A DNA stretch of 64,000 bases from an uncultured Clostridia bacterium (GTDB lineage Bacteria > Bacillota > Clostridia > TANB77 > CAG-465), in the NCBI GenBank assembly GCA_944383015.1, contig CALWOC010000002.1, positions 1-64,000 of the forward strand, given 5' to 3'. Each line of letters begins with the position of its first letter. Positions within the stretch are counted from its first letter, which is position 1. Positions 1 through 64,000 of the stretch are shown here, piece after piece. The translations under genes were made by a program, and so were the position numbers. The notes beneath the pieces are model-generated. The model had not been told where the DNA came from, did no database searches, and saw nothing but the letters and a program-made list of their open reading frames with translations.

Positions 1-21
1 TTATTACAAAAAAATGATATA

Positions 22-82
22 AACCTTGAAAAATCAAGGTTGTTAGTAAATAAATATTAAATTTAGTTTACACAACCTTTGA
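22..82 (+). promoter_or_regulatory. Leader with competing hairpins before tnpV-like gene
   Basis: A perfect 8-base inverted repeat (AACCTTGA, four A, TCAAGGTT, 22-41) precedes the TnpV-like gene. Its right arm, TCAAGGTTGT at 32-41 and onward, can instead pair with ACAACCTTTGA at about 72-82, just before the ribosome binding site. Two mutually exclusive stems of this kind fit an attenuator or an operator. The pairing is seen; the regulatory role is inferred. Confidence 0.35.
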
Positions 83-101
83 ATTAAGGAGGGAAATGGT
101 T

Positions 102-491
102 ATGAATAATAAATTACCAAAAACAAAAATAGATGAAAGAACAGGAATAGAATATACTTTAGTAGGAGATTACTATATTCCTAATTTGACTATTACAAAA
201 CAAGAAAAAATAATATTAAATAAATATGGTAGAATGAGATTAAATTATTTAAAGGAGCATAAAAAAGCAGAATATTCAATAATGCTAGTTGATGGAACTT
301 TGAATAAACATTTAAAAGAAATCCAAGAAACAGCACAAGCTAGAGTGGAGCAAATAATAAATCAATTAAAGGAAAAAAGTAATCTAACAGAAGATATGAA
401 AAATACGGATATGCTTTATTGGGTGGGCATGATGAATAACTTTAAAAATGAAGCGGAAGAGATTGTATTTAAGGAAATTATATATTCATAA
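102..491 (+). CDS. tnpV: TnpV-like transposon-encoded protein
   Basis: This 129-residue protein begins MNNKLPKTKIDERTGIEYTL and has the blocks GDYYIPNLT, KYGRMRLNYLKEH and, near its end, AEEIVFKEIIYS. These agree with TnpV, a small protein of unknown role carried by Tn4451-like clostridial elements. An ATG six bases upstream (96) is in frame, but GGAGGG at 88-93 is best spaced for the ATG at 102. It stands alone here; no serine recombinase is visible, though the window starts only about 100 bases upstream. It suggests that the left side of the window belongs to a mobile element. The family match rests on remembered consensus. Confidence 0.75.
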   Translation: MNNKLPKTKIDERTGIEYTLVGDYYIPNLTITKQEKIILNKYGRMRLNYLKEHKKAEYSIMLVDGTLNKHLKEIQETAQARVEQIINQLKEKSNLTEDMKNTDMLYWVGMMNNFKNEAEEIVFKEIIYS

Positions 492-503
492 AATTATTTT
501 TAT

Positions 504-540
504 AAATATAGGCTTTGGTTAAATCAAAGCCTATATTTGT
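504..540 (+). terminator. Terminator after tnpV-like gene
   Basis: A perfect 14-base stem (504-517 with 525-538, built on ATAGGCTTTG) with a 7-base loop lies 12 bases after the tnpV stop. The following T-tract is poor (ATTTGTAG), so termination may be inefficient, or the hairpin may work from both strands. Confidence 0.6.
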
Positions 541-565
541 AGTTATGACAAAAAATGTAAAAATA

Positions 566-594
566 TTGTAAATAAATACATTCTTTGATATAAT
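566..594 (+). promoter_or_regulatory. Sigma-A promoter of the restriction gene
   Basis: TTGTAA at 566-571, a 17-base spacer and TATAAT at 589-594. It lies about 40 bases before the restriction endonuclease start and after a hairpin terminator, so the restriction gene has its own start site. Confidence 0.7.
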
Positions 595-634
595 AACAAA
601 TATCAAACATTAAATGCAAGGAGTGATTGTTTTT

Positions 635-2629
635 ATGTTAGAAGATATTAAATTTCAAAGTTATTGTTGGAGTTTAGGAACCACAAGTTTCAGAGTTAAT
701 AATTTAAATTTTAAAATTGAAAGACAACTTCAAATTTTAAAAGAACTTTGGAACGAAAACCCAAATGTAAGATGGAATGGAAATAATTCAATTCAAGAAG
801 AATATTATAATAAAATGCTACAAAAAAACTTTATTACAGGTGAAGCAAATAATAAACCAAAAGATGCTAGACAAAAAACTTCAGGATTAGTACAAATTGG
901 TGTAATAGACGATAATAGACATATAACAGAAATAGGTGAAAAGATAATTGATATAGTAGAACAAGAAAATTTTAAAAGTGACAATATATTTAATATAAAT
1001 AAAGACAGCTACTTGTATCTAAAGCAATTATTAAAACTTCAAATAACTGATAATGGAATAAATGTAAAACCATTTGCAGTATTATTATATTTTCTATCAG
1101 AACTAGGATATCTAACAAAAGATGAGTTTACTTATATTTTACCATTATGTACTAATAGAGAATATATAGATATAATGTTAGAAAATATAAAAAAGTATAG
1201 AAATAATCAAAAAACAATAGAAGATATTATTCAGAATAAGATGGAAAATATGTCCAACTATAAAGCAGCAATTGATTTTATTAAAGGAAATGGAGTAAAT
1301 AGTATTGATGAATTTTCTATAATAGATATGGGAAGAAAAGGTACTAAATATGTAGAACCAATGTATAATTTCTTTGAAGCACTATATAGAATATCAAAAA
1401 AAGACTTTGATGAAGAAGCTTGTGATATAATAATAAATTTCATAAAGGAACAAACAAAGAAAAATTCTAAAGTAGCAAAATATTGGAAAGAATATCTTAG
1501 ATATTCTTCAAAGATGCTAACAGAAGAATATTTAGAAGATATTAAGGAAATACCGTTATTTAATTTTAAGAATAAAACTGAATATACAATAGAATTTTTT
1601 AAGGTAATGCATACTGCTAAATGGAAAGCCACATTAGAAGATTATGCAGATTTAAATAAAAGGTATATTTCATTATCTGACATAGTTATTTTTGAAGATG
1701 ATAAAATTGAATTAGATGTATTTCCAAAATATTTCTTTTTGAATATTTCTAAGGAAATAGTAAATACTGAAATTTTAGATAAAGATAAATACAATAACTT
1801 TATTTCAACAGATATAGAATTAAACAAAATTTATGAATGTCTAAATGTAAATGTTGATGAAATTATATATCAAATTCAAGCTGATTATCCAGATAGAGTT
1901 GTAAATAAAGATAGTATTAAGACATTTATTGAAGATGAAAAATTAAGAAGATTTAACGAATTAATTGATAATAAATTTAATGAAAATCAACTTGTTCAAT
2001 TATTTACATATATCGAAAACAACGATAGAAATGCAATTGATGAATATGTTGATTGGAATTCAGATGTTCCAACTATATTTGAATATATTTTAGGTATTAC
2101 ATGGTATAGATTTAGTAATAGAAGCGGAAATATATTGGAATATATGAAATTAAGTTTAGATGCTAATTTATTGCCTAAAACTCATGCAGCAGGAGGAACT
2201 GCTGACATAGTATATGAATATAATAAAACAAATGATTATCCAGAACATAAAGTTTTATTAGAAGCAACTCTAACAGAATCAACATCTCAAAGAAAAAGTG
2301 AAATGGAACCTGTATCAAGACATTTAATGAGAGAAATTCAAGAAAATGATAATGATGATACATATGCTGTCTTTGTTGCTAACATATTGCAAGAAGAGGT
2401 ATTAAGTGATTTTAGATCAAGAAAAAATTACCAATTTAGAGGTAAAAATTCTGTAAAAAGTGGATTAAAAATTATTTCTCTTTCTATTAGAGATATAATT
2501 AAACTAATAAATATAAAAATTCAATATTCTAAATTATATAAAATTTTTGATGAAGCTTATAAAGATACTAATATCAACGATTTAGAATGGTATGAAAAAT
2601 TAGTAAAAAATAAAATCAATAATTTATAA
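635..2629 (+). CDS. Type IIS restriction endonuclease, AlwI-like
   Basis: The 664-residue protein looks like the AlwI/N.BspD6I group of restriction enzymes, which bind an asymmetric site with an N-terminal module and cut a few bases outside it with a C-terminal module. The N-terminus has the LGTTSFRV opening and a winged-helix-like stretch at residues 20-105. The likely catalytic part is at 510-600: GGTADIVYEY, then LLEATLTESTSQRKSEMEPV, where the acidic residues and E-A-T fit a PD-(D/E)xK-like metal site. An ATG at 614 is possible, but AAGGAG at 618-623 favours 635. A methyltransferase with two catalytic halves follows directly, as expected for an asymmetric target. The exact recognition sequence (GGATC in AlwI) is not proved. 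Confidence 0.8.
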   Translation: MLEDIKFQSYCWSLGTTSFRVNNLNFKIERQLQILKELWNENPNVRWNGNNSIQEEYYNKMLQKNFITGEANNKPKDARQKTSGLVQIGVIDDNRHITEIGEKIIDIVEQENFKSDNIFNINKDSYLYLKQLLKLQITDNGINVKPFAVLLYFLSELGYLTKDEFTYILPLCTNREYIDIMLENIKKYRNNQKTIEDIIQNKMENMSNYKAAIDFIKGNGVNSIDEFSIIDMGRKGTKYVEPMYNFFEALYRISKKDFDEEACDIIINFIKEQTKKNSKVAKYWKEYLRYSSKMLTEEYLEDIKEIPLFNFKNKTEYTIEFFKVMHTAKWKATLEDYADLNKRYISLSDIVIFEDDKIELDVFPKYFFLNISKEIVNTEILDKDKYNNFISTDIELNKIYECLNVNVDEIIYQIQADYPDRVVNKDSIKTFIEDEKLRRFNELIDNKFNENQLVQLFTYIENNDRNAIDEYVDWNSDVPTIFEYILGITWYRFSNRSGNILEYMKLSLDANLLPKTHAAGGTADIVYEYNKTNDYPEHKVLLEATLTESTSQRKSEMEPVSRHLMREIQENDNDDTYAVFVANILQEEVLSDFRSRKNYQFRGKNSVKSGLKIISLSIRDIIKLINIKIQYSKLYKIFDEAYKDTNINDLEWYEKLVKNKINNL

Positions 2630-2631
2630 AA

Positions 2632-2665
2632 AAGAGTTGAAAAACTCTTTTTTTATTGTTATAAT
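2632..2665 (+). promoter_or_regulatory. Terminator of restriction gene overlapping methyltransferase promoter
   Basis: A hairpin AAGAGTT-GAAA-AACTCTT (2632-2649) followed by a T-run ends the restriction transcript. The same bases supply a -35 box, TTGAAA at 2637-2642, spaced 17 bases from TATAAT at 2660-2665. One short segment therefore stops one gene and starts the next, and lets the methyltransferase be expressed without the nuclease. Confidence 0.7.
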
Positions 2666-2706
2666 TCTAGTGTGCATTAGATGCCTAGAAAGGAAATGAT
2701 AAACAG

Positions 2707-4668
2707 ATGAGAAAGTTAGATATAAATAATAGAAGATATTTAGGAAGTAAGTATAAATTATTGAATTTTATAGAAAAGACAGTTAATGAAAATTGTAATG
2801 ATATTAAATCTGTTATAGATGTATTTGCTGGAACAGGAGTTGTAGGAGATTTATTTCTAAAAAAAGGAAAAGAGGTTTATTTTAATGACTATCTAAAATC
2901 AAATTGCTATAGTTATAAAGCTTTTTATGAACCTGTTAAAGTTGATATCAAAAAGATTGAAAATATAATAAATAAATATAATGCTATGGAAATTCATGAA
3001 GAAAATTATTTTTCACAGAACTTTAGTGATACATACTTTAGTAGTAATGATTGTAGGAAAATTGGTTATATAAGAGATGATATAGACAAAAAATATAAAG
3101 AGGGAAAAATCAATGAAAGAGAAAAAAGTGTTTTAATAACAAGCTTAATATATTCAATGGATAGAGTAGCGAATACAGTAGGACATTATGATGCTTACAG
3201 AAAAATTGAAAATATAGAAGATAAATTTTTTATGTATATGATTGATATAAATAAGAACGGAGAAACAAAATCTCACATTAGCAATGAAGATGCAAATGAG
3301 TTTATAAAAGAAGTAAAAGCTGATTTAGTTTATATTGATCCTCCATATAATTCAAGACAATATTGCGATGCATATCATTTATTGGAAAATGTTGCAGTTT
3401 GGAATAAACCACAAGTATATGGTGTTGCAAAAAAAATGGACAGGACTAATTTAAAAAGTAGGTACTGTACCAATAAAGCAGTAGAAGCTTTTGATGATTT
3501 AATTAAAAATTGTAATTGCAAATATATTTTAGTATCTTATAACAATACTGGTGACAAGTCTAATAGCAGGAGTAATGCAAAAATATCAGATTTACAAATC
3601 AAAGAAATATTAGAGAAAAAAGGAAAAGTTAAAGTATTTGAGCAATCTTATAATAATTTTACTACTGGTAAAAGTACTTCAATAGACCATAAAGAAAGAT
3701 TATTTTTATGCGAAACAGCAAAAGTTTGTGAAAAAAGTCAAATTCAATTAGAAGATAGCCATTACTTTGCAAAGTCTCCATTAAATTACACTGGGGGAAA
3801 ATATAAACTATTACCACAGTTTGAAAATATATTTCCAAAAAAAATAGATACATTTGTGGATTTCTTTTGTGGTGGTGCAAATGTTGCCGTTAATAGTAAT
3901 GCAAATAAAATAATAGCAATAGATAAAGAAACTAATTTAATTAGAATACTAGACCTTTTTAAAAACTATGATTATATGGAAATTGTCAATAAACTAGATT
4001 CAATTATCGAAAAATACAATTTAAGTAATACTTATAAAAATGGATATAAATTTTATGGAGAAAATAGTTCTTCAGGACTTGGAAAATATAATAAGCCATA
4101 CTACTTAAAATTAAGAAATGACTATAATCATATGAAAGATTCAAGTGAAAGAGATTTTATGTTTTTGACTTTAGTAATTTATGCTTTTAATCATCAAATT
4201 AGATTTAATAATAATGGCGAATATAATATGCCAGTTGGAAAAAGAGATTTTAATAGTTCAATTAGAAAGAATCTATTGGAGTTCTGTAGAAAATTAGTTG
4301 TTAAAAATATATCGTTTGTTAATGAAGATTATAAAAAATTTAAATTAGATTCATTGACTAGCAACGATTTTTGTTATTTCGATCCGCCTTATTATTTAGG
4401 AGATGCTAGTTATAATGAAAATGATGGCTGGAATGAAAATAAGGAAAAAGAATTATTAGAATATCTAAATGAAGTGGACAAACATGGGATAAAATTTGCA
4501 CTTTCAAATGTAACAGAACATAAAGGACTTAAAAATGAAATGCTAATAAATTGGGCTATAGAAAATCAATATAATATACATAATCTAAATTATAATTATA
4601 GCAATTCAAATTACCATTTGAAAAATAAAAATCAAGTTACCAAAGAAGTATTAATAACTAATTATTAG
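2707..4668 (+). CDS. Fused double N6-adenine DNA methyltransferase (D12/Dam class)
   Basis: The 653 residues hold two complete D12-type adenine methyltransferase domains in tandem. The first has GSKYKLL (about 14-20), the AdoMet motif FAGTGVVG (39-46) and the catalytic DPPY (about 211-214). The second has TGGKYKLL (about 362), FFCGGANV (about 385) and DPPY (about 559-562). In type IIS systems with asymmetric sites each strand needs its own methylase, and one fused protein can do both. Placed 77 bases after the restriction enzyme, it is the protective half of that system. The target is presumably the nuclease's site. The two halves are intact by eye. Confidence 0.87.
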   Translation: MRKLDINNRRYLGSKYKLLNFIEKTVNENCNDIKSVIDVFAGTGVVGDLFLKKGKEVYFNDYLKSNCYSYKAFYEPVKVDIKKIENIINKYNAMEIHEENYFSQNFSDTYFSSNDCRKIGYIRDDIDKKYKEGKINEREKSVLITSLIYSMDRVANTVGHYDAYRKIENIEDKFFMYMIDINKNGETKSHISNEDANEFIKEVKADLVYIDPPYNSRQYCDAYHLLENVAVWNKPQVYGVAKKMDRTNLKSRYCTNKAVEAFDDLIKNCNCKYILVSYNNTGDKSNSRSNAKISDLQIKEILEKKGKVKVFEQSYNNFTTGKSTSIDHKERLFLCETAKVCEKSQIQLEDSHYFAKSPLNYTGGKYKLLPQFENIFPKKIDTFVDFFCGGANVAVNSNANKIIAIDKETNLIRILDLFKNYDYMEIVNKLDSIIEKYNLSNTYKNGYKFYGENSSSGLGKYNKPYYLKLRNDYNHMKDSSERDFMFLTLVIYAFNHQIRFNNNGEYNMPVGKRDFNSSIRKNLLEFCRKLVVKNISFVNEDYKKFKLDSLTSNDFCYFDPPYYLGDASYNENDGWNENKEKELLEYLNEVDKHGIKFALSNVTEHKGLKNEMLINWAIENQYNIHNLNYNYSNSNYHLKNKNQVTKEVLITNY

Positions 4669-4696
4669 AATTTAATAAGGAAAGAAGGAAATAAAT

Positions 4697-7063
4697 ATGA
4701 ATTTTGGTAATATCAATAAAATAGTAGTAAATGGTAATATTTTTCAAAATAGTGAATTAATTGTTTTTCCGATTCAAAAAAATACTACTTGTAGAATATC
4801 AAATATTTATGGAAAAAATGGGAGTGGAAAGACTACAATTTCAAAAGCTATTAAAGGAAGTTCTGTAGATAAAGTAAGTATAAAATTTGAAGATTCCAAT
4901 AATAATGAAATTGTATGTGATACAAGAGAAAAAATATATGTATATGATGAAGAATTTATAGATAGTAATGTAAAAACTTCTGAAGACGGAATAAAAACTG
5001 TTATTATGCTTGGAGCACAAAAAGAATTGGATGACAAAATTATAAAATTAGAAGATGAAAAAAAGATATTAACTGATGCTGAAAAAAAACTAAAAGCAAA
5101 AATTGAAAAATTTCAGGATTCAAATAATAATATTAGCCCATTATATTTTAAGAACATAATTGAGCAAAAATTGAAAGAGGGATGGGCTACAAGAGATAAA
5201 GAAATAAAAAATAATAAAAGGAACACAGCCATTCAATTTAGTAATTTGATTACAGAAATAAATAAGATAAAAGAAGAAAAAATCAAGAAAGAAGAAATAC
5301 TTGCTCAATATTCAGAAATATTAAGTACTTATAAAAAAGCTAATAGTGGAACTGATAAAATAATGAAATCGATAGAAAAAATAACTTGCTTTTCTAAAAA
5401 TTATAAAAATACAAATGATTTATTGAAGAAAAAAGTGGAAGTTCCGGAATTTACAGCAAGAGAAAAATTAATATTAGAAAAAATAGAAAAGGGAGAACAA
5501 AAATTTTATGAAGCAGTTAGAGAGGATTTTAAAAAGGAAGATGTAAAAATTTGTCCATATTGTTTTCAAAATGTTTCTAATATTAAAAATGAAATTGTAT
5601 TAAGTATAAATAAGGTTTTAAATAAAGATGTTGAAAATCATAAAGAGGAATTAGAAGAAGAAAAGAAAAAATATACAATATTGTCCGAATTAGATAGTGA
5701 TTTTAAAATAATAGATGAGAAGTTATTTTTAGAAATAAATAATTTAATATCAAAAATAAATAGTAAGGTAAATGAAATTTATTCAATTGTAGATTATAAA
5801 ATAAATAATATATATAATCCAACTGAAGGTATAAATAATGAAGTTCTTGATTTAGAAAGAGAACTAAATATTTTGATTGATAAAATGGAAATAAAAAGAA
5901 AGGCGTTTAATTTAGCAATTGATGATAAAGAAAAAAATAAAAAGCAATTGGATAAACTTAATTTACAGATTGCGTGGTTTGAAATTAAAGAGAATTACAA
6001 ATTATATGATATTCAAGAGAAAGAGTTTGAAAAAGTTAAATTAGAGCTGAAAAAAAATGGGGAACATATTGAAACAAAGAAAAAAGAAATTACTAAATTA
6101 GAAAGTGAAAAACAAAATGTAAAAATAGCAAATGATAAAATCAATATTTTTTTGGAATATATATTTATGGCAAAAGATAAACTAAAAATAGAATATGACA
6201 ATAATAAAAAAATATATTTAATAAAGTCACATAATAAAGATATTCGACCTAAAGATTTATCAACAGGAGAAAGAAATATAATTGCCTTATGTTATTTTTT
6301 CGTAAAAATATTAGAAAATACTAGTGAGATAAATGAATTTAAAGAAGAAATTTTTATTGTATTAGACGATCCAATATCTAGTTTTGACTTAGAAAATAAA
6401 GTAGGATTATATACTTTCTTTAGAATGATGTTTAATAAAATAATGAAAAACAATAAAGAAAGTAAAATAATAAATTTTACGCATAGTCTTGAAACAATGT
6501 TTAATCTTGAAAAAATATGTTCAGACATAAAAATTAATCTTGATATAAAATATTGCCTTTTAGAATTAAAAAATTCTAAAATAGAAGAATTTTCATATAA
6601 AAAGAGAAATGATTATAAGAAAATGCTAGAAGATATATATGAATATGCTAAAATAGATGATAACACGATTGTTAATGAATTAGATGATACTATTGGAAAC
6701 ACAATGAGAAAACTATTAGAAGCATATTCAACTTTTAATTATAATAAAGGAATAGAAGAAGTAACAAGAAATGAAAACATTTTAGAAAAAATAGAAAATG
6801 AAGATGTAAAACAATATTTTGAAAATTTTATGTATAGATTAATATTGAATAATGAAAGCCATACATTTGATGAAACAAGGAGTTTGAATTTTTATGACTT
6901 TATTTCTCGTGATGAAAAAATTAAAACTGCTAAAAGTATTTTAATTTTACTTAATTTATTAGATAATACTCATTTAAAATCATACTTTGATAATGACGAT
7001 TATCTACAATATTTGCAAATTTGGGAAAATGAAATTATACCTAAAAAAAATATTGCAAATTAA
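4697..7063 (+). CDS. AAA/SMC-like ATPase with zinc hook, RloC/PrrC-like
   Basis: A 788-residue ABC/SMC-type ATPase. The Walker A motif is GKNGSGKTT (39-47), the signature LSTGERN (about 522), the Walker B FIVLDDPISSFD (about 552-563) and the switch histidine is in FTHSLE (about 595). Long charged coiled coils flank KICPYCFQN near 284-292, a CxxC zinc hook as in Rad50 and RloC. The C-terminus has RKLLE (about 671) and, 51 residues after that Arg, NESH, compatible with the R-xxx-E...H triad of PrrC/RloC anticodon nucleases. Such enzymes cleave tRNA when restriction is blocked, and this gene directly follows a restriction-modification pair, which supports that reading. RloC proteins are usually somewhat longer, so another nuclease-ATPase of the AAA_13 class remains possible. 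Confidence 0.65.
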   Translation: MNFGNINKIVVNGNIFQNSELIVFPIQKNTTCRISNIYGKNGSGKTTISKAIKGSSVDKVSIKFEDSNNNEIVCDTREKIYVYDEEFIDSNVKTSEDGIKTVIMLGAQKELDDKIIKLEDEKKILTDAEKKLKAKIEKFQDSNNNISPLYFKNIIEQKLKEGWATRDKEIKNNKRNTAIQFSNLITEINKIKEEKIKKEEILAQYSEILSTYKKANSGTDKIMKSIEKITCFSKNYKNTNDLLKKKVEVPEFTAREKLILEKIEKGEQKFYEAVREDFKKEDVKICPYCFQNVSNIKNEIVLSINKVLNKDVENHKEELEEEKKKYTILSELDSDFKIIDEKLFLEINNLISKINSKVNEIYSIVDYKINNIYNPTEGINNEVLDLERELNILIDKMEIKRKAFNLAIDDKEKNKKQLDKLNLQIAWFEIKENYKLYDIQEKEFEKVKLELKKNGEHIETKKKEITKLESEKQNVKIANDKINIFLEYIFMAKDKLKIEYDNNKKIYLIKSHNKDIRPKDLSTGERNIIALCYFFVKILENTSEINEFKEEIFIVLDDPISSFDLENKVGLYTFFRMMFNKIMKNNKESKIINFTHSLETMFNLEKICSDIKINLDIKYCLLELKNSKIEEFSYKKRNDYKKMLEDIYEYAKIDDNTIVNELDDTIGNTMRKLLEAYSTFNYNKGIEEVTRNENILEKIENEDVKQYFENFMYRLILNNESHTFDETRSLNFYDFISRDEKIKTAKSILILLNLLDNTHLKSYFDNDDYLQYLQIWENEIIPKKNIAN

Positions 7064-7123
7064 TGTTAATTATGTTAAAATCAAATCATAGAATCAAACT
7101 ATGAAATATAATTATAAATACAA

Positions 7124-7159
7124 GCTCGTATTCTTCGCGAACGGAAGTGTCAAACGAGC
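7124..7159 (+). repeat. Imperfect hairpin of unknown role between ATPase gene and prophage
   Basis: GCTCGT at 7124-7129 pairs with ACGAGC at 7154-7159, with an inner CTTC/GAAG stem and the palindrome TTCGCGAA at 7134-7141. It is GC-rich for its surroundings. It is not a tRNA (only 36 bases) and has no T-run. It lies where the left prophage junction is expected. Confidence 0.4.
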
Positions 7160-7168
7160 CAATAAAAC

Positions 7169-7215
7169 ATAGAGCCAAGCGGTTTTCATGAAATTTGCTT
7201 GACTCTATTTTTTTG
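7169..7215 (+). terminator. Terminator closing the defence island
   Basis: ATAGAGCCAAGC (7169-7180) pairs with GCTTGACTCTAT (7197-7208) at 11 of 12 positions and is followed by a run of T on the + strand. It can end transcription from the defence genes, and may also act on leftward integrase transcripts. Confidence 0.65.
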
Positions 7216-7220
7216 CTTTT

Positions 7221-7248
7221 TACCCCATTTTTACCCCTTTGGTTTTAT
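7221..7248 (+). repeat. Left copy of prophage-end repeat (int arm-type or att site)
   Basis: This 28-base stretch, ending in ACCCCTTTGGTTTTAT, matches 46531-46558 in the same orientation at 26 of 28 positions. It abuts the integrase stop codon. Each copy contains two TACCC-type direct repeats 11 bases apart, the pattern of integrase arm-binding sites. It is either the attachment core itself or an arm site close to it. Confidence 0.6.
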
Positions 7249-8454
7249 TTAAATAATAAAATCACATAATAAATTTACAATTTTTGATTTATCTTCAGGA
7301 AAACAAAATATATAATATCTTTCTGTAGTTTTTATTGAACTATGTCCTAATAATTCTTTTACTTCTATGATTTTAGCTCCTCGTCTAATAAGTGTTGTAG
7401 CAAAAGTATCTCTTATAGAATGAAATTTTTTAAATACTAAATTTATACTATCAAGAAATTTAGCCCATTTTTTAGAAAAGTTACTTGTTTCAAAAGGTGT
7501 ACAAGCACTAGTAGTAAATATTAAACTTTCACTATTAAATTTCAATCCTAATTTTTTATACTTTTCAATCTGTTCAATAAAATATTGCTTTAGAATTGGT
7601 TTTAATGTTTCTGGAAAGGGAATTTCTCTAATTGATGATTTTGTTTTAGGTGTAGTTAATTTTAATACACGTTTATGTGTTTTATTTTCATCAAATACTT
7701 TTACTAATTTTAATGTATTTACAACTTTTATAGTACATTTATCTAAATTTATATATTTTCTTTTTAGACCAAGTAATTCTCCCTTTCTTAGACCTGTAAC
7801 TAAATCCAACTGAATAGCTACATTTAAAGTATTATCTTGATCATTTTTATATTGTATATTATTTTTAATAATTTCTAATTCCTCATCATTAAATACTGTT
7901 ATATTGTCTTCATTTTCTAACTCATCTTCAAATCCATCTGCGTTTCCTGGTATTTGAATTTTAGTTAAAGAACATGGATTATCAAGAATAATATGTTCAC
8001 TTATACAGTAGTTAAAAAATTTTCTTAAAGTTTTATTAATATCATAAATTTTTTTAGAAGATAATTCTTTTTTTACAAATAAGTCATTATAATACAACTG
8101 AATAGGATGTGACGATATATTATAAAGTCTTAATTGACCAATAGGACTATTTTTTATATAAAGCCTATAGTTTGTCTCATGTTTATCAAAACTCGCTGAT
8201 TTTGTATTTTTGGACGTATATAGTACATCCCATAACCACTTATGCATAAAAACTTCTAATGACAGATTTTCATTTCCGACTTCTAGCCCAGAGTTAATTC
8301 GAGTAAAGTATTCATCTATTTTTCTATCGGCATCTTTTTCACCGTCACCGTAGAAGTATTTAATTTTTGGTTTGCCATTAATATCATATCCAACCGTTTT
8401 TCGTTTTCTAAAATATTTTTTACCATTTATTTCACAATTATATTTTTTTGCCAC
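7249..8454 (-). CDS. int: Tyrosine-type site-specific integrase
   Basis: A 401-residue tyrosine recombinase. An AP2-like arm-binding N-terminus (YFRKRKTVGYDINGKPK) is followed by a SAM-like core-binding domain (about 55-165) and the catalytic domain, with Arg in TGLRKGELLG, HSIR, the histidine of LLGHSSIKTT and the tyrosine of ERYY. It inserts and, with an excisionase, removes the prophage. An upstream TTG (8472) is in frame, but GGAG and an 8-base gap point to GTG at 8454. It is transcribed outward at the left end of the prophage, the usual place next to an attachment site. Confidence 0.93.
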   Translation of the reverse strand: MAKKYNCEINGKKYFRKRKTVGYDINGKPKIKYFYGDGEKDADRKIDEYFTRINSGLEVGNENLSLEVFMHKWLWDVLYTSKNTKSASFDKHETNYRLYIKNSPIGQLRLYNISSHPIQLYYNDLFVKKELSSKKIYDINKTLRKFFNYCISEHIILDNPCSLTKIQIPGNADGFEDELENEDNITVFNDEELEIIKNNIQYKNDQDNTLNVAIQLDLVTGLRKGELLGLKRKYINLDKCTIKVVNTLKLVKVFDENKTHKRVLKLTTPKTKSSIREIPFPETLKPILKQYFIEQIEKYKKLGLKFNSESLIFTTSACTPFETSNFSKKWAKFLDSINLVFKKFHSIRDTFATTLIRRGAKIIEVKELLGHSSIKTTERYYIFCFPEDKSKIVNLLCDFII

Positions 8455-8487
8455 GTTTAAAGCTCCTTTCAATTAAACAAATGTTTC

Positions 8488-8515
8488 TTGAAAAGAGCTA
8501 CTAATATGATATAAT
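8488..8515 (+). promoter_or_regulatory. Rightward promoter facing away from integrase
   Basis: TTGAAA at 8488-8493, 16 bases, TATAAT at 8510-8515 on the + strand. A near-perfect inverted repeat (CTTGAAAAGAGC at 8487-8498 against GCACTTTTCAAG at 8525-8536) gives a second TTGAAA on the minus strand that could serve integrase, so two promoters appear to overlap head to head. No + strand protein gene follows; see the small RNA candidate. Confidence 0.5.
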
Positions 8516-8521
8516 ATAAAT

Positions 8522-8591
8522 ATAGCACTTTTCAAGTGTGAATAGTTTTTGTAATAATGTACTGTCTTGGCGGGGAGTACATTATTTTTTT
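8522..8591 (+). ncRNA. Candidate small RNA in lysogeny module
   Basis: About 70 bases lie between a + strand sigma-A-like promoter and a strong intrinsic terminator. A first hairpin is CACTT-TTC-AAGTG (8526-8538). The second has a perfect 9-base stem, TAATGTACT/AGTACATTA (8555-8563 and 8576-8584), a 12-base GC-rich loop GTCTTGGCGGGG and seven T. No open reading frame is present on this strand. It would be antisense to no protein but could base-pair through the G-rich loop. Existence of the RNA is inferred. Confidence 0.4.
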
Positions 8592-8593
8592 AT

Positions 8594-9451
8594 TTAATTT
8601 AATTCTTTTTTATTTTTATTCGATATTAATTTTAATCTTTGTTTTTTTTCTTTTTCAAGTTCCTTTATTCCTTTTTTTGGAGTAGGTAAGTTTTCTGGCA
8701 TTGTTCCACCTAATTTTTTTATTGTGTTTCTTACAGCTTTTCCAACTCTGTTATGAGTATTGCATGCTTCTATTTCATTATCTACGTTATTATTTTTTAA
8801 TAATTCATCTGTTTGTGTAATTCGGAATATATTTGCACCGAGTTCAGCACTACCCATATAATCTAAAATGGCTTGTCCTTCTTTTAGACCTTTTCTATTT
8901 GCTATCATTTCTGCAGTTTCTCCATTATACAGTCCTGTATATCCTGCATTATTGAATTTAGCATAATCTTTTACTCCAGAAATTTTTGCAGTATCAAATA
9001 GATATTTGTTTCTATTTTTTACTATTACTCTATTGTATAATCTTCTTTCATCTTCAGAAAGTTGTTTATATTCTTCTTCAGTGAGTTCTTGTTTTCTAGT
9101 TTGAACTGCAAAATATGTTTGTGCAAGTGCAATAGCTTTTTTTGTTGGACTACCGTTTTGAGCTATTAGGTAGCATGCATATCTGTTAAGTTTAAAATCT
9201 TGTATTAATTCTTGTTTACCCTTACCAGAAATTATTGGCTTCCCGACTTCGGCAAAGCAATCAAATGTTGACATACCGCTATTTTCACATGCAATCATAG
9301 CCTTATCAATTACGCCTTTAAAATTTCCCCATTTAGAATAATCTAATGCAATCATTAATTCTCTTGCATACCAAAACTCATTTCCATTTTCATCAATGTG
9401 TTTTATTTCTTCAAATGTTTTTTCTGTTTGATTTATTAATTCATTTCCCAT
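8594..9451 (-). CDS. dinD: DinD-like / BRO family protein
   Basis: The 285-residue protein has the Bro-N-like start (NGNEFWYARELMIALDYSKWGNFKGVIDKAM) and the conserved DinD blocks VGKPIISGKGKQELIQDFKLNRYACYLIAQNG and KAIALAQTYFAVQTRKQE. DinD is an SOS-inducible protein; in Escherichia coli it limits RecA filaments. In prophages such proteins may link DNA damage to induction or act as antirepressors. It is transcribed leftward with the repressor, with AGGAGG ahead of the ATG. The family is clear; the exact role here is inferred. Confidence 0.8.
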   Translation of the reverse strand: MGNELINQTEKTFEEIKHIDENGNEFWYARELMIALDYSKWGNFKGVIDKAMIACENSGMSTFDCFAEVGKPIISGKGKQELIQDFKLNRYACYLIAQNGSPTKKAIALAQTYFAVQTRKQELTEEEYKQLSEDERRLYNRVIVKNRNKYLFDTAKISGVKDYAKFNNAGYTGLYNGETAEMIANRKGLKEGQAILDYMGSAELGANIFRITQTDELLKNNNVDNEIEACNTHNRVGKAVRNTIKKLGGTMPENLPTPKKGIKELEKEKKQRLKLISNKNKKELN

Positions 9452-9460
9452 AGTGTCCTC

Positions 9461-9643
9461 CTAAATTTTACCTATCATCTTTAACATTTTATAAAAGTCT
9501 AATAATTCTAGAGTTGACATATTACTTTTTGCTTTGTAAGATAAATCAAAATCTTTTAATTCGTTTAATAATTCTTTTCTTAATTCAATATCTTCGTTTA
9601 TTTCTTCATCGTACATATTAGAAATACTTTTTAAATTAATCAT
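9461..9643 (-). CDS. Small acidic protein between repressor and DinD
   Basis: A 60-residue protein starting MINLKSISNMYDEEINEDIE, acidic and mostly helical in character, without cysteines or membrane segments. It has a good ribosome binding site (AGAGGT) and fits snugly between the repressor (15 bases) and dinD (9 bases), so it is probably co-transcribed. I do not recognise the family. Position suggests a modulator of lysogeny. Confidence 0.55.
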   Translation of the reverse strand: MINLKSISNMYDEEINEDIELRKELLNELKDFDLSYKAKSNMSTLELLDFYKMLKMIGKI

Positions 9644-9658
9644 AACATTACCTCTAAA

Positions 9659-10591
9659 TTATTCAAAAACTTTACTTATTCTTGCTTCAACAACTTTTCC
9701 TATTATTTTAAAGTCATCATTTTTTGATAAGACTTTTTTAGGATAATATGGATTAAAGGCATGAAGCTCTATATGATCATTATATTTTATTACTTTTTTT
9801 ATTGTAGCCTCATCTCCATTAATTAAAATAATAGCAACTTGCCCATTATCTACATCATCTTGTTTGTGAACAACAACATAATCATTTTCATAGAGTATTG
9901 GTTGCATACTATCTCCAGCAACTTTTAATGCAAAATAATTTTCAATATCAGATACATCTTTGTCTAAAGAAATATATCCAATACAGTTTTCTTCTGCAAA
10001 ATAGTCGTATCCAGCTTTTACAAGTCCAAGTATAGGAAATTTAAATTTTATTTTAGAGTCTTTTTTATCTAAAGAATTAGTTTTTTCCATAGGTACATCA
10101 TCATATCCCATTAGCCAAACAGGTGAAACGCTATATAAACTAGCTAATATATTTAATGTATTATTATCAATATCTGAGGTTATTCCATCTTCCCAGCGTT
10201 TAATTTTGTTGATTGGTACATTTATTATTTTTGATATATATTCAATAGAAAAATTATTGTTTATACGACATTTTTTTAATCTTTCACTACAGTTTTTCAT
10301 AATAGCATTTAATTTTTCATCTTTGAATTGCTTTTGATATTCTTCTTCATCCAAGTAAATATCTTGATCATCATCTAACTGTTTTAAAATATTTTCAATA
10401 TCAGTATTCATAGCGTTAGAAATAGATTTTAAAGTTTCTATACTAGGACTAATAGGTTTTCCCGTAGATGGGTTATAATTTTTTTCCAACATATGAATAT
10501 AACTTCTACTAGTGTGCACTAGATCTGCAAAGTCTTGCAATGACATATTATGTTCTTCTCTATATTGTTTTATTATATCTCCTAAAAGCAT
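9659..10591 (-). CDS. Phage repressor, XRE double HTH with S24 autoprotease
   Basis: The 310 residues carry an XRE helix-turn-helix at 5-60 (MSLQDFADLVHTSRSYIHMLE), a second at about 95-150 (FSIEYISKIINVPINKIKRWE), and a LexA-like S24 peptidase domain. The serine is in GDSMQP (about 228), the lysine in EATIKKV (about 265), and the predicted self-cleavage bond is Ala-Gly in LVKAGYD (about 193-194). It should hold the prophage silent until RecA-stimulated cleavage after DNA damage. Two DNA-binding heads in one repressor are uncommon. It is divergent from cro. Confidence 0.9.
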   Translation of the reverse strand: MLLGDIIKQYREEHNMSLQDFADLVHTSRSYIHMLEKNYNPSTGKPISPSIETLKSISNAMNTDIENILKQLDDDQDIYLDEEEYQKQFKDEKLNAIMKNCSERLKKCRINNNFSIEYISKIINVPINKIKRWEDGITSDIDNNTLNILASLYSVSPVWLMGYDDVPMEKTNSLDKKDSKIKFKFPILGLVKAGYDYFAEENCIGYISLDKDVSDIENYFALKVAGDSMQPILYENDYVVVHKQDDVDNGQVAIILINGDEATIKKVIKYNDHIELHAFNPYYPKKVLSKNDDFKIIGKVVEARISKVFE

Positions 10592-10613
10592 TTAAAAAAC
10601 CTCCTGTAATAGT

Positions 10614-10642
10614 ATTGTACAATAAATTTGACAAAAAATCAA
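10614..10642 (-). promoter_or_regulatory. Leftward repressor promoter
   Basis: On the minus strand TTGATT (10642-10637) and TACAAT (10619-10614) are 17 bases apart, about 25 bases before the repressor start. The -10 box lies in the palindrome ATTGTACAAT, a possible operator. Confidence 0.55.
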
Positions 10643-10671
10643 TATTTTTTGATAAAAATAGTAAAATATAC

Positions 10672-10718
10672 TTGACAATGTTTAAAATATGATATATCAT
10701 GTGTATAGTAAATAGAAC
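10672..10718 (+). promoter_or_regulatory. Rightward early promoter with operator-like repeat
   Basis: TTGACA (10672-10677), 17 bases, TATCAT (10695-10700) form the early promoter. The start point falls in TGTATAGTAAATAGAAC (10702-10718), which recurs after cro at 10924-10940 with one difference. A repressor bound here would block early transcription. Confidence 0.65.
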
Positions 10719-10729
10719 GGAGGCGTAGT

Positions 10730-10921
10730 ATGAAAAATAAGATTAAATATTATAGAAAACTTAAAAATTTATCACAAGAAGAACTTGCAAAATCTTCAAG
10801 TATTTCAAGAGCAACAATTTCTGGGCTTGAAAATGGAACAATAAAGGTAACTACTAATACAACAATGGATAAAATTGCAAGTGCACTTGGTGTTAGTACA
10901 GTAGAACTTTTTTATACCTAA
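10730..10921 (+). CDS. Cro-like XRE repressor
   Basis: A 63-residue protein that is almost only one XRE helix-turn-helix: LSQEELAKSSSISRATISGLENG at 14-36. Size, position opposite the S24 repressor and its place as first early gene are those of Cro, which shuts off repressor synthesis during lytic growth. It starts after CGGAGG. An operator-like repeat stands on both sides of it. It could instead be a second regulator of the same class. Confidence 0.82.
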   Translation: MKNKIKYYRKLKNLSQEELAKSSSISRATISGLENGTIKVTTNTTMDKIASALGVSTVELFYT

Positions 10922-10923
10922 AA

Positions 10924-10940
10924 TGTACAGTAAATAGAAC
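10924..10940 (+). promoter_or_regulatory. Second copy of operator-like repeat
   Basis: TGTACAGTAAATAGAAC differs from 10702-10718 in one base. It sits just after the cro stop codon and before the next gene, so binding could regulate read-through into the early operon. The repeat is seen; the binding protein is inferred. Confidence 0.5.
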
Positions 10941-10974
10941 AAAATTTTACACTCAAAAAGAAAGAGGTGAGGAG

Positions 10975-11223
10975 ATGAAAGAAATAATAACACCAAAATA
11001 TTTAACGCCAGAAAAGTATTCGAAATTATCTGGTTTAGGCGTTGAAGAAATTAAGTATCAGATAAACGCAGGAAATATCGAAGGGTTAAAAACGGCTGGA
11101 GGTCATTATAAAGTAATAATTAGAGATAATATGGTATCAAAAGAAGAATATGAAAAAGTATTAATAGAAAATGCTGAATTAAGAGAAAAATTAAGAACAA
11201 TTAATTTGGCAAGTAATATTTAA
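10975..11223 (+). CDS. Excisionase/MerR-like DNA-binding protein
   Basis: An 82-residue protein with a winged-helix pattern typical of excisionases: YLTPEKYSKLSGLGVEEIKYQINAGNIEGLKTAGGHYKV, then a helical tail VSKEEYEKVLIENAELREKL. Excisionases bend attachment-site DNA and steer the integrase to excision. It lies second in the early operon, not beside int, which is common in clostridial prophages. An early transcription regulator of the same fold is the alternative. Confidence 0.6.
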   Translation: MKEIITPKYLTPEKYSKLSGLGVEEIKYQINAGNIEGLKTAGGHYKVIIRDNMVSKEEYEKVLIENAELREKLRTINLASNI

Positions 11224-11240
11224 AAGGAGGTGATAGATAT

Positions 11241-11516
11241 ATGAAAATAGATTCAAGTTTTTTCTTAGAAAATAAGGAAGTAATAGGATTATGGTTTATT
11301 TTAGCAATAATAGGATTATTTATATTTGAATTAATATGTGAGATAGTAGATAAAAAATTAAGGCAGAGGAAAATAAAGAAATTTAAAGAGACCAAAAGAA
11401 GACAAGCTATATATGAAGATGCAATGAAATGGAGAAAACAACAAAGAGAAATGGAATATAAAGAATTTAGAAAAACATTTAAAAAACAATATTTAAGTTA
11501 TGTAGTTAGTTTTTAG
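11241..11516 (+). CDS. Small single-span membrane protein
   Basis: A 91-residue protein with one hydrophobic helix at about 15-35 (GLWFILAIIGLFIFELICEI) followed by a very basic, coiled-coil-like tail rich in K, R and E. AAAGGAGGTGAT precedes the start. I do not recognise a family. In the early operon, such proteins sometimes act in superinfection exclusion or host takeover; nothing in the sequence decides this. Confidence 0.6.
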   Translation: MKIDSSFFLENKEVIGLWFILAIIGLFIFELICEIVDKKLRQRKIKKFKETKRRQAIYEDAMKWRKQQREMEYKEFRKTFKKQYLSYVVSF

Positions 11517-11525
11517 GAGGTAAAT

Positions 11526-11714
11526 ATGAATTGGTTTAGAATAATATCTGGAACTTCAATTGTAGCAATAGTGGGAATTATAACTCTAATACAATGGCAT
11601 AAAAAGCTAGATTCCGAGACTACATGGATATACGGAATCTATATACTATTACAGGTTATTTTTTCTTTATCTGTTTTGATAGTTCTTGAACAATTTTGGA
11701 TAATTCATAAGTAG
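11526..11714 (+). CDS. Small two-span membrane protein, overlapping reverse gene
   Basis: A 62-residue protein with hydrophobic stretches at about 5-22 and 37-57 and AGGAGG before its ATG. Its last 19 codons overlap, tail to tail, a reverse-strand gene that ends at 11656. The tail (VLEQFWIIHK) may thus be read-through into foreign sequence after loss of the original end. No family recognised. Confidence 0.45.
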   Translation: MNWFRIISGTSIVAIVGIITLIQWHKKLDSETTWIYGIYILLQVIFSLSVLIVLEQFWIIHK

Positions 11715-12027
11715 CAATTGAATAATCATTTTTCTTTGTAGCAGCTTCAAATGATGTAAATGTTTTTAAATCAATATTATCAAAATAGAGAAAAAGTTTA
11801 TTAAGAGAAGCATAGTATTTTACGTTTTGTTCAACATACGTGTTATTTAATAAGTAATCTTCTGAATATTCAATAAATTCAGATAAAGCTTTACGTTTTG
11901 CATTCTCATACATATCAAGCTTTTTTAATTCTAATTGATGTTTATTATTCTCTTTATTTACTAACCAAGGAGAAATAACAGAAGAAATAAGCAATATAAT
12001 AGCTACTACCCATGAAAACTATTCCAT
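11656..12027 (-). pseudogene. Membrane protein gene interrupted by TAG at codon 3
   Basis: On the minus strand, GAGGTG and ATG (12027) are followed by GAA and then TAG (12021-12019). The frame then stays open for 120 more codons: a hydrophobic stretch FSWVVAIILLISSVISPWLV, then a helical domain ending IVQELSKQIKKK. The ribosome binding site, start and body all fit, so a single nonsense change has probably silenced the gene. Restart at TTG (11994) would give 112 residues but lacks a binding site. Small membrane proteins of this shape are frequent in clostridial phages; function unknown. Confidence 0.6.
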
Positions 12028-12093
12028 AAAAAAATCACCTCACTAGAGGTATTATATCAAAATAAATAAACAAAAGAAAGAGAGGTAATGTAT

Positions 12094-12867
12094 ATGAGTA
12101 ATATAAAGATATATGAAAATATCGAGTTTGGAAAAATTCGAGTAGAAGAAATAGGAAATAATCCGTATTTTGTAGGAAAAGATGTAGCAGAAATTCTTGG
12201 TTATGAAAGGCCAGATAATGCGATAAGAAATCATGTTGATGATGAGGACAAGCTAATGCACCAAATCAGTGCATCAGGTCAAATAAGAAATATGATAGTG
12301 ATAAATGAAAGTGGATTATATAGTTTAATACTTTCTAGTAAGTTACCTAAAGCAAAAGAATTTAAAAGATGGATAACTAATGAGGTAATACCTTCAATAA
12401 GAAAGAATGGTGGCTATATAGTAAATCAAGAAAATTTATCAGATGATGAGTTAATGGCAAAAGCTTTATTAGTTGCTCAAAATAAAATAAATGAAAAGAA
12501 TAAGGTGATAGAAAATATGAAGCCAAATTACTTAATAGGAAAAGCAGTTACTGGAAATAGTAAATCAGTTACAATAGGGAACTTTGCAAATATACTAATT
12601 CAAAATGGAAGAAACGACTTAGGTCAAAATAAACTATTTGAATGGTTTAGACAACATGGATATTTGTCTAATAAAAAAGGACTTAATTGGAATAAACCTA
12701 CATACAAGGCTACAAGTCAAAATCTGTTTGAAGTAAAAGAAGTAACAATTGAACATAATAATGGATTTAAAACTACATCATTTACACCATTAATTACTGC
12801 TAAAGGACAAGAAAAATTTATAGATTTATTTATATATGGAGGAAGATTATATGAAAATAATAGATAA
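12094..12867 (+). CDS. Phage antirepressor, Bro-N plus KilA-C domains
   Basis: 257 residues with a Bro-N domain (GNNPYFVGKDVAEILGYERPDNAIRNHVDDEDK, then SGLYSLILSSKLPKAKEFKRWITNEVIPSIRK) in the first 110 residues, and an ANT/KilAC domain at about 140-255 (IGNFANILIQNG, FEWFRQHGYL). Such antirepressors bind or displace lysogenic repressors. ATG codons at 12088 and 12094 are in frame; spacing from AGAGG favours 12094. It is expressed rightward, away from the broken membrane gene, and is followed by an overlapping small gene. Confidence 0.9.
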   Translation: MSNIKIYENIEFGKIRVEEIGNNPYFVGKDVAEILGYERPDNAIRNHVDDEDKLMHQISASGQIRNMIVINESGLYSLILSSKLPKAKEFKRWITNEVIPSIRKNGGYIVNQENLSDDELMAKALLVAQNKINEKNKVIENMKPNYLIGKAVTGNSKSVTIGNFANILIQNGRNDLGQNKLFEWFRQHGYLSNKKGLNWNKPTYKATSQNLFEVKEVTIEHNNGFKTTSFTPLITAKGQEKFIDLFIYGGRLYENNR

Positions 12868-13156
12868 CATAATAAAAAAACATCAAAATTACAAAATTAT
12901 TGAAATTAGGAAACAATTAAAAGAAAAAGAAAACATAATTTTAGCATTGTTATGTTTTATAAATGATAGAAAAGAAATGGATGTAAGAAATATGTATAGA
13001 GCAGAGGAAATAGAAAGAATTTGCTTTGTTAATAGTAAAACTCCAGAAATAACATATGAACAAGTAGAAGGAATAATAAATGAAATAAAAAGTTCAATAG
13101 TTGCCTCACAAGAACTATTGAACAGATATAAACAAAATTCTATACAAAAATTATAA
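12851..13156 (+). CDS. Hypothetical early protein
   Basis: 101 residues, helical and charged (MKIIDNIIKKHQNYKIIEIRKQLKEKENIILALLCFIN). The start at 12851 follows GGAGGA and overlaps the antirepressor end by 17 bases, so translation is coupled. No cysteine cluster, membrane segment or known motif is visible. Placed just before the replication gene. Confidence 0.6.
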   Translation: MKIIDNIIKKHQNYKIIEIRKQLKEKENIILALLCFINDRKEMDVRNMYRAEEIERICFVNSKTPEITYEQVEGIINEIKSSIVASQELLNRYKQNSIQKL

Positions 13157-13196
13157 CATATAGAAAAATTTATTTCAAGAGGAAGGAGAAAATATA

Positions 13197-13877
13197 ATGG
13201 CGGAAAGAAGAATGTTTTCTAAAAGATTAACTAATAGTGCTAGATTTATTAAAATGCCATCGTCAACTCAAAATTTATATTTTCATTTGGGTTTAAATGC
13301 AGACGATGATGGAATAGTTGAAGCTTTTTCAATAATGAATCAGATAGGTGCAACAGAAGATGATTTAAAAATACTTGTCGCCAAAAGTTTTGTTATAGTT
13401 TTAAATGATGATTTAGTGTCTTATATTGTTGATTGGAGAGAAAATAATAAAATACGAGCAGATAGAAAAGTAGATAGCATATATAAGGATTTATTATTAA
13501 AAGTTATACCAGAAGTTCAATTATTAGAGAGTAAAGAAAGAGCTGATAGAAAAAAAGAAGAAATGGACGTCATTGGGACGTCCCAAAAAAAAGAAGATAT
13601 TGAAATATCAACGTTTGTGAATGGGACGTCCCATGGACAACCAATGGACAGCATAGGTCAGGTTAGGTCAGGTCAGGATAATGATAGATTTGATATAAAT
13701 AATAAAATATATATTTTAAGTAGTGTGCGTGAAAAGATTGAAAAAGAATTATCTTGTCACATAACAGATAAAAAATTGGAAGAAATATATGATAAAGCAT
13801 TTCAATATAAAATAGCAAATCCTATTGAATATATATTTGCAATGATAAAAAATGAGGTAGATAAAAATGAATACTAA
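13197..13877 (+). CDS. Replisome organiser-like protein (phage replication initiation)
   Basis: 226 residues. The N-terminus (MAERRMFSKRLTNSARFIKMPSSTQNLYFHLGLNADDDGIVEAF) is typical of phage replisome organiser proteins, with a winged-helix DNA-binding domain up to about 110. A flexible linker (about 120-165) is encoded by repeat-rich DNA that looks like an origin, and a DnaD-like tail follows (about 175-225, IEKELSCHITDKKLEEIYDKAFQY). It would bind the phage origin and bring in the host helicase. No phage helicase or loader is visible nearby, so host proteins are presumably used. Confidence 0.78.
   Translation: MAERRMFSKRLTNSARFIKMPSSTQNLYFHLGLNADDDGIVEAFSIMNQIGATEDDLKILVAKSFVIVLNDDLVSYIVDWRENNKIRADRKVDSIYKDLLLKVIPEVQLLESKERADRKKEEMDVIGTSQKKEDIEISTFVNGTSHGQPMDSIGQVRSGQDNDRFDINNKIYILSSVREKIEKELSCHITDKKLEEIYDKAFQYKIANPIEYIFAMIKNEVDKNEY
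13566..13677 (+). other. Candidate phage replication origin inside the replisome gene
   Basis: The palindrome TGGGACGTCCCA occurs twice (13574-13585, 13622-13633), with a third GACGTC at 13566-13571. It is followed by four tandem copies of AGGTC/AGGTT and a partial fifth (13655-13677). GC-rich, repeated DNA in an otherwise AT-rich gene, at the linker of the initiator, is the pattern of lambda O and Gram-positive phage origins. Confidence 0.6.
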
Positions 13878-13971
13878 AGAATTTTTAATTAAAGTTCATA
13901 ACATAGCATTAGAATATGGTTGTGCAGATAATTCAGAATGGAAACCTAAGGAGGAAACAGAAGATGAATAA
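13867..13971 (+). CDS. Very small early protein
   Basis: A 34-residue acidic peptide (MNTKEFLIKVHNIALEYGCA at its start, ending EEETEDE-like) begins inside the end of the replisome gene (11-base overlap) after GAGGT, and overlaps the next start by 8 bases. The chained overlaps support translation. No function can be given. Confidence 0.5.
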   Translation: MNTKEFLIKVHNIALEYGCADNSEWKPKEETEDE

Positions 13972-14179
13972 AATCGTTCAGATAGAATATACACCAGAAG
14001 AAAAAAAGAAGATAATTCAAATAGAAAACTTGGATTATAAAATAAAACAACTAGATAGAAAATATGCTAAAGAAAAAAATAGAAAAGAGCCAGACATAGT
14101 TAAATTAAATCAATATGAAGATGAATGTAAGTTCTATATATTGAAGCGAAATAAATTAGTAAGCGAGGTATATAAATGA
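13964..14179 (+). CDS. Small charged coiled-coil early protein
   Basis: 71 residues, dominated by K, E, D and R, predicted helical (YTPEEKKKIIQIENLDYKIK). AAGGAGG at 13948-13954 sets the start at 13964; an upstream in-frame start would lack a binding site. It overlaps the next gene by four bases. Unknown family. Confidence 0.55.
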   Translation: MNKIVQIEYTPEEKKKIIQIENLDYKIKQLDRKYAKEKNRKEPDIVKLNQYEDECKFYILKRNKLVSEVYK

Positions 14180-14358
14180 TAAGTAAAATTCTAAAGCAAT
14201 TAAAAGAATTTAAAGAAAAAGTAGGGAAATATCCAAAGTATGTAAACATAAAAAGAAAACAATATGAAAGGTTAAAGAAAGAATTATCAATAATTGAAAA
14301 TATAACAGAAGACATAAAAGTATTATATTTTATTGATTTTGAAATTATGGAGGAATAA
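14176..14358 (+). CDS. Small basic early protein
   Basis: 60 residues, highly basic (MISKILKQLKEFKEKVGKYP), starting in an ATGA overlap with the previous gene. Probably cytoplasmic. No recognised motif. Confidence 0.5.
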   Translation: MISKILKQLKEFKEKVGKYPKYVNIKRKQYERLKKELSIIENITEDIKVLYFIDFEIMEE

Positions 14359-14363
14359 AAAGA

Positions 14364-14606
14364 ATGAAAAAATTTTTTTGTGATAGGTGTAAAAAAGAGC
14401 AAGATGGAGAGGATTTATTAAATAGAATTGAATTTATAGAAAAAGAGATTAATTATTTCTTGGGAAATACTAGTATATTAGAAAAAATAGTAATGGAAAA
14501 ACAATTATGTTCGCAGTGTTTAACAGATTTAATAAATCTTATTGATTATGAATGCGATAATTATAAATTTAAATATATCGTAACAAATTCTAGGGAGGAG
14601 AATTAA
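14364..14606 (+). CDS. Small zinc-ribbon-like protein
   Basis: 80 residues with CDRCKKEQ at 6-13 and LCSQCLTDL near 50-58: two CxxC pairs that could bind one zinc ion. Its stop overlaps the start of the HNH gene. Such small phage proteins often bind nucleic acid or RNA polymerase; here the function is unknown. Confidence 0.6.
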   Translation: MKKFFCDRCKKEQDGEDLLNRIEFIEKEINYFLGNTSILEKIVMEKQLCSQCLTDLINLIDYECDNYKFKYIVTNSREEN

Positions 14607-14998
14607 TGGATACAAAAGGTTTAATGTTTCCTAAACCAAAAGATTTAAAAGATAAAGAGATAAAAAAGCCGTATAAAATGAAAATTAGAAGTAGTAAAAG
14701 GGCAAAAGCATGTGACATTCCAATAGAAGTAAAGAAGAAAGTATTAGTAAGAGATAAAGGCTTTTGTGTAGTATGTGGACAACCTGGTATTCCAAACAGT
14801 CATTATATTAAAAGATCACAAGGTGGTTTGGGAATAGAGCAAAATGTAGTATGTATGTGTGTTGAATGTCACAATGCTTACGATAATGGAAAAGATGAAA
14901 AGAAGGCTAAAATGATACACGATAAAGTAAAAAAATACTTAAAAAGGCAATATAAAGATTGGAAAGAGGACAATTTATATTATAAAAAGGGGTTGTAA
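14606..14998 (+). CDS. HNH endonuclease-like protein
   Basis: 130 residues. The HNH region has CVVCGQPGIPNSHYIKRSQGG (residues about 50-70) and CMCVECHNAYDNG (about 89-101): two CxxC zinc pairs, the histidine of SHYI and the H-N of ECHN. In tailed phages HNH proteins cut DNA in packaging or recombination; the recombination type (NinG-like) fits its early position. The N-terminus is basic and would bind DNA. Confidence 0.78.
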   Translation: MDTKGLMFPKPKDLKDKEIKKPYKMKIRSSKRAKACDIPIEVKKKVLVRDKGFCVVCGQPGIPNSHYIKRSQGGLGIEQNVVCMCVECHNAYDNGKDEKKAKMIHDKVKKYLKRQYKDWKEDNLYYKKGL

Positions 14999-15001
14999 TA
15001 A

Positions 15002-15223
15002 ATGGATAAGAAAATAGTTATTGAGATAGCAAAATATAAAAAAGAAATGAAAGAATTAAGATATAACTTAAAAGACATAGTTTTAGTTCTAAATGAAAAT
15101 ATGTTTAAGAAAAATAGATTTGAATTATTAGGTTTTTCAATAGTCTATGATGATATTAATACACCATATTGTTTTAGAGAGTTTAAGAGAGGTGGATATA
15201 AATGGGTAAATTCAAAGAGATAA
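15002..15223 (+). CDS. Hypothetical early protein
   Basis: 73 residues, lysine-rich N-terminal helix then a beta-like end (YCFREFKRGGYKWVNSKR). Four bases after the HNH stop and overlapping the next start by 22 bases. Unrecognised. Confidence 0.5.
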   Translation: MDKKIVIEIAKYKKEMKELRYNLKDIVLVLNENMFKKNRFELLGFSIVYDDINTPYCFREFKRGGYKWVNSKR

Positions 15224-15495
15224 AAATAACTTTAGAAAGTATAGATATGGTAGATATTATATTAACTATTTTATTATTAATATCAATAGTAGCATTAGCT
15301 AATTTTAAATTAGAAAATGAAAAACTATTAAAGCAAAATGATTTGATTTGCGGTGATTTAAATGAGATCAAATTTGAAAACGAATTATTATATAACGCAA
15401 ATGAAAAGCTAAAAGAAGAGTATGAAAGAGTAATAAATTTAATAAATAGTGTAGATAGATATTCATTTGCTAAAGAATTTGAGGAGGATAAGTAG
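15202..15495 (+). CDS. Membrane-anchored coiled-coil protein
   Basis: 97 residues. One transmembrane helix at about 15-33 (MVDIILTILLLISIVALAN) is followed by a coiled coil of E, K and L (about 35-90). This is the shape of Rz-like or membrane-tethered phage proteins, but the gene is in the early module. GAGAGGTGG precedes the start. Confidence 0.55.
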   Translation: MGKFKEIKITLESIDMVDIILTILLLISIVALANFKLENEKLLKQNDLICGDLNEIKFENELLYNANEKLKEEYERVINLINSVDRYSFAKEFEEDK

Positions 15496-15717
15496 ATGAG
15501 TGAAGCAGATGAGACTTTTAGAAAAATAGAATATGAGAAGATAGAGGATTCTAAAATATTGAAATATGAAAACATAAAGAAAAATAAAAGAATATACTTT
15601 ATAAAAAGAACGGTGAGATGTTCTTATTATAATGTGTCAGGAGAATATCCAGCATGTTTGGATATGCAAGAATTAAAAGCTATATATTTAAAATGTAAAG
15701 AATTGGAGTGGATATAA
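15496..15717 (+). CDS. Hypothetical early protein
   Basis: 73 residues, acidic N-terminus then a basic central part with RCSYYNVSGEYPACLDMQEL. It starts directly after the previous stop, with GAGGAGG. Two cysteines, no clear motif. Confidence 0.5.
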   Translation: MSEADETFRKIEYEKIEDSKILKYENIKKNKRIYFIKRTVRCSYYNVSGEYPACLDMQELKAIYLKCKELEWI

Positions 15718-16187
15718 TGAAATACACAGAAAAAGAAATGAAAACTATTGAACAAGCAAAAAGCAACTTGTTGAGAGGCAATGACATAGAAAGTGCTACT
15801 TTGATATTAGAGAAAGTTATTTTAGACGGAATGATAATTAAATGTGGAAGAATAAATATACTTAAAGTTGCTGCAAGGCAAATAATAAATTTTATTGAAG
15901 AATATAAAAATAAAGAATATTTAGATGTTGTTAGAGAGAAAGTATATGCTAATGAAGAAAGTAGAAGAAAAGATGAACTAATAGAAAAACAACAAAAAGA
16001 AATAGAAGAATTAAAAAGTAAAACACAAATAATATCTCCATTATATATCAAAGAGAATTATTTACCTAAAGAGGCAATAAGAAAAAAGATAAAAGAAATA
16101 GATGAAAATGGATATTGGGACTTTTTAGAAGAAAGAGACTGTGAGAAGACAATAAATATTTTAAAAGAATTATTAGGAGATGAATAA
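15717..16187 (+). CDS. Early coiled-coil protein, paralogue of the next gene
   Basis: 156 residues, starting MKYTEKEMKTIEQAKSNLLR. A coiled coil lies at about 75-100 (EKQQKEIEELKSK), and the end, IRKKIKEIDENG...NILKELLGDE, is shared in pattern with the following gene. This modular family is common in clostridial phages and unassigned. ATG at 15717, in a TAATG overlap, is preferred over an upstream GTG. Confidence 0.55.
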   Translation: MKYTEKEMKTIEQAKSNLLRGNDIESATLILEKVILDGMIIKCGRINILKVAARQIINFIEEYKNKEYLDVVREKVYANEESRRKDELIEKQQKEIEELKSKTQIISPLYIKENYLPKEAIRKKIKEIDENGYWDFLEERDCEKTINILKELLGDE

Positions 16188-16188
16188 C

Positions 16189-16611
16189 ATGAAATACACA
16201 GAAGAAGAGGAATATGCAATTGGATATTATCTTGATAAAGAAATTTGTGCTGAAATTGAAATAAAAGATGATAAAGGAGAATTTTTAAAAGCATTAGGAA
16301 TTAATACAGAAGATTCTAATTTTGAAAGTCATTTGATTAGATTTAAAACACTTTTAAATCTAATAGAAAAGCAAAGAAAAGAAATAGAAAAATTAAAAGA
16401 ACATTTAAATCAATATTATGATGGCAAACTTTTTACAGCTAATCAATTAAAGGCAACAGAGAAAGAGCAAAACAAATATTTTATACATAAAGATAAAATA
16501 AGAGAAAAGATAAAAGCTAAAGAACTACAAAAGGAATTTGCAGAAACTATTGACGATAGAATCCATTTAGATGGAGAAATTTATATTTTAAAAGAATTGT
16601 TAGGAGAGTGA
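16189..16611 (+). CDS. Early coiled-coil protein, paralogue of the previous gene
   Basis: 140 residues beginning MKYTEEEEYAIGYYLDKE. It has the same KQRKEIEKLKE coiled coil and a C-terminal IREKIKAKELQKEF...ILKELLGE module as its neighbour. The repeated MKYTE start and end suggest a local duplication followed by divergence of the middle. Confidence 0.55.
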   Translation: MKYTEEEEYAIGYYLDKEICAEIEIKDDKGEFLKALGINTEDSNFESHLIRFKTLLNLIEKQRKEIEKLKEHLNQYYDGKLFTANQLKATEKEQNKYFIHKDKIREKIKAKELQKEFAETIDDRIHLDGEIYILKELLGE

Positions 16612-16616
16612 TACAA

Positions 16617-16865
16617 ATGAAATATATATGGTATAGATTTAAAACAAAATCAATTGAAGATTATAGACCATTAATAGATATGAGAGATATTCAATGTCCT
16701 TGGTGGTGTAGTGGAGAAGGAACAGATTATGCAATTATAATTTGTTATCTACCAAATGGGGAAGATTTATTAAAATATTGGGATGATGCTTATGATATTG
16801 ATTCTAAAGAAGTTGACGAAATAAAATATACAGATAGATTTAAAAAGCCAGATTGGATTGATTAG
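16617..16865 (+). CDS. Hypothetical early protein
   Basis: 82 residues rich in W and Y (MKYIWYRFKT, CPWWCSGEGTDYAIIICYLP), compact and likely globular. AGGAGAG sets ATG 16617. A WWCSGEG motif is notable but not one I can assign. Confidence 0.5.
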   Translation: MKYIWYRFKTKSIEDYRPLIDMRDIQCPWWCSGEGTDYAIIICYLPNGEDLLKYWDDAYDIDSKEVDEIKYTDRFKKPDWID

Positions 16866-16877
16866 GAGGGAAATTAA

Positions 16878-17444
16878 ATGAGAAAAATGAAAACATTGTT
16901 TAAAAGACAATTTGAAAATCATAAAGTCGCAAAATGTTTAGAAGAAATTGAACCAGAGTGTAAATGGGTATTAGATGGAGAGGGATATGCTACTGAAAAA
17001 ATAGATGGAACTTGTTGTATGATAAAAGATAATATATTATATAAAAGATTTGATTATAAAAAGGGTAGAAAGTTACCAGAAGGAGCGATTCCTTGTCAAG
17101 AGAAGCCAGATGAAATAACAAGACATTTTCCACACTGGGTTGAAGTAAGCAAAGATAAACCAGAAGATAAATATTTGGTTAAAGCATTTGAAGAAAAAGA
17201 AAAATGGGAAGATGGAACATATGAATTAATTGGAAAACATATTCAAGGTAATCCATATAATATGGGAAATGATAGACTAGAAAAACATGGGATTAGAATA
17301 TTAAAAGATGTACCAAGAAAATATGAAGGGATAAAAGAATATTTAGAAAATCATTATATAGAGGGAATAGTGTTTTATCGTGGAAATGGTGAAATGTGTA
17401 AAATAAAAAGGAGTGATTTTAATTATAAATGGAACAAAAAATAG
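16878..17444 (+). CDS. RNA ligase 1-like nucleotidyltransferase
   Basis: 188 residues with the covalent nucleotidyltransferase pattern: motif I EKIDGTC (lysine about 41), motif III-like YELIGKHI (about 115), motif IV EGIVFY (about 162) and motif V CKIKR (about 173). It is close in length to the minimal RNA ligase family found in phages (DUF5565 type). Such enzymes reseal broken RNA. Here it could repair tRNA cut by host anticodon nucleases such as the RloC-like protein at 4697-7063; that link is inference. Confidence 0.75.
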   Translation: MRKMKTLFKRQFENHKVAKCLEEIEPECKWVLDGEGYATEKIDGTCCMIKDNILYKRFDYKKGRKLPEGAIPCQEKPDEITRHFPHWVEVSKDKPEDKYLVKAFEEKEKWEDGTYELIGKHIQGNPYNMGNDRLEKHGIRILKDVPRKYEGIKEYLENHYIEGIVFYRGNGEMCKIKRSDFNYKWNKK

Positions 17445-17827
17445 AAGTAGGAGAATACATCAGAACAGAAGATGGGGCTATAGGAAAAGTAAAAAGAATA
17501 GAAACAGAATTAGAGGAAATAGATGGAATTAATAAATGGCATAAATGGTATGTATTTGATAAAAATATAGAGGAAATACATATAAATGAGTCATATATAA
17601 AAAAACATAGTTTTAATATAATAGATTTAATTGAAGAGGGAGATGTAATTGTATTAAGAGATAATAAAAAATATGAAGTTTTAAAAATTAGTTGGAGCAA
17701 AAGTAAAGGTAATCATATACATATAATAAATTCACTAAGAATGCAAGGTGGCGTAGATATATTTGCATATGATATTAAATCAATAGTAACAAAAGAACAA
17801 TTTAAAAATGTAGAATATAAAATTTAA
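17429..17827 (+). CDS. Hypothetical early protein, beta-rich
   Basis: 132 residues, beginning MEQKIEVGEYIRTEDGAIGKVKRIE, an SH3/KOW-like beta pattern, with a second similar unit IEEGDVIVLRDNKKYEVLKI. Common in clostridial phages. It overlaps the ligase gene by 16 bases and has AAGGAG upstream. Confidence 0.6.
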   Translation: MEQKIEVGEYIRTEDGAIGKVKRIETELEEIDGINKWHKWYVFDKNIEEIHINESYIKKHSFNIIDLIEEGDVIVLRDNKKYEVLKISWSKSKGNHIHIINSLRMQGGVDIFAYDIKSIVTKEQFKNVEYKI

Positions 17828-17847
17828 AGGTAAGAGGGAGGTATTAT

Positions 17848-18354
17848 ATGAAAAAAATACCTAGTAAAATAAGAAAATTATTAATTCAAAAATTAAAAGA
17901 TTATAAATGGATGGGACAAGAATTAATAGATATAGAAGAGAAACTAGATTCAAGTCCATCAGATTATAATAGCAGCATTAAAAGTAAAAATAAAATATCT
18001 AGAAGAACAGAAAATTTAGCAATTAAGTTAGCTGAAGATGAAAAATATCAGAATATCAAAGCTTGGAAAAATTGTATTGATGATTTAAGGATAGATTATT
18101 TTAATAACCATTTGTATTCAAAAAAGCTTAAAGCTGGAAGGCCAAAATTATACGATAATCCAGAATTAAAATTAAAATATTTAAATAAACGATACGTAGA
18201 AGGTACAAAAAAAATAAATAATGAAATGGTATTTGCACAATTACAATTAGAGGGATTTAATTATAGCATAATAGTATTTAAAAGAATGGTAGATAGTTTA
18301 TTATATGATTTATATAAAGAGGCAAAATTAAGAAATTTAATAAAATTTGAATAA
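17848..18354 (+). CDS. RinA/ArpU-like late transcription regulator
   Basis: 168 residues, basic and helical (KIRKLLIQKLKDYKWMGQELIDIEEKL), with a DNA-binding-like end FKRMVDSLLYDLYKEAKLRNLI. Proteins of this shape just before the terminase genes (DUF722, DUF1492 and RinA/ArpU groups) activate phage late genes. The assignment rests on position and general form more than on a decisive motif. Confidence 0.5.
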   Translation: MKKIPSKIRKLLIQKLKDYKWMGQELIDIEEKLDSSPSDYNSSIKSKNKISRRTENLAIKLAEDEKYQNIKAWKNCIDDLRIDYFNNHLYSKKLKAGRPKLYDNPELKLKYLNKRYVEGTKKINNEMVFAQLQLEGFNYSIIVFKRMVDSLLYDLYKEAKLRNLIKFE

Positions 18355-18407
18355 AGATACTTTTTTTAATAAAAAGTATGTTATTATGTTATTGGGTAAA
18401 AATTAGG

Positions 18408-18522
18408 AGAAGTATGAGAGTACTTCTTCTCTTTTTACAAGTTTAGAATGCTGATCTAGGAAAAAACCTTAGTTTTCATATATCATTCTATCTTTATGAG
18501 CAGTTTTTATACTGCTCTTTTT
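18408..18522 (+). terminator. Terminator cluster between early and late modules
   Basis: The gap holds a hairpin around AGAAGTA/TACTTCT with a T-run (about 18408-18436), a short CTAGG/CCTTAG hairpin (about 18456-18472) and a clear terminator GAGCAGT/ACTGCTC (18498-18504, 18511-18517) followed by T. An ordinary end to the early operon; the cos or pac site may also lie here, but no repeat proves it. Confidence 0.6.
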
Positions 18523-18565
18523 ATGTATTTATAAAACATATAGATAGATAAAAGGAGCAAGAAAA

Positions 18566-18754
18566 ATGAAAGAAAAAGAATATAAGGAAACAATTTATGA
18601 GGAAATAATAAAAGAAAAATATGGAGAAAAATTTATATATCAAGTTTATGATATAAAAAATAAACAGTGTTATAAGTGCATTAATAAAGGAAATATAAAA
18701 AAATGTAGATTAGAAATAGATAATAATAGATGTAAAAATTATAAAAGAAAATAA
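18566..18754 (+). CDS. Small cysteine-containing protein
   Basis: 62 residues, with CYKCINKGNIKKC and a last Cys near NNRCKNYKRK, so four cysteines that could form a small zinc knuckle. AAAGGAG precedes it. First gene of the late module; unknown family. Confidence 0.55.
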   Translation: MKEKEYKETIYEEIIKEKYGEKFIYQVYDIKNKQCYKCINKGNIKKCRLEIDNNRCKNYKRK

Positions 18755-18812
18755 ATCAATCTTATATAACGTTATTCAATGAAATAAAGAAGCGAGAGGA
18801 GGTAAAGCCATT

Positions 18813-18998
18813 ATGTTAGAAGTATTATTTATTATATTAATAATAATATTTAGTCCAGTTATATTAATAGCTGGATTTATTAGCTTGGCAATTATATTAG
18901 GAATAATTTATGCCATTTTTAGTGTACCAATTAATTTAGCAAAGCAGGTGAGAAAATGCAAAGAGGAAGACCAAGAAAATACACAAAATCTGAAATAA
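18813..18998 (+). CDS. Small hydrophobic protein
   Basis: 61 residues, nearly all one long or two short transmembrane helices (about 2-45), with a charged tail (RKCKEEDQENTQNLK). GAGGAGG upstream. It overlaps the small terminase start by 43 bases. Confidence 0.5.
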   Translation: MLEVLFIILIIIFSPVILIAGFISLAIILGIIYAIFSVPINLAKQVRKCKEEDQENTQNLK

Positions 18999-19342
18999 TG
19001 CAAAAGAAAATAAATAATTACTTTAAAGAATGTGATAAGAATAATGAGCCATATACAATAACTGGATTATGTTTAGTATTAGATATATGTAGGGATACAT
19101 TATTAGAATATACCAAAAATGAAGAATTTTCCGACACTATAAAAAAGGCAAAGTTAAAAGTAGAGAATTATCTAGAAAAACATTTAATAACAGATAATTC
19201 TACAACAGGTATAATATTCAATTTAAAAAATAATTTTGGTTGGAAAGATAAACAAGAGTTAGAACATAGTGGAAATATAAATAATCCGTTTGAAGGCTTA
19301 TCAACAGAAGAATTAAGGCAGTTGATAAACAATGATAAATAA
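18956..19342 (+). CDS. terS: Terminase small subunit
   Basis: 128 residues. After a basic start (MQRGRPRKYTKSEIMQKKI) comes a helix-turn-helix (EPYTITGLCLVLDICRDTLLEY), then oligomerisation helices and the end ELRQLINNDK. It recognises the packaging site and hands DNA to the large subunit, whose gene begins 11 bases before this one ends. Confidence 0.85.
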   Translation: MQRGRPRKYTKSEIMQKKINNYFKECDKNNEPYTITGLCLVLDICRDTLLEYTKNEEFSDTIKKAKLKVENYLEKHLITDNSTTGIIFNLKNNFGWKDKQELEHSGNINNPFEGLSTEELRQLINNDK

Positions 19343-20735
19343 TAAAGTAAAAGAAGAATTAATAAAACAAGCACGTTTAGAATTAGCTAGACGTGATTTT
19401 TTTGAGTATTGTAAATTAACTGCACCAGATTTTTATAAAGATGATAGGTTATTTCTAAAAGACATGTGTAATCAATTACAAGATTTTTATGAAAGTAAAG
19501 ATAGGTTCTTAGTAATTAATTTGCCACCAAGACATGGAAAATCAAGAACAGCTAGTAAATTAGTAGAATGGATATTAGGAAAGAATACAAAAGAAAAAAT
19601 AATGACTGGATCCTATAACGAGATTTTGTCTGGCACTTTTGCAAAATCTGTAAGAGATGAAATAGCATCAGAAAAAACAGAAGGAATAATAGCATATTCA
19701 GATATATTTCCTAATACCAAAATCAAATATGGAGAATCTAGTGCTAATAAATGGGCATTAGAAGGAAGTGGACAAGCTAACTATTTAGCGACATCTCCAA
19801 AAGGTACAGCAACAGGATTTGGATGTACTATTATGATAATAGATGATCTAATAAAAAATGTTGAAGAAGCATATAACGAGAATACCCTGCAAAAGCAAAT
19901 AGATTGGTTTAATAATACTATGTTATCTAGAACAGAAACAGGATTTAAATTAATTATAATAATGACGAGATGGGCAAATGGAGATTTAGCAGGCTATATA
20001 TTAGAAAATTACAATAATGTAAGACATATAAACTATAAAGCTGTAAAAGATGATGGAACTATGCTGTGTGATGACATATTAAATAAAGAGGATTATTTAT
20101 TAAAAACAAAGAATATGAACAAAGATATTGTTTATGCTAATTATCAACAAGACCCAATAGATGTTAAAAATAGATTATATAGCGCATTTAAAACTTATGA
20201 TAAATTACCACCTGCACATTACATTATGAATTATACAGATACAGCAGATGAAGGAAAAGATTATTTATGTTCAATAGATTATCAAATGTACAATAATTCT
20301 TATTACATTTTAGATGTTATATACACACAAGATTCAATGGAGATAACAGAGCCAGCAGTGGCAGAAATGCTTACAAAAGATCATGTTGGATATTCTAATA
20401 TAGAAAGTAATAATGGTGGAAGAGGATTTGCAAGAAATGTAATATCTAATTTAAGAAAATTAGGTAATAGACATACAAATGTTAGATGGTTTCATCAAGG
20501 AGAAAATAAAATGGCAAGAATATTAAGTAATTCAACAGGTGTTATGAATAATATATATTTTCCAATAAATTGGGAAGATAAATGGCCAGAATTCGCAAAG
20601 CATTTAAAGCATTATGTAAGAACAGGAAAAAATCAACATGATGATGCAGAAGATTGTTTAACTGGTGTTTATGAAAATCCTAAACCAAAAAATGGAAATA
20701 TGACAATGACAAATAAATCGTTTGTAAGTATGTAG
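19332..20735 (+). CDS. terL: Terminase large subunit
   Basis: 467 residues. The ATPase domain has the P-loop LPPRHGKSRTA (about 64-72) and Walker B TIMIIDD (about 166-172); the RNase H-like nuclease domain has CSIDYQ (about 313) and the terminal acidic HDDAEDCL (about 436). It powers DNA into the procapsid and cuts concatemers. Length and order (small terminase, large terminase, portal) are standard. It ends in TAG, showing that TAG is an ordinary stop here. Confidence 0.93.
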   Translation: MINNKVKEELIKQARLELARRDFFEYCKLTAPDFYKDDRLFLKDMCNQLQDFYESKDRFLVINLPPRHGKSRTASKLVEWILGKNTKEKIMTGSYNEILSGTFAKSVRDEIASEKTEGIIAYSDIFPNTKIKYGESSANKWALEGSGQANYLATSPKGTATGFGCTIMIIDDLIKNVEEAYNENTLQKQIDWFNNTMLSRTETGFKLIIIMTRWANGDLAGYILENYNNVRHINYKAVKDDGTMLCDDILNKEDYLLKTKNMNKDIVYANYQQDPIDVKNRLYSAFKTYDKLPPAHYIMNYTDTADEGKDYLCSIDYQMYNNSYYILDVIYTQDSMEITEPAVAEMLTKDHVGYSNIESNNGGRGFARNVISNLRKLGNRHTNVRWFHQGENKMARILSNSTGVMNNIYFPINWEDKWPEFAKHLKHYVRTGKNQHDDAEDCLTGVYENPKPKNGNMTMTNKSFVSM

Positions 20736-20744
20736 GAGGAAAAA

Positions 20745-22361
20745 ATGTTAAGATATAGCGAATTAAAATTAACGGAAGAAAATAGTATAACAGCTATATA
20801 TAGTAAAGCTGTTGAAGAATTAGATATTAGGAGAAAATTATATGAGCAATATAGGAGAAAGTTATCTGATGAAGAAATGGCTAGTTTGACAGATGAGGAA
20901 ATAAAAGTACCTTTAGAAAGATATATAAGTATAATGGCAGCAGGATATTTTGGAGGAAAAGCTCCGACATATAAAGTAAAAGAATTTAATGAAGAAAAGA
21001 ATAAAGTAATAAAAGAGTTATTTGACCATGAAATTAATAATGTAAAAGAAGTTTCTGAAATAAAAGCTTTAATAACACACATAACAGATTATAATAATGA
21101 TTCATCACATTATTTACATATGGTTTTAGATTATCTTATAAAAAGAGCTTGTTACGAAATATATTACAAAGATAAAAATACAGGAGAAATAACAATAGCT
21201 AGAAGTGATGCTTTAGAAACTGTTGCAATATGGGATTATTCTTTACCTAAAAAATTAATAGGATTATATAGAATAATACGTACTTATATGGCCAATGGTG
21301 AATATCAACAAATGGTAGAATTAACTACGTCAAATGGTAAAAGGTATTATTATGATACTCCAGAAAAGAGAAAACTTTTTGGAACAAAAGAATATGAAGA
21401 AAAATTTAAAGATGAGCCATTATTTAAAGAAAAAATTGATGAAAGACAAGCTAAAAGGTGGAATAATGAAATTCCAGCAACAGCTATCGAAAATTGTGAC
21501 GGAATGGCAATATTTGAACCAGTTATAAGTTTAATAAAAGCATATGAAAGATGTATTCAAAATTCAAGAAATATATTTAAATATAATGATGATGCTATTT
21601 TAAAAGTTATTGGATATGAACCAGAAAATCCACTAATAATACAAGACAAAAAAGGAAATGATGTAATAAATCCTGCTAGAATAAAAGAAGATGAGTACGT
21701 ATTAAATAGTAGAGTTCGATACTTAGATGGAAGTAAAGATGTAAATAGTGATATCGCATGGGTAGAAAAAAATGTAAATGATACAGCTTTACAAAATCAT
21801 AAGAAGACGTTAATAGATATAATTTGTTTATGTTCTTTTTGTCCAAATATGACAGATTTAGGATTTACGCAAGCAGATAATAATGCAGCTCTTGAAAAAA
21901 AGTTTTTTAGTTTACAACAGTACATAGCAACATTTGAAGGAGAATTTATAGAAGGATTAAAGAGAAGGTGGAGGATTATACTGGATAAATTTAATAAAGA
22001 AAAAGGAAAAAGTTATGATTTTAGAGACATAGAAATAAAACTAAATAGAAACTTACCATCAGATAGAGCAACAGATATTACAAATGCTTTAAAAGTAAGA
22101 GGATTATTACCAGATGAAACAATTATAAATTTATTAAATATGGATTTAGATGCATCAAATGAATTAGCTAAAATGGACAAGCAAAATAAAGAAAATATAA
22201 AGAAAAATGCTGAAAATATGAAATTACTTGGGCGAGATACTGATAATCCAATATTAAATTTAGGCAAAGAAAATAGTAATAAACAATTTGAACAAAAAGA
22301 AGTAAAAAAAAATGATATAAAGCAAAAAGATTTACCTAATAAAGATGTTCAAAAAGAATAG
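20745..22361 (+). CDS. Portal protein, SPP1 gp6-like
   Basis: 538 residues. It has the portal pattern ERYISIMAAGYFGGKAPTYKV (about 65), a central wing, the crown-like region and the hydrophilic tail. Typical words are LQNHKKTLIDIICLCSFCPNMTD and FSLQQYIATFEGEF. Twelve copies form the channel through which DNA enters and leaves. It follows terL by nine bases. Confidence 0.9.
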   Translation: MLRYSELKLTEENSITAIYSKAVEELDIRRKLYEQYRRKLSDEEMASLTDEEIKVPLERYISIMAAGYFGGKAPTYKVKEFNEEKNKVIKELFDHEINNVKEVSEIKALITHITDYNNDSSHYLHMVLDYLIKRACYEIYYKDKNTGEITIARSDALETVAIWDYSLPKKLIGLYRIIRTYMANGEYQQMVELTTSNGKRYYYDTPEKRKLFGTKEYEEKFKDEPLFKEKIDERQAKRWNNEIPATAIENCDGMAIFEPVISLIKAYERCIQNSRNIFKYNDDAILKVIGYEPENPLIIQDKKGNDVINPARIKEDEYVLNSRVRYLDGSKDVNSDIAWVEKNVNDTALQNHKKTLIDIICLCSFCPNMTDLGFTQADNNAALEKKFFSLQQYIATFEGEFIEGLKRRWRIILDKFNKEKGKSYDFRDIEIKLNRNLPSDRATDITNALKVRGLLPDETIINLLNMDLDASNELAKMDKQNKENIKKNAENMKLLGRDTDNPILNLGKENSNKQFEQKEVKKNDIKQKDLPNKDVQKE

Positions 22362-22373
22362 AGGTGTTGTATA

Positions 22374-23963
22374 ATGTGGCAACATCATGATAAACAAATG
22401 AAAGAACTAAATAAGATATATAGTAAAATTAGTAAACAAACTAAAAATAGGTTACAAGAAATCTTTAAAGTGCTTGATTTAAGCTATGATAATCTTTACA
22501 ATATTGCAGATAAAAAATTTAAAAGTATGATAGATGTAAAAATAGTCGAGTGGAAAGATAAAAAGCTTTTAAAAGGCTATTTTGGAGTTCTAGCAAATAA
22601 TATATATAATAGAACAAGAGTAAAGAATAGTGAAATATTAGAACTATTAATATATAGTGCATATATAGAAGAGCAAAGTAAGTTAGATGAATATGAAAAT
22701 CAAATAATTTATGATGACATGAACTATTATTATATGAAAGGTCAAGAGGAAGTAAATGAAAGTTTGCCTAAAAATAAGCGAAAAGAAATATTAACATTAA
22801 CAGATATATTATTTTTAAGCTTATTAGCAATGAATGATAGTTCTGGATATAATCTTAATATATATAAACAGATAGTAGTAAAGAATAATACAGATAAGTT
22901 ATATAGACAAGCTATAATAAATATAAATCAACAAAAAGAATTAGATATAGATGATGTTGAATTTCAAAATATTATAGATAGACAAGTAGATAATAAGATT
23001 AAAATTAATGGGGATAAAATATTCGGAGCTTTTGATCATAAACTAATAGAATTAGATAATAAAGCAAAAATTGAGGGAATAAAATTATTAGATAAAAAAG
23101 GAAAGATAAAGTTTATAGCAATAGAAGATAATGTAACAACAAAAATGTGTCAAAGCTTAAACAATCAGGTATTTAATATAAATGACTGGAATGAGTTTTA
23201 TAGATATAGTAAATCAAACGATAGAATAGTTAAATATAGGTGTTATGGTTTGATACCAGGTTTGAATAGTCCGCCTATAGATGATGGTTTTCATTGGTGC
23301 AGAAGCTATATACAATATATAAAATATAGTAATTATAATTTAAAAGAAAGAAAAAGAATATTTAAAGATAAAATTTCTAGCTACAATTGGAATGGAGTTA
23401 GTAAAATAGCAATTCTTCAGAATATAGCAAGAGCAAACATGGTTGTTAAAGATTTTCCTATGTTACAAAATAAAATAAATCAAATTAATTTAACTAGTGG
23501 ACAACAATATTTTATGGCTATAACACCTTTACAAAACTCATATATGTTAGATATTAACAAAGACTTATTTATTTCTGTAAAAAATGCTAGAACTAATTAT
23601 GAAAAGATGGTAAAATTAGGTCAAGCACCTAAATCAACAACGTATAAAGATATTTTAACTCATGAATTGGGACATGCAGTAAATTTTGAAATATTAAAAA
23701 TAAAATATAAAAAAGACAATAAATTAATAAGTGAAGATTGGAATAATTGTTATACATCAACAGAAATAGTGAATAGGGCTTTAAAGAATATTGGTATTAA
23801 AGACTTTGATGAAAAAATTAATGAATTAAAAAAGATTTCAGAATACAGCTTAGAAAATTCAGAAGAGACTATAGCTGAAGCTTTTTGTGATTATTATTCA
23901 AATAGAGGAGATGCAAGTTTGATTAGTAAAGAAATAGTTAAGATTGTAAAGGAGTGGTTTTAA
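22374..23963 (+). CDS. MuF-type minor head protein fused to HExxH metallopeptidase
   Basis: 529 residues. The first two thirds form an SPP1 gp7/MuF-like minor head protein, with the usual core FIAIEDNVTTKMCQSLNNQ (about 245) and GFHWCRSYI (about 305). The last 110 residues are unlike ordinary MuF proteins: ILTHELGHAVNFE (about 425) supplies an HExxH zinc site, and NSEETIAEAFCDYYSN (about 500) a likely third ligand. That is a zincin, as in MuF proteins with toxin domains. It may be injected with the DNA. It ends in a TAATG overlap with a small gene. Confidence 0.85.
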   Translation: MWQHHDKQMKELNKIYSKISKQTKNRLQEIFKVLDLSYDNLYNIADKKFKSMIDVKIVEWKDKKLLKGYFGVLANNIYNRTRVKNSEILELLIYSAYIEEQSKLDEYENQIIYDDMNYYYMKGQEEVNESLPKNKRKEILTLTDILFLSLLAMNDSSGYNLNIYKQIVVKNNTDKLYRQAIININQQKELDIDDVEFQNIIDRQVDNKIKINGDKIFGAFDHKLIELDNKAKIEGIKLLDKKGKIKFIAIEDNVTTKMCQSLNNQVFNINDWNEFYRYSKSNDRIVKYRCYGLIPGLNSPPIDDGFHWCRSYIQYIKYSNYNLKERKRIFKDKISSYNWNGVSKIAILQNIARANMVVKDFPMLQNKINQINLTSGQQYFMAITPLQNSYMLDINKDLFISVKNARTNYEKMVKLGQAPKSTTYKDILTHELGHAVNFEILKIKYKKDNKLISEDWNNCYTSTEIVNRALKNIGIKDFDEKINELKKISEYSLENSEETIAEAFCDYYSNRGDASLISKEIVKIVKEWF

Positions 23964-24127
23964 TGTATTATGGAAAAATGCCATGGATAAAATGGTTTTC
24001 TGGAGAGTATGATGAGCATAATCAGGCAAAATTAAAACAAGATACACCAGAAGATATAAAGAAAGAATATGAGGAATATAAAAGGAAAAAGAGAGAGGCA
24101 TTTGAAAAAGAGGGTATTATATATTAA
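23963..24127 (+). CDS. Small protein after MuF gene
   Basis: 54 residues (MYYGKMPWIKWFSGEYDEHN, then a charged helical tail EEYKRKKREAFEKEG). It begins at the TAATG overlap with the MuF-peptidase gene and has AAGGAG upstream, so it is coupled to it. It could be an immunity partner for the peptidase domain, or an ordinary head protein; neither can be shown. Confidence 0.6.
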   Translation: MYYGKMPWIKWFSGEYDEHNQAKLKQDTPEDIKKEYEEYKRKKREAFEKEGIIY

Positions 24128-24142
24128 TTAAAATTGATTAAA

Positions 24143-24172
24143 ACATTTACTTTTTTGAGTAAGTGTTTTTTT
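24143..24172 (+). terminator. Terminator before scaffold gene
   Basis: ACATTTACT pairs with AGTAAGTGT (one G-U) and is followed by seven T. It probably reduces read-through from packaging genes into the capsid genes. A pair of similar segments follows at about 24207-24262, with GTTATAG and GTAAAAG in each. Confidence 0.6.
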
Positions 24173-24280
24173 ATGCGTTTTATCCTAGTTAGCATTGAAT
24201 AAAGGAGTTATAGTTAGACTACTGTAAAAGGTCACATTTGTATGGTTATAGTACCGTAAAAGCTAAAGGAGGATGTCATT

Positions 24281-24838
24281 ATGGACGAAGAAAAAAAGAG
24301 TTTGGAAAATGGTTCTGCCGTAAATGAACCAAAAGTTGAAACATCAAAGGTAGAAGAAAAAACTTTTACTAGAGATGAAGTAAATAAAATGATTAATGCA
24401 GAAAAGCTAAAGGAAAGAGAATCTATTGTAAAAGAGTATGAATCTAAAAAGCAAGAAGCAGAAAAATTAGCTAAAATGGATGAAGAACAAAAAAGAAGTT
24501 ATGAAACAGAACAAGCAACTCAAAGAGCTATAAAAGCAGAAAAGGAACTTCAAGCATATAAGCTAAAAGATGAAACCATTAGACAAGCTAATAGTAAAGG
24601 AATAGATATAGATTTAATTGATACATTAGATTTTGAGAAAGAAACAGCAGAAAGCATTAATAAAAAGCTAGAAATTTTTGAAAAAATTGTAAAAAAAGAA
24701 AGGGAGAAGGCAATAGAACAATATTCAAGAGAGCCGGCTCCTAAAACAGGAGAAGGTGTTTATCAAAAGGAGTTAAAGGATATGAGTTATGATGAATTAG
24801 CAGAATATTTTGATAAGCATCCAAATGTAAATGTTTAA
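24281..24838 (+). CDS. Phage scaffolding protein (DUF4355-like)
   Basis: 185 residues, acidic and almost entirely coiled coil (FTRDEVNKMINAEKLKERE, EAEKLAKMDEEQKRSYETEQ), ending DELAEYFDKHPNVNV. This is the shape of scaffolding proteins that shape the procapsid and then leave. It sits directly before the major capsid gene, with GGAGG ahead of the start. Confidence 0.83.
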   Translation: MDEEKKSLENGSAVNEPKVETSKVEEKTFTRDEVNKMINAEKLKERESIVKEYESKKQEAEKLAKMDEEQKRSYETEQATQRAIKAEKELQAYKLKDETIRQANSKGIDIDLIDTLDFEKETAESINKKLEIFEKIVKKEREKAIEQYSREPAPKTGEGVYQKELKDMSYDELAEYFDKHPNVNV

Positions 24839-24853
24839 TAAGGGGGAAGAAAA

Positions 24854-26023
24854 ATGGGAAAATTTGATTCAAAAAGTTTTAATGAAAAAGCATTTAAATA
24901 TTCTGTTGATAGAATACCAAATTTAAAAACAAATGAACTAAAAAAATCAAAAGCATTAACTGGTAATAAAGATATAAGAGATGTTTTTGGTGATGAAGAT
25001 GGTACGCACTATGCAAGAATTGCTATGAGAGGTTTATTAGAAGGTGATGCGGTAAATTATGATGGGCAGACAGATATTACAGCATCAAGTACAAAAACAT
25101 TTGAGAGGGGCGTAGTAGTTGTAGGAAGAGCAAAAGGATTTGTTGAAAAAGACTTTTCTTATGATATAACAGGTGGAAAAGATTTTATGGAAAATGTAGC
25201 AGAGCAAATCGCAGAATATAAAGATGGTTTAGATCAAAATACATTACTAGCAATATTAAAAGGTATTTTTTCAATGACTGGAACTAAAAATCTTGATTTT
25301 GTAAACAATCATACAACAATAGTAAATGGAAATATGACATCAACAACTTTGAATAGTGCTACAAACAAAGCATGTGGGGCAAATAAAAAGAAGATATCAT
25401 TAGTATTTATGCATAGTGATGTATCGACTAATCTTGAAAACTTAAATTTAATCGAAAGATTAAAATATACAGATAAAGATGGAATAACAAGAGAATTAAG
25501 TCTTGGAACATGGAATGGAAAAATAGTTATAATTGATGATGATATGCCAGTAGAAAAAGTTGAAGCTAAGTATACTAAAACAGCAGACGTAGCATTAGTT
25601 GATGGAAAAACTTATTATACAAAATCAGGTTCAAATTATACAGTTGTAGGTACGCCAAATGTAGATAATATAAGTACATATTATGAAAAGACTGATGATG
25701 AACATAGTGAATATACAACATATGCTATGGGAATAGGTGCAATAGATTATGAGGAATTAAAAGTAAAAGTACCGTATGAAATGGATAGAGAGGCTGCTAA
25801 AAATGGAGGTCAAGATACTTTATATATTAGACAAAGAAAAGTATTTGCGCCTTATGGTATTTCTTATGAGAAAAAGTCACAAGCAACGTTATCACCAACA
25901 GATGCAGAGTTGGCTGATGGACAAAATTGGGAATTAGTTAATTCAGGAGAAACTAGTGAGGGTGAAAGAAGTTATATAAATCACAAGGCAATCCCAATAG
26001 TTAGAATAATATCTAGAGGATAA
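24854..26023 (+). CDS. Major capsid protein
   Basis: 389 residues, HK97-like by position and pattern: a loop region (AMRGLLEGDAVNYDGQTDI), LDQNTLLAILKGIFSM, then VFMHSDVSTNLENLNLIERLKYTDKDG and the axial-domain end YGISYEKKSQATLSPTDAELADG. Residues about 235-280 (KYTKTADVALVDGKTYYTKS through STYYEKT) look like an inserted beta unit with YY repeats, probably displayed on the surface. Confidence 0.88.
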   Translation: MGKFDSKSFNEKAFKYSVDRIPNLKTNELKKSKALTGNKDIRDVFGDEDGTHYARIAMRGLLEGDAVNYDGQTDITASSTKTFERGVVVVGRAKGFVEKDFSYDITGGKDFMENVAEQIAEYKDGLDQNTLLAILKGIFSMTGTKNLDFVNNHTTIVNGNMTSTTLNSATNKACGANKKKISLVFMHSDVSTNLENLNLIERLKYTDKDGITRELSLGTWNGKIVIIDDDMPVEKVEAKYTKTADVALVDGKTYYTKSGSNYTVVGTPNVDNISTYYEKTDDEHSEYTTYAMGIGAIDYEELKVKVPYEMDREAAKNGGQDTLYIRQRKVFAPYGISYEKKSQATLSPTDAELADGQNWELVNSGETSEGERSYINHKAIPIVRIISRG

Positions 26024-26039
26024 ATTAGGAGGCAATAGA

Positions 26040-26366
26040 GTGGAAGAAGAGCTTAAAAAAGAAAAAGTTATAGTAATTATGAAAAAAGCGTTAGGAAGTA
26101 ACTTTATAAGTAAAACAGAAGATATTTTATTTAATATATATAAAGAAATGTATTCTATTGCCTTGAATACATCTCATTTAAAATCTAAAAATAAAGAAGA
26201 AATATTATATCCATATGTAAAGGAAGCTGCTGTTTCTAAATATTTGAGAATGGGAGCTGAAGGAATAAGTGCCAAAAGTGAAGGAAGCCAATCTAATTCT
26301 TTTATAGACATAGAAAATAAGTTAAGAAATGACATTATAAAAAGTGGATTAAGGAGGTTACCGTAG
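26040..26366 (+). CDS. Head-tail connector protein (gp6-like)
   Basis: 108 residues, helical, starting at GTG after AGGAGG. The pattern (ALGSNFISKTEDILFNIYKE, EEILYPYVKEAAVSKYLRMGAEGISAKSEGS) is that of the first head-tail adaptor of siphoviruses, which docks on the portal. It overlaps the next gene by one base. Confidence 0.75.
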   Translation: MEEELKKEKVIVIMKKALGSNFISKTEDILFNIYKEMYSIALNTSHLKSKNKEEILYPYVKEAAVSKYLRMGAEGISAKSEGSQSNSFIDIENKLRNDIIKSGLRRLP

Positions 26367-26698
26367 TGCTATTAAAAAATTTAACTAAGGTATATATAAG
26401 TAAACCAGATAGAATAAATAATCATGGTGAATATGAAACAACATGGGTATTTGTTAAAGAGGCATACTTAAATTTACAACAAGATATAAATGAGCTTGAT
26501 AGAAAATCTACAGGTGAAATTAATTATGATATTGTAAAAGCTAGAACAGATAAACAATATTATATTAAAAATGGTTATGGTATTTCTCTAAATGATATAC
26601 GAAAAGATAAAAAAATAGTACCAGATTATAGAGTATTAGATCATAGTATAATAGGCGATAGCTACTTGTATAGATTGGAGCAATATTATGGAAATTAA
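26366..26698 (+). CDS. Head closure/adaptor protein
   Basis: 110 residues, beta-rich (YISKPDRINNHGEYETTWVFVKEAYLN), beginning with GTG in a TAGTG overlap. Position two after the capsid gene and size fit the stopper that keeps DNA in the head. It overlaps the next gene by 11 bases. Confidence 0.65.
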   Translation: MLLKNLTKVYISKPDRINNHGEYETTWVFVKEAYLNLQQDINELDRKSTGEINYDIVKARTDKQYYIKNGYGISLNDIRKDKKIVPDYRVLDHSIIGDSYLYRLEQYYGN

Positions 26699-27221
26699 AT
26701 TTAATATAAAACATAAATTTAAAAAGTTAAATAATATAATAAACAATTTGCCAAGTGCAGTTAAAGAAGGCATAGAGGAAATATTAAAGAATATACAAGG
26801 ATGTGCTATAAGACTTGAGAGAGGAAATAATGATGAAGGTATATTAGTAGAGATGATAGAATGTTCTACTAATGAAGTAAAAGGAAGAGTTTATGCAGAT
26901 CCATATAAATTTATGACAGATGATAATATTTCTTATTTGTGGTTTGAATACTTTGGAACTGGTGAATATGCAGAAGAGGAACATATAGGAGTAACAAAGC
27001 ATTTCAAAGAGACAGGTTATACAGAATGGTATATACCTAAAAATAAAGTAAAAAGAGAGCTTAGTTATCCAATTAAAATGATAAATGGTAATGAATTTTA
27101 TGTAGCAAGAGGTTCAAGACCTAATCATTTTCTTACTGATGCAGAATTTGAAGTTAGAAATGATAATTTAGATGTTATACAAGAAAAAATTTATAATATG
27201 TTGGAGGAGGTATGCAAGTGA
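26688..27221 (+). CDS. HK97 gp10-like tail-completion protein
   Basis: 177 residues, with the gp10-like segment WFEYFGTGEYAEEEH and the terminal PNHFLTDAEFEVRNDNLDVI. Proteins of this group join the tail tube to the head. GTGA overlap links it to the next gene. Confidence 0.75.
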   Translation: MEIKFNIKHKFKKLNNIINNLPSAVKEGIEEILKNIQGCAIRLERGNNDEGILVEMIECSTNEVKGRVYADPYKFMTDDNISYLWFEYFGTGEYAEEEHIGVTKHFKETGYTEWYIPKNKVKRELSYPIKMINGNEFYVARGSRPNHFLTDAEFEVRNDNLDVIQEKIYNMLEEVCK

Positions 27222-27610
27222 AGAATATTACAGAAAAAGATATTTCAGATTTAATCTATGATAAATTATCCGAATTAGGACAAGAAGTAGTATTAAATAC
27301 GCCAACAAGCGAAAGTATATACCCTTGTAGAGTTATACAGACTCCTTTAATGAGCATAAAGAGTAGAGAAGATACAATACCCTTATTTAAAAGAATCCAA
27401 GTAACTATAGAAAATTGGACAGACACACAACATGGCTGTATGGATATGATAAATATAACAGATGAAAAATTAAAAGAATTAAACATGTTGAGAATAAATC
27501 CAAGTGGAATAATTTTATTTGATGAAATAACAAAGAAATATAAAATGATAGGCACATATGAAGTGAATTATAATGCTTTATATGATGCTTTTTTTTGTAT
27601 AAAAATATAA
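27218..27610 (+). CDS. Tail terminator/completion protein
   Basis: 130 residues starting with GTG in a GTGA overlap (an in-frame ATG at 27212 is too close to GGAGGAGG). The sequence (ISDLIYDKLSELGQEVVLNT, then FKRIQVTIENW) has the alpha-beta pattern of DUF3168-like tail terminators that cap the tail tube. Confidence 0.65.
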   Translation: MKNITEKDISDLIYDKLSELGQEVVLNTPTSESIYPCRVIQTPLMSIKSREDTIPLFKRIQVTIENWTDTQHGCMDMINITDEKLKELNMLRINPSGIILFDEITKKYKMIGTYEVNYNALYDAFFCIKI

Positions 27611-27623
27611 GGAGGAATTTAAA

Positions 27624-28109
27624 ATGGAAGAACAAACAACAGTAAAAGAAACAAATCCAGAGATTGCTATGAAAGCAACTCTAGAATATGCTAGCACATT
27701 AGCAGGAAGTAAAACTAAAATTGCATGGGTACAAAATATTGGACAATTAGTTCAATTACCAGATGGAGTTACATACAGTGCAATTGACAAAGATGAAGAA
27801 TTTATGGCTAAAGGTAAGAAAAAAGCTGAAGCAGTAGATGTAGAAATATTATTTACACATGCAGAACATAAAACTTTAAAAACTTTAGCAGATAGTGATG
27901 AGGAAAATTATTTCTTTATAAAATATCCAGAAGTTACTGCTGAAACTGATGGTAAGCCATTAGTATTTTCATTTAAAGCAAATATTGCATTAGTATCAAA
28001 TGCAATTGAAGATGGAGAATTATTAAAAGATACAATTAGAATATTTAAAAAGAGTAAAGTTGTAGAGACAGATGGATATCCTACAGAAGAAGATTCTACA
28101 AAATATTAA
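27624..28109 (+). CDS. Major tail (tube) protein
   Basis: 161 residues, acidic and beta-rich (AGSKTKIAWVQNIGQLVQLPDG, AEAVDVEILFTHAEHKTLKTLAD). Siphovirus tube proteins have this size and stand just before the tail chaperone. AAGGAGG precedes the start. Confidence 0.78.
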   Translation: MEEQTTVKETNPEIAMKATLEYASTLAGSKTKIAWVQNIGQLVQLPDGVTYSAIDKDEEFMAKGKKKAEAVDVEILFTHAEHKTLKTLADSDEENYFFIKYPEVTAETDGKPLVFSFKANIALVSNAIEDGELLKDTIRIFKKSKVVETDGYPTEEDSTKY

Positions 28110-28125
28110 AATGGAGGAATAAACT

Positions 28126-28590
28126 ATGCAATTAATAACAAAAAATAAGATAATTAATTTAGTAATAAGAACAAGAAAATTAGTAGAAATAGCAAGTAAG
28201 CTAGATGGAGAAAATTTCGAAGAAGTATACTTTAAGGCCTTAAATAAAATTAATCTAGAAAGTTTATCTAATATAATTTATTTATTAGCTGAAAATGAAG
28301 ATAAAACTAATCCATTTAAGTCATCATCTGAAGTTTATGATTTTATAGATGATTATAAGTCAGAAACAGGAAAAACATATACAGATATATTTAAAGAAAT
28401 AGCAGAGGTTATTAATGAAGAGGGTTTTTTCAACAGCAAGATGAACAAAAAGGATTTAAAAGCGAAGATGGAAAATCCTTTTGGACAAGTCAACTTAGAA
28501 GATGTTGTGAAGAACTCGGCAGAGAAAGCTATAACAAATGTAGCAGAGAAAGAATTTCAAGGCTTTATGGTACAAGGTTTCAAAAATTAA
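28126..28590 (+). CDS. Tail assembly chaperone, short form
   Basis: 154 residues, helical, ending FQGFMVQGFKN and TAA. Chaperones before the tape measure are usually made in a short form and a -1 frameshifted long form. Here the -1 frame is open without interruption from well before this stop to 28943 and has no good internal start. Confidence 0.82.
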   Translation: MQLITKNKIINLVIRTRKLVEIASKLDGENFEEVYFKALNKINLESLSNIIYLLAENEDKTNPFKSSSEVYDFIDDYKSETGKTYTDIFKEIAEVINEEGFFNSKMNKKDLKAKMENPFGQVNLEDVVKNSAEKAITNVAEKEFQGFMVQGFKN

Positions 28591-28943
28591 GTGGACTGGA
28601 AGATATATTAAATAATATAAAACATTCTAAAAATATAAGGGAGTTCTTATATTCACTTGAAGCATTATCATATTATTTTGGAATGAAACCAGAAGAATAT
28701 TGGAATGCAAGATATAGAGAGGTAGTTTTGTATTGTAATGTTAATCTATTTAAAATAACAGACAACTTAAAAAGAAATATAGAAGTTTTGGAGGGCGTAA
28801 CTGATAAAGTTATAATGTCAAACTCTATGTGTGTTAAGAAACCTAAAATATTAAAATTAAAGGATATGTTTGGTAAACTATTTAAGAAAAAAGAACAGAG
28901 TGTTGAAGAACAAATAAAAATATTAAGAGGAATGAAGAGTTAA
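28584..28943 (+). CDS. Tail assembly chaperone, -1 frameshift extension
   Basis: The -1 frame reads LSGLEDILNNIKHSKNIREF, continues through YYFGMKPEEYWNARYREVVL and ends KILRGMKS. That is the pattern of the T part of G/GT chaperones. A free-standing start at 28683 lacks a ribosome binding site, so production by slippage, near C AAA AAT just before TAA (28581-28590) or GGT TTC a little earlier, is most likely. The exact slip site is not proved. Confidence 0.75.
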   Translation, partial: KLSGLEDILNNIKHSKNIREFLYSLEALSYYFGMKPEEYWNARYREVVLYCNVNLFKITDNLKRNIEVLEGVTDKVIMSNSMCVKKPKILKLKDMFGKLFKKKEQSVEEQIKILRGMKS

Positions 28944-28960
28944 ATTTAACTCTTCTTTTC
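28934..28960 (+). terminator. Perfect palindrome at chaperone end
   Basis: A perfect 22-base palindrome (GAAGAGTTAAA and its complement) spans 28934-28955, including the chaperone stop, and is followed by TTTTCTT. It can act as a weak terminator or protect the upstream mRNA, lowering tape-measure expression. Confidence 0.6.
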
Positions 28961-28981
28961 TTGAATAAGGAGGTGAAAATC

Positions 28982-31615
28982 GTGACAGTAGAGGAAATAG
29001 AAATAATTGTAACAGCAAAGGTTGAAGAAGCTTTAAAAGAATTTAAAAAAATACAACCAGAGTTAGAAAAAGCTATGCAAGAAATGGCTAAGCAAATGAG
29101 CAAAATAGATATGAAAGCAATAGTTCAAAAAGTTCAAAAAGCAGCTCAAGATGTTAAAAATAAGATTCAATTATTAAAAAAATCTACAGAAAAAAATAAA
29201 ATACAAATAAAAATAGCAAATAATCAAGCTTCTGACCAGATTACACAATTAGAAAAAGAAATTGATTCTTTACAAAAAAAGATAACGTCACGACAGCTTA
29301 AGCTTAATGTAACAACTGACTCAATAGACAAAATTAGATATGGAAAGCAAGATGAAATTAGGAAAGAAAATCCAAATTTAAGTGATATGCAAGTATCTAA
29401 CAGAGCAGATTTTCAATTAGATTCAGATGTTAGTTATACATCTTTAGTTGCACAAGCTGATAAATTAAATAATGAAATAATAGCGTATAATAGTTTATTA
29501 GATAGTGCTAAAAATAGATTAAATGTATTAGAACAAAATACTAATCAAGTATCACTAAATCAAGATAGAGCAAATCAAAGTGCAACTATATTTCAGTCTG
29601 TTTTTTTAAAAGCTAGTAATCTTATTAATAATACTAAAAATAATCTAAATAGTTTTAGTGGAAGATTAGAAAGTGTTAAAGGTATATTTGATAAAATTTT
29701 TTCCTTAGCCGGAAAAGTAGGAAGTGCCATAAAAAAGTATACGCCTAGTATAAGCGGTGGTATGAAATCATTATTAAAGTATGCTGCAACATTGGTAAGT
29801 ATTAAAAGTATATATTCTGGGCTTAGTTCAGTATCACAGACTTGGTTATCAAGTCAAAATATAGCAGCACAGCAATTAAGTGCAAATATAGAATATATGA
29901 AATATGCTATGGGAAGTGCTTTATCACCAGTAATACAATTTGTTACAAATTTATTTTATAATTTATTAAAGGCAATACAAAGTGTAATATATGCTTTATT
30001 TAATGTTAATATCTTTGCAAAAGCAGGAGCAAGTGCTTATAGTAGTATGGCAAATAGTGCTAGTAAAGCAAGTAAAGCTAATAAAAGTTTATCAGGAATA
30101 CATAATGAAATAAATAATGTTTCTTCTGGAGCAAAAGAAAATAGTTCTGGTGGAGGTTCTATAGCACCAAGCTTTGATTTATCTAACTTAGATACACAGC
30201 TATCTCCATTGCAACAAAAGTTAGTAGATTTTTTTAGACCACTAATTGAAAGTTGGAATACATATAGTCCAAGTTTAATTACATCAGCTCAGCAAACGTT
30301 TAGTCAAATAGCTTTAATGCTAGAATCTGTAGGACAGAGTTTTATAAATATTTTTGCAAATGGAACAGTATATGCAATTTTAGAAAATATTTTAGCAATA
30401 ATAGGTAATATAGCAGAGGCTTTTGCTAATGCTTGGAATTATAATGGAAATGGAGATATTATAGTACAAAATCTTGCTAATGCATTTAATAATTTGTTAG
30501 TAGCTATAAATACAGTTGTACAGAGTCCAGGGTTTCAAGAATGGTTAACTAATTGCTCAGCTAAGTTTGGAGAAATAACGGAGAAATTAGCATTAATAGA
30601 TTGGCAACCATTAATTGATGCTTTAAGTCAAATAGGACAAACTATTGGAACTCTCGCTTTGGACCTTTTAAGTGGTATAGTTGACGTGCTTAAATGGTTT
30701 ATTGAACATCCAGAAGTAACAATATTTATTTTAGAAGTTGCAACAACATTAACAGTGTTAACATCAATTGTAAAATTATTAAGTACTGCGTTTTCTGGAC
30801 TATCAATAGCAAATATAGTTATATCTGCAATAATAGCAGCAGCTACATTATTAGTAACTCATTGGGAAGAAGTAAAAAACTTTATTTCAAATATTATACA
30901 AGGAATAATAAATATTTTTTTAAATATTTTTAATTGGGTAAAAGAAAATTGGCAAGGATTATTATTGTTATTAGTTAATCCCTTTGCTGGAGCTTTTAAG
31001 TTATTATATGATAATTGTGAAGGATTTAGAAACTTTATAAATAATTTTGTACAGAGTGTAATACAATTCTTTCAGAATTTATGGCAGAATATAAAAAATA
31101 TTTTTTCAAATATAGGTAATTTTTTTGCTGGAATTTGGAATGGAATTGCAAATACATTCTCACTTTTAGGAACTAATATAGCAAATGCAATATCAAATGC
31201 AGTAAAAGCGGGAATAAATGGAGTAATAACTTTAATTGAAAATACAATAAATAGTGCTATAGGATTAATAAATGGCGGAATTAACTTAATAAATAATATA
31301 CCAGGAGTTAGTATAGGATTAATAGGATATTTATCTTTTCCTAGATTAGCTAAAGGTGGCGTTTTGACTAGTCCTACATTTGTTCAAGCAGGTGAATATG
31401 TTGGAGCTGCACATAATCCTGAAATAGTATCACCACAAAATTTGATGTATGATACTTTCGTAAAAGCTTTAAGAGATAATAATGATACAGATGCACCGAT
31501 AAATTTAAAAATGGAAATAAAAATAGGAAATAAATCAATAGGACAAATAGCAATTGATGATATAAAAAATACTAAACGAGTAACAGGAATGGATTTAGAA
31601 GCAATAATTAGTTAA
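28982..31615 (+). CDS. Tape measure protein
   Basis: 877 residues. An N-terminal coiled coil (about 10-240, rich in K, Q and E) is followed by hydrophobic segments at about 260-350 and 580-740 with repeated NxxxxWxxI units (such as FNWVKENWQGLLLLLVN). It sets tail length and is injected during infection. AAGGAGGTG and an 8-base gap place the start at GTG 28982. Confidence 0.9.
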   Translation: MTVEEIEIIVTAKVEEALKEFKKIQPELEKAMQEMAKQMSKIDMKAIVQKVQKAAQDVKNKIQLLKKSTEKNKIQIKIANNQASDQITQLEKEIDSLQKKITSRQLKLNVTTDSIDKIRYGKQDEIRKENPNLSDMQVSNRADFQLDSDVSYTSLVAQADKLNNEIIAYNSLLDSAKNRLNVLEQNTNQVSLNQDRANQSATIFQSVFLKASNLINNTKNNLNSFSGRLESVKGIFDKIFSLAGKVGSAIKKYTPSISGGMKSLLKYAATLVSIKSIYSGLSSVSQTWLSSQNIAAQQLSANIEYMKYAMGSALSPVIQFVTNLFYNLLKAIQSVIYALFNVNIFAKAGASAYSSMANSASKASKANKSLSGIHNEINNVSSGAKENSSGGGSIAPSFDLSNLDTQLSPLQQKLVDFFRPLIESWNTYSPSLITSAQQTFSQIALMLESVGQSFINIFANGTVYAILENILAIIGNIAEAFANAWNYNGNGDIIVQNLANAFNNLLVAINTVVQSPGFQEWLTNCSAKFGEITEKLALIDWQPLIDALSQIGQTIGTLALDLLSGIVDVLKWFIEHPEVTIFILEVATTLTVLTSIVKLLSTAFSGLSIANIVISAIIAAATLLVTHWEEVKNFISNIIQGIINIFLNIFNWVKENWQGLLLLLVNPFAGAFKLLYDNCEGFRNFINNFVQSVIQFFQNLWQNIKNIFSNIGNFFAGIWNGIANTFSLLGTNIANAISNAVKAGINGVITLIENTINSAIGLINGGINLINNIPGVSIGLIGYLSFPRLAKGGVLTSPTFVQAGEYVGAAHNPEIVSPQNLMYDTFVKALRDNNDTDAPINLKMEIKIGNKSIGQIAIDDIKNTKRVTGMDLEAIIS

Positions 31616-31631
31616 AAAATTCAGTGTGATA

Positions 31632-31660
31632 TTGAAAAAAATAAAAAAATATTGTATACT
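31632..31660 (+). promoter_or_regulatory. Sigma-A promoter of the DUF4429/SHOCT-like gene
   Basis: TTGAAA (31632-31637), 17 bases, TATACT (31655-31660), only 31 bases before the ATG. A consensus promoter inside a phage tail operon marks independently expressed cargo. Confidence 0.75.
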
Positions 31661-31690
31661 CAAAATAGTAAATAAGTAGGTGTTAAAAAT

Positions 31691-32191
31691 ATGAAAGATG
31701 AAATTATTAATCTTAAAGCAACTAATGGTATGATAATTTTGTATGAAGATAGAGTTGTTATTTCAAGAAAAACTGCTTTTGGTTTTTTATCTCAAGGTTT
31801 AAAAGGTGATAAAGTTTATTTTTATAAGGATTTATCAACTATTGAATATAGAAAACCAACTTTTTGGGCAAATGGATATATAAAATTCATTACGGCTGGA
31901 ACTAAAGAGACTAATCAGAAACTTGGTATGTTAGGTAATACAACTAAAGAAGCTTTGGAAGATCCTAATACTTTGATTCTTAGAGCTTTTAATAAAGAAG
32001 TTCCAGAAAAATCTGAGAAGATATATAATATTCTAATGGATAAAATAAAAGAATGTAAAGCTACAATAAATGTAGTAAATTCTACTCAAACAAGTACTGC
32101 AGATGAAATATTAAAGTTTAAAAATCTATTAGATCAAGGAATAATAACGCAAGAAGAGTTTGAAAAGAAGAAAAAAGAATTATTAGGATAA
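31691..32191 (+). CDS. DUF4429-like PH domain protein with SHOCT tail
   Basis: 166 residues. The first 120 form a PH-like beta barrel (NGMIILYEDRVVISRKTAFG, YKDLSTIEYRKPTFWANGYI), as in DUF4429. The end, ADEILKFKNLLDQGIITQEE, then FEKKKKELLG, is a clear SHOCT module. SHOCT is often at the end of membrane or nucleic-acid binding proteins and may mediate oligomers. The function is not known. The gene has its own promoter and terminator and is not a tail component by form, so it is a moron expressed in the lysogen. Confidence 0.75.
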   Translation: MKDEIINLKATNGMIILYEDRVVISRKTAFGFLSQGLKGDKVYFYKDLSTIEYRKPTFWANGYIKFITAGTKETNQKLGMLGNTTKEALEDPNTLILRAFNKEVPEKSEKIYNILMDKIKECKATINVVNSTQTSTADEILKFKNLLDQGIITQEEFEKKKKELLG

Positions 32192-32200
32192 GATATAAGG

Positions 32201-32246
32201 AAGAGTTAAACAAATGAAGTGAACCTTAAAATGTTTAGCTCTTTTT
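32201..32246 (+). terminator. Terminator of the DUF4429/SHOCT-like gene
   Basis: AAGAGTTAAACA pairs with TGTTTAGCTCTT (one mismatch) around a 19-base loop and is followed by five T. One copy of a 12-base repeat (32214-32225) lies in the loop. Confidence 0.7.
32214..32225 (+). repeat. Left 12-base direct repeat flanking three-gene cassette
   Basis: ATGAAGTGAACC recurs exactly at 34644-34655. The two copies bracket the promoter and all three genes of the STAS/GHKL cassette, a sign of insertion or of recombination between short repeats. Confidence 0.5.
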
Positions 32247-32334
32247 GTATTATAAGTACTATTTATGTCATTGATATTTAAAAAATTAAATAATAATATT
32301 ATTATTTTGATATAGATTATTACTTTATAGTCAG

Positions 32335-32380
32335 TTGAAAATCCTAAAAAAATATGTTATAATTTGTCAACGAGGTTGAC
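32335..32380 (+). promoter_or_regulatory. Consensus promoter and hairpin leader of three-gene cassette
   Basis: TTGAAA (32335-32340), 17 bases, TATAAT (32358-32363). Just downstream GTCAAC-GAG-GTTGAC (32366-32380) is a perfect inverted repeat that covers the likely transcription start and the GAGG ribosome binding site. It could be an operator or an RNA hairpin that hides the binding site. Both readings imply control of the first gene. Confidence 0.7.
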
Positions 32381-32385
32381 ATCTA

Positions 32386-33714
32386 ATGAGTATCAGGAAG
32401 TTAAAGTTAAAATCTAAAGCAAAAAAGGTTATTCGTATTAAAAATTTAAGTAGAAAAAAATTAAGAAAAGTTCTTAAGTATAGAAACAAAAAAAATAAAA
32501 ATATGTATGTAAAGTATTTCACTAAATATAAAAAAAGAAAACGAACAGAGTTAAGTAGAATATTTAGATTATTAGATTATAAAAAATTTTATAAAAAGCC
32601 AAGTATACTTGTAAATGGAACAGCTATTATACAAATACCTGAAATTTTTTGTTTTTCTAAAAATGCATATGAAACTATTGATATAATAAAAGAAGTTGCA
32701 TATGCATGTAAAAATAATCTTAATATAATAATAGATCATTCTAAATGTCAATATTTAGATTTGGGAGCTTCTACAGTTATGGATGTTCTTATAATGGAAT
32801 ATAAGGCAAAGATTAAAGTGTTACGAATGCATAAAAGTATAAGAGGGAAACTTTCTGAAAATACAAAAGTAAATGATATATTGAAGTTTAGTGGTATAGT
32901 TAAGCATTTAGGTTTGAATAAAGATTTATCAAATGAACTAGAACTATTATCATTAAAAAAGAATGAAAAGCCTGGAGCGTTATCTACTGAAATAATAGAA
33001 TATTATCAAAGATGTTTAGCAACGAAAGGTCTAGAATTGACAGAACAAGGTGAATTATTTTTTGGAGATATGTTAGGAGAGGTGCTAACAAATTGTAAAG
33101 ATCATGGTGGAGAAAATTCACAATGGTATGCAATGGGACATTACATTACTAAAGAGGGAAATATAAGTCTAATAATTTTTAACTTTGGTCAAACAATATT
33201 TGAAGGATTGAACAATAAAATGACATCAGAAGAGACAGTAAGAGATTTAGAAAATCTTACTAATAGACATATAAAATTATTTGACACAAAGTGGAATAAA
33301 GAGACATTATGGACTCTATATGCATTGCAAAGTGGTGTAAGTAGATTGAAATCTAAGGAAGATCCAACTAGAGGTACTGGAACAATAAAAATGATTGATG
33401 GTTTTCAGACTCTTGGTAAAAAGATAGATGGGGATGGTAATAAGTTAAATCCTATAATGAGTATTACATCTGGTAATGTTAATATAGTTTTTGATGGAAC
33501 ATATAATTTAAAAGAAGAACATGTTGATGGCGGAGTTAGAAAGATAATTGCATTTAACAAAGAAAATGATTTATATAAGTTACCAGATGAAAAATATGTA
33601 AAAAATATAAAAAATTACTTTCCAGGAACAATAATAACTATGAATTTTTATATTGACAATAAGTATATAGATTTGATGAAAAAGGAGAATAATAATGAAA
33701 GAGATGATAATTAG
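32386..33714 (+). CDS. STAS-like plus GHKL ATPase protein of a three-gene cassette
   Basis: 442 residues. The first 65 are very basic (KLKLKSKAKKVIRIKNLSRK). Residues about 75-195 look STAS-like: IIIDHSKCQYLDLGASTVMD then a helix. Residues about 220-400 fit a GHKL ATPase of the anti-sigma-kinase kind: N-box LGEVLTNCKDHGG (about 233), a G1-like IIFNFGQTIF (about 265) and a G2-like RGTGTIKMIDGF (about 325). Kinase and STAS partners make up Bacillus-type partner switches. The protein lies in the middle of tail genes, on its own promoter, and overlaps the next gene by 20 bases. I know no described phage system with this set of three genes. Confidence 0.72.
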   Translation: MSIRKLKLKSKAKKVIRIKNLSRKKLRKVLKYRNKKNKNMYVKYFTKYKKRKRTELSRIFRLLDYKKFYKKPSILVNGTAIIQIPEIFCFSKNAYETIDIIKEVAYACKNNLNIIIDHSKCQYLDLGASTVMDVLIMEYKAKIKVLRMHKSIRGKLSENTKVNDILKFSGIVKHLGLNKDLSNELELLSLKKNEKPGALSTEIIEYYQRCLATKGLELTEQGELFFGDMLGEVLTNCKDHGGENSQWYAMGHYITKEGNISLIIFNFGQTIFEGLNNKMTSEETVRDLENLTNRHIKLFDTKWNKETLWTLYALQSGVSRLKSKEDPTRGTGTIKMIDGFQTLGKKIDGDGNKLNPIMSITSGNVNIVFDGTYNLKEEHVDGGVRKIIAFNKENDLYKLPDEKYVKNIKNYFPGTIITMNFYIDNKYIDLMKKENNNERDDN

Positions 33715-34030
33715 TTTGCAAAAATATAGAGCAAATGGAGAGAAAATACTCACAGGAAGAGATGAAGGGAAAAGAGTAAGAGAAACTTTAAAACTAGACA
33801 AGTTGGATAATGAAGATATAACAATAACTATAGATATTCCAAGTGATATTTTGTCATTAAATTCATCATATTTTTTAGGATTATTTCAAAAAAGCATTAT
33901 ATCTTTAGGTGAAGAACAATTTAGAAAAAAGTATATTTTTAAATGTGAGAGAAAATCAATAATTGATATAAATGTTGAAGATGGCATACAAGAAGCATTA
34001 AACAATGCTAATGCTTTAGGGGGAAAATAA
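33695..34030 (+). CDS. DUF4325/STAS-like small protein
   Basis: 111 residues. The pattern GRDEGKRVRETL, then ITITIDIPSDILSLNSSYFLGLFQKSIISLG, fits the STAS-like DUF4325 family, often found next to ATP-binding proteins. A serine pair (SLNSSYF) sits where anti-anti-sigma factors are phosphorylated. It starts inside the end of the ATPase gene and shares its last base with the next start, so the three are translated together. A binding partner of the upstream ATPase is the natural inference. Confidence 0.68.
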   Translation: MKEMIISLQKYRANGEKILTGRDEGKRVRETLKLDKLDNEDITITIDIPSDILSLNSSYFLGLFQKSIISLGEEQFRKKYIFKCERKSIIDINVEDGIQEALNNANALGGK

Positions 34031-34632
34031 TGAAAAAATGGTTTATATATGGAGGTTCTCTAGTATTAATTATTTTTTTAAATATATTGGCATTAACTAA
34101 ATTTAAAAATACCACATTTGAAGATAAAATTTCTTTGATAAATACTATATATATTATTGTAATATATTTTACCGATAAAATTATCGAAAAATTTGATGAA
34201 AAGAATGATAATAAAAAATATTGGTTTAAAAATTTTATATTAGAAAAGTATATATATGATTATTGTGGTTTTTTTGAATCTGGAGCTGATATTTTAAGAG
34301 AAGCAAGTAATAAAAAAAATAAATATGTTGAAGGAAATATGGGAGTAAAAGATTTAAAAAAAATGTCTGAAAAATCTCAACAGGAGTTATTTGATAAATT
34401 TTCATTAATAAAAAGAAGAATTACATCTATAAATGCATTTATACAAATTTATGATAATAATATTTATTTTGAGGTTCAAAAAGTTATTGAAGAGTATCAA
34501 AATAAATTTACAGAAATGCTTGAAAATCAACTTAATAATGTTAGTGATAATATAGAAAAAGATATAATTGAAGTATATGAATTTCAAAGAAATTTATTAG
34601 AGATTTTTTATAAGCATTCCATAAATTTATAA
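34030..34632 (+). CDS. Membrane protein, third gene of the cassette
   Basis: 200 residues. Two transmembrane helices at about 4-23 (WFIYGGSLVLIIFLNILAL) and 34-50 are followed by a cytoplasmic helical domain (about 60-200) with a coiled coil (VIEEYQNKFTEMLENQLNNV). No enzyme motif is visible. As the last gene of a switch-like operon it could be the membrane effector or the sensor. It follows with a one-base TAATG overlap after GGGGG. Confidence 0.62.
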   Translation: MKKWFIYGGSLVLIIFLNILALTKFKNTTFEDKISLINTIYIIVIYFTDKIIEKFDEKNDNKKYWFKNFILEKYIYDYCGFFESGADILREASNKKNKYVEGNMGVKDLKKMSEKSQQELFDKFSLIKRRITSINAFIQIYDNNIYFEVQKVIEEYQNKFTEMLENQLNNVSDNIEKDIIEVYEFQRNLLEIFYKHSINL

Positions 34633-34643
34633 AGAACAGATAT

Positions 34644-34655
34644 ATGAAGTGAACC
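34644..34655 (+). repeat. Right 12-base direct repeat flanking three-gene cassette
   Basis: Exact copy of 32214-32225, 12 bases after the last cassette gene. A small inverted repeat GTGAAC/GTTCAC (about 34649-34669) overlaps it. The stretch 34656-34774 has no gene, only a short open tail HYDNIVPELKKILRK that looks like a gene remnant. Confidence 0.5.
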
Positions 34656-34774
34656 CCCATTTAGTTCACAATAAAAAAAGAAGGAAGAAGTTTAAACATT
34701 TAGACACTATGATAATATTGTTCCAGAACTAAAGAAAATATTAAGGAAATAACTACTTTGCAAGAAAACTAAGG

Positions 34775-34799
34775 GAATAGAGAAATCTATTCTTTTTTT
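34775..34799 (+). terminator. Terminator after cassette region
   Basis: GAATAGA-GAAA-TCTATTC with seven T. A strong terminator between the cassette and the next tail gene, which insulates tail expression from the cargo promoters. Confidence 0.75.
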
Positions 34800-34853
34800 A
34801 TGCTCTGAGTTAGATTTAAAACTACTCATTATATCCTAAAAGGAGATGATAAT

Positions 34854-35246
34854 ATGGTATGGAAAAGCGATGGTAAATTAATGAAAAGCCCATCAACATA
34901 TAAGGATGATATAGAAGACACAGATAATGATAGTTATACAAGTGTAGTAGATGCAGAACTTATAGATAATCCAATAGCAGTTGGAATGATAAAAGCACAG
35001 TTTAGCTATGATTATTTAACAGAAGGAGAAGCAGAAGAAATATTACAAGAAACATATAAAAATCCAATGAATTTAACGTTAAAATGTCCATCCGTTCCAG
35101 GTGGAATAATAACTGCTCCATTTAGATGTTCAAAAAGGAGTTCTGAGATGATAGATACAAAAGATGATGAAGATCCTACTAAAAGTCATTGGAAAGTATC
35201 ATTTAATGTTATGCAAAAAAAATTAGTAGAATCACAGAAAGGATAA
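34854..35246 (+). CDS. Phage tail protein (DUF6711-like)
   Basis: 130 residues (MVWKSDGKLMKSPSTYKDDIEDTDNDSY at its start; the central part reads YDYLTEGEAEEILQETYKNP). Small proteins of this form lie between tape measure and tail hub in clostridial siphoviruses and may be the distal tail connector. AAAGGAG precedes it. In related phages it would follow the tape measure directly; here more than 3 kb of cargo intervenes. Confidence 0.6.
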   Translation: MVWKSDGKLMKSPSTYKDDIEDTDNDSYTSVVDAELIDNPIAVGMIKAQFSYDYLTEGEAEEILQETYKNPMNLTLKCPSVPGGIITAPFRCSKRSSEMIDTKDDEDPTKSHWKVSFNVMQKKLVESQKG

Positions 35247-35250
35247 AAAT

Positions 35251-37788
35251 ATGTACCAAGTAAGTGAAAAATGGAAAGAAAAAATATATAATGATGGAAT
35301 AAAATCTAAAATTAATATATATATAAATGAACAACTAATGAATATTAAAATATTGGGATTAAAAATATCACATGTTTTGTATAGTAGCGATAGTAGTATT
35401 AATCTTGGAACAACTACTGCTCAATCAGTAGAACTAAAACTATTAAAAGAAGGTTTACCTTTAAAAATTAATAATATAAAATTAGAGTATGGAATATTAA
35501 TAGATGATGAATATGAAATGATACCATTAGGAATATATAATGTAGATAGTGTTGATAATACTAATGGTGTTACTACAACAATAAAAGCTTCAGACAATAT
35601 GATTAAATTTGAGATTAACTATGATGGTAGTAATTTAAGCTATCCAGCAACAATGAAGACTGTTTTATTAGATATATGTGAAAAGGTAGGAGTACAGTTA
35701 GGGACTTCTACTTTTTTGAATGAAAATACAGAGGTCTCTGTATGGGATAATACAGTGAGTGCTAGAAAATATTTAAGTTATATTGCTGAAAAAGCAGGGT
35801 GTATTGCAGTAATAGGAAGAGATGGTAAATTATACCTTAAAAATTTATATGAAAATACTGAAAGTATACCATTACGTCTTTTTAAAAAATATGAATGGGG
35901 AGAAAAACATACTGTAAGTGGATTAAAATTTCAAGATGGAATAAAGACGTATAATCTAGGCAATACATCAGGAAATACATTATGGATTAGTTCAGATAAT
36001 ATGTTTATAACATCATCATTGGAATTAGAAAATATTTATGAAAAAATAAATGGTTTGGTAGCATATAGCTTTGATTCTGATACAACAAGAATAAATCCAG
36101 CATTAGATGTTGGAGATAAAGTTGTTATTGATGGAAAAGAAGTAATATATCAATATGACATGGAATTAAAAGGGCGATTTTTAGGAACAATTAATTCGAA
36201 ATTATCAGATAAAGCTAAAGAAGATACTACAGTAAAAAAAGTTAGTAATGCTACAAAAATTAGGAGAGTTCAAAGTGAAATTAATCAAATAGATGGCAAA
36301 ATTATTCAGCTAATCCAAGAAACAGATGAAAATTCTGAGAAAATATCAAAAAATGAACAAGATATAGATAGCATAAATCAGACAGTATCAAGTTTTACTA
36401 ATTTTACTAAAACAGTTGAAGGAAAAACAAAAATATTATTGGAAGATGCACTAGAAACAAATATTTTAAAACTTGTATTGTATGCTGAGAATACAGAAAA
36501 CGGAATATACCCATCAGAAGATTTATATCCAAGTGAAGATTTATATCCTGAAAATGCTGGAAATGAATTTACTATAATAGTGGAAAATGAGGATAAAACA
36601 GAAACAAAAGAGTTTTATTATAATTCTACATATCCTTTAGAAGAATATGATGGGACACATGATCAGCTTGTTATAGAATTTGATAAAGAAAAAGGATGCT
36701 GTAGTGTAAAGGTTTTAGCGTACATTGAAGAAATAGCAGAAAATGTGTTCACAGTGCTTGAAACTCCGAAAGAGATAATATTAGATGATAATTTACAATT
36801 TACTTTATTTAAAGGAAATAATTATATTTCTGTAGAAGAGTATCAAGATTGGAAAATTGAAGCTACATATATATTCAATAATGAATTAAATGATTTATAT
36901 GCAACACAAGTATATATGAGTTCTATTATAAAGCAATTAGCAGATGAGATATTGCTAGAAGTTAGTAAAAAAGTTGGCGATGATGAATTAATTGCTAAAA
37001 TAAATCTTACACCAGAGACCATCAAGATAATTGCAACCAAATTAGCTTTAGAAGGATATACAACAATAAACGGTGGATTTTCAATTGACGAGGAAGGAAA
37101 TGCGTCTATTGCGAATGGAGCAGTTATAATAAATAAAGATGGTATACGAATGGCTGATGGAACGAGTATTTTGGGTGGAAAAGGTTTATTATCTAATTTA
37201 ACATTTGAAGGCATTGGAATTGTAAAGACTGCATCAGTAGGTTCATATTATCAAGTTGAATTTATGAGAAATTCTAATAATGGAGCAAATTTTAAATCAA
37301 GAATAGATATAGATGCATATATTCCAGAAGGATTTGAAATTGAAAAAGCAGTAGTAACTATTTCACATTTTCCAATGGAAATAAATTATAATGGTACAAA
37401 TTATGGAAAAGGATTTGCTAGAGGGCTTAATATTTTTTATTCAAATACGCAAAATAGAATGTTACAATTTAATATTGGAAGTGAATACCAAGGAATAAAT
37501 GATACAAGTTTAACTCAAATAGCAAATGCTTTAGAAAAAAATTGGACACCAAATATAGAACAAAATAAAGTGGATAATATTGTAACTAAAGACATAAAAA
37601 GTAGTTTACACAAGGGTATAAATAGAATAACAATTCAAAGTGCAGAAGAAATACCAGCATATGATACAGGGAACAATTCACAAAATCTTGAAAAAGGAAT
37701 GGTAGATTATCTTTTAAAAACTGGTATGGTAAGTGCATTTCTTGATATTTATGGTTTCATGAAACCAATAAGCGAGGAGGAAAAATAA
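35251..37788 (+). CDS. Tail hub / tail-associated protein
   Basis: 845 residues. Residues 1-330 form a gp27-like baseplate hub (MYQVSEKWKEKIYNDGIKSK, ARKYLSYIAEKAGCIAVIGRDGKLYLKNL). Then come a coiled coil (about 340-395), a short YPSEDL tandem repeat (about 415), a beta region and, near 590-640, a glycine-rich intramolecular part (TTINGGFSIDEEGNASIANG). It closes the tube and opens on receptor binding. Confidence 0.8.
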   Translation: MYQVSEKWKEKIYNDGIKSKINIYINEQLMNIKILGLKISHVLYSSDSSINLGTTTAQSVELKLLKEGLPLKINNIKLEYGILIDDEYEMIPLGIYNVDSVDNTNGVTTTIKASDNMIKFEINYDGSNLSYPATMKTVLLDICEKVGVQLGTSTFLNENTEVSVWDNTVSARKYLSYIAEKAGCIAVIGRDGKLYLKNLYENTESIPLRLFKKYEWGEKHTVSGLKFQDGIKTYNLGNTSGNTLWISSDNMFITSSLELENIYEKINGLVAYSFDSDTTRINPALDVGDKVVIDGKEVIYQYDMELKGRFLGTINSKLSDKAKEDTTVKKVSNATKIRRVQSEINQIDGKIIQLIQETDENSEKISKNEQDIDSINQTVSSFTNFTKTVEGKTKILLEDALETNILKLVLYAENTENGIYPSEDLYPSEDLYPENAGNEFTIIVENEDKTETKEFYYNSTYPLEEYDGTHDQLVIEFDKEKGCCSVKVLAYIEEIAENVFTVLETPKEIILDDNLQFTLFKGNNYISVEEYQDWKIEATYIFNNELNDLYATQVYMSSIIKQLADEILLEVSKKVGDDELIAKINLTPETIKIIATKLALEGYTTINGGFSIDEEGNASIANGAVIINKDGIRMADGTSILGGKGLLSNLTFEGIGIVKTASVGSYYQVEFMRNSNNGANFKSRIDIDAYIPEGFEIEKAVVTISHFPMEINYNGTNYGKGFARGLNIFYSNTQNRMLQFNIGSEYQGINDTSLTQIANALEKNWTPNIEQNKVDNIVTKDIKSSLHKGINRITIQSAEEIPAYDTGNNSQNLEKGMVDYLLKTGMVSAFLDIYGFMKPISEEEK

Positions 37789-37790
37789 TA

Positions 37791-38513
37791 ATGAGTATTA
37801 GAGAACAAATTTCAAAAATCATATTTAAAAATAAACCAGATAAAACAACTCCTGTATCAGCTGGTAATTTGAATCAATTACAATATAATATAGAAAATGC
37901 ATTAAAGGTTAAACTAGATTATTGTAATACAATGATTACCAATGCTAATAATGTTACTGATGCAGGTATATATCAAGTTTCTAGTACTGCAACTAATTTA
38001 CCTTTTGATCCTGAAGCTACACAACATGATGGAAATATATGTTGGCTTATAGTTTTTTTAGTGGATAATATGGATCCTATTATACAAATAGCAATTGATA
38101 GCAAGACATTAGAGTTGTGGATTAGAAAAAGTCAACCTTATGAAGTTGGATGGGAAGAATGGAAATTGCTTAATTATGAAAATGAAAAAATTATTACTGG
38201 AGAAGAAGTAAAAACAAATTTAGTTGTTGATGGAAAAACAGTTTTTTGTAAAAGAATAAATGGCGGAAATTTGCCTAATACAAATGCAATAAGTTTAAAT
38301 ACTGAAATTTCTGGAGAAATTACTGCATATAAAATTGAAGGTATGGCTTTTAATCCAGAGACAAACAATCAATTGCCTATACCTTTTGTAAGACCTTCTA
38401 GTGCAATATCTGTTTATTATGCTAAAGAAGAAAATGTTATATATGTACGTACAGAAAGTGATAGAACGTCATACACATATTATATAGATTTTTATTATAC
38501 ATATGATGATTAG
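37791..38513 (+). CDS. Tail fibre protein with pyocin-knob-like domain
   Basis: 240 residues. Residues about 30-130 fit the pyocin knob domain: NVTDAGIYQVSSTATNLPFD, then ICWLIVFLVDNMDPIIQIAI and the QPYEVGWEEWKLLN end. The C-terminal half is beta-rich. Such knobs bind cell-surface sugars. GAGGAGG precedes it. Confidence 0.75.
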   Translation: MSIREQISKIIFKNKPDKTTPVSAGNLNQLQYNIENALKVKLDYCNTMITNANNVTDAGIYQVSSTATNLPFDPEATQHDGNICWLIVFLVDNMDPIIQIAIDSKTLELWIRKSQPYEVGWEEWKLLNYENEKIITGEEVKTNLVVDGKTVFCKRINGGNLPNTNAISLNTEISGEITAYKIEGMAFNPETNNQLPIPFVRPSSAISVYYAKEENVIYVRTESDRTSYTYYIDFYYTYDD

Positions 38514-38521
38514 GTGATAAT

Positions 38522-39301
38522 ATGAAAATAGTAATAGAAGATAAATTCTTAAAGATTATAGATAAAGAAATTTTAAGAAGTGGAAATGTAAATAGTTATA
38601 AGATGAGTATAGAATATGATTCATTTTATAATGATCGTGTTTTAATAATATATTTTAAGCACGATGATATAAAGAAAATAGTTACTGTTGGACCTGATAA
38701 TATAATAGATATACCTCATGAAGTATTAGAAAATGCAGTAGATATATATGTTGGTTTTTATTCTCCTAGCCCAGACGGTGATAGACTGAAAGACAGATAT
38801 TGTAGTAATTTTGACAAATTAACAGTAATAGAAGGAGCATACGATAAAGATGCTACACCTTCAGAAGAATTAACACCAACAATACTTGAAAAATACCTTC
38901 AAGAGATGAAAAACTTTTACAATGAAAGTCTTGAGGGATATAACAATAATGCTACAAATAAAACAGAAGAGTTTAATAAAAACTATGAAAATAAAAAGTC
39001 TGAAATAGATAAAGTAGCTGATGAGGTTTCTAAAGATAAGTCAGCTGTAGAAGAGATGAAGAAATCTGTAGAAACGTCTGAAGATAATGCTAAAAAAAGT
39101 GAAGAAAACGCAAAGAAGAGTGAAGAAACAGCAGGAGAATATCTTGATGAAGTAAAAAATATATCTAATGCTATGACATTTGCTAATTTTGAGGTGGATG
39201 TTGAAACAGGAGAGTTACAAATTAATACACCTGAAAGATTTGAAAATGCAGGTTTTTCTGTAAATGAAAATGGTGATTTGGAGGTGGAGATTAGTGGCTA
39301 A
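38522..39301 (+). CDS. Baseplate/tail protein with coiled-coil repeats
   Basis: 259 residues. A beta-rich N-terminus (1-110, with VDIYVGFYSPSPDGDRLKDR) resembles BppU-like baseplate proteins. A coiled coil follows (about 130-215) with EGYNNNATNKTEEFNKNYE and four KKSEE units. It shares the NAT-KT-EFN repeat with the next gene, so the two may assemble together. Confidence 0.65.
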   Translation: MKIVIEDKFLKIIDKEILRSGNVNSYKMSIEYDSFYNDRVLIIYFKHDDIKKIVTVGPDNIIDIPHEVLENAVDIYVGFYSPSPDGDRLKDRYCSNFDKLTVIEGAYDKDATPSEELTPTILEKYLQEMKNFYNESLEGYNNNATNKTEEFNKNYENKKSEIDKVADEVSKDKSAVEEMKKSVETSEDNAKKSEENAKKSEETAGEYLDEVKNISNAMTFANFEVDVETGELQINTPERFENAGFSVNENGDLEVEISG

Positions 39302-41603
39302 AACTAATATAGGAAGAGTGAGTGTAGTACCTAAAGATGAGTATTCTAGTACAGAGAATTATAAAAGACTTGATGTAGTTAGTAGCGATGGTAGTATGTA
39401 TATCAGTAAAAAGGACAATAACATCGGAAACCCTCTTACTGATAAAAATTGGTGGTTTAAAGCAGTAGAAAAAGGAGAAAAAGGAGATAAACCCGTAAAT
39501 GGTGTTGATTATAATACGCCAGAAGAAAAAGAAGAATTTAAAAATGATGTGGTTAATACAGCAACAGAAGAAGTAGAACAAAATATAGTAACTATTAAAG
39601 AAGAAGCTATACAAGAATTTAATTCAAACGCAAGTACTAAAACGAATGAATATAATGATAATACAACTACTAAATTAAGTGAATACAACACTAATGCTAA
39701 TAGTAAAGTAGAAGAATATAATTCTAATGCGACTCAAAAAACAAATACATTTAATGAAAATGCAACTACTCAAACTGAAACATTCAATAATAATGCAACA
39801 AGTAAAACAAATGATTTTAATAGTAATGCTAGTACTAAAACAGACGAATTTAATACTAATTATGAAGAAAAATTAGAAAGTATAAATGAAGCTAGTACGT
39901 CTATTGAACAAGAAAGAGTAATTTCAGATGGTAAATATGCAAGAGCATTAAAAACACCAGTAACTGATGTGGAAAGTACGCAAATATATGCAGAAAATGA
40001 TGTAGTAAATAATTTAGTAATAAATGGTGTTGAATTAACGCAAGAAACAAGAGAAGGATATAATGAAATTCAAAATGAAATTGAAACATCTAGTATGAGC
40101 GGAGTAGATATTATTAGAAATTCAGATGGAAGCGTTACTTTAAATGGTACTGCTACAGAAAATATCACATTATATTATTCTACAAAAGAAATTATTTTAA
40201 ATGGTACATATATATTTTATTTGTATGGCAAGAATGGATATAATATAAATCTTCAAGGAATCGAAAATGGTTCGAAAGTTGCTTATCTTACATATTCTTC
40301 ATCAGAAAAATATGTTAAAAGAGTTTATGACACTGATACGATATTATCTGCCTTTTTTTCTTATATTGCTATTGGAAAAACATTCAATAATGAAACATTT
40401 TATCCGATGATAACTAAAGGCGAAGAAGTAAAACCATACGAAGAATATGGAGCAAGTCCATCAATAGATTTTCCATCAGAAGTGCAAGTCGCAAGTGAAC
40501 AGAATATACAGATATGTCAAAATAATTACTTAAATACTACACAAATTGCAAATAAAGATTTTTCAAATAATGGATTAACAGTAACAACAGATGAAAATGG
40601 TATATTTACTGTAAACGGAACTCATAGTGAACAAGTAAATATTGATTTTAATAATTTAGACTTTAATGTAAAAGAAAATCAAGTGATTAAGTTTGTTCCA
40701 TTAGGCGGAAACGTAAATTATCAAGAAAATATATTAAATTGTATAAATTCAGTTCTTTGGAACAAGGATTGGAAAACACTAGCGTTATTAAATCTAAATA
40801 ACAGTCTTATAACTTCAAGCGATACAGTTAAGTATTTTCAAGTTAGATTTATAATTCCAGGACAACAGAGTTCTATTACATATACTAATTTCAAATTTGG
40901 AATAATGGTTGTAAATTCAGATGATAATATACAAGATTATCAACCGTACTATGGAACTGATATAACGATTCCACTTACAAATAGTGCAATAGGACAATAC
41001 GCAGATACTATTGATAGAGAAAACAACGTGCAAAATAAAGTTATACAAGAGTTGATTTTAACTGGCGATGAATATTGGACTATGGCCTATGGAGACGGAA
41101 TGTTTGGATTAGAAAATAGTGAAATAAAATTTAATATAAATAGTAAAATTGCATTATCAAATTATTTCAAATTTAATTCTACTACAAGTAACATATATAA
41201 TACATTACTTGATAATGAATTTGCATTTCAATTTTCTAATGGTAAACAAAAATGTTTTATAAAATGTATTCAATTTAATTCTGTAACTGATTGGAAAGCT
41301 AAATTGAAAGAATTATATCAAGCAGGTACACCAGTTAAAATATATTATGTATCAGAAAATCCAACTACAAATCCATTATCAGAAGAAGTACAAACTGCAT
41401 TAAGTAATTTTAAATTATATCAAGATTTGAATAATGTATCTATTGACGGTGGAAGTATGAGTTTTTTATACAATAAAAGCTTATCAAAAACAATAGAAGA
41501 AATGCAAGATGAAATACAAAGCAAAGATACTTTAATACAAAATTTGACAACAAGAGTAGAAGCGTTAGAAAAAGCACAAGTTGATAATGTGGGAGGTAAT
41601 TAG
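39294..41603 (+). CDS. Long tail fibre / receptor-binding protein
   Basis: 769 residues, starting at GTG 39294 after GGAGG. An N-terminal module (about 1-60; DVVSSDGSMYISKKDNNIGN) resembles a small chitin-binding-type unit. A coiled-coil shaft (about 100-195) is built of some eight 11-residue units such as SKTNDFNSNAS. A large beta region and a C-terminal coiled coil (MQDEIQSKDTLIQNLTTRVE) follow. This is the likely host-range determinant. Confidence 0.8.
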   Translation: MAKTNIGRVSVVPKDEYSSTENYKRLDVVSSDGSMYISKKDNNIGNPLTDKNWWFKAVEKGEKGDKPVNGVDYNTPEEKEEFKNDVVNTATEEVEQNIVTIKEEAIQEFNSNASTKTNEYNDNTTTKLSEYNTNANSKVEEYNSNATQKTNTFNENATTQTETFNNNATSKTNDFNSNASTKTDEFNTNYEEKLESINEASTSIEQERVISDGKYARALKTPVTDVESTQIYAENDVVNNLVINGVELTQETREGYNEIQNEIETSSMSGVDIIRNSDGSVTLNGTATENITLYYSTKEIILNGTYIFYLYGKNGYNINLQGIENGSKVAYLTYSSSEKYVKRVYDTDTILSAFFSYIAIGKTFNNETFYPMITKGEEVKPYEEYGASPSIDFPSEVQVASEQNIQICQNNYLNTTQIANKDFSNNGLTVTTDENGIFTVNGTHSEQVNIDFNNLDFNVKENQVIKFVPLGGNVNYQENILNCINSVLWNKDWKTLALLNLNNSLITSSDTVKYFQVRFIIPGQQSSITYTNFKFGIMVVNSDDNIQDYQPYYGTDITIPLTNSAIGQYADTIDRENNVQNKVIQELILTGDEYWTMAYGDGMFGLENSEIKFNINSKIALSNYFKFNSTTSNIYNTLLDNEFAFQFSNGKQKCFIKCIQFNSVTDWKAKLKELYQAGTPVKIYYVSENPTTNPLSEEVQTALSNFKLYQDLNNVSIDGGSMSFLYNKSLSKTIEEMQDEIQSKDTLIQNLTTRVEALEKAQVDNVGGN

Positions 41604-41605
41604 GT

Positions 41606-42070
41606 ATGTTTGAAATAGTGAAAAATGTTATATTAAGCAAGAGCTATAAGCTAGAAGACATGTTAAATAAAATTAATATATTATGGGTTGAAGGAAGTAT
41701 AAGCGACGAAGAAAAAACGTCGCTTATTTCTTTAGCTCGTGATAACGCATTAGCAGAAAATAGTTATAAATCTTTACAAGAGCAATTAGATAATCTTTAT
41801 AAAACATTTGATGATTTTAAAGCAGAAGTAAATGCTAGACTAGATACACTTGAAGGTAAAGGAGATATAGAAGAGCCAGTTGAAGAATATCCACCTTTTG
41901 TTAAACCTGAAGGAGCACATGATTGTTACAATGAAGGCGACAAAATTACATACAATGAAAAGAAATATATTTGTAAGATTAATGGTTGCGTATGGTCACC
42001 AGATGAATATCCGCAAGGCTGGAAAGAAGTAGTAGAAGAAACAGAAAATACTGAAATAGAAGAGGTATAA
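41606..42070 (+). CDS. Tail protein with coiled coil and carbohydrate-binding end
   Basis: 154 residues. An XkdW-like start (MFEIVKNVILSKSYKLEDML) with an LWVEG...EEK pattern, a coiled coil (about 60-85), and at about 100-145 a ChiC/CBM5-like unit: GAHDCYNEGDKITYNEKKYI, then VWSPDEYPQGWKEV. It probably caps or decorates the tail tip. Confidence 0.7.
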   Translation: MFEIVKNVILSKSYKLEDMLNKINILWVEGSISDEEKTSLISLARDNALAENSYKSLQEQLDNLYKTFDDFKAEVNARLDTLEGKGDIEEPVEEYPPFVKPEGAHDCYNEGDKITYNEKKYICKINGCVWSPDEYPQGWKEVVEETENTEIEEV

Positions 42071-42071
42071 T

Positions 42072-42692
42072 ATGGAACAATTAACAACAACTATAATAAG
42101 TCTTACAGCTTTTATAACAGCAATAGCTACATTAATAGTTAATATTGTAAAAGCTAAAAAAGAAATTGAAAATAGTTTGCCTAAAAAGGTAAAAGATCAA
42201 TCTTCAATAAATATAGAAATTAATAGTAGACTTGAATATCTAAAAGAATTTTCAGGAGCAGATAGAGTACAGATATATGATTTTCATAATGGAGGGCACT
42301 ATGCTAATGGGCGTAGTGCTCTTAAAACGTCATGCAGTTATGAAGTACTGCGTGCTGGAGTTAAGGGGCATCAGAAAGAGCTTCAATCTGTGCCTTTGAG
42401 TTGCATTCCTGTATTTATTAGAACTTTATTAGATAAAGGCGAGTTAAAAATCAATGATTTGGAGCAGCTAAAAGAGATAATGCCAGCAACTTATGAATTA
42501 AAGAAATCTCAAAGTGTAATGTCTTTTTATGACATTATATTAAATAATAAATTTGGAGAGCCTATAGGATTTTTAGCACTGCAATATTGTAAAAAAGATA
42601 GTGTTAACTTCACGAAAGAAGATATTAATCAAATATTGAAATTGAAATTCTTTATTGAAGAAAATTTAGAAAAAATGGCAAATGGTAAATAG
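42072..42692 (+). CDS. Membrane-anchored GAF-like phage protein
   Basis: 206 residues. One N-terminal transmembrane helix (about 5-28) is followed by a GAF-like domain (about 55-200; DRVQIYDFHNGGHYANGRSA, then QSVMSFYDIILNNKFGEPIGFLALQY). Such proteins occur next to phage holins and are uncharacterised. A sensor that tunes lysis is conceivable; the sequence does not prove it. Confidence 0.6.
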   Translation: MEQLTTTIISLTAFITAIATLIVNIVKAKKEIENSLPKKVKDQSSINIEINSRLEYLKEFSGADRVQIYDFHNGGHYANGRSALKTSCSYEVLRAGVKGHQKELQSVPLSCIPVFIRTLLDKGELKINDLEQLKEIMPATYELKKSQSVMSFYDIILNNKFGEPIGFLALQYCKKDSVNFTKEDINQILKLKFFIEENLEKMANGK

Positions 42693-42705
42693 GAGGTGAG
42701 AGAAG

Positions 42706-42984
42706 ATGAGTATAGTAACAATTATAACAATAGCTTTGTTAGTTGAAGCTATTTGGGAAACCCTAAAAATGGTATGGCAAGAAGGAAAAATTAATATTAA
42801 TACTATTGGAGCATTAATAGTTGGAATAGCAGTAAGCATATTGGCAAAAATAGACATTTTTGCTATGCAAGGAATAACTTTATCTATTCCACTGATAGGA
42901 TGGATTTTAACTGGTATTTTGATGAGTAGAGGAGCAAACTTTATTCATGATTTATTTAACAAGTTAGGAGACAAAGAGGTGTAG
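42706..42984 (+). CDS. Holin
   Basis: 92 residues with three hydrophobic helices (about 2-20, 33-50, 55-77) and a charged tail (HDLFNKLGDKEV). It lies before the amidase, has AGGAGGTGAG upstream, and fits the phage holins that open the membrane to let the lysin out. Confidence 0.8.
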   Translation: MSIVTIITIALLVEAIWETLKMVWQEGKININTIGALIVGIAVSILAKIDIFAMQGITLSIPLIGWILTGILMSRGANFIHDLFNKLGDKEV

Positions 42985-43027
42985 AAATACATCTCTTTAA
43001 TTTTTATATAAAAGGAGTGATTTTATC

Positions 43028-43111
43028 ATGGAAGATAAAGAAAAAATCGTTTTAACTGAAGAACAAGAAAAAGAATTTTCAAATAATAAAGGAGATGATA
43101 CAGATGAGTAA
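43028..43111 (+). CDS. Very small acidic protein between holin and amidase
   Basis: 27 residues (MEDKEKIVLTEEQEKEF and a short acidic end). It has AAAGGAG, and its stop overlaps the amidase start (ATGAGTAA), so it may couple amidase translation. Found only by reading short frames. Confidence 0.5.
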   Translation: MEDKEKIVLTEEQEKEFSNNKGDDTDE

Positions 43112-44060
43112 CTCAAGTTTAGTAAATACAACAGTTTGGTGTGCAGAAGGCAATTATACTCATGGACGTAGTGGAAGAAATATAGAAATGGTAGCCCTTC
43201 ATCATATAGCTGGTGTTTTATCAGCTGAACAATGTGGAAGGATTTTTCAACAATCTGGAAGAGGAGCAAGTGCTAATTATGGTATAGGATATGATGGAAA
43301 AATAGGACTATATGTAGATGAATATAATACAGCATGGGCAAATTCTAATTGGGATAGCAATTGTAAATCTGTAAGTATTGAACTATCTAATAGCAGTGTG
43401 GGTGGAGATTATCCAGTATCAGACACTGTTTTAAATAAAGCAATAGATTTAATTACTGATATATTTAAAAGAAATAATTTAGGAAAATGCGTAAAAGGCC
43501 AAAATCTTGTATGGCATTCTATGTATTCAAGTACATATTGTCCTGGAGATTATGTTAGAAGTAAATTAGATTATATAGTTAATAAGGTTAATGAAAAATT
43601 AGGATTAAATTCTAATTCTGGTACAAGCTCTAATGATAATCTATATAGAGTACAAGCTGGAGCATTTAGTAAAAAAGAAAATGCTGATAATCTAGCTAAT
43701 GAAATTAAAAATAAAGGTGTTGATACTTGTATTATAACAGAAGATGGATTATATAAAGTTCAATGTGGAGCATATGCAAATAAAAATAATGCTATTAATA
43801 TGAGTAATAAATTAAAAAATATGGGATATGATAATTTTATTCCAGGATTGAATTTATCTGTAGAAGGACAAGTTCAAAATGGAGTAGCATATAGAGTAAA
43901 TTGCGACTACCCTAATATTAGAAGTGCAGCAAGCTTAACAGCTTCTGTCGTAAGACTAGCTCCTCGTGGTGAGATAATTTATGTTGTTGGAACAGAAAAT
44001 GGATTTTTAAAACTTAATGATGGAACTTATCTTAAAGAAGGATTTGCAGATAAAGTATAA
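43104..44060 (+). CDS. N-acetylmuramoyl-L-alanine amidase (endolysin)
   Basis: 318 residues. An Amidase_2 domain (about 8-155) has the zinc histidine in MVALHHIAG and the H/C pair in WHSMYSSTYCPGD. A SPOR-type double repeat follows (about 178-255; YRVQAGAFSKKENADNLANE, YKVQCGAYANKNNAINMSNK), then an SH3-like end (about 262-318; YRVNCDYPNIRSAASLTASV). It cuts the peptide from the sugar chain. GGAGATGATACAG places ATG at 43104. A SPOR unit binds denuded septal wall, so the lysin may target division sites. Confidence 0.92.
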   Translation: MSNSSLVNTTVWCAEGNYTHGRSGRNIEMVALHHIAGVLSAEQCGRIFQQSGRGASANYGIGYDGKIGLYVDEYNTAWANSNWDSNCKSVSIELSNSSVGGDYPVSDTVLNKAIDLITDIFKRNNLGKCVKGQNLVWHSMYSSTYCPGDYVRSKLDYIVNKVNEKLGLNSNSGTSSNDNLYRVQAGAFSKKENADNLANEIKNKGVDTCIITEDGLYKVQCGAYANKNNAINMSNKLKNMGYDNFIPGLNLSVEGQVQNGVAYRVNCDYPNIRSAASLTASVVRLAPRGEIIYVVGTENGFLKLNDGTYLKEGFADKV

Positions 44061-44084
44061 AAGTAGGAAATTTTTCCTACTTTT
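44060..44084. terminator. Bidirectional terminator after amidase
   Basis: AAGTAGGAAA and TTTCCTACTT form a 10-base stem with T on one side and A on the other. It can stop both the rightward lysis transcript and the leftward membrane gene. Confidence 0.75.
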
Positions 44085-44094
44085 GTTCTTCCTT

Positions 44095-44976
44095 TTATTT
44101 TTCTAAATTTTTATCTATAATTTCTTCAATACGTAAAAGAGAATCTTTTATTTTAAAAGAAATAGTATTTTTTTCTTCATCTATAATTATTTTAGAACCT
44201 AAAAATAAAATTGCATTCCATGTACCATTTGATTGAATATTAAGAGGATTAATTACTTTTAAAGTAAATACAATTCTACAAATTCCATCTTTCTTGAAAC
44301 AATCCACTAAACTAGAATCATCAGTATAATATAGATTAATATTTAATATACTATCATTATTACTTATAAAAGCGTCTTTAAATTCATTATATTCCCTATT
44401 ATTAAAAAAAAATGTTTCTCCTCTAGAACTACTATCATTATTGCAAAAATGTAGCTCTAGTTTTTCTATTAAAAATTTAGATATATCTATTATACCCTCT
44501 TCTTTTAATGAAATTGATAATCTAACAAGTTTAAATGAACTATTAGAGTTAGTAGCGTATAATACACATTCTGTTTTAGGATTTGGTACTTTATAAATAT
44601 TATCATAATATAAAATAATATCTTTGTGTATATCTATAACAGGTTTTGAGTATAATTTTCCACGTCTTTCTATAGATAGTAGCTCTTGATTCTTTTTTTC
44701 ATTTATTTCGTTTTCAGTTTTTCTTGCAAGTTCATCTTTTTTACCTAATTTGTATAATATTAGTGGAATAAAAGCTCCTGCTATTATAGAAAATATTGCG
44801 GAAATCCAATCTGGAATATTTCCCCATATATCTACATTATTAGACCATATAGATAAAAAGTTAAATAAACTATTAGAAAATTTAATACAATAATAAAAAA
44901 TAATCGTGTTACATATATATATGGTTTTTATAATACTAGTAAGAAACATAATAATAAAAATAGTTAATACATTCAT
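44095..44976 (-). CDS. Membrane protein, likely lysogenic conversion gene
   Basis: 293 residues. Three hydrophobic segments (about 2-20, 22-45, 58-82) lead to a short coiled coil (KKDELARKTENEINEKKNQE) and a beta-rich cytoplasmic domain. No family recognised. The start at 44976 follows AGGTGA. It is opposite to the lysis genes, has its own consensus promoter and would be expressed from the dormant prophage. Superinfection exclusion is a reasonable guess only. Confidence 0.65.
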   Translation of the reverse strand: MNVLTIFIIMFLTSIIKTIYICNTIIFYYCIKFSNSLFNFLSIWSNNVDIWGNIPDWISAIFSIIAGAFIPLILYKLGKKDELARKTENEINEKKNQELLSIERRGKLYSKPVIDIHKDIILYYDNIYKVPNPKTECVLYATNSNSSFKLVRLSISLKEEGIIDISKFLIEKLELHFCNNDSSSRGETFFFNNREYNEFKDAFISNNDSILNINLYYTDDSSLVDCFKKDGICRIVFTLKVINPLNIQSNGTWNAILFLGSKIIIDEEKNTISFKIKDSLLRIEEIIDKNLEK

Positions 44977-44993
44977 TTTTTTCACCTAACGCA

Positions 44994-45022
44994 ATTATAC
45001 TAACCTTGTTTCTTGAAGTCAA
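44994..45022 (-). promoter_or_regulatory. Promoter of the reverse-strand membrane gene
   Basis: On the minus strand TTGACT (45022-45017), 17 bases, TATAAT (44999-44994), 18 bases before the start codon. The rest of the gap up to 45240 is AT-rich; at 45222-45245 a strong ribosome binding site precedes ATG-AAA-TAG, an orphan two-codon frame. Confidence 0.75.
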
Positions 45023-45246
45023 GAGAAAAAGAAGCAAATACTGATGTAATATGGCATTGAAATTTTATGAAATTTATATTGAATAAAAATTTAAATACAA
45101 ATAGTATATAAATATTGCAAAAATATTTCAAAATTAAATATAAATGTAACATATTTTATCAAAAAAGAATAAAAATGTTTTTTAAGAAGAAATATATTTA
45201 TAATATATGGTAAAATAAAAATAAGAGGAGTGATATATGAAATAGG

Positions 45247-45275
45247 TTGCATTATGTAAATAATTGTGCTATAAT
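45247..45275 (+). promoter_or_regulatory. Promoter of the Panacea toxin-antitoxin pair
   Basis: TTGCAT (45247-45252), 17 bases, TATAAT (45270-45275), 31 bases before the first gene. Consensus -10, so steady expression is expected, as for toxin-antitoxin operons. Confidence 0.7.
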
Positions 45276-45306
45276 TTCGTATATTGTTATGAAAGGAAGT
45301 GAAATT

Positions 45307-45801
45307 ATGTTTAGTGCACAAGATATAGCAAAATGGTTTTTATATAAAAATAATTCAAAGCAAAAAGAAAATATTGCTATAAATGATGACTATGAAGTTT
45401 ATGAAGGTATAACTCATCTTAAATTACAAAAATTATTATATAATGCACAGGGAGTATTTTTGGCTTTAGAAGATAAAAAATTGTTTGAAGAACCTTTAGA
45501 AGCATGGGAACATGGTCCAGTAGTAAGAGATGTGTATGAAACATATTGTGTATTTGGAAGAGCTCCAATTATTATCCCTTCAACGAAAGAAAATAATGAA
45601 GTTGTAGACGAAATAGAAAGAAATGAAAAAGTAAAGAACATTTTGGAATTTGTTTATGATAATTTTGCTATTTACACAGCTTGGCAACTAAGAGAAATGT
45701 CACATGTTAAAGGTGGCCCTTGGGATCAGACAATTAGAAATGAAGAAATTGATACTGAAGTAATAAAAGATTATTTTAGGAAAGAAGTTGTAGCAGTTTA
45801 A
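45307..45801 (+). CDS. Panacea-domain (DUF4065/SocA-like) antitoxin
   Basis: 164 residues. The Panacea pattern is clear: ITHLKLQKLLYNAQGVFLAL (about 37), LEAWEHGPVVRDVYETY (about 65) and WQLREMSHVKGGPWDQTI (about 120). These domains act as broad antitoxins that neutralise many unrelated toxins coded next to them; some serve in phage defence or as proteolytic adaptors (SocA). AAGGAAGTG sets the start. The next gene begins in a TAATG overlap. Confidence 0.85.
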   Translation: MFSAQDIAKWFLYKNNSKQKENIAINDDYEVYEGITHLKLQKLLYNAQGVFLALEDKKLFEEPLEAWEHGPVVRDVYETYCVFGRAPIIIPSTKENNEVVDEIERNEKVKNILEFVYDNFAIYTAWQLREMSHVKGGPWDQTIRNEEIDTEVIKDYFRKEVVAV

Positions 45802-46208
45802 TGCCAAGATTAAAAAATCAAAATAAAAAAATTAGTATAAAAGAATGCACTAGTTGTTTTAAATCAAATAATATAATTTTTAATTTTGCTTATATAGTTT
45901 ATGATGACGATTTAGATGATAATGCAAAAAGAACTTTAATAGACAGACTTCGTGAAGTGTCAAGTGTAAATTATTTGGAACTAACTAGATGGCCAAGGGA
46001 AAAAGGGTTTGAAGAAGTCAAAGTTAATATATCAAAAGAAATTCCCAGAAACTTTTTAAATGAGATTGGTGCTTTTGATGGAAAATATTCTATTATGCGT
46101 TTGTATAAGAATAATGAACCAACACCAGGTAGAATAATAGGAAAGCTTATTAATAAAATATTTTATATATTTTATATAGATGTTAAAGGAAATTTATATA
46201 ATCATTAA
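45801..46208 (+). CDS. Putative toxin partner of the Panacea antitoxin
   Basis: 135 residues. A basic start (MPRLKNQNKKISIKECTSCF) leads to an alpha-beta core with YDDDLDDNAKRTLIDRL and the end GRIIGKLINKIFYIFYIDVK, then GNLYNH. The final aspartate and histidine could be part of a nuclease-like site. It does not match a toxin family I can name. Its role follows from one-base overlap with a Panacea gene. Confidence 0.6.
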   Translation: MPRLKNQNKKISIKECTSCFKSNNIIFNFAYIVYDDDLDDNAKRTLIDRLREVSSVNYLELTRWPREKGFEEVKVNISKEIPRNFLNEIGAFDGKYSIMRLYKNNEPTPGRIIGKLINKIFYIFYIDVKGNLYNH

Positions 46209-46212
46209 TATA

Positions 46213-46240
46213 AAAGAGCAGAGACAATCTGTTCTTTTTT
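46213..46240 (+). terminator. Terminator of the toxin-antitoxin pair
   Basis: AGAGCAGA pairs with TCTGTTCT (one G-U) around GACAA and is followed by seven T. Confidence 0.7.
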
Positions 46241-46360
46241 TATACATTTAAAACATAAAAAATAAAACTAAACAGCCAAAAAATATTTTTAACTTTTTTA
46301 TAAAAATATAGAGCAAACTCGACGATTTTAATTTTAGTATAATCATTAAGGGGTGATTAT

Positions 46361-46528
46361 ATGAATTTTAAAAAGAAGAGTAGAAAAGAAACATTAACAA
46401 GAACTATTAGAATTTCTGGAAAAGTTTATGATAAAATATGCGAGATAGCAGAAGTAAATGATATTTCTTTTAATAGTGTAGTTAATCAAATATTAGAAAA
46501 TTTTTTAAATGATGAAATAGGGGAGTAA
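46361..46528 (+). CDS. Small ribbon-helix-helix protein
   Basis: 55 residues: a basic N-terminus (NFKKKSRKETLTRTIRISGK), a short beta strand (RTIRIS), then two helices (VYDKICEIAEVNDISFNSVV, NQILENFL). This is the Arc/MetJ fold, which binds DNA as a dimer. AGGGGTG precedes it. It is the last gene before the right-end repeat, so it may regulate excision or the cargo genes. Confidence 0.7.
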   Translation: MNFKKKSRKETLTRTIRISGKVYDKICEIAEVNDISFNSVVNQILENFLNDEIGE

Positions 46529-46530
46529 AT

Positions 46531-46558
46531 TACCCTTTTTTTACCCCTTTGGTTTTAT
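46531..46558 (+). repeat. Right copy of prophage-end repeat
   Basis: Matches 7221-7248 in direct orientation at 26 of 28 positions. It starts three bases after the ribbon-helix-helix gene and lies about 90 bases before the tRNA fragment. Confidence 0.6.
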
Positions 46559-46650
46559 ATAGTTATGCATAGTTTTGAATAGATTTAATATTGAAGCACA
46601 CTATTTTCAAAGGTTACAGAAGTTTTTATCAAATTATAAGAGGTTTGTTT

Positions 46651-46694
46651 TTAACCGAAGGGTCGTAGGTTCGAGCCCTACTTGAGGAGCCAAA
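46651..46694 (+). other. 3' half of a tRNA-Asn gene, probable attR scar
   Basis: These 44 bases (TTAACCGAAGGG... to GGAGCCAAA) equal the anticodon loop-to-CCA half of the complete tRNA-Asn at 47371. The match stops in the anticodon loop, a typical crossover point for tyrosine integrases. For a + strand tRNA, the partial copy marks the right end of an element whose left end carries the restored gene. That gene is not in the window, so the element extends left of position 1 or its left end was lost. Confidence 0.75.
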
Positions 46695-46696
46695 GT

Positions 46697-46723
46697 AGCT
46701 AGGTTTTTTTACCTAGCTTTTTT
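46697..46723 (+). terminator. Terminator after the tRNA fragment
   Basis: AGCTAGGT and ACCTAGCT form a perfect stem around six T and are followed by T. It differs from the terminator of the complete tRNA, so this was a separate tRNA-Asn locus. Confidence 0.7.
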
Positions 46724-46785
46724 GTGTTTATTTGACTTATTTATTTTCTTATGCTAATATAACTTAAAGGAGGGAATTTAATGAA

Positions 46786-47295
46786 ATGGGTGGATTTAGT
46801 ATTTTAATATTGCTTGGAATTTTGTCTGCAATATTTTATTTTTTTATTGCTATATTTTTAGTAGTTTTAATTTATTTGTTGATAACATATTTTTTTGAAA
46901 GTATTGCTATTACAAAAATGTGTAATAACTTAAAATGTAAATATTCTTTTATGGCTTGGTTTCCGTTTTATAATAAATATTTAATTGGAAAAATCGCAAA
47001 TTCAAAAGTAGAAGGTGCATTACTTGGAATCTTGAATTTTTTTATAGTTATAATGTTTATATATTTTTTGTTAATTGAAAATTTTAGTCATTGGTTGTTA
47101 TTAGTTTTTTTTATTTTGATTTTTGTGAGTTTTATACTAAATATTTTAATTTCACATAAAATATTTAAAAAAGCTATAGATAAATATAGTGATTTATTTA
47201 CTGTGCTTAGTGTTTTAAGTTTAGGATTGCTAAGACCGATATTTTTATTTTTTATTAGAAATAACAAAAATCTATTTATTGAGGTTAAGAAATAA
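46786..47295 (+). CDS. Multi-span membrane protein
   Basis: 169 residues with about four transmembrane helices (8-42, 75-97, 103-125, 140-160) and the motif MCNNLKCKYSFMAWFPFYNK in the first loop, common to small clostridial membrane proteins of unknown role. AAGGAGGG is best placed for ATG at 46781, which is out of frame and stops after eight codons; 46786 is used here. That may reflect a small frameshift at the start. Confidence 0.65.
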   Translation: MGGFSILILLGILSAIFYFFIAIFLVVLIYLLITYFFESIAITKMCNNLKCKYSFMAWFPFYNKYLIGKIANSKVEGALLGILNFFIVIMFIYFLLIENFSHWLLLVFFILIFVSFILNILISHKIFKKAIDKYSDLFTVLSVLSLGLLRPIFLFFIRNNKNLFIEVKK

Positions 47296-47322
47296 TAAAA
47301 TTATTTTTTTTAATAAATACTA

Positions 47323-47351
47323 TTTACAATTTTGGATTGTAATGATAATAT
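47323..47351 (+). promoter_or_regulatory. Promoter of the tRNA-Asn gene
   Basis: TTTACA (47323-47328), 17 bases, TAATAT (47346-47351), 20 bases before the tRNA. Confidence 0.55.
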
Positions 47352-47370
47352 ATAAGTATAGATAATATAT

Positions 47371-47445
47371 TCCTCAATAGCTCAGCGGTAGAGCATTCGG
47401 CTGTTAACCGAAGGGTCGTAGGTTCGAGCCCTACTTGAGGAGCCA
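47371..47445 (+). tRNA. tRNA-Asn (GTT)
   Basis: Acceptor stem TCCTCAA/TTGAGGA, D-stem GCTC/GAGC, anticodon stem TTCGG/CCGAA with loop CTGTTAA (anticodon GTT), T-stem GTAGG/CCTAC with TTCGAGC, discriminator G and encoded CCA. All arms pair, so the gene is intact. Its 3' half is duplicated at 46651. Confidence 0.95.
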
Positions 47446-47450
47446 AAATT

Positions 47451-47480
47451 AGCAGGTTTAAGCCTGCTTTTATTGTTTTT
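47451..47480 (+). terminator. Terminator of tRNA-Asn
   Basis: AGCAGGTTTAAGCCTGCT with a following T-rich stretch, directly after the CCA end. Confidence 0.75.
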
Positions 47481-47542
47481 AGCAGTAAATTAGTTGCTTT
47501 ATTTTACTTGCTTTTGTATAATTAGATTGTGAGGATGATATA

Positions 47543-48331
47543 ATGAGTAAATATATTAAACATCTTAAAGAAAAATATAAAGAAACAAAGAAGAGTTCTT
47601 TGCTTGTATATTTTATATTAAGAGCATTAATTCTTTTATGTATGGTACTTCAAATAATTCATGGAGATTGGAATAACGCAGCTTTATGTTTATTATCATT
47701 ATTATTATTTACATTACCAATTTTTATTGAATACAAGTTGAAGATAACGTTACCATCTGTATTAGAGAGTATTATATATATTTTTATTTTTTCTGCTGAG
47801 ATATTAGGTGAGATTAACAATTTCTATGGTATAATTCCACATTGGGATACAATTCTTCATACTATTAATGGCTTTTTAGCGGCAGGAATTGGTTTTTCTT
47901 TAGTAGATATATTAAATGAGAATAGTAAGAAAATAAACCTATCACCTATATTTGTTGCTATAGTTGCATTTTGTTTTTCTATGACTATTGGAGTACTTTG
48001 GGAGTTCTTTGAGTACTCTGCTGATGCATATTTAAGAACTGACATGCAAAAGGATAGAATAGTAACAAGTATTTCTACAGTAGAACTAGATCCTAATAAT
48101 AGTAATACTCCAGTGAGAATAGATAATATTGAATCTACACAAATAAATACAAAAGATGGTCAAATTATTATTAATGGTGGATACTTAGATATTGGTATAA
48201 TAGATACAATGAAAGATTTGATTGTAAACTTTATAGGTGCAGTTACATTTAGTTTTATTGGATACTTATATATTAGAAATAGAGATAAGTATAAATTTGC
48301 GAGTAATTTTATACCGGTAAAGAATGAGTAA
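47543..48331 (+). CDS. Polytopic membrane protein (DUF2238/YjdF-like)
   Basis: 262 residues with about six hydrophobic helices in two groups (about 25-135 and 220-245) and the conserved PHWDTILHTINGFLAAGIGF and SMTIGVLWEFFEYSAD segments of the YjdF-like family. Its biochemical role is not known. It starts after GAGGATGATATA and is a single-gene unit after the tRNA. Confidence 0.65.
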   Translation: MSKYIKHLKEKYKETKKSSLLVYFILRALILLCMVLQIIHGDWNNAALCLLSLLLFTLPIFIEYKLKITLPSVLESIIYIFIFSAEILGEINNFYGIIPHWDTILHTINGFLAAGIGFSLVDILNENSKKINLSPIFVAIVAFCFSMTIGVLWEFFEYSADAYLRTDMQKDRIVTSISTVELDPNNSNTPVRIDNIESTQINTKDGQIIINGGYLDIGIIDTMKDLIVNFIGAVTFSFIGYLYIRNRDKYKFASNFIPVKNE

Positions 48332-48383
48332 TACAATATATTCGTATATAATTAGATAAATATAAAAATAAGGAGAATGTTAT

Positions 48384-48512
48384 ATGGAAAATAAAGTAGT
48401 AAAAGAAGAAAATAGAACAGAATTTCTAAAATCACTTGAAATGAATGTTAAAGATAAAAAAGCTTCTTTAGAACATTATAATGAATTATTGCAAAATGAT
48501 AAAAATGAATAA
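48384..48512 (+). CDS. Small acidic protein
   Basis: 42 residues (MENKVVKEENRTEFLKSLEM, then NVKDKKASLEHYNELLQNDKNE), charged and helical. AAGGAG precedes ATG and a terminator-like hairpin (about 48513-48537) follows. Function unknown. Confidence 0.55.
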   Translation: MENKVVKEENRTEFLKSLEMNVKDKKASLEHYNELLQNDKNE

Positions 48513-48579
48513 TCTGCATTTGCAGGTTATTTTTTTATTGTGATATAATATTAAAAATTATATAATTAGGGGTGATTCT

Positions 48580-49047
48580 ATGAATGTATTATTTCTAGAT
48601 GTTGATGGTGTTTTAAATTCACACAAATATTTAACTTCATTATATGAAAAAAAGAAAAGAAGATTAGAACGAGAAGAGTTTTTTGATCCTAAGTGTATGA
48701 TTATACTAAAAAAGATTGTTTTAAAATTTAATTTAAAGATTGTTATCACATCTTCATGGAAAATTGCAGATATGTGTACATTGGAAAGAGTATTTAAAAA
48801 ATATGAATTAGATATTTTAGATAAAACAAAAAATTATGGAGATAAAAGAGGAAGAGAGATACGCGAATGGTTACAAGATCATAATGATGTAGATAATTTT
48901 GTAATACTTGATGATGATTTCTTCTCAGATTATGTTGGATTAGAAAATAACTTAGTACAAACTTCTTTTATTTCTAATGGAGGCTTAAATGATAGTCATA
49001 TTTTACTCGTTGAAAAAATATTAACAAGAGATAGACTAAATATTTAG
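48580..49047 (+). CDS. HAD-like phosphatase family protein
   Basis: 155 residues. The HAD motif I is FLDVDGVLN (5-13), motif II is IVITSSWK (about 49-56), and the final acidic motif is FVILDDDFF (about 107). This matches the short HAD domains of RNA-repair or phage-related proteins (HAD_2-like, no cap). It would act as a phosphohydrolase; the substrate cannot be inferred. Confidence 0.8.
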   Translation: MNVLFLDVDGVLNSHKYLTSLYEKKKRRLEREEFFDPKCMIILKKIVLKFNLKIVITSSWKIADMCTLERVFKKYELDILDKTKNYGDKRGREIREWLQDHNDVDNFVILDDDFFSDYVGLENNLVQTSFISNGGLNDSHILLVEKILTRDRLNI

Positions 49048-49085
49048 TTTATCTTATTTTTTAGTGTTATTTTAAACATAACAAA

Positions 49086-49114
49086 TTGACATAAGTATAT
49101 AAATATGTTATAAT
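49086..49114 (+). promoter_or_regulatory. Perfect-consensus sigma-A promoter
   Basis: TTGACA (49086-49091), exactly 17 bases, TATAAT (49109-49114). All twelve consensus bases are present, so strong expression of the next gene is expected. The leader that follows is about 95 bases. Confidence 0.8.
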
Positions 49115-49152
49115 TATGATAGGTTAATATTGTTATATTGCCTGTCAAATTT

Positions 49153-49175
49153 GATGGGCTGTTGAAACGCCCATC
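49153..49175 (+). promoter_or_regulatory. Leader hairpin in the strongly expressed transcript
   Basis: GATGGGC and GCCCATC form a perfect 7-base, GC-rich stem with a 9-base loop. It is followed by ATTTATTTACCC rather than a T-run, so it may stabilise the mRNA or be a regulatory element. No riboswitch class is recognised. Confidence 0.45.
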
Positions 49176-49215
49176 ATTTATTTACCCAAAAATTTTAAAA
49201 AAGGAGGAATTAAAT

Positions 49216-49755
49216 ATGGGGATTGTATTACAAGGAAAAAAAATGATTTTAGGAGGAAAGGAAGCATATAATAAATTTATGTACAATGGTGAAACATTGG
49301 AAAAGAAAAATGCTAAAATCAACCTAAAAAAAGAAGAAAACAGAAAAAAAATTGAAGAGAAAGAAGCACAAAAGGCTGAAAAGAAATCTCAAAAGGAAGA
49401 GAAGACATCTATTCTATCAAAAATTTTTAATAGAAGTGAAGAAATAGAAATAGAAGATGGTCAAATTGTACTTTATGGGGCAGATGATGAGGAATACACA
49501 TGTCAAATGATTGACTTAAGTCAATTATTGGATGAAAAGTATAAACCTTATAATCAAGCACCGAAGGGTGTAGATCTTCTTAAAAGAGATTTAAAAGCTT
49601 GTAAGATTTTTATTGCCGATGATGGAGACATCATGAGGGTAAACAAAATTTTGGAAGTAAAGCCTGAGGAATTTGATGAGAATTTTGCATACCTTTTGTT
49701 TGATACAAATAGGGTGTATTACTCAATCAGATTTAAAGTTGAAAGAAGCTTCTAG
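49216..49755 (+). CDS. Conserved-looking protein of unknown function
   Basis: 179 residues. The start is MGIVLQGKKMILGGKEAYNK. A highly charged coiled coil follows at about 32-75 (K, E and Q), then a globular domain (about 80-175; IEIEDGQIVLYGADDEEYTC and YLLFDTNRVYYSIRFKVERS). I do not recognise it. A full-consensus promoter, a structured leader and a strong terminator indicate an abundant product. Confidence 0.6.
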   Translation: MGIVLQGKKMILGGKEAYNKFMYNGETLEKKNAKINLKKEENRKKIEEKEAQKAEKKSQKEEKTSILSKIFNRSEEIEIEDGQIVLYGADDEEYTCQMIDLSQLLDEKYKPYNQAPKGVDLLKRDLKACKIFIADDGDIMRVNKILEVKPEEFDENFAYLLFDTNRVYYSIRFKVERSF

Positions 49756-49762
49756 CATAATT

Positions 49763-49797
49763 GAACAGGTACAAATTTTTGTACCTGTTCTTTTTTA
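49763..49797 (+). terminator. Strong terminator
   Basis: GAACAGGTACAAA pairs with TTTGTACCTGTTC around a short T loop and is followed by six T. Confidence 0.85.
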
Positions 49798-49839
49798 ACG
49801 TTAAAAGTTTGTTTTCATATAATATAGCAGGTGATTTAT

Positions 49840-50067
49840 ATGGATTATATTATATTTGTAATATCTGTTATAGGTATATGGTGTATATGCTTTGTTATGG
49901 AGAATTACTGGTTTTTAAATTATGAAAAAGAAGAAAGAAATAAAGTTCAGATTATTTTAACTAAAGAGAATGTGGATTATGATGATAAAAAAGAATTTAT
50001 AGAAAAAGTAATGTGTGGAAATTATGAAAATATCATGGATATTGTGGATAATATGAGAATAAATTGA
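49840..50067 (+). CDS. Small single-span membrane protein
   Basis: 75 residues. One transmembrane helix (about 2-22, YIIFVISVIGIWCICFVMEN) and a charged cytoplasmic part. AGGTG places ATG 49840. Unknown role; it lies before ruvA but ruvA has its own promoter. Confidence 0.55.
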   Translation: MDYIIFVISVIGIWCICFVMENYWFLNYEKEERNKVQIILTKENVDYDDKKEFIEKVMCGNYENIMDIVDNMRIN

Positions 50068-50092
50068 CTTTAAAATTTTTTTTGTGTAAAAT
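50064..50092 (+). promoter_or_regulatory. Promoter of ruvA
   Basis: TTGACT (50064-50069), 17 bases, TAAAAT (50087-50092), 20 bases before the ruvA start. It overlaps the end of the preceding gene. Confidence 0.6.
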
Positions 50093-50111
50093 ATAATCTG
50101 AGGTGAAAGAA

Positions 50112-50702
50112 ATGTACGCTTTTTTTTATGGAAAAGTTGACAGTATATACAAAGATAGGATAATAATAGATGTAAATAATATTGGTTATGAGATAAATAT
50201 GCCAGAATCAGACATATTATCGCTTAATATAGGGGATAGTATAAAAATATATACATATTTAAATGTTAGAGAAGATGATATGAGACTTTTTGGTTTTAAG
50301 ACAAATGAAAGTTTAGAGTTCTTTAAAAAACTTATTACAGTAAGTGGTGTAGGACCAAGAGTAGCACTTGGTATAATATCTAATGTAGATGTAGAAAGCT
50401 TAGGTGTAGCAATAGCTACAGAAAATGTTGCAGCTTTAAAGAGTGTACCAGGTATTGGCCCTAAAATGGCACAAAAAATTATTTTTGAACTTAAAGATAA
50501 AGTTTTAAAGGATAAAACTGAAAAAATAAGTGTAACTTTAAAACAAAATAATTCTAAAAATATTGAGGAAGCAATTACTGCACTTGAAGTGCTAGGCTAT
50601 AATCAAAGACAAATTAAAGAAGTTATTTCAAGATTAGATTTAAGTGATGATAGTGTAGAAAATATTATACGTAAGGTACTTAAAGAAATGCAAAACTTAT
50701 AG
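50112..50702 (+). CDS. ruvA: Holliday junction DNA helicase subunit RuvA
   Basis: 196 residues of the usual length. The N-terminal OB fold (MYAFFYGKVDSIYKDRIIID, YTYLNVREDDMRLFGF) is followed by two helix-hairpin-helix motifs (ITVSGVGPRVALGIIS and LKSVPGIGPKMAQKII) and the C-terminal RuvB-contacting domain (ITALEVLGYNQRQIKEVISRL). It grips Holliday junctions and loads RuvB for branch migration. ruvB is not next to it, which is unusual. Confidence 0.96.
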   Translation: MYAFFYGKVDSIYKDRIIIDVNNIGYEINMPESDILSLNIGDSIKIYTYLNVREDDMRLFGFKTNESLEFFKKLITVSGVGPRVALGIISNVDVESLGVAIATENVAALKSVPGIGPKMAQKIIFELKDKVLKDKTEKISVTLKQNNSKNIEEAITALEVLGYNQRQIKEVISRLDLSDDSVENIIRKVLKEMQNL

Positions 50703-50709
50703 AACATGG

Positions 50710-50738
50710 TAGACAATTATTTTGTTTTATGATAATAT
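50710..50738 (+). promoter_or_regulatory. Promoter of ftsEX
   Basis: TAGACA (50710-50715), 17 bases, TAATAT (50733-50738), about 42 bases before ftsE. Confidence 0.5.
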
Positions 50739-50779
50739 TTTAATGGAAGAGTGTATAGATATATGAAAGGAAAATACTA

Positions 50780-51454
50780 ATGATAGAATTTGTAAATATA
50801 GTAAAAAAATATGACCATGGAATCGTTGCTTTAGATAATGTTAATTTAAAAATAAATAAAGGTGAATTTGCATTTTTAGTTGGGCCATCAGGTTCAGGTA
50901 AGTCTACTTTTTTACGATTACTAATTAAAGAAGAAGAGCCAACTTCAGGTAAAATTCTTGTTGAAGGTAAAGATATAACAAGAATGAAAAAAAAGGATAT
51001 TCCATATTTAAGAAGAAAGATTGGATTTGTATTTCAAGATTTTAGATTATTATATGATAGAACAGTTGAAGAAAATATTGTTTTTGCTTTAAGAGTAATA
51101 GAGGCTTCTGAAAGAGAAATAAAAACACAGCTTAAAACAGTTTTACAAATGGTTGGATTATCTGGAAAAGAAAAATTTTACCCAAATCAACTATCTGGTG
51201 GTGAACAACAAAGAGTGGCTCTTGCAAGAGCACTTGCAACAAAACCACCTATATTAATTGCAGACGAGCCTACAGGTAATTTAGACCCTAAGACAGCAGA
51301 AGAAATCTTTAAGACTTTACTAGAAATTAATGCAAGAGGTACAACAATTTTAGTTGTAACTCATGCTAAAGATATAGTTGATACTCTAAATAAGAGGGTT
51401 ATTGCACTAGATCATGGTAAAATTATTAAAGATGAAGCGAGAGGGGTGTACTAG
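50780..51454 (+). CDS. ftsE: Cell-division ATP-binding protein FtsE
   Basis: 224 residues, an ABC ATPase: Walker [10 protein letters not shown] (36-44), Q-loop FVFQDFRLL, signature LSGGEQQR (about 139) and Walker [13 protein letters not shown] (about 158). With FtsX it forms a membrane complex whose ATP cycle activates a periplasmic or wall hydrolase at the septum. ftsX starts at the next base, and two M23 hydrolase genes follow. Confidence 0.97.
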
Positions 51455-52342
51455 ATGACAACAAATACTTATTTAATTAAAGAAGGTTATAATAATTTAA
51501 ATAAACACGGTTCTAAAACAATCTCTACTATGCTAATAATTTGTGCTACTATGTTAATACTTGGTATCTTTATAATAATACTTCAAAATGTAAATAAAAA
51601 TGTTGAGACCTTAAGACTTGAACAAGGATTACAGGCCTTTATTGAAGATAAAGCTACAGATGAAGATGTAGCATATATGGAAGATGAAATAAAACTTATA
51701 CCTGGTGTATCAGAAATTCAATATATGAGTAAAGCTGAAGCATATGAGGATGCTAAAGAACAATTTAAAGATCAAGATTATTTCTTAGAGGGACTTGAAG
51801 ATTTAGAAATCTTTCCAGCATCATTTATTGTTAAGTTTACAAATATTGAAGAAGCTGAGACTATAAAAGAAGCAGTAGAAAAAATTGATGGAATATATAA
51901 TGTTAAATATAATGCTGATACAATTGAAGCAGTTATTTCAATTTCAAAAGTTGCAAATTACTTTTTACTAGGTGTTGGAATAGTATTACTTGTTGTAAGT
52001 GTATTTATAATATCAAATACAATAAAACTTGCTGTGTATTCAAATAAAAGAGAAATTTTTATTATGCGTTATATAGGAGCTACAAATAGTTTTATAGTAA
52101 AACCATTTATAGTTGAAGGTGCTATAATGGGAATTATGTCTGCTCTTATTTCGTTTATTATAATATCAATAGTTTATGTATATATATATGCTAGCTTAAA
52201 TTCTAGTTATGCTTTGGGAGTATTTAAGTTTATACCTTATTCTACAATTTGGTATCAAATTTTAATTGCATATATAGTACTTGGATTATTTATTGGTATT
52301 TTTGGTAGTGCAATATCACTTAAAAAGTATTTAAAAGCATAG
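51455..52342 (+). CDS. ftsX: Cell-division protein FtsX
   Basis: 295 residues. One transmembrane helix near 27-45, an outer domain (about 50-165; INVETLRLEQ-like, MEDEIKLIPGVSEIQYMSKA) and three helices at about 172-195, 220-248 and 265-290. This is the FtsX topology. It passes the FtsE signal outward to peptidoglycan hydrolases, most likely one of the next two products. Confidence 0.95.
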   Translation: MTTNTYLIKEGYNNLNKHGSKTISTMLIICATMLILGIFIIILQNVNKNVETLRLEQGLQAFIEDKATDEDVAYMEDEIKLIPGVSEIQYMSKAEAYEDAKEQFKDQDYFLEGLEDLEIFPASFIVKFTNIEEAETIKEAVEKIDGIYNVKYNADTIEAVISISKVANYFLLGVGIVLLVVSVFIISNTIKLAVYSNKREIFIMRYIGATNSFIVKPFIVEGAIMGIMSALISFIIISIVYVYIYASLNSSYALGVFKFIPYSTIWYQILIAYIVLGLFIGIFGSAISLKKYLKA

Positions 52343-52353
52343 GAGGCGTTTTG

Positions 52354-53574
52354 GTGAAAAAGATAAAAAGAAAGATAATGATTATTATTTGTATAGTATT
52401 TTTATCTAATTCATTAATAGTGTATGGAGCTGATAATTTAGCAAATTATGAAGAACAATTGGAAGCTGTAAAACAAGAGCAATTAGAAAATGCTTCAAAG
52501 CTAACAGGTGTTGAAAGAGAACTTGCGTTATATGCATACGATGTTGCAGAGATTGACAGTGAAGTTTTGACATATGCAAAAAATTTAGATAGTATACAAA
52601 AAGATATTGATGAAGTCGAAACAACACTTGAAGAGTTAGATGATGATTTGGCAAATGCAAATGAAGAGTATAGTATAGTAAATAGTACTTATGCAAATAG
52701 GTTAAGATCAATATATGAAAATGGAATGCCTAGTATATTTGAAATTATAATTACATCAAATGGATTTACAGATCTAATGATTAAGCTTAACTTATATAGT
52801 ATTATATTAGATCATGATAAAACACTTATGAATAGTTATCAAGATAAACAAAACTATATAAATTATATAAAAGGAGATATAGAGTTAGAAAAAAAACAGC
52901 TTGATGCATTAAAAACTGGTTTAGAAGATGTAAAGGGTGAGTTAGAAGAAAAAAGACAAGAAAAAGTAGATAAGATGAATGATCTTGAAACTCAAATCTC
53001 TGAACTAGAGGAAGCGTCAAAACTACTTACAGAGAAAAGAAAACAAGCTATTTCAGATATAGATAATGAAGTAGCTAAAGTTATAAATGAAGTTGCAGAA
53101 CAAATTCAAAATGGAACAGCAAGCACTTTTACAGGAACTGAGTTTGCTTATCCTACACCTGGTTTTACAATAATTACAACAAGTTTTGGAGAGGTATATA
53201 ATTTAGTAGATCCTGCAGGTAGTGCTCATACTGGTACAGATATAGCAGGAGCTGGTATTAATTGTACACCTATTTATGCTATTCAATCTGGGGTAGTTAC
53301 AACTTCTGGATATAGTAATTACGGATATGGTAATTATATAATAATAAATCATGGAGAATGTGTAGATAATAATTCTTCATACATATCATTATATGGACAT
53401 TGTAGTTCATTAGTTGTAAAAGAAGGAGAAACAGTTGAAAAAGGACAATTAATTGCTTATGTTGGTACTACAGGTAATTCAACTGGTCCACACTTACATT
53501 TAGAAATTAGGGAAAATGGACAAAGAGTAGATCCACTAAAATTTTTCCCAAGTATTTCATTTACAATATTATAA
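52354..53574 (+). CDS. M23 peptidoglycan hydrolase with coiled coil (EnvC-like), first copy
   Basis: 406 residues. A signal peptide (KIKRKIMIIICIVFLSNSLI, cleavage near VYGA) leads to a long coiled coil (about 30-245) and a C-terminal LytM/M23 domain: HTGTD (zinc H and D), LYGH and HLHLE. In PcsB/EnvC/CwlO-like proteins the coiled coil docks to FtsX. It is an endopeptidase that splits the wall for division. The start is GTG at 52354, 7 bases after GGAGG. Confidence 0.9.
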   Translation: MKKIKRKIMIIICIVFLSNSLIVYGADNLANYEEQLEAVKQEQLENASKLTGVERELALYAYDVAEIDSEVLTYAKNLDSIQKDIDEVETTLEELDDDLANANEEYSIVNSTYANRLRSIYENGMPSIFEIIITSNGFTDLMIKLNLYSIILDHDKTLMNSYQDKQNYINYIKGDIELEKKQLDALKTGLEDVKGELEEKRQEKVDKMNDLETQISELEEASKLLTEKRKQAISDIDNEVAKVINEVAEQIQNGTASTFTGTEFAYPTPGFTIITTSFGEVYNLVDPAGSAHTGTDIAGAGINCTPIYAIQSGVVTTSGYSNYGYGNYIIINHGECVDNNSSYISLYGHCSSLVVKEGETVEKGQLIAYVGTTGNSTGPHLHLEIRENGQRVDPLKFFPSISFTIL

Positions 53575-53589
53575 GAGGGGGAGATATTA

Positions 53590-54822
53590 ATGAAAAGAGG
53601 TAATTTGAAGCGACTTCTAATGACCTTTGGCGTTATATCTATTAGTTTTAATATTAATTATGTTTGTTTTGCAGATGCTGTTTCAGATGCAAGAAATGAA
53701 TTAAATAGTATAAAGAATCAAATAAGTCAAAATGCTAGTGCAATAAGTGCTGTAGAAGATGAAGTTGAAGGGTATTTAGATGAAATAGCGGTTTTAGATT
53801 CTGAAATTGCAACATATACAGATAAAATTACTGAGCTACAAACACAAATTGATACAATTAATTCACAAGTAACACAGTATCAAGAAGATTTGCAAAATTC
53901 AGCTCAACTGTATAATAGTGCACAAGATGTATATACAACAAGATTAAGAACAATTTATGAAAATGGAATTCCAAGTGTGTTTGAAATTTTAGTTTCTTCA
54001 GATGGGATTGGAGATTTCTTTTCTAAATTAAATGTTTATACTAGTATATTAGAATATGATCAATCATTAATTGGCAATATGAAGACACAGAAAGAATATG
54101 TAGATTATTTAAAAAATGGAATTGAAGAAGGAAAATTATCTGTTGAGCAATTAAGTTATGATTATGAAAAATCATCTAGTGAATTGGAAGCAATAAAGGG
54201 TCAAAAACAGGATAAAGTAGATAGTTTAAATTCATCTAAGACAATGCTTTTAGCAGCGTCAAAAGTTTTACTTGATGAGCAGGAAGAAGCTGAGGCAAAG
54301 TTACAACAAGAAATTGCAAATGCATCACAAAATAATCAAAACAATGGATATTTTTCAGGTATTTTCTTATGGCCTACTACAAGTTCATATATAACTGGAA
54401 CTTTTGGTTGGTATAGTCCAGGAGGATATCAGTCATGGCATTCTGGAACAGATATAGGAGTATCAATTGGTACACAAGTATTTGCAGCGGCATCAGGAAC
54501 AGTAATTCGTGCTGTAACAGTTACAAGTGATCCAAATGGACCATATACATCTGCTGGTTATAAAGATCATTCTTTTTCCACAGCAAATGGTCTTGGATAT
54601 GGTAACTATATAATGTTAGATAATGGTGTAGATTCAAATGGTAATAGACTTTATACATTATATGGACATTTATCTAGTGTAAATGTTAGTGTAGGACAAA
54701 CAGTAACACAGGGACAAGTTATAGGATATAGTGGAAATACAGGAAATTCTTATGGAGCTCACTTGCATTTTGAAGTAAGAGTAAATGGAACTGCAGTAGA
54801 TCCAATGTCATATTTTAATTAA
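53590..54822 (+). CDS. M23 peptidoglycan hydrolase with coiled coil, second copy
   Basis: 410 residues with the same order: signal peptide (to about 28, VCFADA), coiled coil (about 30-245) and M23 domain with HSGTD, LYGH and HLHFE. It is a paralogue of the upstream gene; both share RLRTIYENG/RLRSIYENG and FEI(L/I) in the middle of the coiled coil. Both copies keep all zinc ligands. They may serve different steps (septum and side wall). Confidence 0.9.
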   Translation: MKRGNLKRLLMTFGVISISFNINYVCFADAVSDARNELNSIKNQISQNASAISAVEDEVEGYLDEIAVLDSEIATYTDKITELQTQIDTINSQVTQYQEDLQNSAQLYNSAQDVYTTRLRTIYENGIPSVFEILVSSDGIGDFFSKLNVYTSILEYDQSLIGNMKTQKEYVDYLKNGIEEGKLSVEQLSYDYEKSSSELEAIKGQKQDKVDSLNSSKTMLLAASKVLLDEQEEAEAKLQQEIANASQNNQNNGYFSGIFLWPTTSSYITGTFGWYSPGGYQSWHSGTDIGVSIGTQVFAAASGTVIRAVTVTSDPNGPYTSAGYKDHSFSTANGLGYGNYIMLDNGVDSNGNRLYTLYGHLSSVNVSVGQTVTQGQVIGYSGNTGNSYGAHLHFEVRVNGTAVDPMSYFN

Positions 54823-54945
54823 AATTATGTTACAAATATATTAAAGTATAGACAAATGAATATATTTGTGATAAAGTTTAAAACAAAGATATTAGCGACT
54901 TTAATGTATTTTAAAGATTAAAGATATCGTAGGGGGTTATTTTAT

Positions 54946-55491
54946 ATGAGTGCACAATTTGTAAATAAGTTTTTAAAAGTAATTGGAATTGGTGGTAACG
55001 AAGATGAAGTTTACGAAGATGGATACGATGAAAATTACAATGATGATGAATATATAGAAGAAACAGATGATGATGCAGATATGTATAGTCAACAAGGTGG
55101 TGCTAGAAGTAGAGCAAGAGCTTCAGTAAGAGAAGTTGAAGATGCCAATAATAGACCAACTAAAGTAATTTCTGTAAATAATGGTATGTCTTCTTCAAAG
55201 ATGGTTATAACACAACCAACATGCTATAATGATGTAGAAGAAGTAGGAACATATTTAAAAAGTAAAAAATCTGTAATTATTAATCTTGAAAATGTTGGAA
55301 AAGAAGATGCAAGACGTGTTCTTGATTTCTTAAGCGGAGCTACATTTATGATAGAAGGAAATATACAAAAAGTTTCTAGTCTAATTTATTTAATGACTCC
55401 AAGAACAGTTGAAATACAAAATGATTTAGAAAATTCACAATTAAATAAACAACAACAAGAACAAAGACAATCTTTTTCTTGGCTTAAGTAA
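54946..55491 (+). CDS. sepF: Cell-division protein SepF
   Basis: 181 residues. An amphipathic membrane-binding start (MSAQFVNKFLKVIGIG), an acidic linker (residues about 20-60) and the SepF core (about 85-165; KSVIINLENVGKEDARRVLD, FLSGATFMIEGNIQKVSSLI). SepF tethers FtsZ to the membrane. GGGGG precedes the start. A possible weak promoter lies in the 123-base gap. Confidence 0.93.
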   Translation: MSAQFVNKFLKVIGIGGNEDEVYEDGYDENYNDDEYIEETDDDADMYSQQGGARSRARASVREVEDANNRPTKVISVNNGMSSSKMVITQPTCYNDVEEVGTYLKSKKSVIINLENVGKEDARRVLDFLSGATFMIEGNIQKVSSLIYLMTPRTVEIQNDLENSQLNKQQQEQRQSFSWLK

Positions 55492-55505
55492 TTAGTGCAT
55501 AAAAA

Positions 55506-55526
55506 GCAGGTCTTTGGACCTGTTTT
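55506..55526 (+). terminator. Terminator after sepF
   Basis: GCAGGTC-TTTG-GACCTGT followed by T; it is only about 28 bases before the divIVA start. Confidence 0.75.
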
Positions 55527-55553
55527 TATATTTTAGTAAGGAGGATATAAATT

Positions 55554-55997
55554 ATGCTAACACCAATTGATATAGATAATAAGGTTTTTAAAAAAGCAAA
55601 GCTAGGTGGGTATGATATAAAGGATGTTGAAGATTTTCTTGTTTTAGTTATGAGTGATTATGAGAAATTATATAAAGAAAATAATGAATTAAGAGGACAA
55701 GTTCAAACATTACAACAATCTGTAGATTATTATAGTGCACTTGAGGCTGGTATAGATAAAACAGTAGAAAATGCTCAAACAGAAGCAGACAGTATAAAGC
55801 TTGAAGCCCAAAAAGCAGCAGAAACTATGAAAAGTAGTGCAGAAGTAAGTGCACAAAATAGATTAGAAGAGCTTCAAAGACAAATAATTAAAGCTGAAGT
55901 TGATATAGAAACAAAGAAAAAAGAAATGCAGATATATAAAATAAAAGTACAATCAATGCTTGAAGCTCAATTGAAAATTTTAAATGAAGATAATTAG
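55554..55997 (+). CDS. divIVA: DivIVA-domain protein
   Basis: 147 residues. The N-terminal membrane-binding motif (MLTPIDIDNKVFKKAKLGGY) and DVEDFLVLVMSDYEKLYKEN form the DivIVA head; coiled coils fill about 35-145. DivIVA marks curved membrane at septa and poles and organises division proteins. It might be the GpsB-like paralogue, but the length favours DivIVA. Confidence 0.9.
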   Translation: MLTPIDIDNKVFKKAKLGGYDIKDVEDFLVLVMSDYEKLYKENNELRGQVQTLQQSVDYYSALEAGIDKTVENAQTEADSIKLEAQKAAETMKSSAEVSAQNRLEELQRQIIKAEVDIETKKKEMQIYKIKVQSMLEAQLKILNEDN

Positions 55998-56010
55998 AAT
56001 AGTACATATT

Positions 56011-56038
56011 ATAGATGGATTTTAATCCATCTATTTTT
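56011..56038 (+). terminator. Terminator after divIVA
   Basis: ATAGATGGAT-TTTA-ATCCATCTAT followed by four T: a perfect 10-base stem that ends the cell-division block. Confidence 0.8.
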
Positions 56039-56132
56039 ATGTAAATTAAATAAGTGAAAAGTATAATATTGAAAAAGTTATTAAAATGTGCTAAAATATT
56101 AAGGTAGAATTTAATATAGAATGGAGAATAGT

Positions 56133-57194
56133 ATGTTTGAAAAATTAGAATCATTATATAAAAAATATTTAGAACTAACTGATCTTATATCAAATCCAGA
56201 AGTTATTGCTGATCAAGCAAGTTGGAGAAAATATGTAAAAGAGCAATCTAGTATGAAAGATGTAGTAGACAAATATTTAGAATATAAAAAAGTTGTAGAA
56301 GATATGGAAAGTGCAAAAGCAGTTATGGATGATCCGGAGTTAAAAGAAATTGCATCAGAGGAGTATTATTCGTTAAAAGAAAAAATTCCAGCTCTTGAAG
56401 AAGAGTTAAAGATATTGTTACTACCTAAAGATGAAAATGATGATAGTAACGTTATTATAGAAATAAGAGCCGGTGCTGGTGGAGAAGAAGCAGCTTTATT
56501 TGCGTATAATTTATATAGAATGTATACAATGTATGCAGAACTTAAAAGATGGGAAGTTGAAATAATTGATATAAATGAAACAGAAATTGGAGGAATAAAA
56601 GAAATTTCTTTTATGATTAAAGGAAAAGGAGCATATAGTAGATTAAAGTTTGAAAGTGGGGTTCATAGAGTACAACGTGTTCCAGAAACAGAAGCAAGTG
56701 GAAGAATTCATACATCTACTGCAACAGTTGCTGTTTTACCTGAAGTTGAGGATGTGGAAATTGAAATTAATCCAAATGATTTAAGAATTGATACATATAG
56801 AGCAAGTGGTGCAGGTGGACAGCATGTAAATAAAACTTCATCTGCTATTAGAATAACTCATATTCCAACTGGTATAGTAGTATCTTGTCAAAATGAAAGG
56901 TCACAACTTCAAAATAAAGAAACAGCAATGAAAATGCTTCGTTCAAAGTTATATGAAAAGCAAGTAGAAGAACGTGATAGCCAAAGAATTAATACAAGAA
57001 GACTTCAAGTGGGTAGTGGGGCAAGAAGTGAAAAGATAAGAACATATAATTATCCTCAAAGTAGAGTTACAGATCATAGAATTAATTATACAATTTATCA
57101 ATTAGAAACATTTTTAAATGGAGATATTGATGAAATGGTAGAAGCTTTAATTGCTGCTGATAGAGCAGATAGATTAAAAGAAGGAAATATATAA
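56133..57194 (+). CDS. prfA: Peptide chain release factor 1
   Basis: 353 residues. The codon-recognition tripeptide is P-E-T in [10 protein letters not shown] (about 188), a PxT form, so it reads UAA and UAG. The catalytic GGQ is in [17 protein letters not shown] (about 230). ATG at 56133 gives the usual MFEKLE start with GGAG six bases upstream. It is next to rpoB rather than beside hemK or rpmE. Presence of RF1 agrees with TAG being a stop. Confidence 0.96.
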
Positions 57195-57201
57195 AAAAAG
57201 A

Positions 57202-57224
57202 AACACCTTTTAGGTGTTTTTTTG
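57202..57224 (+). terminator. Terminator after prfA
   Basis: AAACACCT-TTT-AGGTGTTT with four further T, seven bases after the prfA stop. Confidence 0.85.
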
Positions 57225-57258
57225 ACAGTTATAAATTTTAAAAATGTGGATTTTTTTG

Positions 57259-57287
57259 TTGACACTATTTTTTTCTTGTGATATAAT
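57259..57287 (+). promoter_or_regulatory. Strong promoter of rpoBC
   Basis: TTGACA (57259-57264), 17 bases, TATAAT (57282-57287), full consensus. A leader of about 190 bases follows, with two copies of TATGTAAACTA (57320 and 57427 regions), and no obvious terminator. It may take part in rpoB control, since no rplL gene lies upstream. Confidence 0.8.
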
Positions 57288-57482
57288 AGAACAAATGTTA
57301 TTTCTAATTGAAATTACTATGTAAACTATGATGCAAAGGATGGTTGAAATAGTTGGAAAAAATCATAAAAAATAGTTAAAAGAAAGGTATATGAAAATAA
57401 TCAAATTAGTTGAAAATTTTAAAATTATGTAAACTAGTTTGACTTTTTGTTGCCTTTTTTAAGCGCAGTTGGGGGTATGGAA

Positions 57483-60400
57483 ATGAGTCGTATTCATGAA
57501 GTAAAAAACGGAAAAGCAACAAGAATGAGCTTTTCAAGTATCAAAGAGGTCGTTGATTTACCAGACCTAATTGATATCCAAAAACAATCTTACGAATGGT
57601 TTTTGAAATCTGGACTTAAAGACGTTTTATCTGATGCTTCACCTATTAGTGACTTTTCTGGTAATTTATTACTAGAATTTGTTGACTATAGACTAGAAGA
57701 TGAAACAAAGTACACAATTGAGGAAGCAAAAGCAAGGAATACAAGCTATTCTTCAAGACTTCAAGTACAAGTTAGATTAATAAACCGTGAAACTGGTGAA
57801 ATAAAAGAACAAGAGATTTTCTTATGTGATTTACCGGTTATGACAGATAGTGGTACCTTCTTGATAAATGGTGCCGAAAGAGTTGTAATTTCACAGCTTG
57901 TTAGATCACCAGGCGTATATTTTGATGCGCAAAGAGATAAGACAGGTAAATTCTTATATTCTGGTACTATTATGCCAATTCGTGGTACTTGGATTGAGCT
58001 TGAATCAGATTCTTCAGATGTATATTCTGCAAGAGTTGATAGAACAAGAAAAGTTCCACTTACAACATTAATTAGAGCCTTAGGTGTAGAGACAGACCAA
58101 CAAATAATGGATTTATTTGAGGATGATTTAATTAATGAAAATTTATATAAAGATATGGCTAAAACACAAGATGAAGCTTTATTAGAAATATATAAGAAAA
58201 TTAGACCTAATGAACCATTACATGTTGATACAGCAAAAGCATTATTATTTGGATTATTATTTGAACCAAGAAGATATGATTTAGCAAGAGTTGGAAGATA
58301 TAAGTATAATAAAAAATTAAGTATAGCTGAAAGAACTGTAGGCGAAATAGCAGCCGAAAATGTAATTAATGAAGATGGAGAGATTTTAGTTTCTGCTGGT
58401 GAAGTAATTACAGAAGAAGTTGCACAAAAGATAAAGCACTCTGGTATTAATGTTGTATATATTACTAGAGATGAAAAAAGAATAAAAATAATTGGAAATA
58501 ACACAGTAGATATATCTAAATACTTAGGTATTGATATAGATAAAGATGTAATTAAAGAAGAAGTTTATCTACCAGCTTTAAAAGAATTACTAGAAAAAGT
58601 TGGAGATGCTGATGAAAAAGAATTAAGAAAACAAATTAGATTAAATAGAGAAAAATTAGTTGTTAAGTGTGCAACACTTGATGATATCATGGCATCTATA
58701 AATTATTTTATGAATTTGAGATTTGGTCTTGGTTCTACAGATGATATAGATCATTTAGGAAATAGACGTGTAAGATGTGTTGGCGAATTATTACAAAATC
58801 AATTTAGAATTGGTCTTGCAAGACTTGAGAGGGTTGTACGTGAGAGAATGGCAACACAAGACTTAGATGTTGCAACACCTCAAACACTTATTAACATTAA
58901 GCCAGTAGTTGGAGCATTAAGAGAGTTCTTTGGTAGTTCTCAATTATCACAATTTATGGATCAAATTAATCCACTTGCAGAACTTACTCATAAAAGAAGA
59001 ATATCTGCTTTAGGACCAGGTGGTTTATCTAGAGAAAGAGCTGGATTTGAAGTTCGTGACGTTCATCATACTCACTATGGTAGACTATGTCCTATTGAAT
59101 CTCCAGAAGGTCCAAACATAGGTCTTATTTCTTCATTATCTACATTTGCTAAAATAAATAGATATGGATTTATTGAAACACCATATAGAATTGTAGATAA
59201 AACAACAGGTGTTGTTACAGATGAAATTAGATATATGACTGCCGATGAAGAAGATAAATATATAGTAGCACAAGCTAATGAACCACTTGATGCAGATAAT
59301 AAATTTGTTAACAAGAGAGTAAAAGTTAGATTTAGAGATTTAATTGAAGAAGTTGAAAGTGATAAAGTAGATTTGATGGATGTATCTCCAAAACAACTTG
59401 TTTCTGTTGCTACAGCAATGATACCTTTCCTTGAAAGTGATGATGCTCATAGAGCACTTATGGGTGCAAACATGCAACGTCAAGCAGTTCCACTTATTCA
59501 AACAGATAGTCCAATTGTTGGAACAGGAATTGAATATAAAGCAGCTGTTGATTCAGGTATAGTTATAGTTGCTAAAAATGATGGTGTTGTATCATTTGTT
59601 AGTGCAGATAAAATTGTTATTGATACAAAAGTTGGAAAAGAAGAGTATAACTTAATTAAATATCAAAGATCAAATGCTGGAACTTGTATTACACAAAAAC
59701 CTATCGTAAAGAAAGGTGAAAAAGTAAAAAAAGGTGAAGTTATAGCTGATGGTCCTTCTACTCAAAATGGTGAAATGGCTTTAGGTAAAAACTTACTTAT
59801 TGGTTTCATGACATGGGAAGGTTACAACTATGAGGATGCTATTTTAATATCAGAAGATTTGGTAAAAGATGATGTATTAACTTCTATTCACATTGAAGAT
59901 TATGATTGTGAAGCAAGAGATACAAAACTTGGACCAGAAGAGATAACAAAAGATATACCTCAAGTTGGTGAGGCTGCACTTAAAAACTTAGACGAAAACG
60001 GAATAATACGTATTGGTGCAGAAGTTGTCCCAGGAGATATTCTTGTTGGTAAAGTTACACCAAAAGGTGAAACTGAACTTACAGCAGAAGAAAAATTATT
60101 AAGAGCAATATTTGGTGAAAAGGCAAGAGAAGTAAGGGATACTTCTTTAAGAGTACCTCACGGTGAAGCTGGTACTGTTGTAGATGTAAAGATATTTACT
60201 AGAGATAATTGTGATGAGTTAGCTGCTGGAGTACATAAAGTTGTTAGAATATATATTGCACAAAAGAGAAAGATATCTGTTGGTGATAAAATGGCTGGAC
60301 GTCATGGTAATAAAGGATGTATTTCTCGTATATTACCTAGAGAAGATATGCCATTCTTACCAGATGGTACACCATTACAAGTACTATTAAACCCACTTGG

Positions 60401-61151
60401 TATTCCATCACGTATGAATGTTGGTCAGGTACTAGAAGTTCATTTGGGATATATTGCAAGTTTATATGGATGGAAAATTGCTACACCAGTATTTGATGGT
60501 GCTAAAGAGTCTGAAATTAGAGAATTATTTGAACAAAAAGGATTGGACCCTGATGGTAAATTCTTAGTTCGTGATGGTAGAACCGGAGAGCCATTTGATA
60601 GAAAAGTTACAGTTGGATATATGTATATGCTTAAGCTATATCATATGGTTGAGGATAAAATCCATGCACGTTCAATTGGACCTTACTCATTAGTTACTCA
60701 ACAACCACTTGGAGGTAAAGCTCAATTTGGTGGACAGAGATTTGGTGAAATGGAAGTTTGGGCACTTGAAGCTTATGGTGCATCATATATTTTACAAGAA
60801 ATATTAACAGTAAAATCTGATGATATTGTTGGACGTTTGAAAACATATGAAGCTATAGTTAAGGGTGAGAGTATACCAAAACCTGGAATACCAGAATCAT
60901 TTAGAGTTTTAACAAAAGAATTACAAAGTTTAGCATTAGATTTAAAATTATACAAACAAGATGAACATGTAGAGTTAAAAGAGTCAATAGAAGATGATAA
61001 TGATGCTATTGTTCCAAGTGATATGATGACAAGTCTTTCATCTGAAGAAGACGGAATGTCAGTTGAAGAAGATGGAGAATTAACAAATGAAGAATTAAAT
61101 CAAGGCACTTCTGATTATGAATTAGATGATTATAATGATTATGAAGAATAG
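57483..61151 (+). CDS. rpoB: RNA polymerase beta subunit
   Basis: 1222 residues of normal length for the group. It has the usual blocks, including the rifampicin region ([20 protein letters not shown], then [14 protein letters not shown]) and the C-terminal [20 protein letters not shown]. Ser and His are intact in the resistance cluster, so no classic rifampicin-resistance change shows by eye. GGGGG is best spaced for ATG 57483; the TTG and ATG upstream are in frame but poor. The end is acidic. Confidence 0.97.
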
Positions 61152-61178
61152 TAAAAAGGTGTAAGGGGGATTAATAAA

Positions 61179-64000
61179 ATGCAAGATATGGATAATTTTG
61201 ATAGAATAAGTATCGGACTTGCTTCTCCAGAAAAGATTAGAGAGTGGTCAAAGGGAGAAGTAAAAAAGCCAGAAACTATCAATTATAGAACACTTAAACC
61301 AGAAAGAGACGGACTATTTTGTGAAAAGATTTTTGGACCAACAAAGGACTGGGAATGCTATTGTGGTAAATATAAAAAAGTTAGATATAAAGGAATAATT
61401 TGTGATAGATGTGGCGTTGAGGTTACAAAGAAAAAGGTAAGACGTGAGAGAATGGGACATATAGAACTTGCTTGTCCTGTTTCACATATCTGGTTTTTCA
61501 AAGGAATTCCTGGAAGAATGAGTACATTACTTGACATATCTCCAAAAGCTTTAGAGAAAGTATTGTACTACGCATCATATATTGTTCTTGATGCAAAAGA
61601 TACTGCTTTTAAAGTTTGTGATATATTAAATGAAAAAGAATATAGAGAAGCTTTAGAAAAATATGGTAGTGATTCATTAAGAGTTGGAATGGGTGCAGAA
61701 GCAATTAAAGAATTACTTGCTAAAGTAGATCTTAAAAAATTAGAAAAAGAATTAAGAAAAGAACTTGAAAAAGCAAATGGAGCAAAAAGACAAAAAATAA
61801 TTAAAAGATTAGATACAGTTGAAGCATTTATTACATCAGGAAATCGCCCAGAGTGGATGATTTTAGAAGCTTTACCTGTAATTCCACCAGATTTGAGACC
61901 AATGGTTCAACTTGATGGTGGTAGATTTGCTACATCTGATTTAAACGATTTATACAGAAGAGTTATAAATAGAAATAATAGATTAAAGAAATTACTTGAA
62001 CTTGAAGCACCAGATATCATTGTAAGAAACGAAAAAAGAATGCTACAAGAAGCAGTAGATGCTTTAATAGATAATGGTAGACGTGGTAGACCTATAACTG
62101 GTGCAGGTGGAAGAGCTTTAAAATCATTATCTGACATGTTAAAAGGAAAACAAGGTAGATTTAGACAAAACTTACTTGGTAAAAGAGTTGATTATTCTGG
62201 ACGTTCAGTTATCGTTGTAGGACCAGAATTAAAAATTTATCAATGCGGTCTACCAAGAGAGATGGCTTTAGAGCTATTTAAACCTTTTGTAATGAAAGAA
62301 TTAGTTGCAAGAGGAATTGCTAACAACATAAAGAATGCAAAAACTTTAGTTGAAAAAGTTGATGTTTCTGTATGGGATGTTTTAGAAGATGTTATAAAAG
62401 ACAGACCTGTAATGTTAAACCGTGCCCCTACACTACATAGACTTGGTATTCAAGCTTTTGAGCCAGTTCTTGTTGAGGGTAGAGCTATAAAACTACATCC
62501 ATTAGTTTGTACTGCATTCAATGCCGATTTTGATGGAGATCAGATGGCCGTACACGTTCCATTATCTCCTGAAGCTGTGGCTGAGGCAAAATTACTAATG
62601 CTTGCTTCAAATAACTTATTAAAACTACAAGATGGTAAACCAGTTGCTGTTCCATCACAGGATATGATACTTGGAAGCTACTATTTAACAGTTGATGTTG
62701 ATGGTGAACCGGGTGAAGGAAAAGTATTCTCAAGTGAAGATGAAGCGTTAATGGCTTATGATCAAGGAGTTTTAGGCATTCATTCTGCAATTAAAGTAAG
62801 AGTTACAAGAAGTGTTGATGGTGAAGATGTTACTGGAATTATTGATGCTACACCAGGTAGATTGATATTTAACAGTTATATACCACAAGACTTAGGATTT
62901 GTTGACAGAACAATACCAGGAAATGAATTAAAACTTGAAATTGATTTCCCAGTTAGAAAGAAAGAACTAGGTAATATAGTTGATAAATGTATTTCTAAAC
63001 ATGGTATATCTGCTACATCAGTTGTTCTTGATGATATAAAAGCAAATGGATATAAATATTCTACTAGAGCTGCAGTAACAGTTTCAGTTGCTGATATGGA
63101 AGTTCCTGAAGCAAAAGCACAAATATTAGCTGATGCAGAAGTAAAAGTTGAAGGTATTCGTAAGAACTTTAAACGTGGTCTTATAACTGATGAAGAAAGA
63201 TATAACGAAACAATTAAAGTTTGGTCAAAAGCAACTGATGATATTCAAGCAGCTGTTATGAGCAATCCAAATAAATTAAATCCAATTCAGATGATGGCTC
63301 ATACTGGTGCCAGAGGTAACCCAACACAGATTAGACAATTAACTGGTATTCGTGGACTTATGGCGGATACTGAAGGTAAAACAGTTGAAATACCAATTAA
63401 ATCATGCTTTAAAGATGGACTAGATGTTCTTGAATTCTTCATTTCATCACATGGTGCAAGAAAAGGTCTTGCAGATACAGCATTAAGAACTGCAGACTCT
63501 GGATATTTAACAAGAAGACTTGTTGATGTTAACCAAGATGTTATAGTTATGGAAGATGATTGTGGAACACATGAAGGATTAGTTGTTCAAACTATTAAAG
63601 AATCTGGAGAAGCTATTGAAAAGCTTGAAGAGAGAATTGAAGGAAGATATCTTGCACAAGATATTTTAGATAAAAATGGTGACATTATAGTACCAAATGG
63701 AACATATGTTACAGATAAAATTGCTAAAATTATAGTTGATACAGGAATTGAACAAGTTAAGATTAGATCAGCTTTAACTTGCGAATCTGTAAGAGGAGTT
63801 TGTGCTAAATGTTATGGTAAAAATCTTGCAACAGGTGAACCTATATCTGTTGGTGAAGCTATAGGTATTATAGCTGCTCAATCAATAGGTGAACCTGGTA
63901 CACAGTTAACAATGAGAACATTCCACTCTGGTGGTGTTGCTGGTGGAGATATAACTCAAGGTCTTCCTAGAGTTGAAGAGTTGTTTGAAGCTAGAAAACC
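61179..64000 (+). CDS. rpoC: RNA polymerase beta' subunit, 5' part
   Basis: The frame is open from ATG 61179 to the window edge (940 codons seen; the gene is cut by the window). The N-terminal zinc site is CYCG...CDRCG (about 62-83). The catalytic loop NADFDGD (448-454) holds the three Mg-binding aspartates. The trigger-loop region is near [20 protein letters not shown], and a second zinc region [11 protein letters not shown] is near the end. It starts 27 bases after rpoB with GGGGGA, so both form one operon. Confidence 0.97.

Follow-up and report, generated by a model that had tools for sequence, protein, structure and literature searches.

Restriction guards such as PrrC, RloC and PARIS are known mostly in association with multi-subunit type I enzymes. 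The locus analyzed here, at positions 635 to 7063 of a 64,000-nucleotide stretch of clostridial DNA (the window), raises the question of whether an RloC-type protein can also be the partner of a simple type IIS enzyme or is only its neighbour. A sequence-only reading had described an AlwI-like nuclease, a fused double adenine methylase and a zinc-hook ATPase as adjacent genes; family matches and motifs agree with this three-gene observation and confirm it, and all three genes are intact and lie where that reading placed them. The first gene (635..2629; this and all features below are on the forward strand) encodes an AlwI-family (type IIS) restriction endonuclease of 664 aa, which matches PF09491 (RE_AlwI) over profile positions 1-440 of 441 (E 7e-61) and the PADLOC REase_II model (E 4e-25). 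Its reading frame is open from 614, and the ATG at 635 is taken as the start because homologues begin with MLEDIKFQSYCW or MLDDIKFQSYCW. The second gene (2707..4668) encodes a 653-aa fused N6-adenine methyltransferase in which two D12/Dam-type m6A domains, each matching PF02086, share a single chain; the DPPY motif occurs twice, at residues 211 and 559. The first half spans approximately residues 1-340 and the second, Dam-like half approximately 355-653; the protein matches the PADLOC type II methyltransferase model (MTase_II, E 2e-203), and its second half matches TIGR00571 (dam) and solved DNA adenine methylases (best E 2e-34). The two components of an AlwI-family type IIS restriction-modification (R-M) system, a PF09491 endonuclease and two adenine methylase domains, are hence both present.

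The third gene (4697..7063) encodes an RloC-type ABC ATPase of 788 aa with a zinc hook and a predicted C-terminal anticodon-nuclease (HEPN-type) triad, matching PF13166 (AAA_13, E 7e-48) and assigned by PADLOC to PDC-S06. Motif scans locate a Walker A box (GKNGSGKT, residues 39-46, 4811..4834), an ABC signature (LSTGER, 521-526, 6257..6274), a Walker B/D-loop (DDPISSFD, 557-564, 6365..6388) and a switch His (TH at 595-596). The ATPase domain is split by a CPYC zinc hook (286-289, 5552..5563), on either side of which the model places long helices between residues 108 and 489. The R-xxx-E...H triad that the earlier reading held possible is found as R671-KLL-E675-X46-S721-H722 (6707..6862). RloC has been defined by a C-terminal R-X3-E-X36-52-H, with Ser often preceding the His, and a length of 658-897 aa (PMC2610378); at 788 aa the window protein lies inside this range and, as far as sequence can tell, displays every published feature of the family. 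It shares with the RloC proteins of Geobacillus kaustophilus and Acinetobacter baylyi its size class, the Rad50-like split ABC ATPase, the CxxC hook and the R-x3-E-...-SH triad (PMC2610378).

The distribution of the RloC-A subfamily argues for a recurrent association with AlwI-type genes. Among genomes of the order, mostly drafts with incomplete contigs, the subfamily has five members, four of which lie beside AlwI-type restriction genes, while the fifth comes after a DUF1016 nuclease. Three of the four share the operon order; the other (G664, 52% identical) is still linked, although its genes stand in another order and the AlwI-family enzyme is a different one. Of 287 genomes of the order, 3 contain a close RloC homologue, always within the same operon, and a distant classical RloC (25% identity, G726) adjoins yet another AlwI module. 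In a sample of 390 genomes of the family, the methylase is present in 13 and RloC-A in 3, two of which carry both in one operon; on genome sharing alone, this co-occurrence has P = 0.003, and the adjacency of the two genes is far less likely to arise by chance. Strong AAA_13 matches number five in 199 genomes: three are AlwI-linked (the window's own included), one is a DUF1016-linked pseudogene and one lies on a TGA-recoded contig. RloC-A lies outside AlwI modules in G718, an 83% complete genome in which no HsdS, and hence no type I partner, was found, and more distant relatives do so in L067 and L068. The pairing of RloC with a type IIS system is thus real, but the linkage is not exclusive. 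The contention that PrrC and RloC usually accompany type I enzymes holds for PrrC and fails for RloC, which was found at a type I or III locus in just 8 of 72 cases (PMC2610378). Co-conservation of the ATPase with type IIS genes, in turn, is borne out, and the pairing extends a known pattern rather than breaking with it, as ABC-HEPN proteins occur in diverse R-M operons (PMC3710099).

Two features of the locus are new here: a predicted transcription unit joining the methylase to the gene behind it, and a conserved GATGC in its leader. Immediately 3' of the endonuclease gene lies a terminator-like hairpin, AAAGAGTT-GAAA-AACTCTTT followed by a T run (2631..2654), which six modules share unchanged, with a near-identical copy in G696 and a variant in G058; it was missed by the automatic scan because it contains only two G-C pairs. 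A TG-extended promoter (TTGAAA-17-TATAAT, 2637..2665) is predicted for the methylase and the following gene; matching 11 of 12 consensus positions, it is the joint best match in the region and is kept in relatives. The methylase and the gene behind it are therefore predicted to form one unit, set apart from the endonuclease across the conserved hairpin. GATGC (2680..2684) lies between the -10 box and the ribosome-binding site, and the motif is present in 13 of 13 methylase leaders compared, from modules whose methylase is at least 56% identical. A known AlwI-family-linked system recognizes GATGC/GCATC (PMC9799307), and the conserved motif, possibly the recognition site of the system itself, suggests self-regulation and yields a testable hypothesis on both target and feedback control. 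GATGC is also depleted in the adjacent prophage (27 observed against 47.6 expected, rank 5 of 399; CATCC is depleted more) and occurs at the expected level in the chromosome (27 against 26.2), an avoidance that is only suggestive of the system's specificity. The true AlwI site, GGATC, was considered as a target and shows neither a leader nor a depletion signal.

The position behind the methylase is an exchangeable slot. In most relatives it holds unrelated genes, and in a cassette 97-99% identical to that of the window (G183) a different zinc-hook ATPase, devoid of the triad, takes the exact place of the RloC gene. Because of this swap and of the unrelated occupants, restriction must work without RloC. 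The same observations lend some credit to the possibility that the RloC gene is an independent defence gene that happens to have entered an insertion hot spot following a mobile restriction cassette, acts alone and is tied to the type IIS enzyme neither by regulation nor by contact. In relatives, the slot or its vicinity contains Tmn, Hachiman, a GmrSD-like protein (GmrSD_N), a helicase (PDC-S53), a different ABC ATPase or an unassigned 217-aa protein, and characterized RloC, as in A. baylyi, is activated by double-strand breaks or linear DNA with no need for its own R-M system (PMC3874168). Against such independence stand the near-confinement of RloC-A in the order to the vicinity of AlwI-type genes, which survives divergence to 52% identity and a change of gene order, and its predicted place in the transcription unit of the methylase. 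We regard this explanation as credible but less likely than not. The notion that RloC serves as a second line when restriction is blocked must nonetheless be read as one model among several, because near-identical modules have other genes in the slot.

The cassette is carried by an integrative mobilizable element and not by the adjacent prophage. A TnpV-family gene (96..491, PF14198, E 2e-38) lies upstream of it and recurs in L034, L036 and L079; two of these, L034 and L079, also have a Mob_Pre relaxase farther upstream. Comparison of the junctions of the window, L033 and L034 defines a conserved right end (...GGAAGTG..AAACGAGCCA, 7064..7167), beyond which the flanks differ from host to host. 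Prophage cargo was considered and rejected: this end, at about 7167, comes ahead of the prophage integrase and att-like repeats, relatives have the cassette with no prophage nearby, and L034 passes from the cassette into chromosomal genes. No close relative was found among phages or viral contigs, which leaves a viral origin unsupported. A mobile carrier with relaxase and TnpV genes, together with an RloC gene predicted to share the GATGC-led transcript of the methylase, could also point to addiction: loss or failure of the methylase would let residual endonuclease break host DNA and activate the RloC-type protein, stabilizing the element more than fighting phage. R-M by itself already provides post-segregational killing, and the genes that take the place of RloC are established or candidate anti-phage systems and therefore indicate defence; stabilization as the main role seems improbable.

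The nature of the C-terminus bears on what the protein would do once triggered. Nine RloC-like C-termini, as little as 20% identical, align with only eight invariant columns, and R, E, S and H of the triad motif are four of these, so the triad is, on this comparison, more than chance. CPYC and R-x3-E-x46-SH are present in every RloC-A member, and the gene shows a dN/dS of 0.14 between homologous modules, indicative of purifying selection and therefore of a maintained gene. Structure prediction, proposed earlier as a check, yields an all-helical C-terminus (helices 636-779) of low confidence (pLDDT about 35-70 in the full chain, 51 for the isolated domain), for which alignments A8 and A10 were left out of folding as they misplace the catalytic His; no HEPN protein is among the PDB matches listed for this low-confidence model, and a sequence search of solved structures for RloC or PrrC gave no useful match. 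That the protein has lost tRNase function, and is instead a Rad50/LmuB-like DNA-end binder that aids the restriction enzyme or teams up with a host nuclease to degrade DNA, would suit the resemblance of the whole model to Rad50, SMC, Lamassu LmuB and AriA, the weak C-terminal model and the triad-less ATPase filling the same slot in G183, but it is very improbable given four catalytic residues among so few invariant positions in divergent proteins and an x46 spacing constant in all RloC-A members and a 31% relative. The protein is hence predicted, by analogy, to be a tRNA-cutting anticodon nuclease.

We thus favour, as rather probable, a three-gene cassette on an integrative mobilizable element that combines a type IIS first line with an RloC-type second line housed in an exchangeable guard slot. 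The AlwI-family enzyme would cut foreign DNA next to an asymmetric 5-bp site, whose copies in the host the fused methylase would protect on both strands. The RloC-type protein, the present occupant of the slot behind the methylase and presumably co-transcribed with it, would stay inactive under the control of its zinc hook and Rad50-like ATPase until DNA ends or a collapse of restriction triggered it. Judging from its characterized relatives, it would then use its R-E-H site to cut tRNA anticodon loops, so that translation stops and the infection is aborted; its functional coupling to the type IIS enzyme is what we infer from this arrangement. With its conserved pairing to a simple type IIS enzyme and a slot that accepts several effectors, the cassette offers a compact system in which to ask whether guards must contact the restriction enzyme or need only sense what it produces. 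The evidence favours DNA-end sensing over specific contact, because the endonucleases of G664 and the window differ while RloC-A is kept. It is further conceivable, though doubtful, that the slot is a standard one, in which any effector loaded would be co-transcribed from the GATGC leader, methylation state would set the expression of methylase and guard, and RloC and other break- or failure-sensing effectors would be interchangeable monitors of one restriction system.

Several known systems come close to the cassette. As opposed to published RloC linkages, which are rare and of type I or III, the window ATPase is tied to type IIS as a methylase-slot gene. PrrC/EcoprrI follows the same guard-of-restriction logic and likewise places an ABC ATPase with an anticodon-nuclease triad next to a restriction system, but PrrC has about 340-416 aa, lacks a zinc hook and is invariably type Ic-linked (PMC2610378, PMC3874168), whereas the window protein, with 788 aa, a hook and adjoining AlwI-type genes, falls outside PrrC. 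AlwI/SfaNI-type systems, such as Caldicellulosiruptor Cal02329 (GATGC/GCATC), likewise have an AlwI-family endonuclease and two adenine methylase activities (PMC9799307); here the methylases are fused and an extra guard gene follows. The head of the ATPase model also resembles the SMC/ABC sensors of Lamassu (LmuB) and PARIS (AriA). PARIS, too, guards restriction and cuts tRNA. Both of these systems, however, rely on separate effectors (LmuA and AriB), whereas the window ATPase unites sensor and predicted nuclease in one chain.

The three genes of the cassette, encoding an AlwI-family endonuclease (635-2629), a fused double adenine methylase (2707-4668) and a 788-aa AAA_13 ATPase (4697-7063), are intact, lie on the same strand and are adjacent, as the sequence-only reading had noted; an alternative endonuclease start at 614 would add 7 residues that are missing in most homologues. 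Comparison with the copies in two relatives (G072 and G095) yields dN/dS values of 0.12, 0.05 and 0.14, respectively. The R-xxx-E...H triad suspected by the same reading is indeed present in the ATPase (R671-x3-E675-x46-S721-H722), which fits the published RloC signature: R-X3-E-X36-52-H, often with Ser preceding His, a CXXC hook and a length of 658-897 aa (PMC2610378). R671, E675, S721 and H722 are among just 8 invariant columns in an alignment of nine RloC-like C-termini reaching down to 20% identity, a conservation that, at the sequence level, is beyond chance. The AlphaFold2 model, built on a 34-sequence alignment (mean pLDDT 70), matches Rad50, SMC heads, Lamassu LmuB and PARIS AriA; residues 636-779 are modelled as helical, like HEPN domains, with confidence too low for fold assignment. 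Viral contigs (L095-L124) hold a large clade of zinc-hook ABC proteins that retain RRILEYYF and bear a C-terminal QHY in place of the usual SH, and in another locus (L087) a zinc-hook ABC protein is followed by a GmrSD protein.

In capped searches of sampled draft genomes, with their cut contigs, the close ATPase was found in 3 of 287 genomes of the order (the window's own, G072 and G095), in all cases directly downstream of an AlwI/methylase pair. When 390 genomes were sampled from the related family, the methylase was present in 13 and the window's RloC subfamily in 3, two of which carry both in one operon. In G664 the linkage is maintained with an RloC of 52% identity, in the order methylase, endonuclease, RloC, and the 593-aa endonuclease belongs to another AlwI-family lineage; in G718, a 59% identical copy at a contig start shares 4 bp with a DUF1016/YhcG nuclease gene. 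A distant classical RloC (G726; 25% identity; PADLOC model PDC-S06, E 5e-155) adjoins AlwI and methylase genes. Across 199 genomes of the order, five strong AAA_13 matches were obtained: three AlwI-linked, including the window's own, one DUF1016-linked pseudogene and one on a contig with recoded TGA. The gene on this last contig (L131, G120:C32) contains 20 in-frame TGA codons, its frames being open if TGA encodes an amino acid, and the contig probably stems from a mis-binned recoded organism. Given these linkages, RloC in this order accompanies restriction-type genes, for the most part those of type IIS systems. The co-conservation holds in one direction only: RloC resides mostly beside AlwI-type pairs, but most AlwI/methylase modules harbor a different gene, either downstream of the methylase or next to the pair.

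In G183, endonuclease and methylase are 99% and 97% identical to those of the window, and an AAA_13-like, 867-aa zinc-hook ABC ATPase (L035 92-2695, minus strand) replaces RloC. DNA similarity ends at window position 4702 and restarts at 7045, and the third gene is hence an exact swap between gene ends; lacking the R-E-H triad, its product is perhaps a different effector. The slot behind the methylase is occupied in G039 by a 217-aa protein without any family match (L036 10984-11637, plus strand), a candidate new defence effector. Other modules include a GmrSD_N protein alongside a different AlwI-family endonuclease (G696), a PDC-S53-type helicase (G058, G700), a Tmn protein behind the endonuclease (G169) and a HamA/HamB Hachiman pair next to it (G580). 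The methylase is the constant part, and both endonuclease and slot gene vary. In two modules whose effectors differ (L071 5156-6226, L072 11314-12384), a conserved 356-aa protein is encoded after the methylase and before the slot gene; in L071 it matches no family.

The endonuclease and methylase genes are separated by a conserved T-run hairpin (2631-2654), with which the -35 box of a strong predicted promoter (2637-2665) overlaps. Methylase and RloC genes are 28 bp apart. From this layout, the predicted co-transcription partner of RloC is the methylase and not the endonuclease. GATGC lies 3' of the -10 box in 13/13 methylase leaders (doubled in three), which are related (methylases 56-100% identical, promoters partly different); shuffling puts its chance in a single leader at ~2-4%. 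In Caldicellulosiruptor, an AlwI-family-linked system methylates GATGC/GCATC (PMC9799307); LlaJI, whose target is likewise an asymmetric 5-bp sequence, carries copies of that target within its promoter (PMC1459862). GATGC is thus a plausible target of the window's system, and its presence in the leader might permit self-regulation. Its depletion in the adjacent prophage (27 observed, 47.6 expected; chromosome, 27 versus 26.2) is weak evidence, because another pentamer is more depleted there.

The known triggers of RloC are linear DNA and double-strand breaks; activation does not depend on its R-M proteins, and the enzyme removes the wobble nucleotide (PMC2610378, PMC3874168). In the window cassette, we infer, the triggering ends would be supplied by the type IIS enzyme's cutting or by phage attack on host DNA once restriction fails. 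The different endonuclease partners of the window and G664 RloCs favor DNA-end sensing over specific endonuclease contact; contact with the methylase is possible. ABC-HEPN proteins were previously seen in diverse R-M operons (PMC3710099), and the concept of restriction guards is established (PMC12707154). Our search of open-access literature turned up neither a pairing of RloC with a type IIS enzyme nor a description of such a slot.

Relatives carry Mob_Pre relaxase and TnpV genes upstream of the cassette, preceded in L034 by a tRNA-Asn (127-201, upstream of the relaxase gene). L034 and the window share the element's right end (window 7064-7167), beyond which flanks diverge. The prophage to the right is separate from this carrier element and has an integrase of its own and att-like repeats of 32 bp (7220-7251 and 46530-46561). 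At the prophage's right end, a gene for a SocA/Panacea antitoxin precedes one for a 135-aa protein without assigned family (45295-46208), likely a toxin-antitoxin pair, and an insertion of three genes without Pfam match amid its tail genes (32386-34632) is candidate cargo. Further right, the 3' half of a tRNA-Asn (46651-46694), repeated upstream of the intact gene (47371-47445), is the scar of an integrated element; contig C4 ends with a similar tRNA-Asn.
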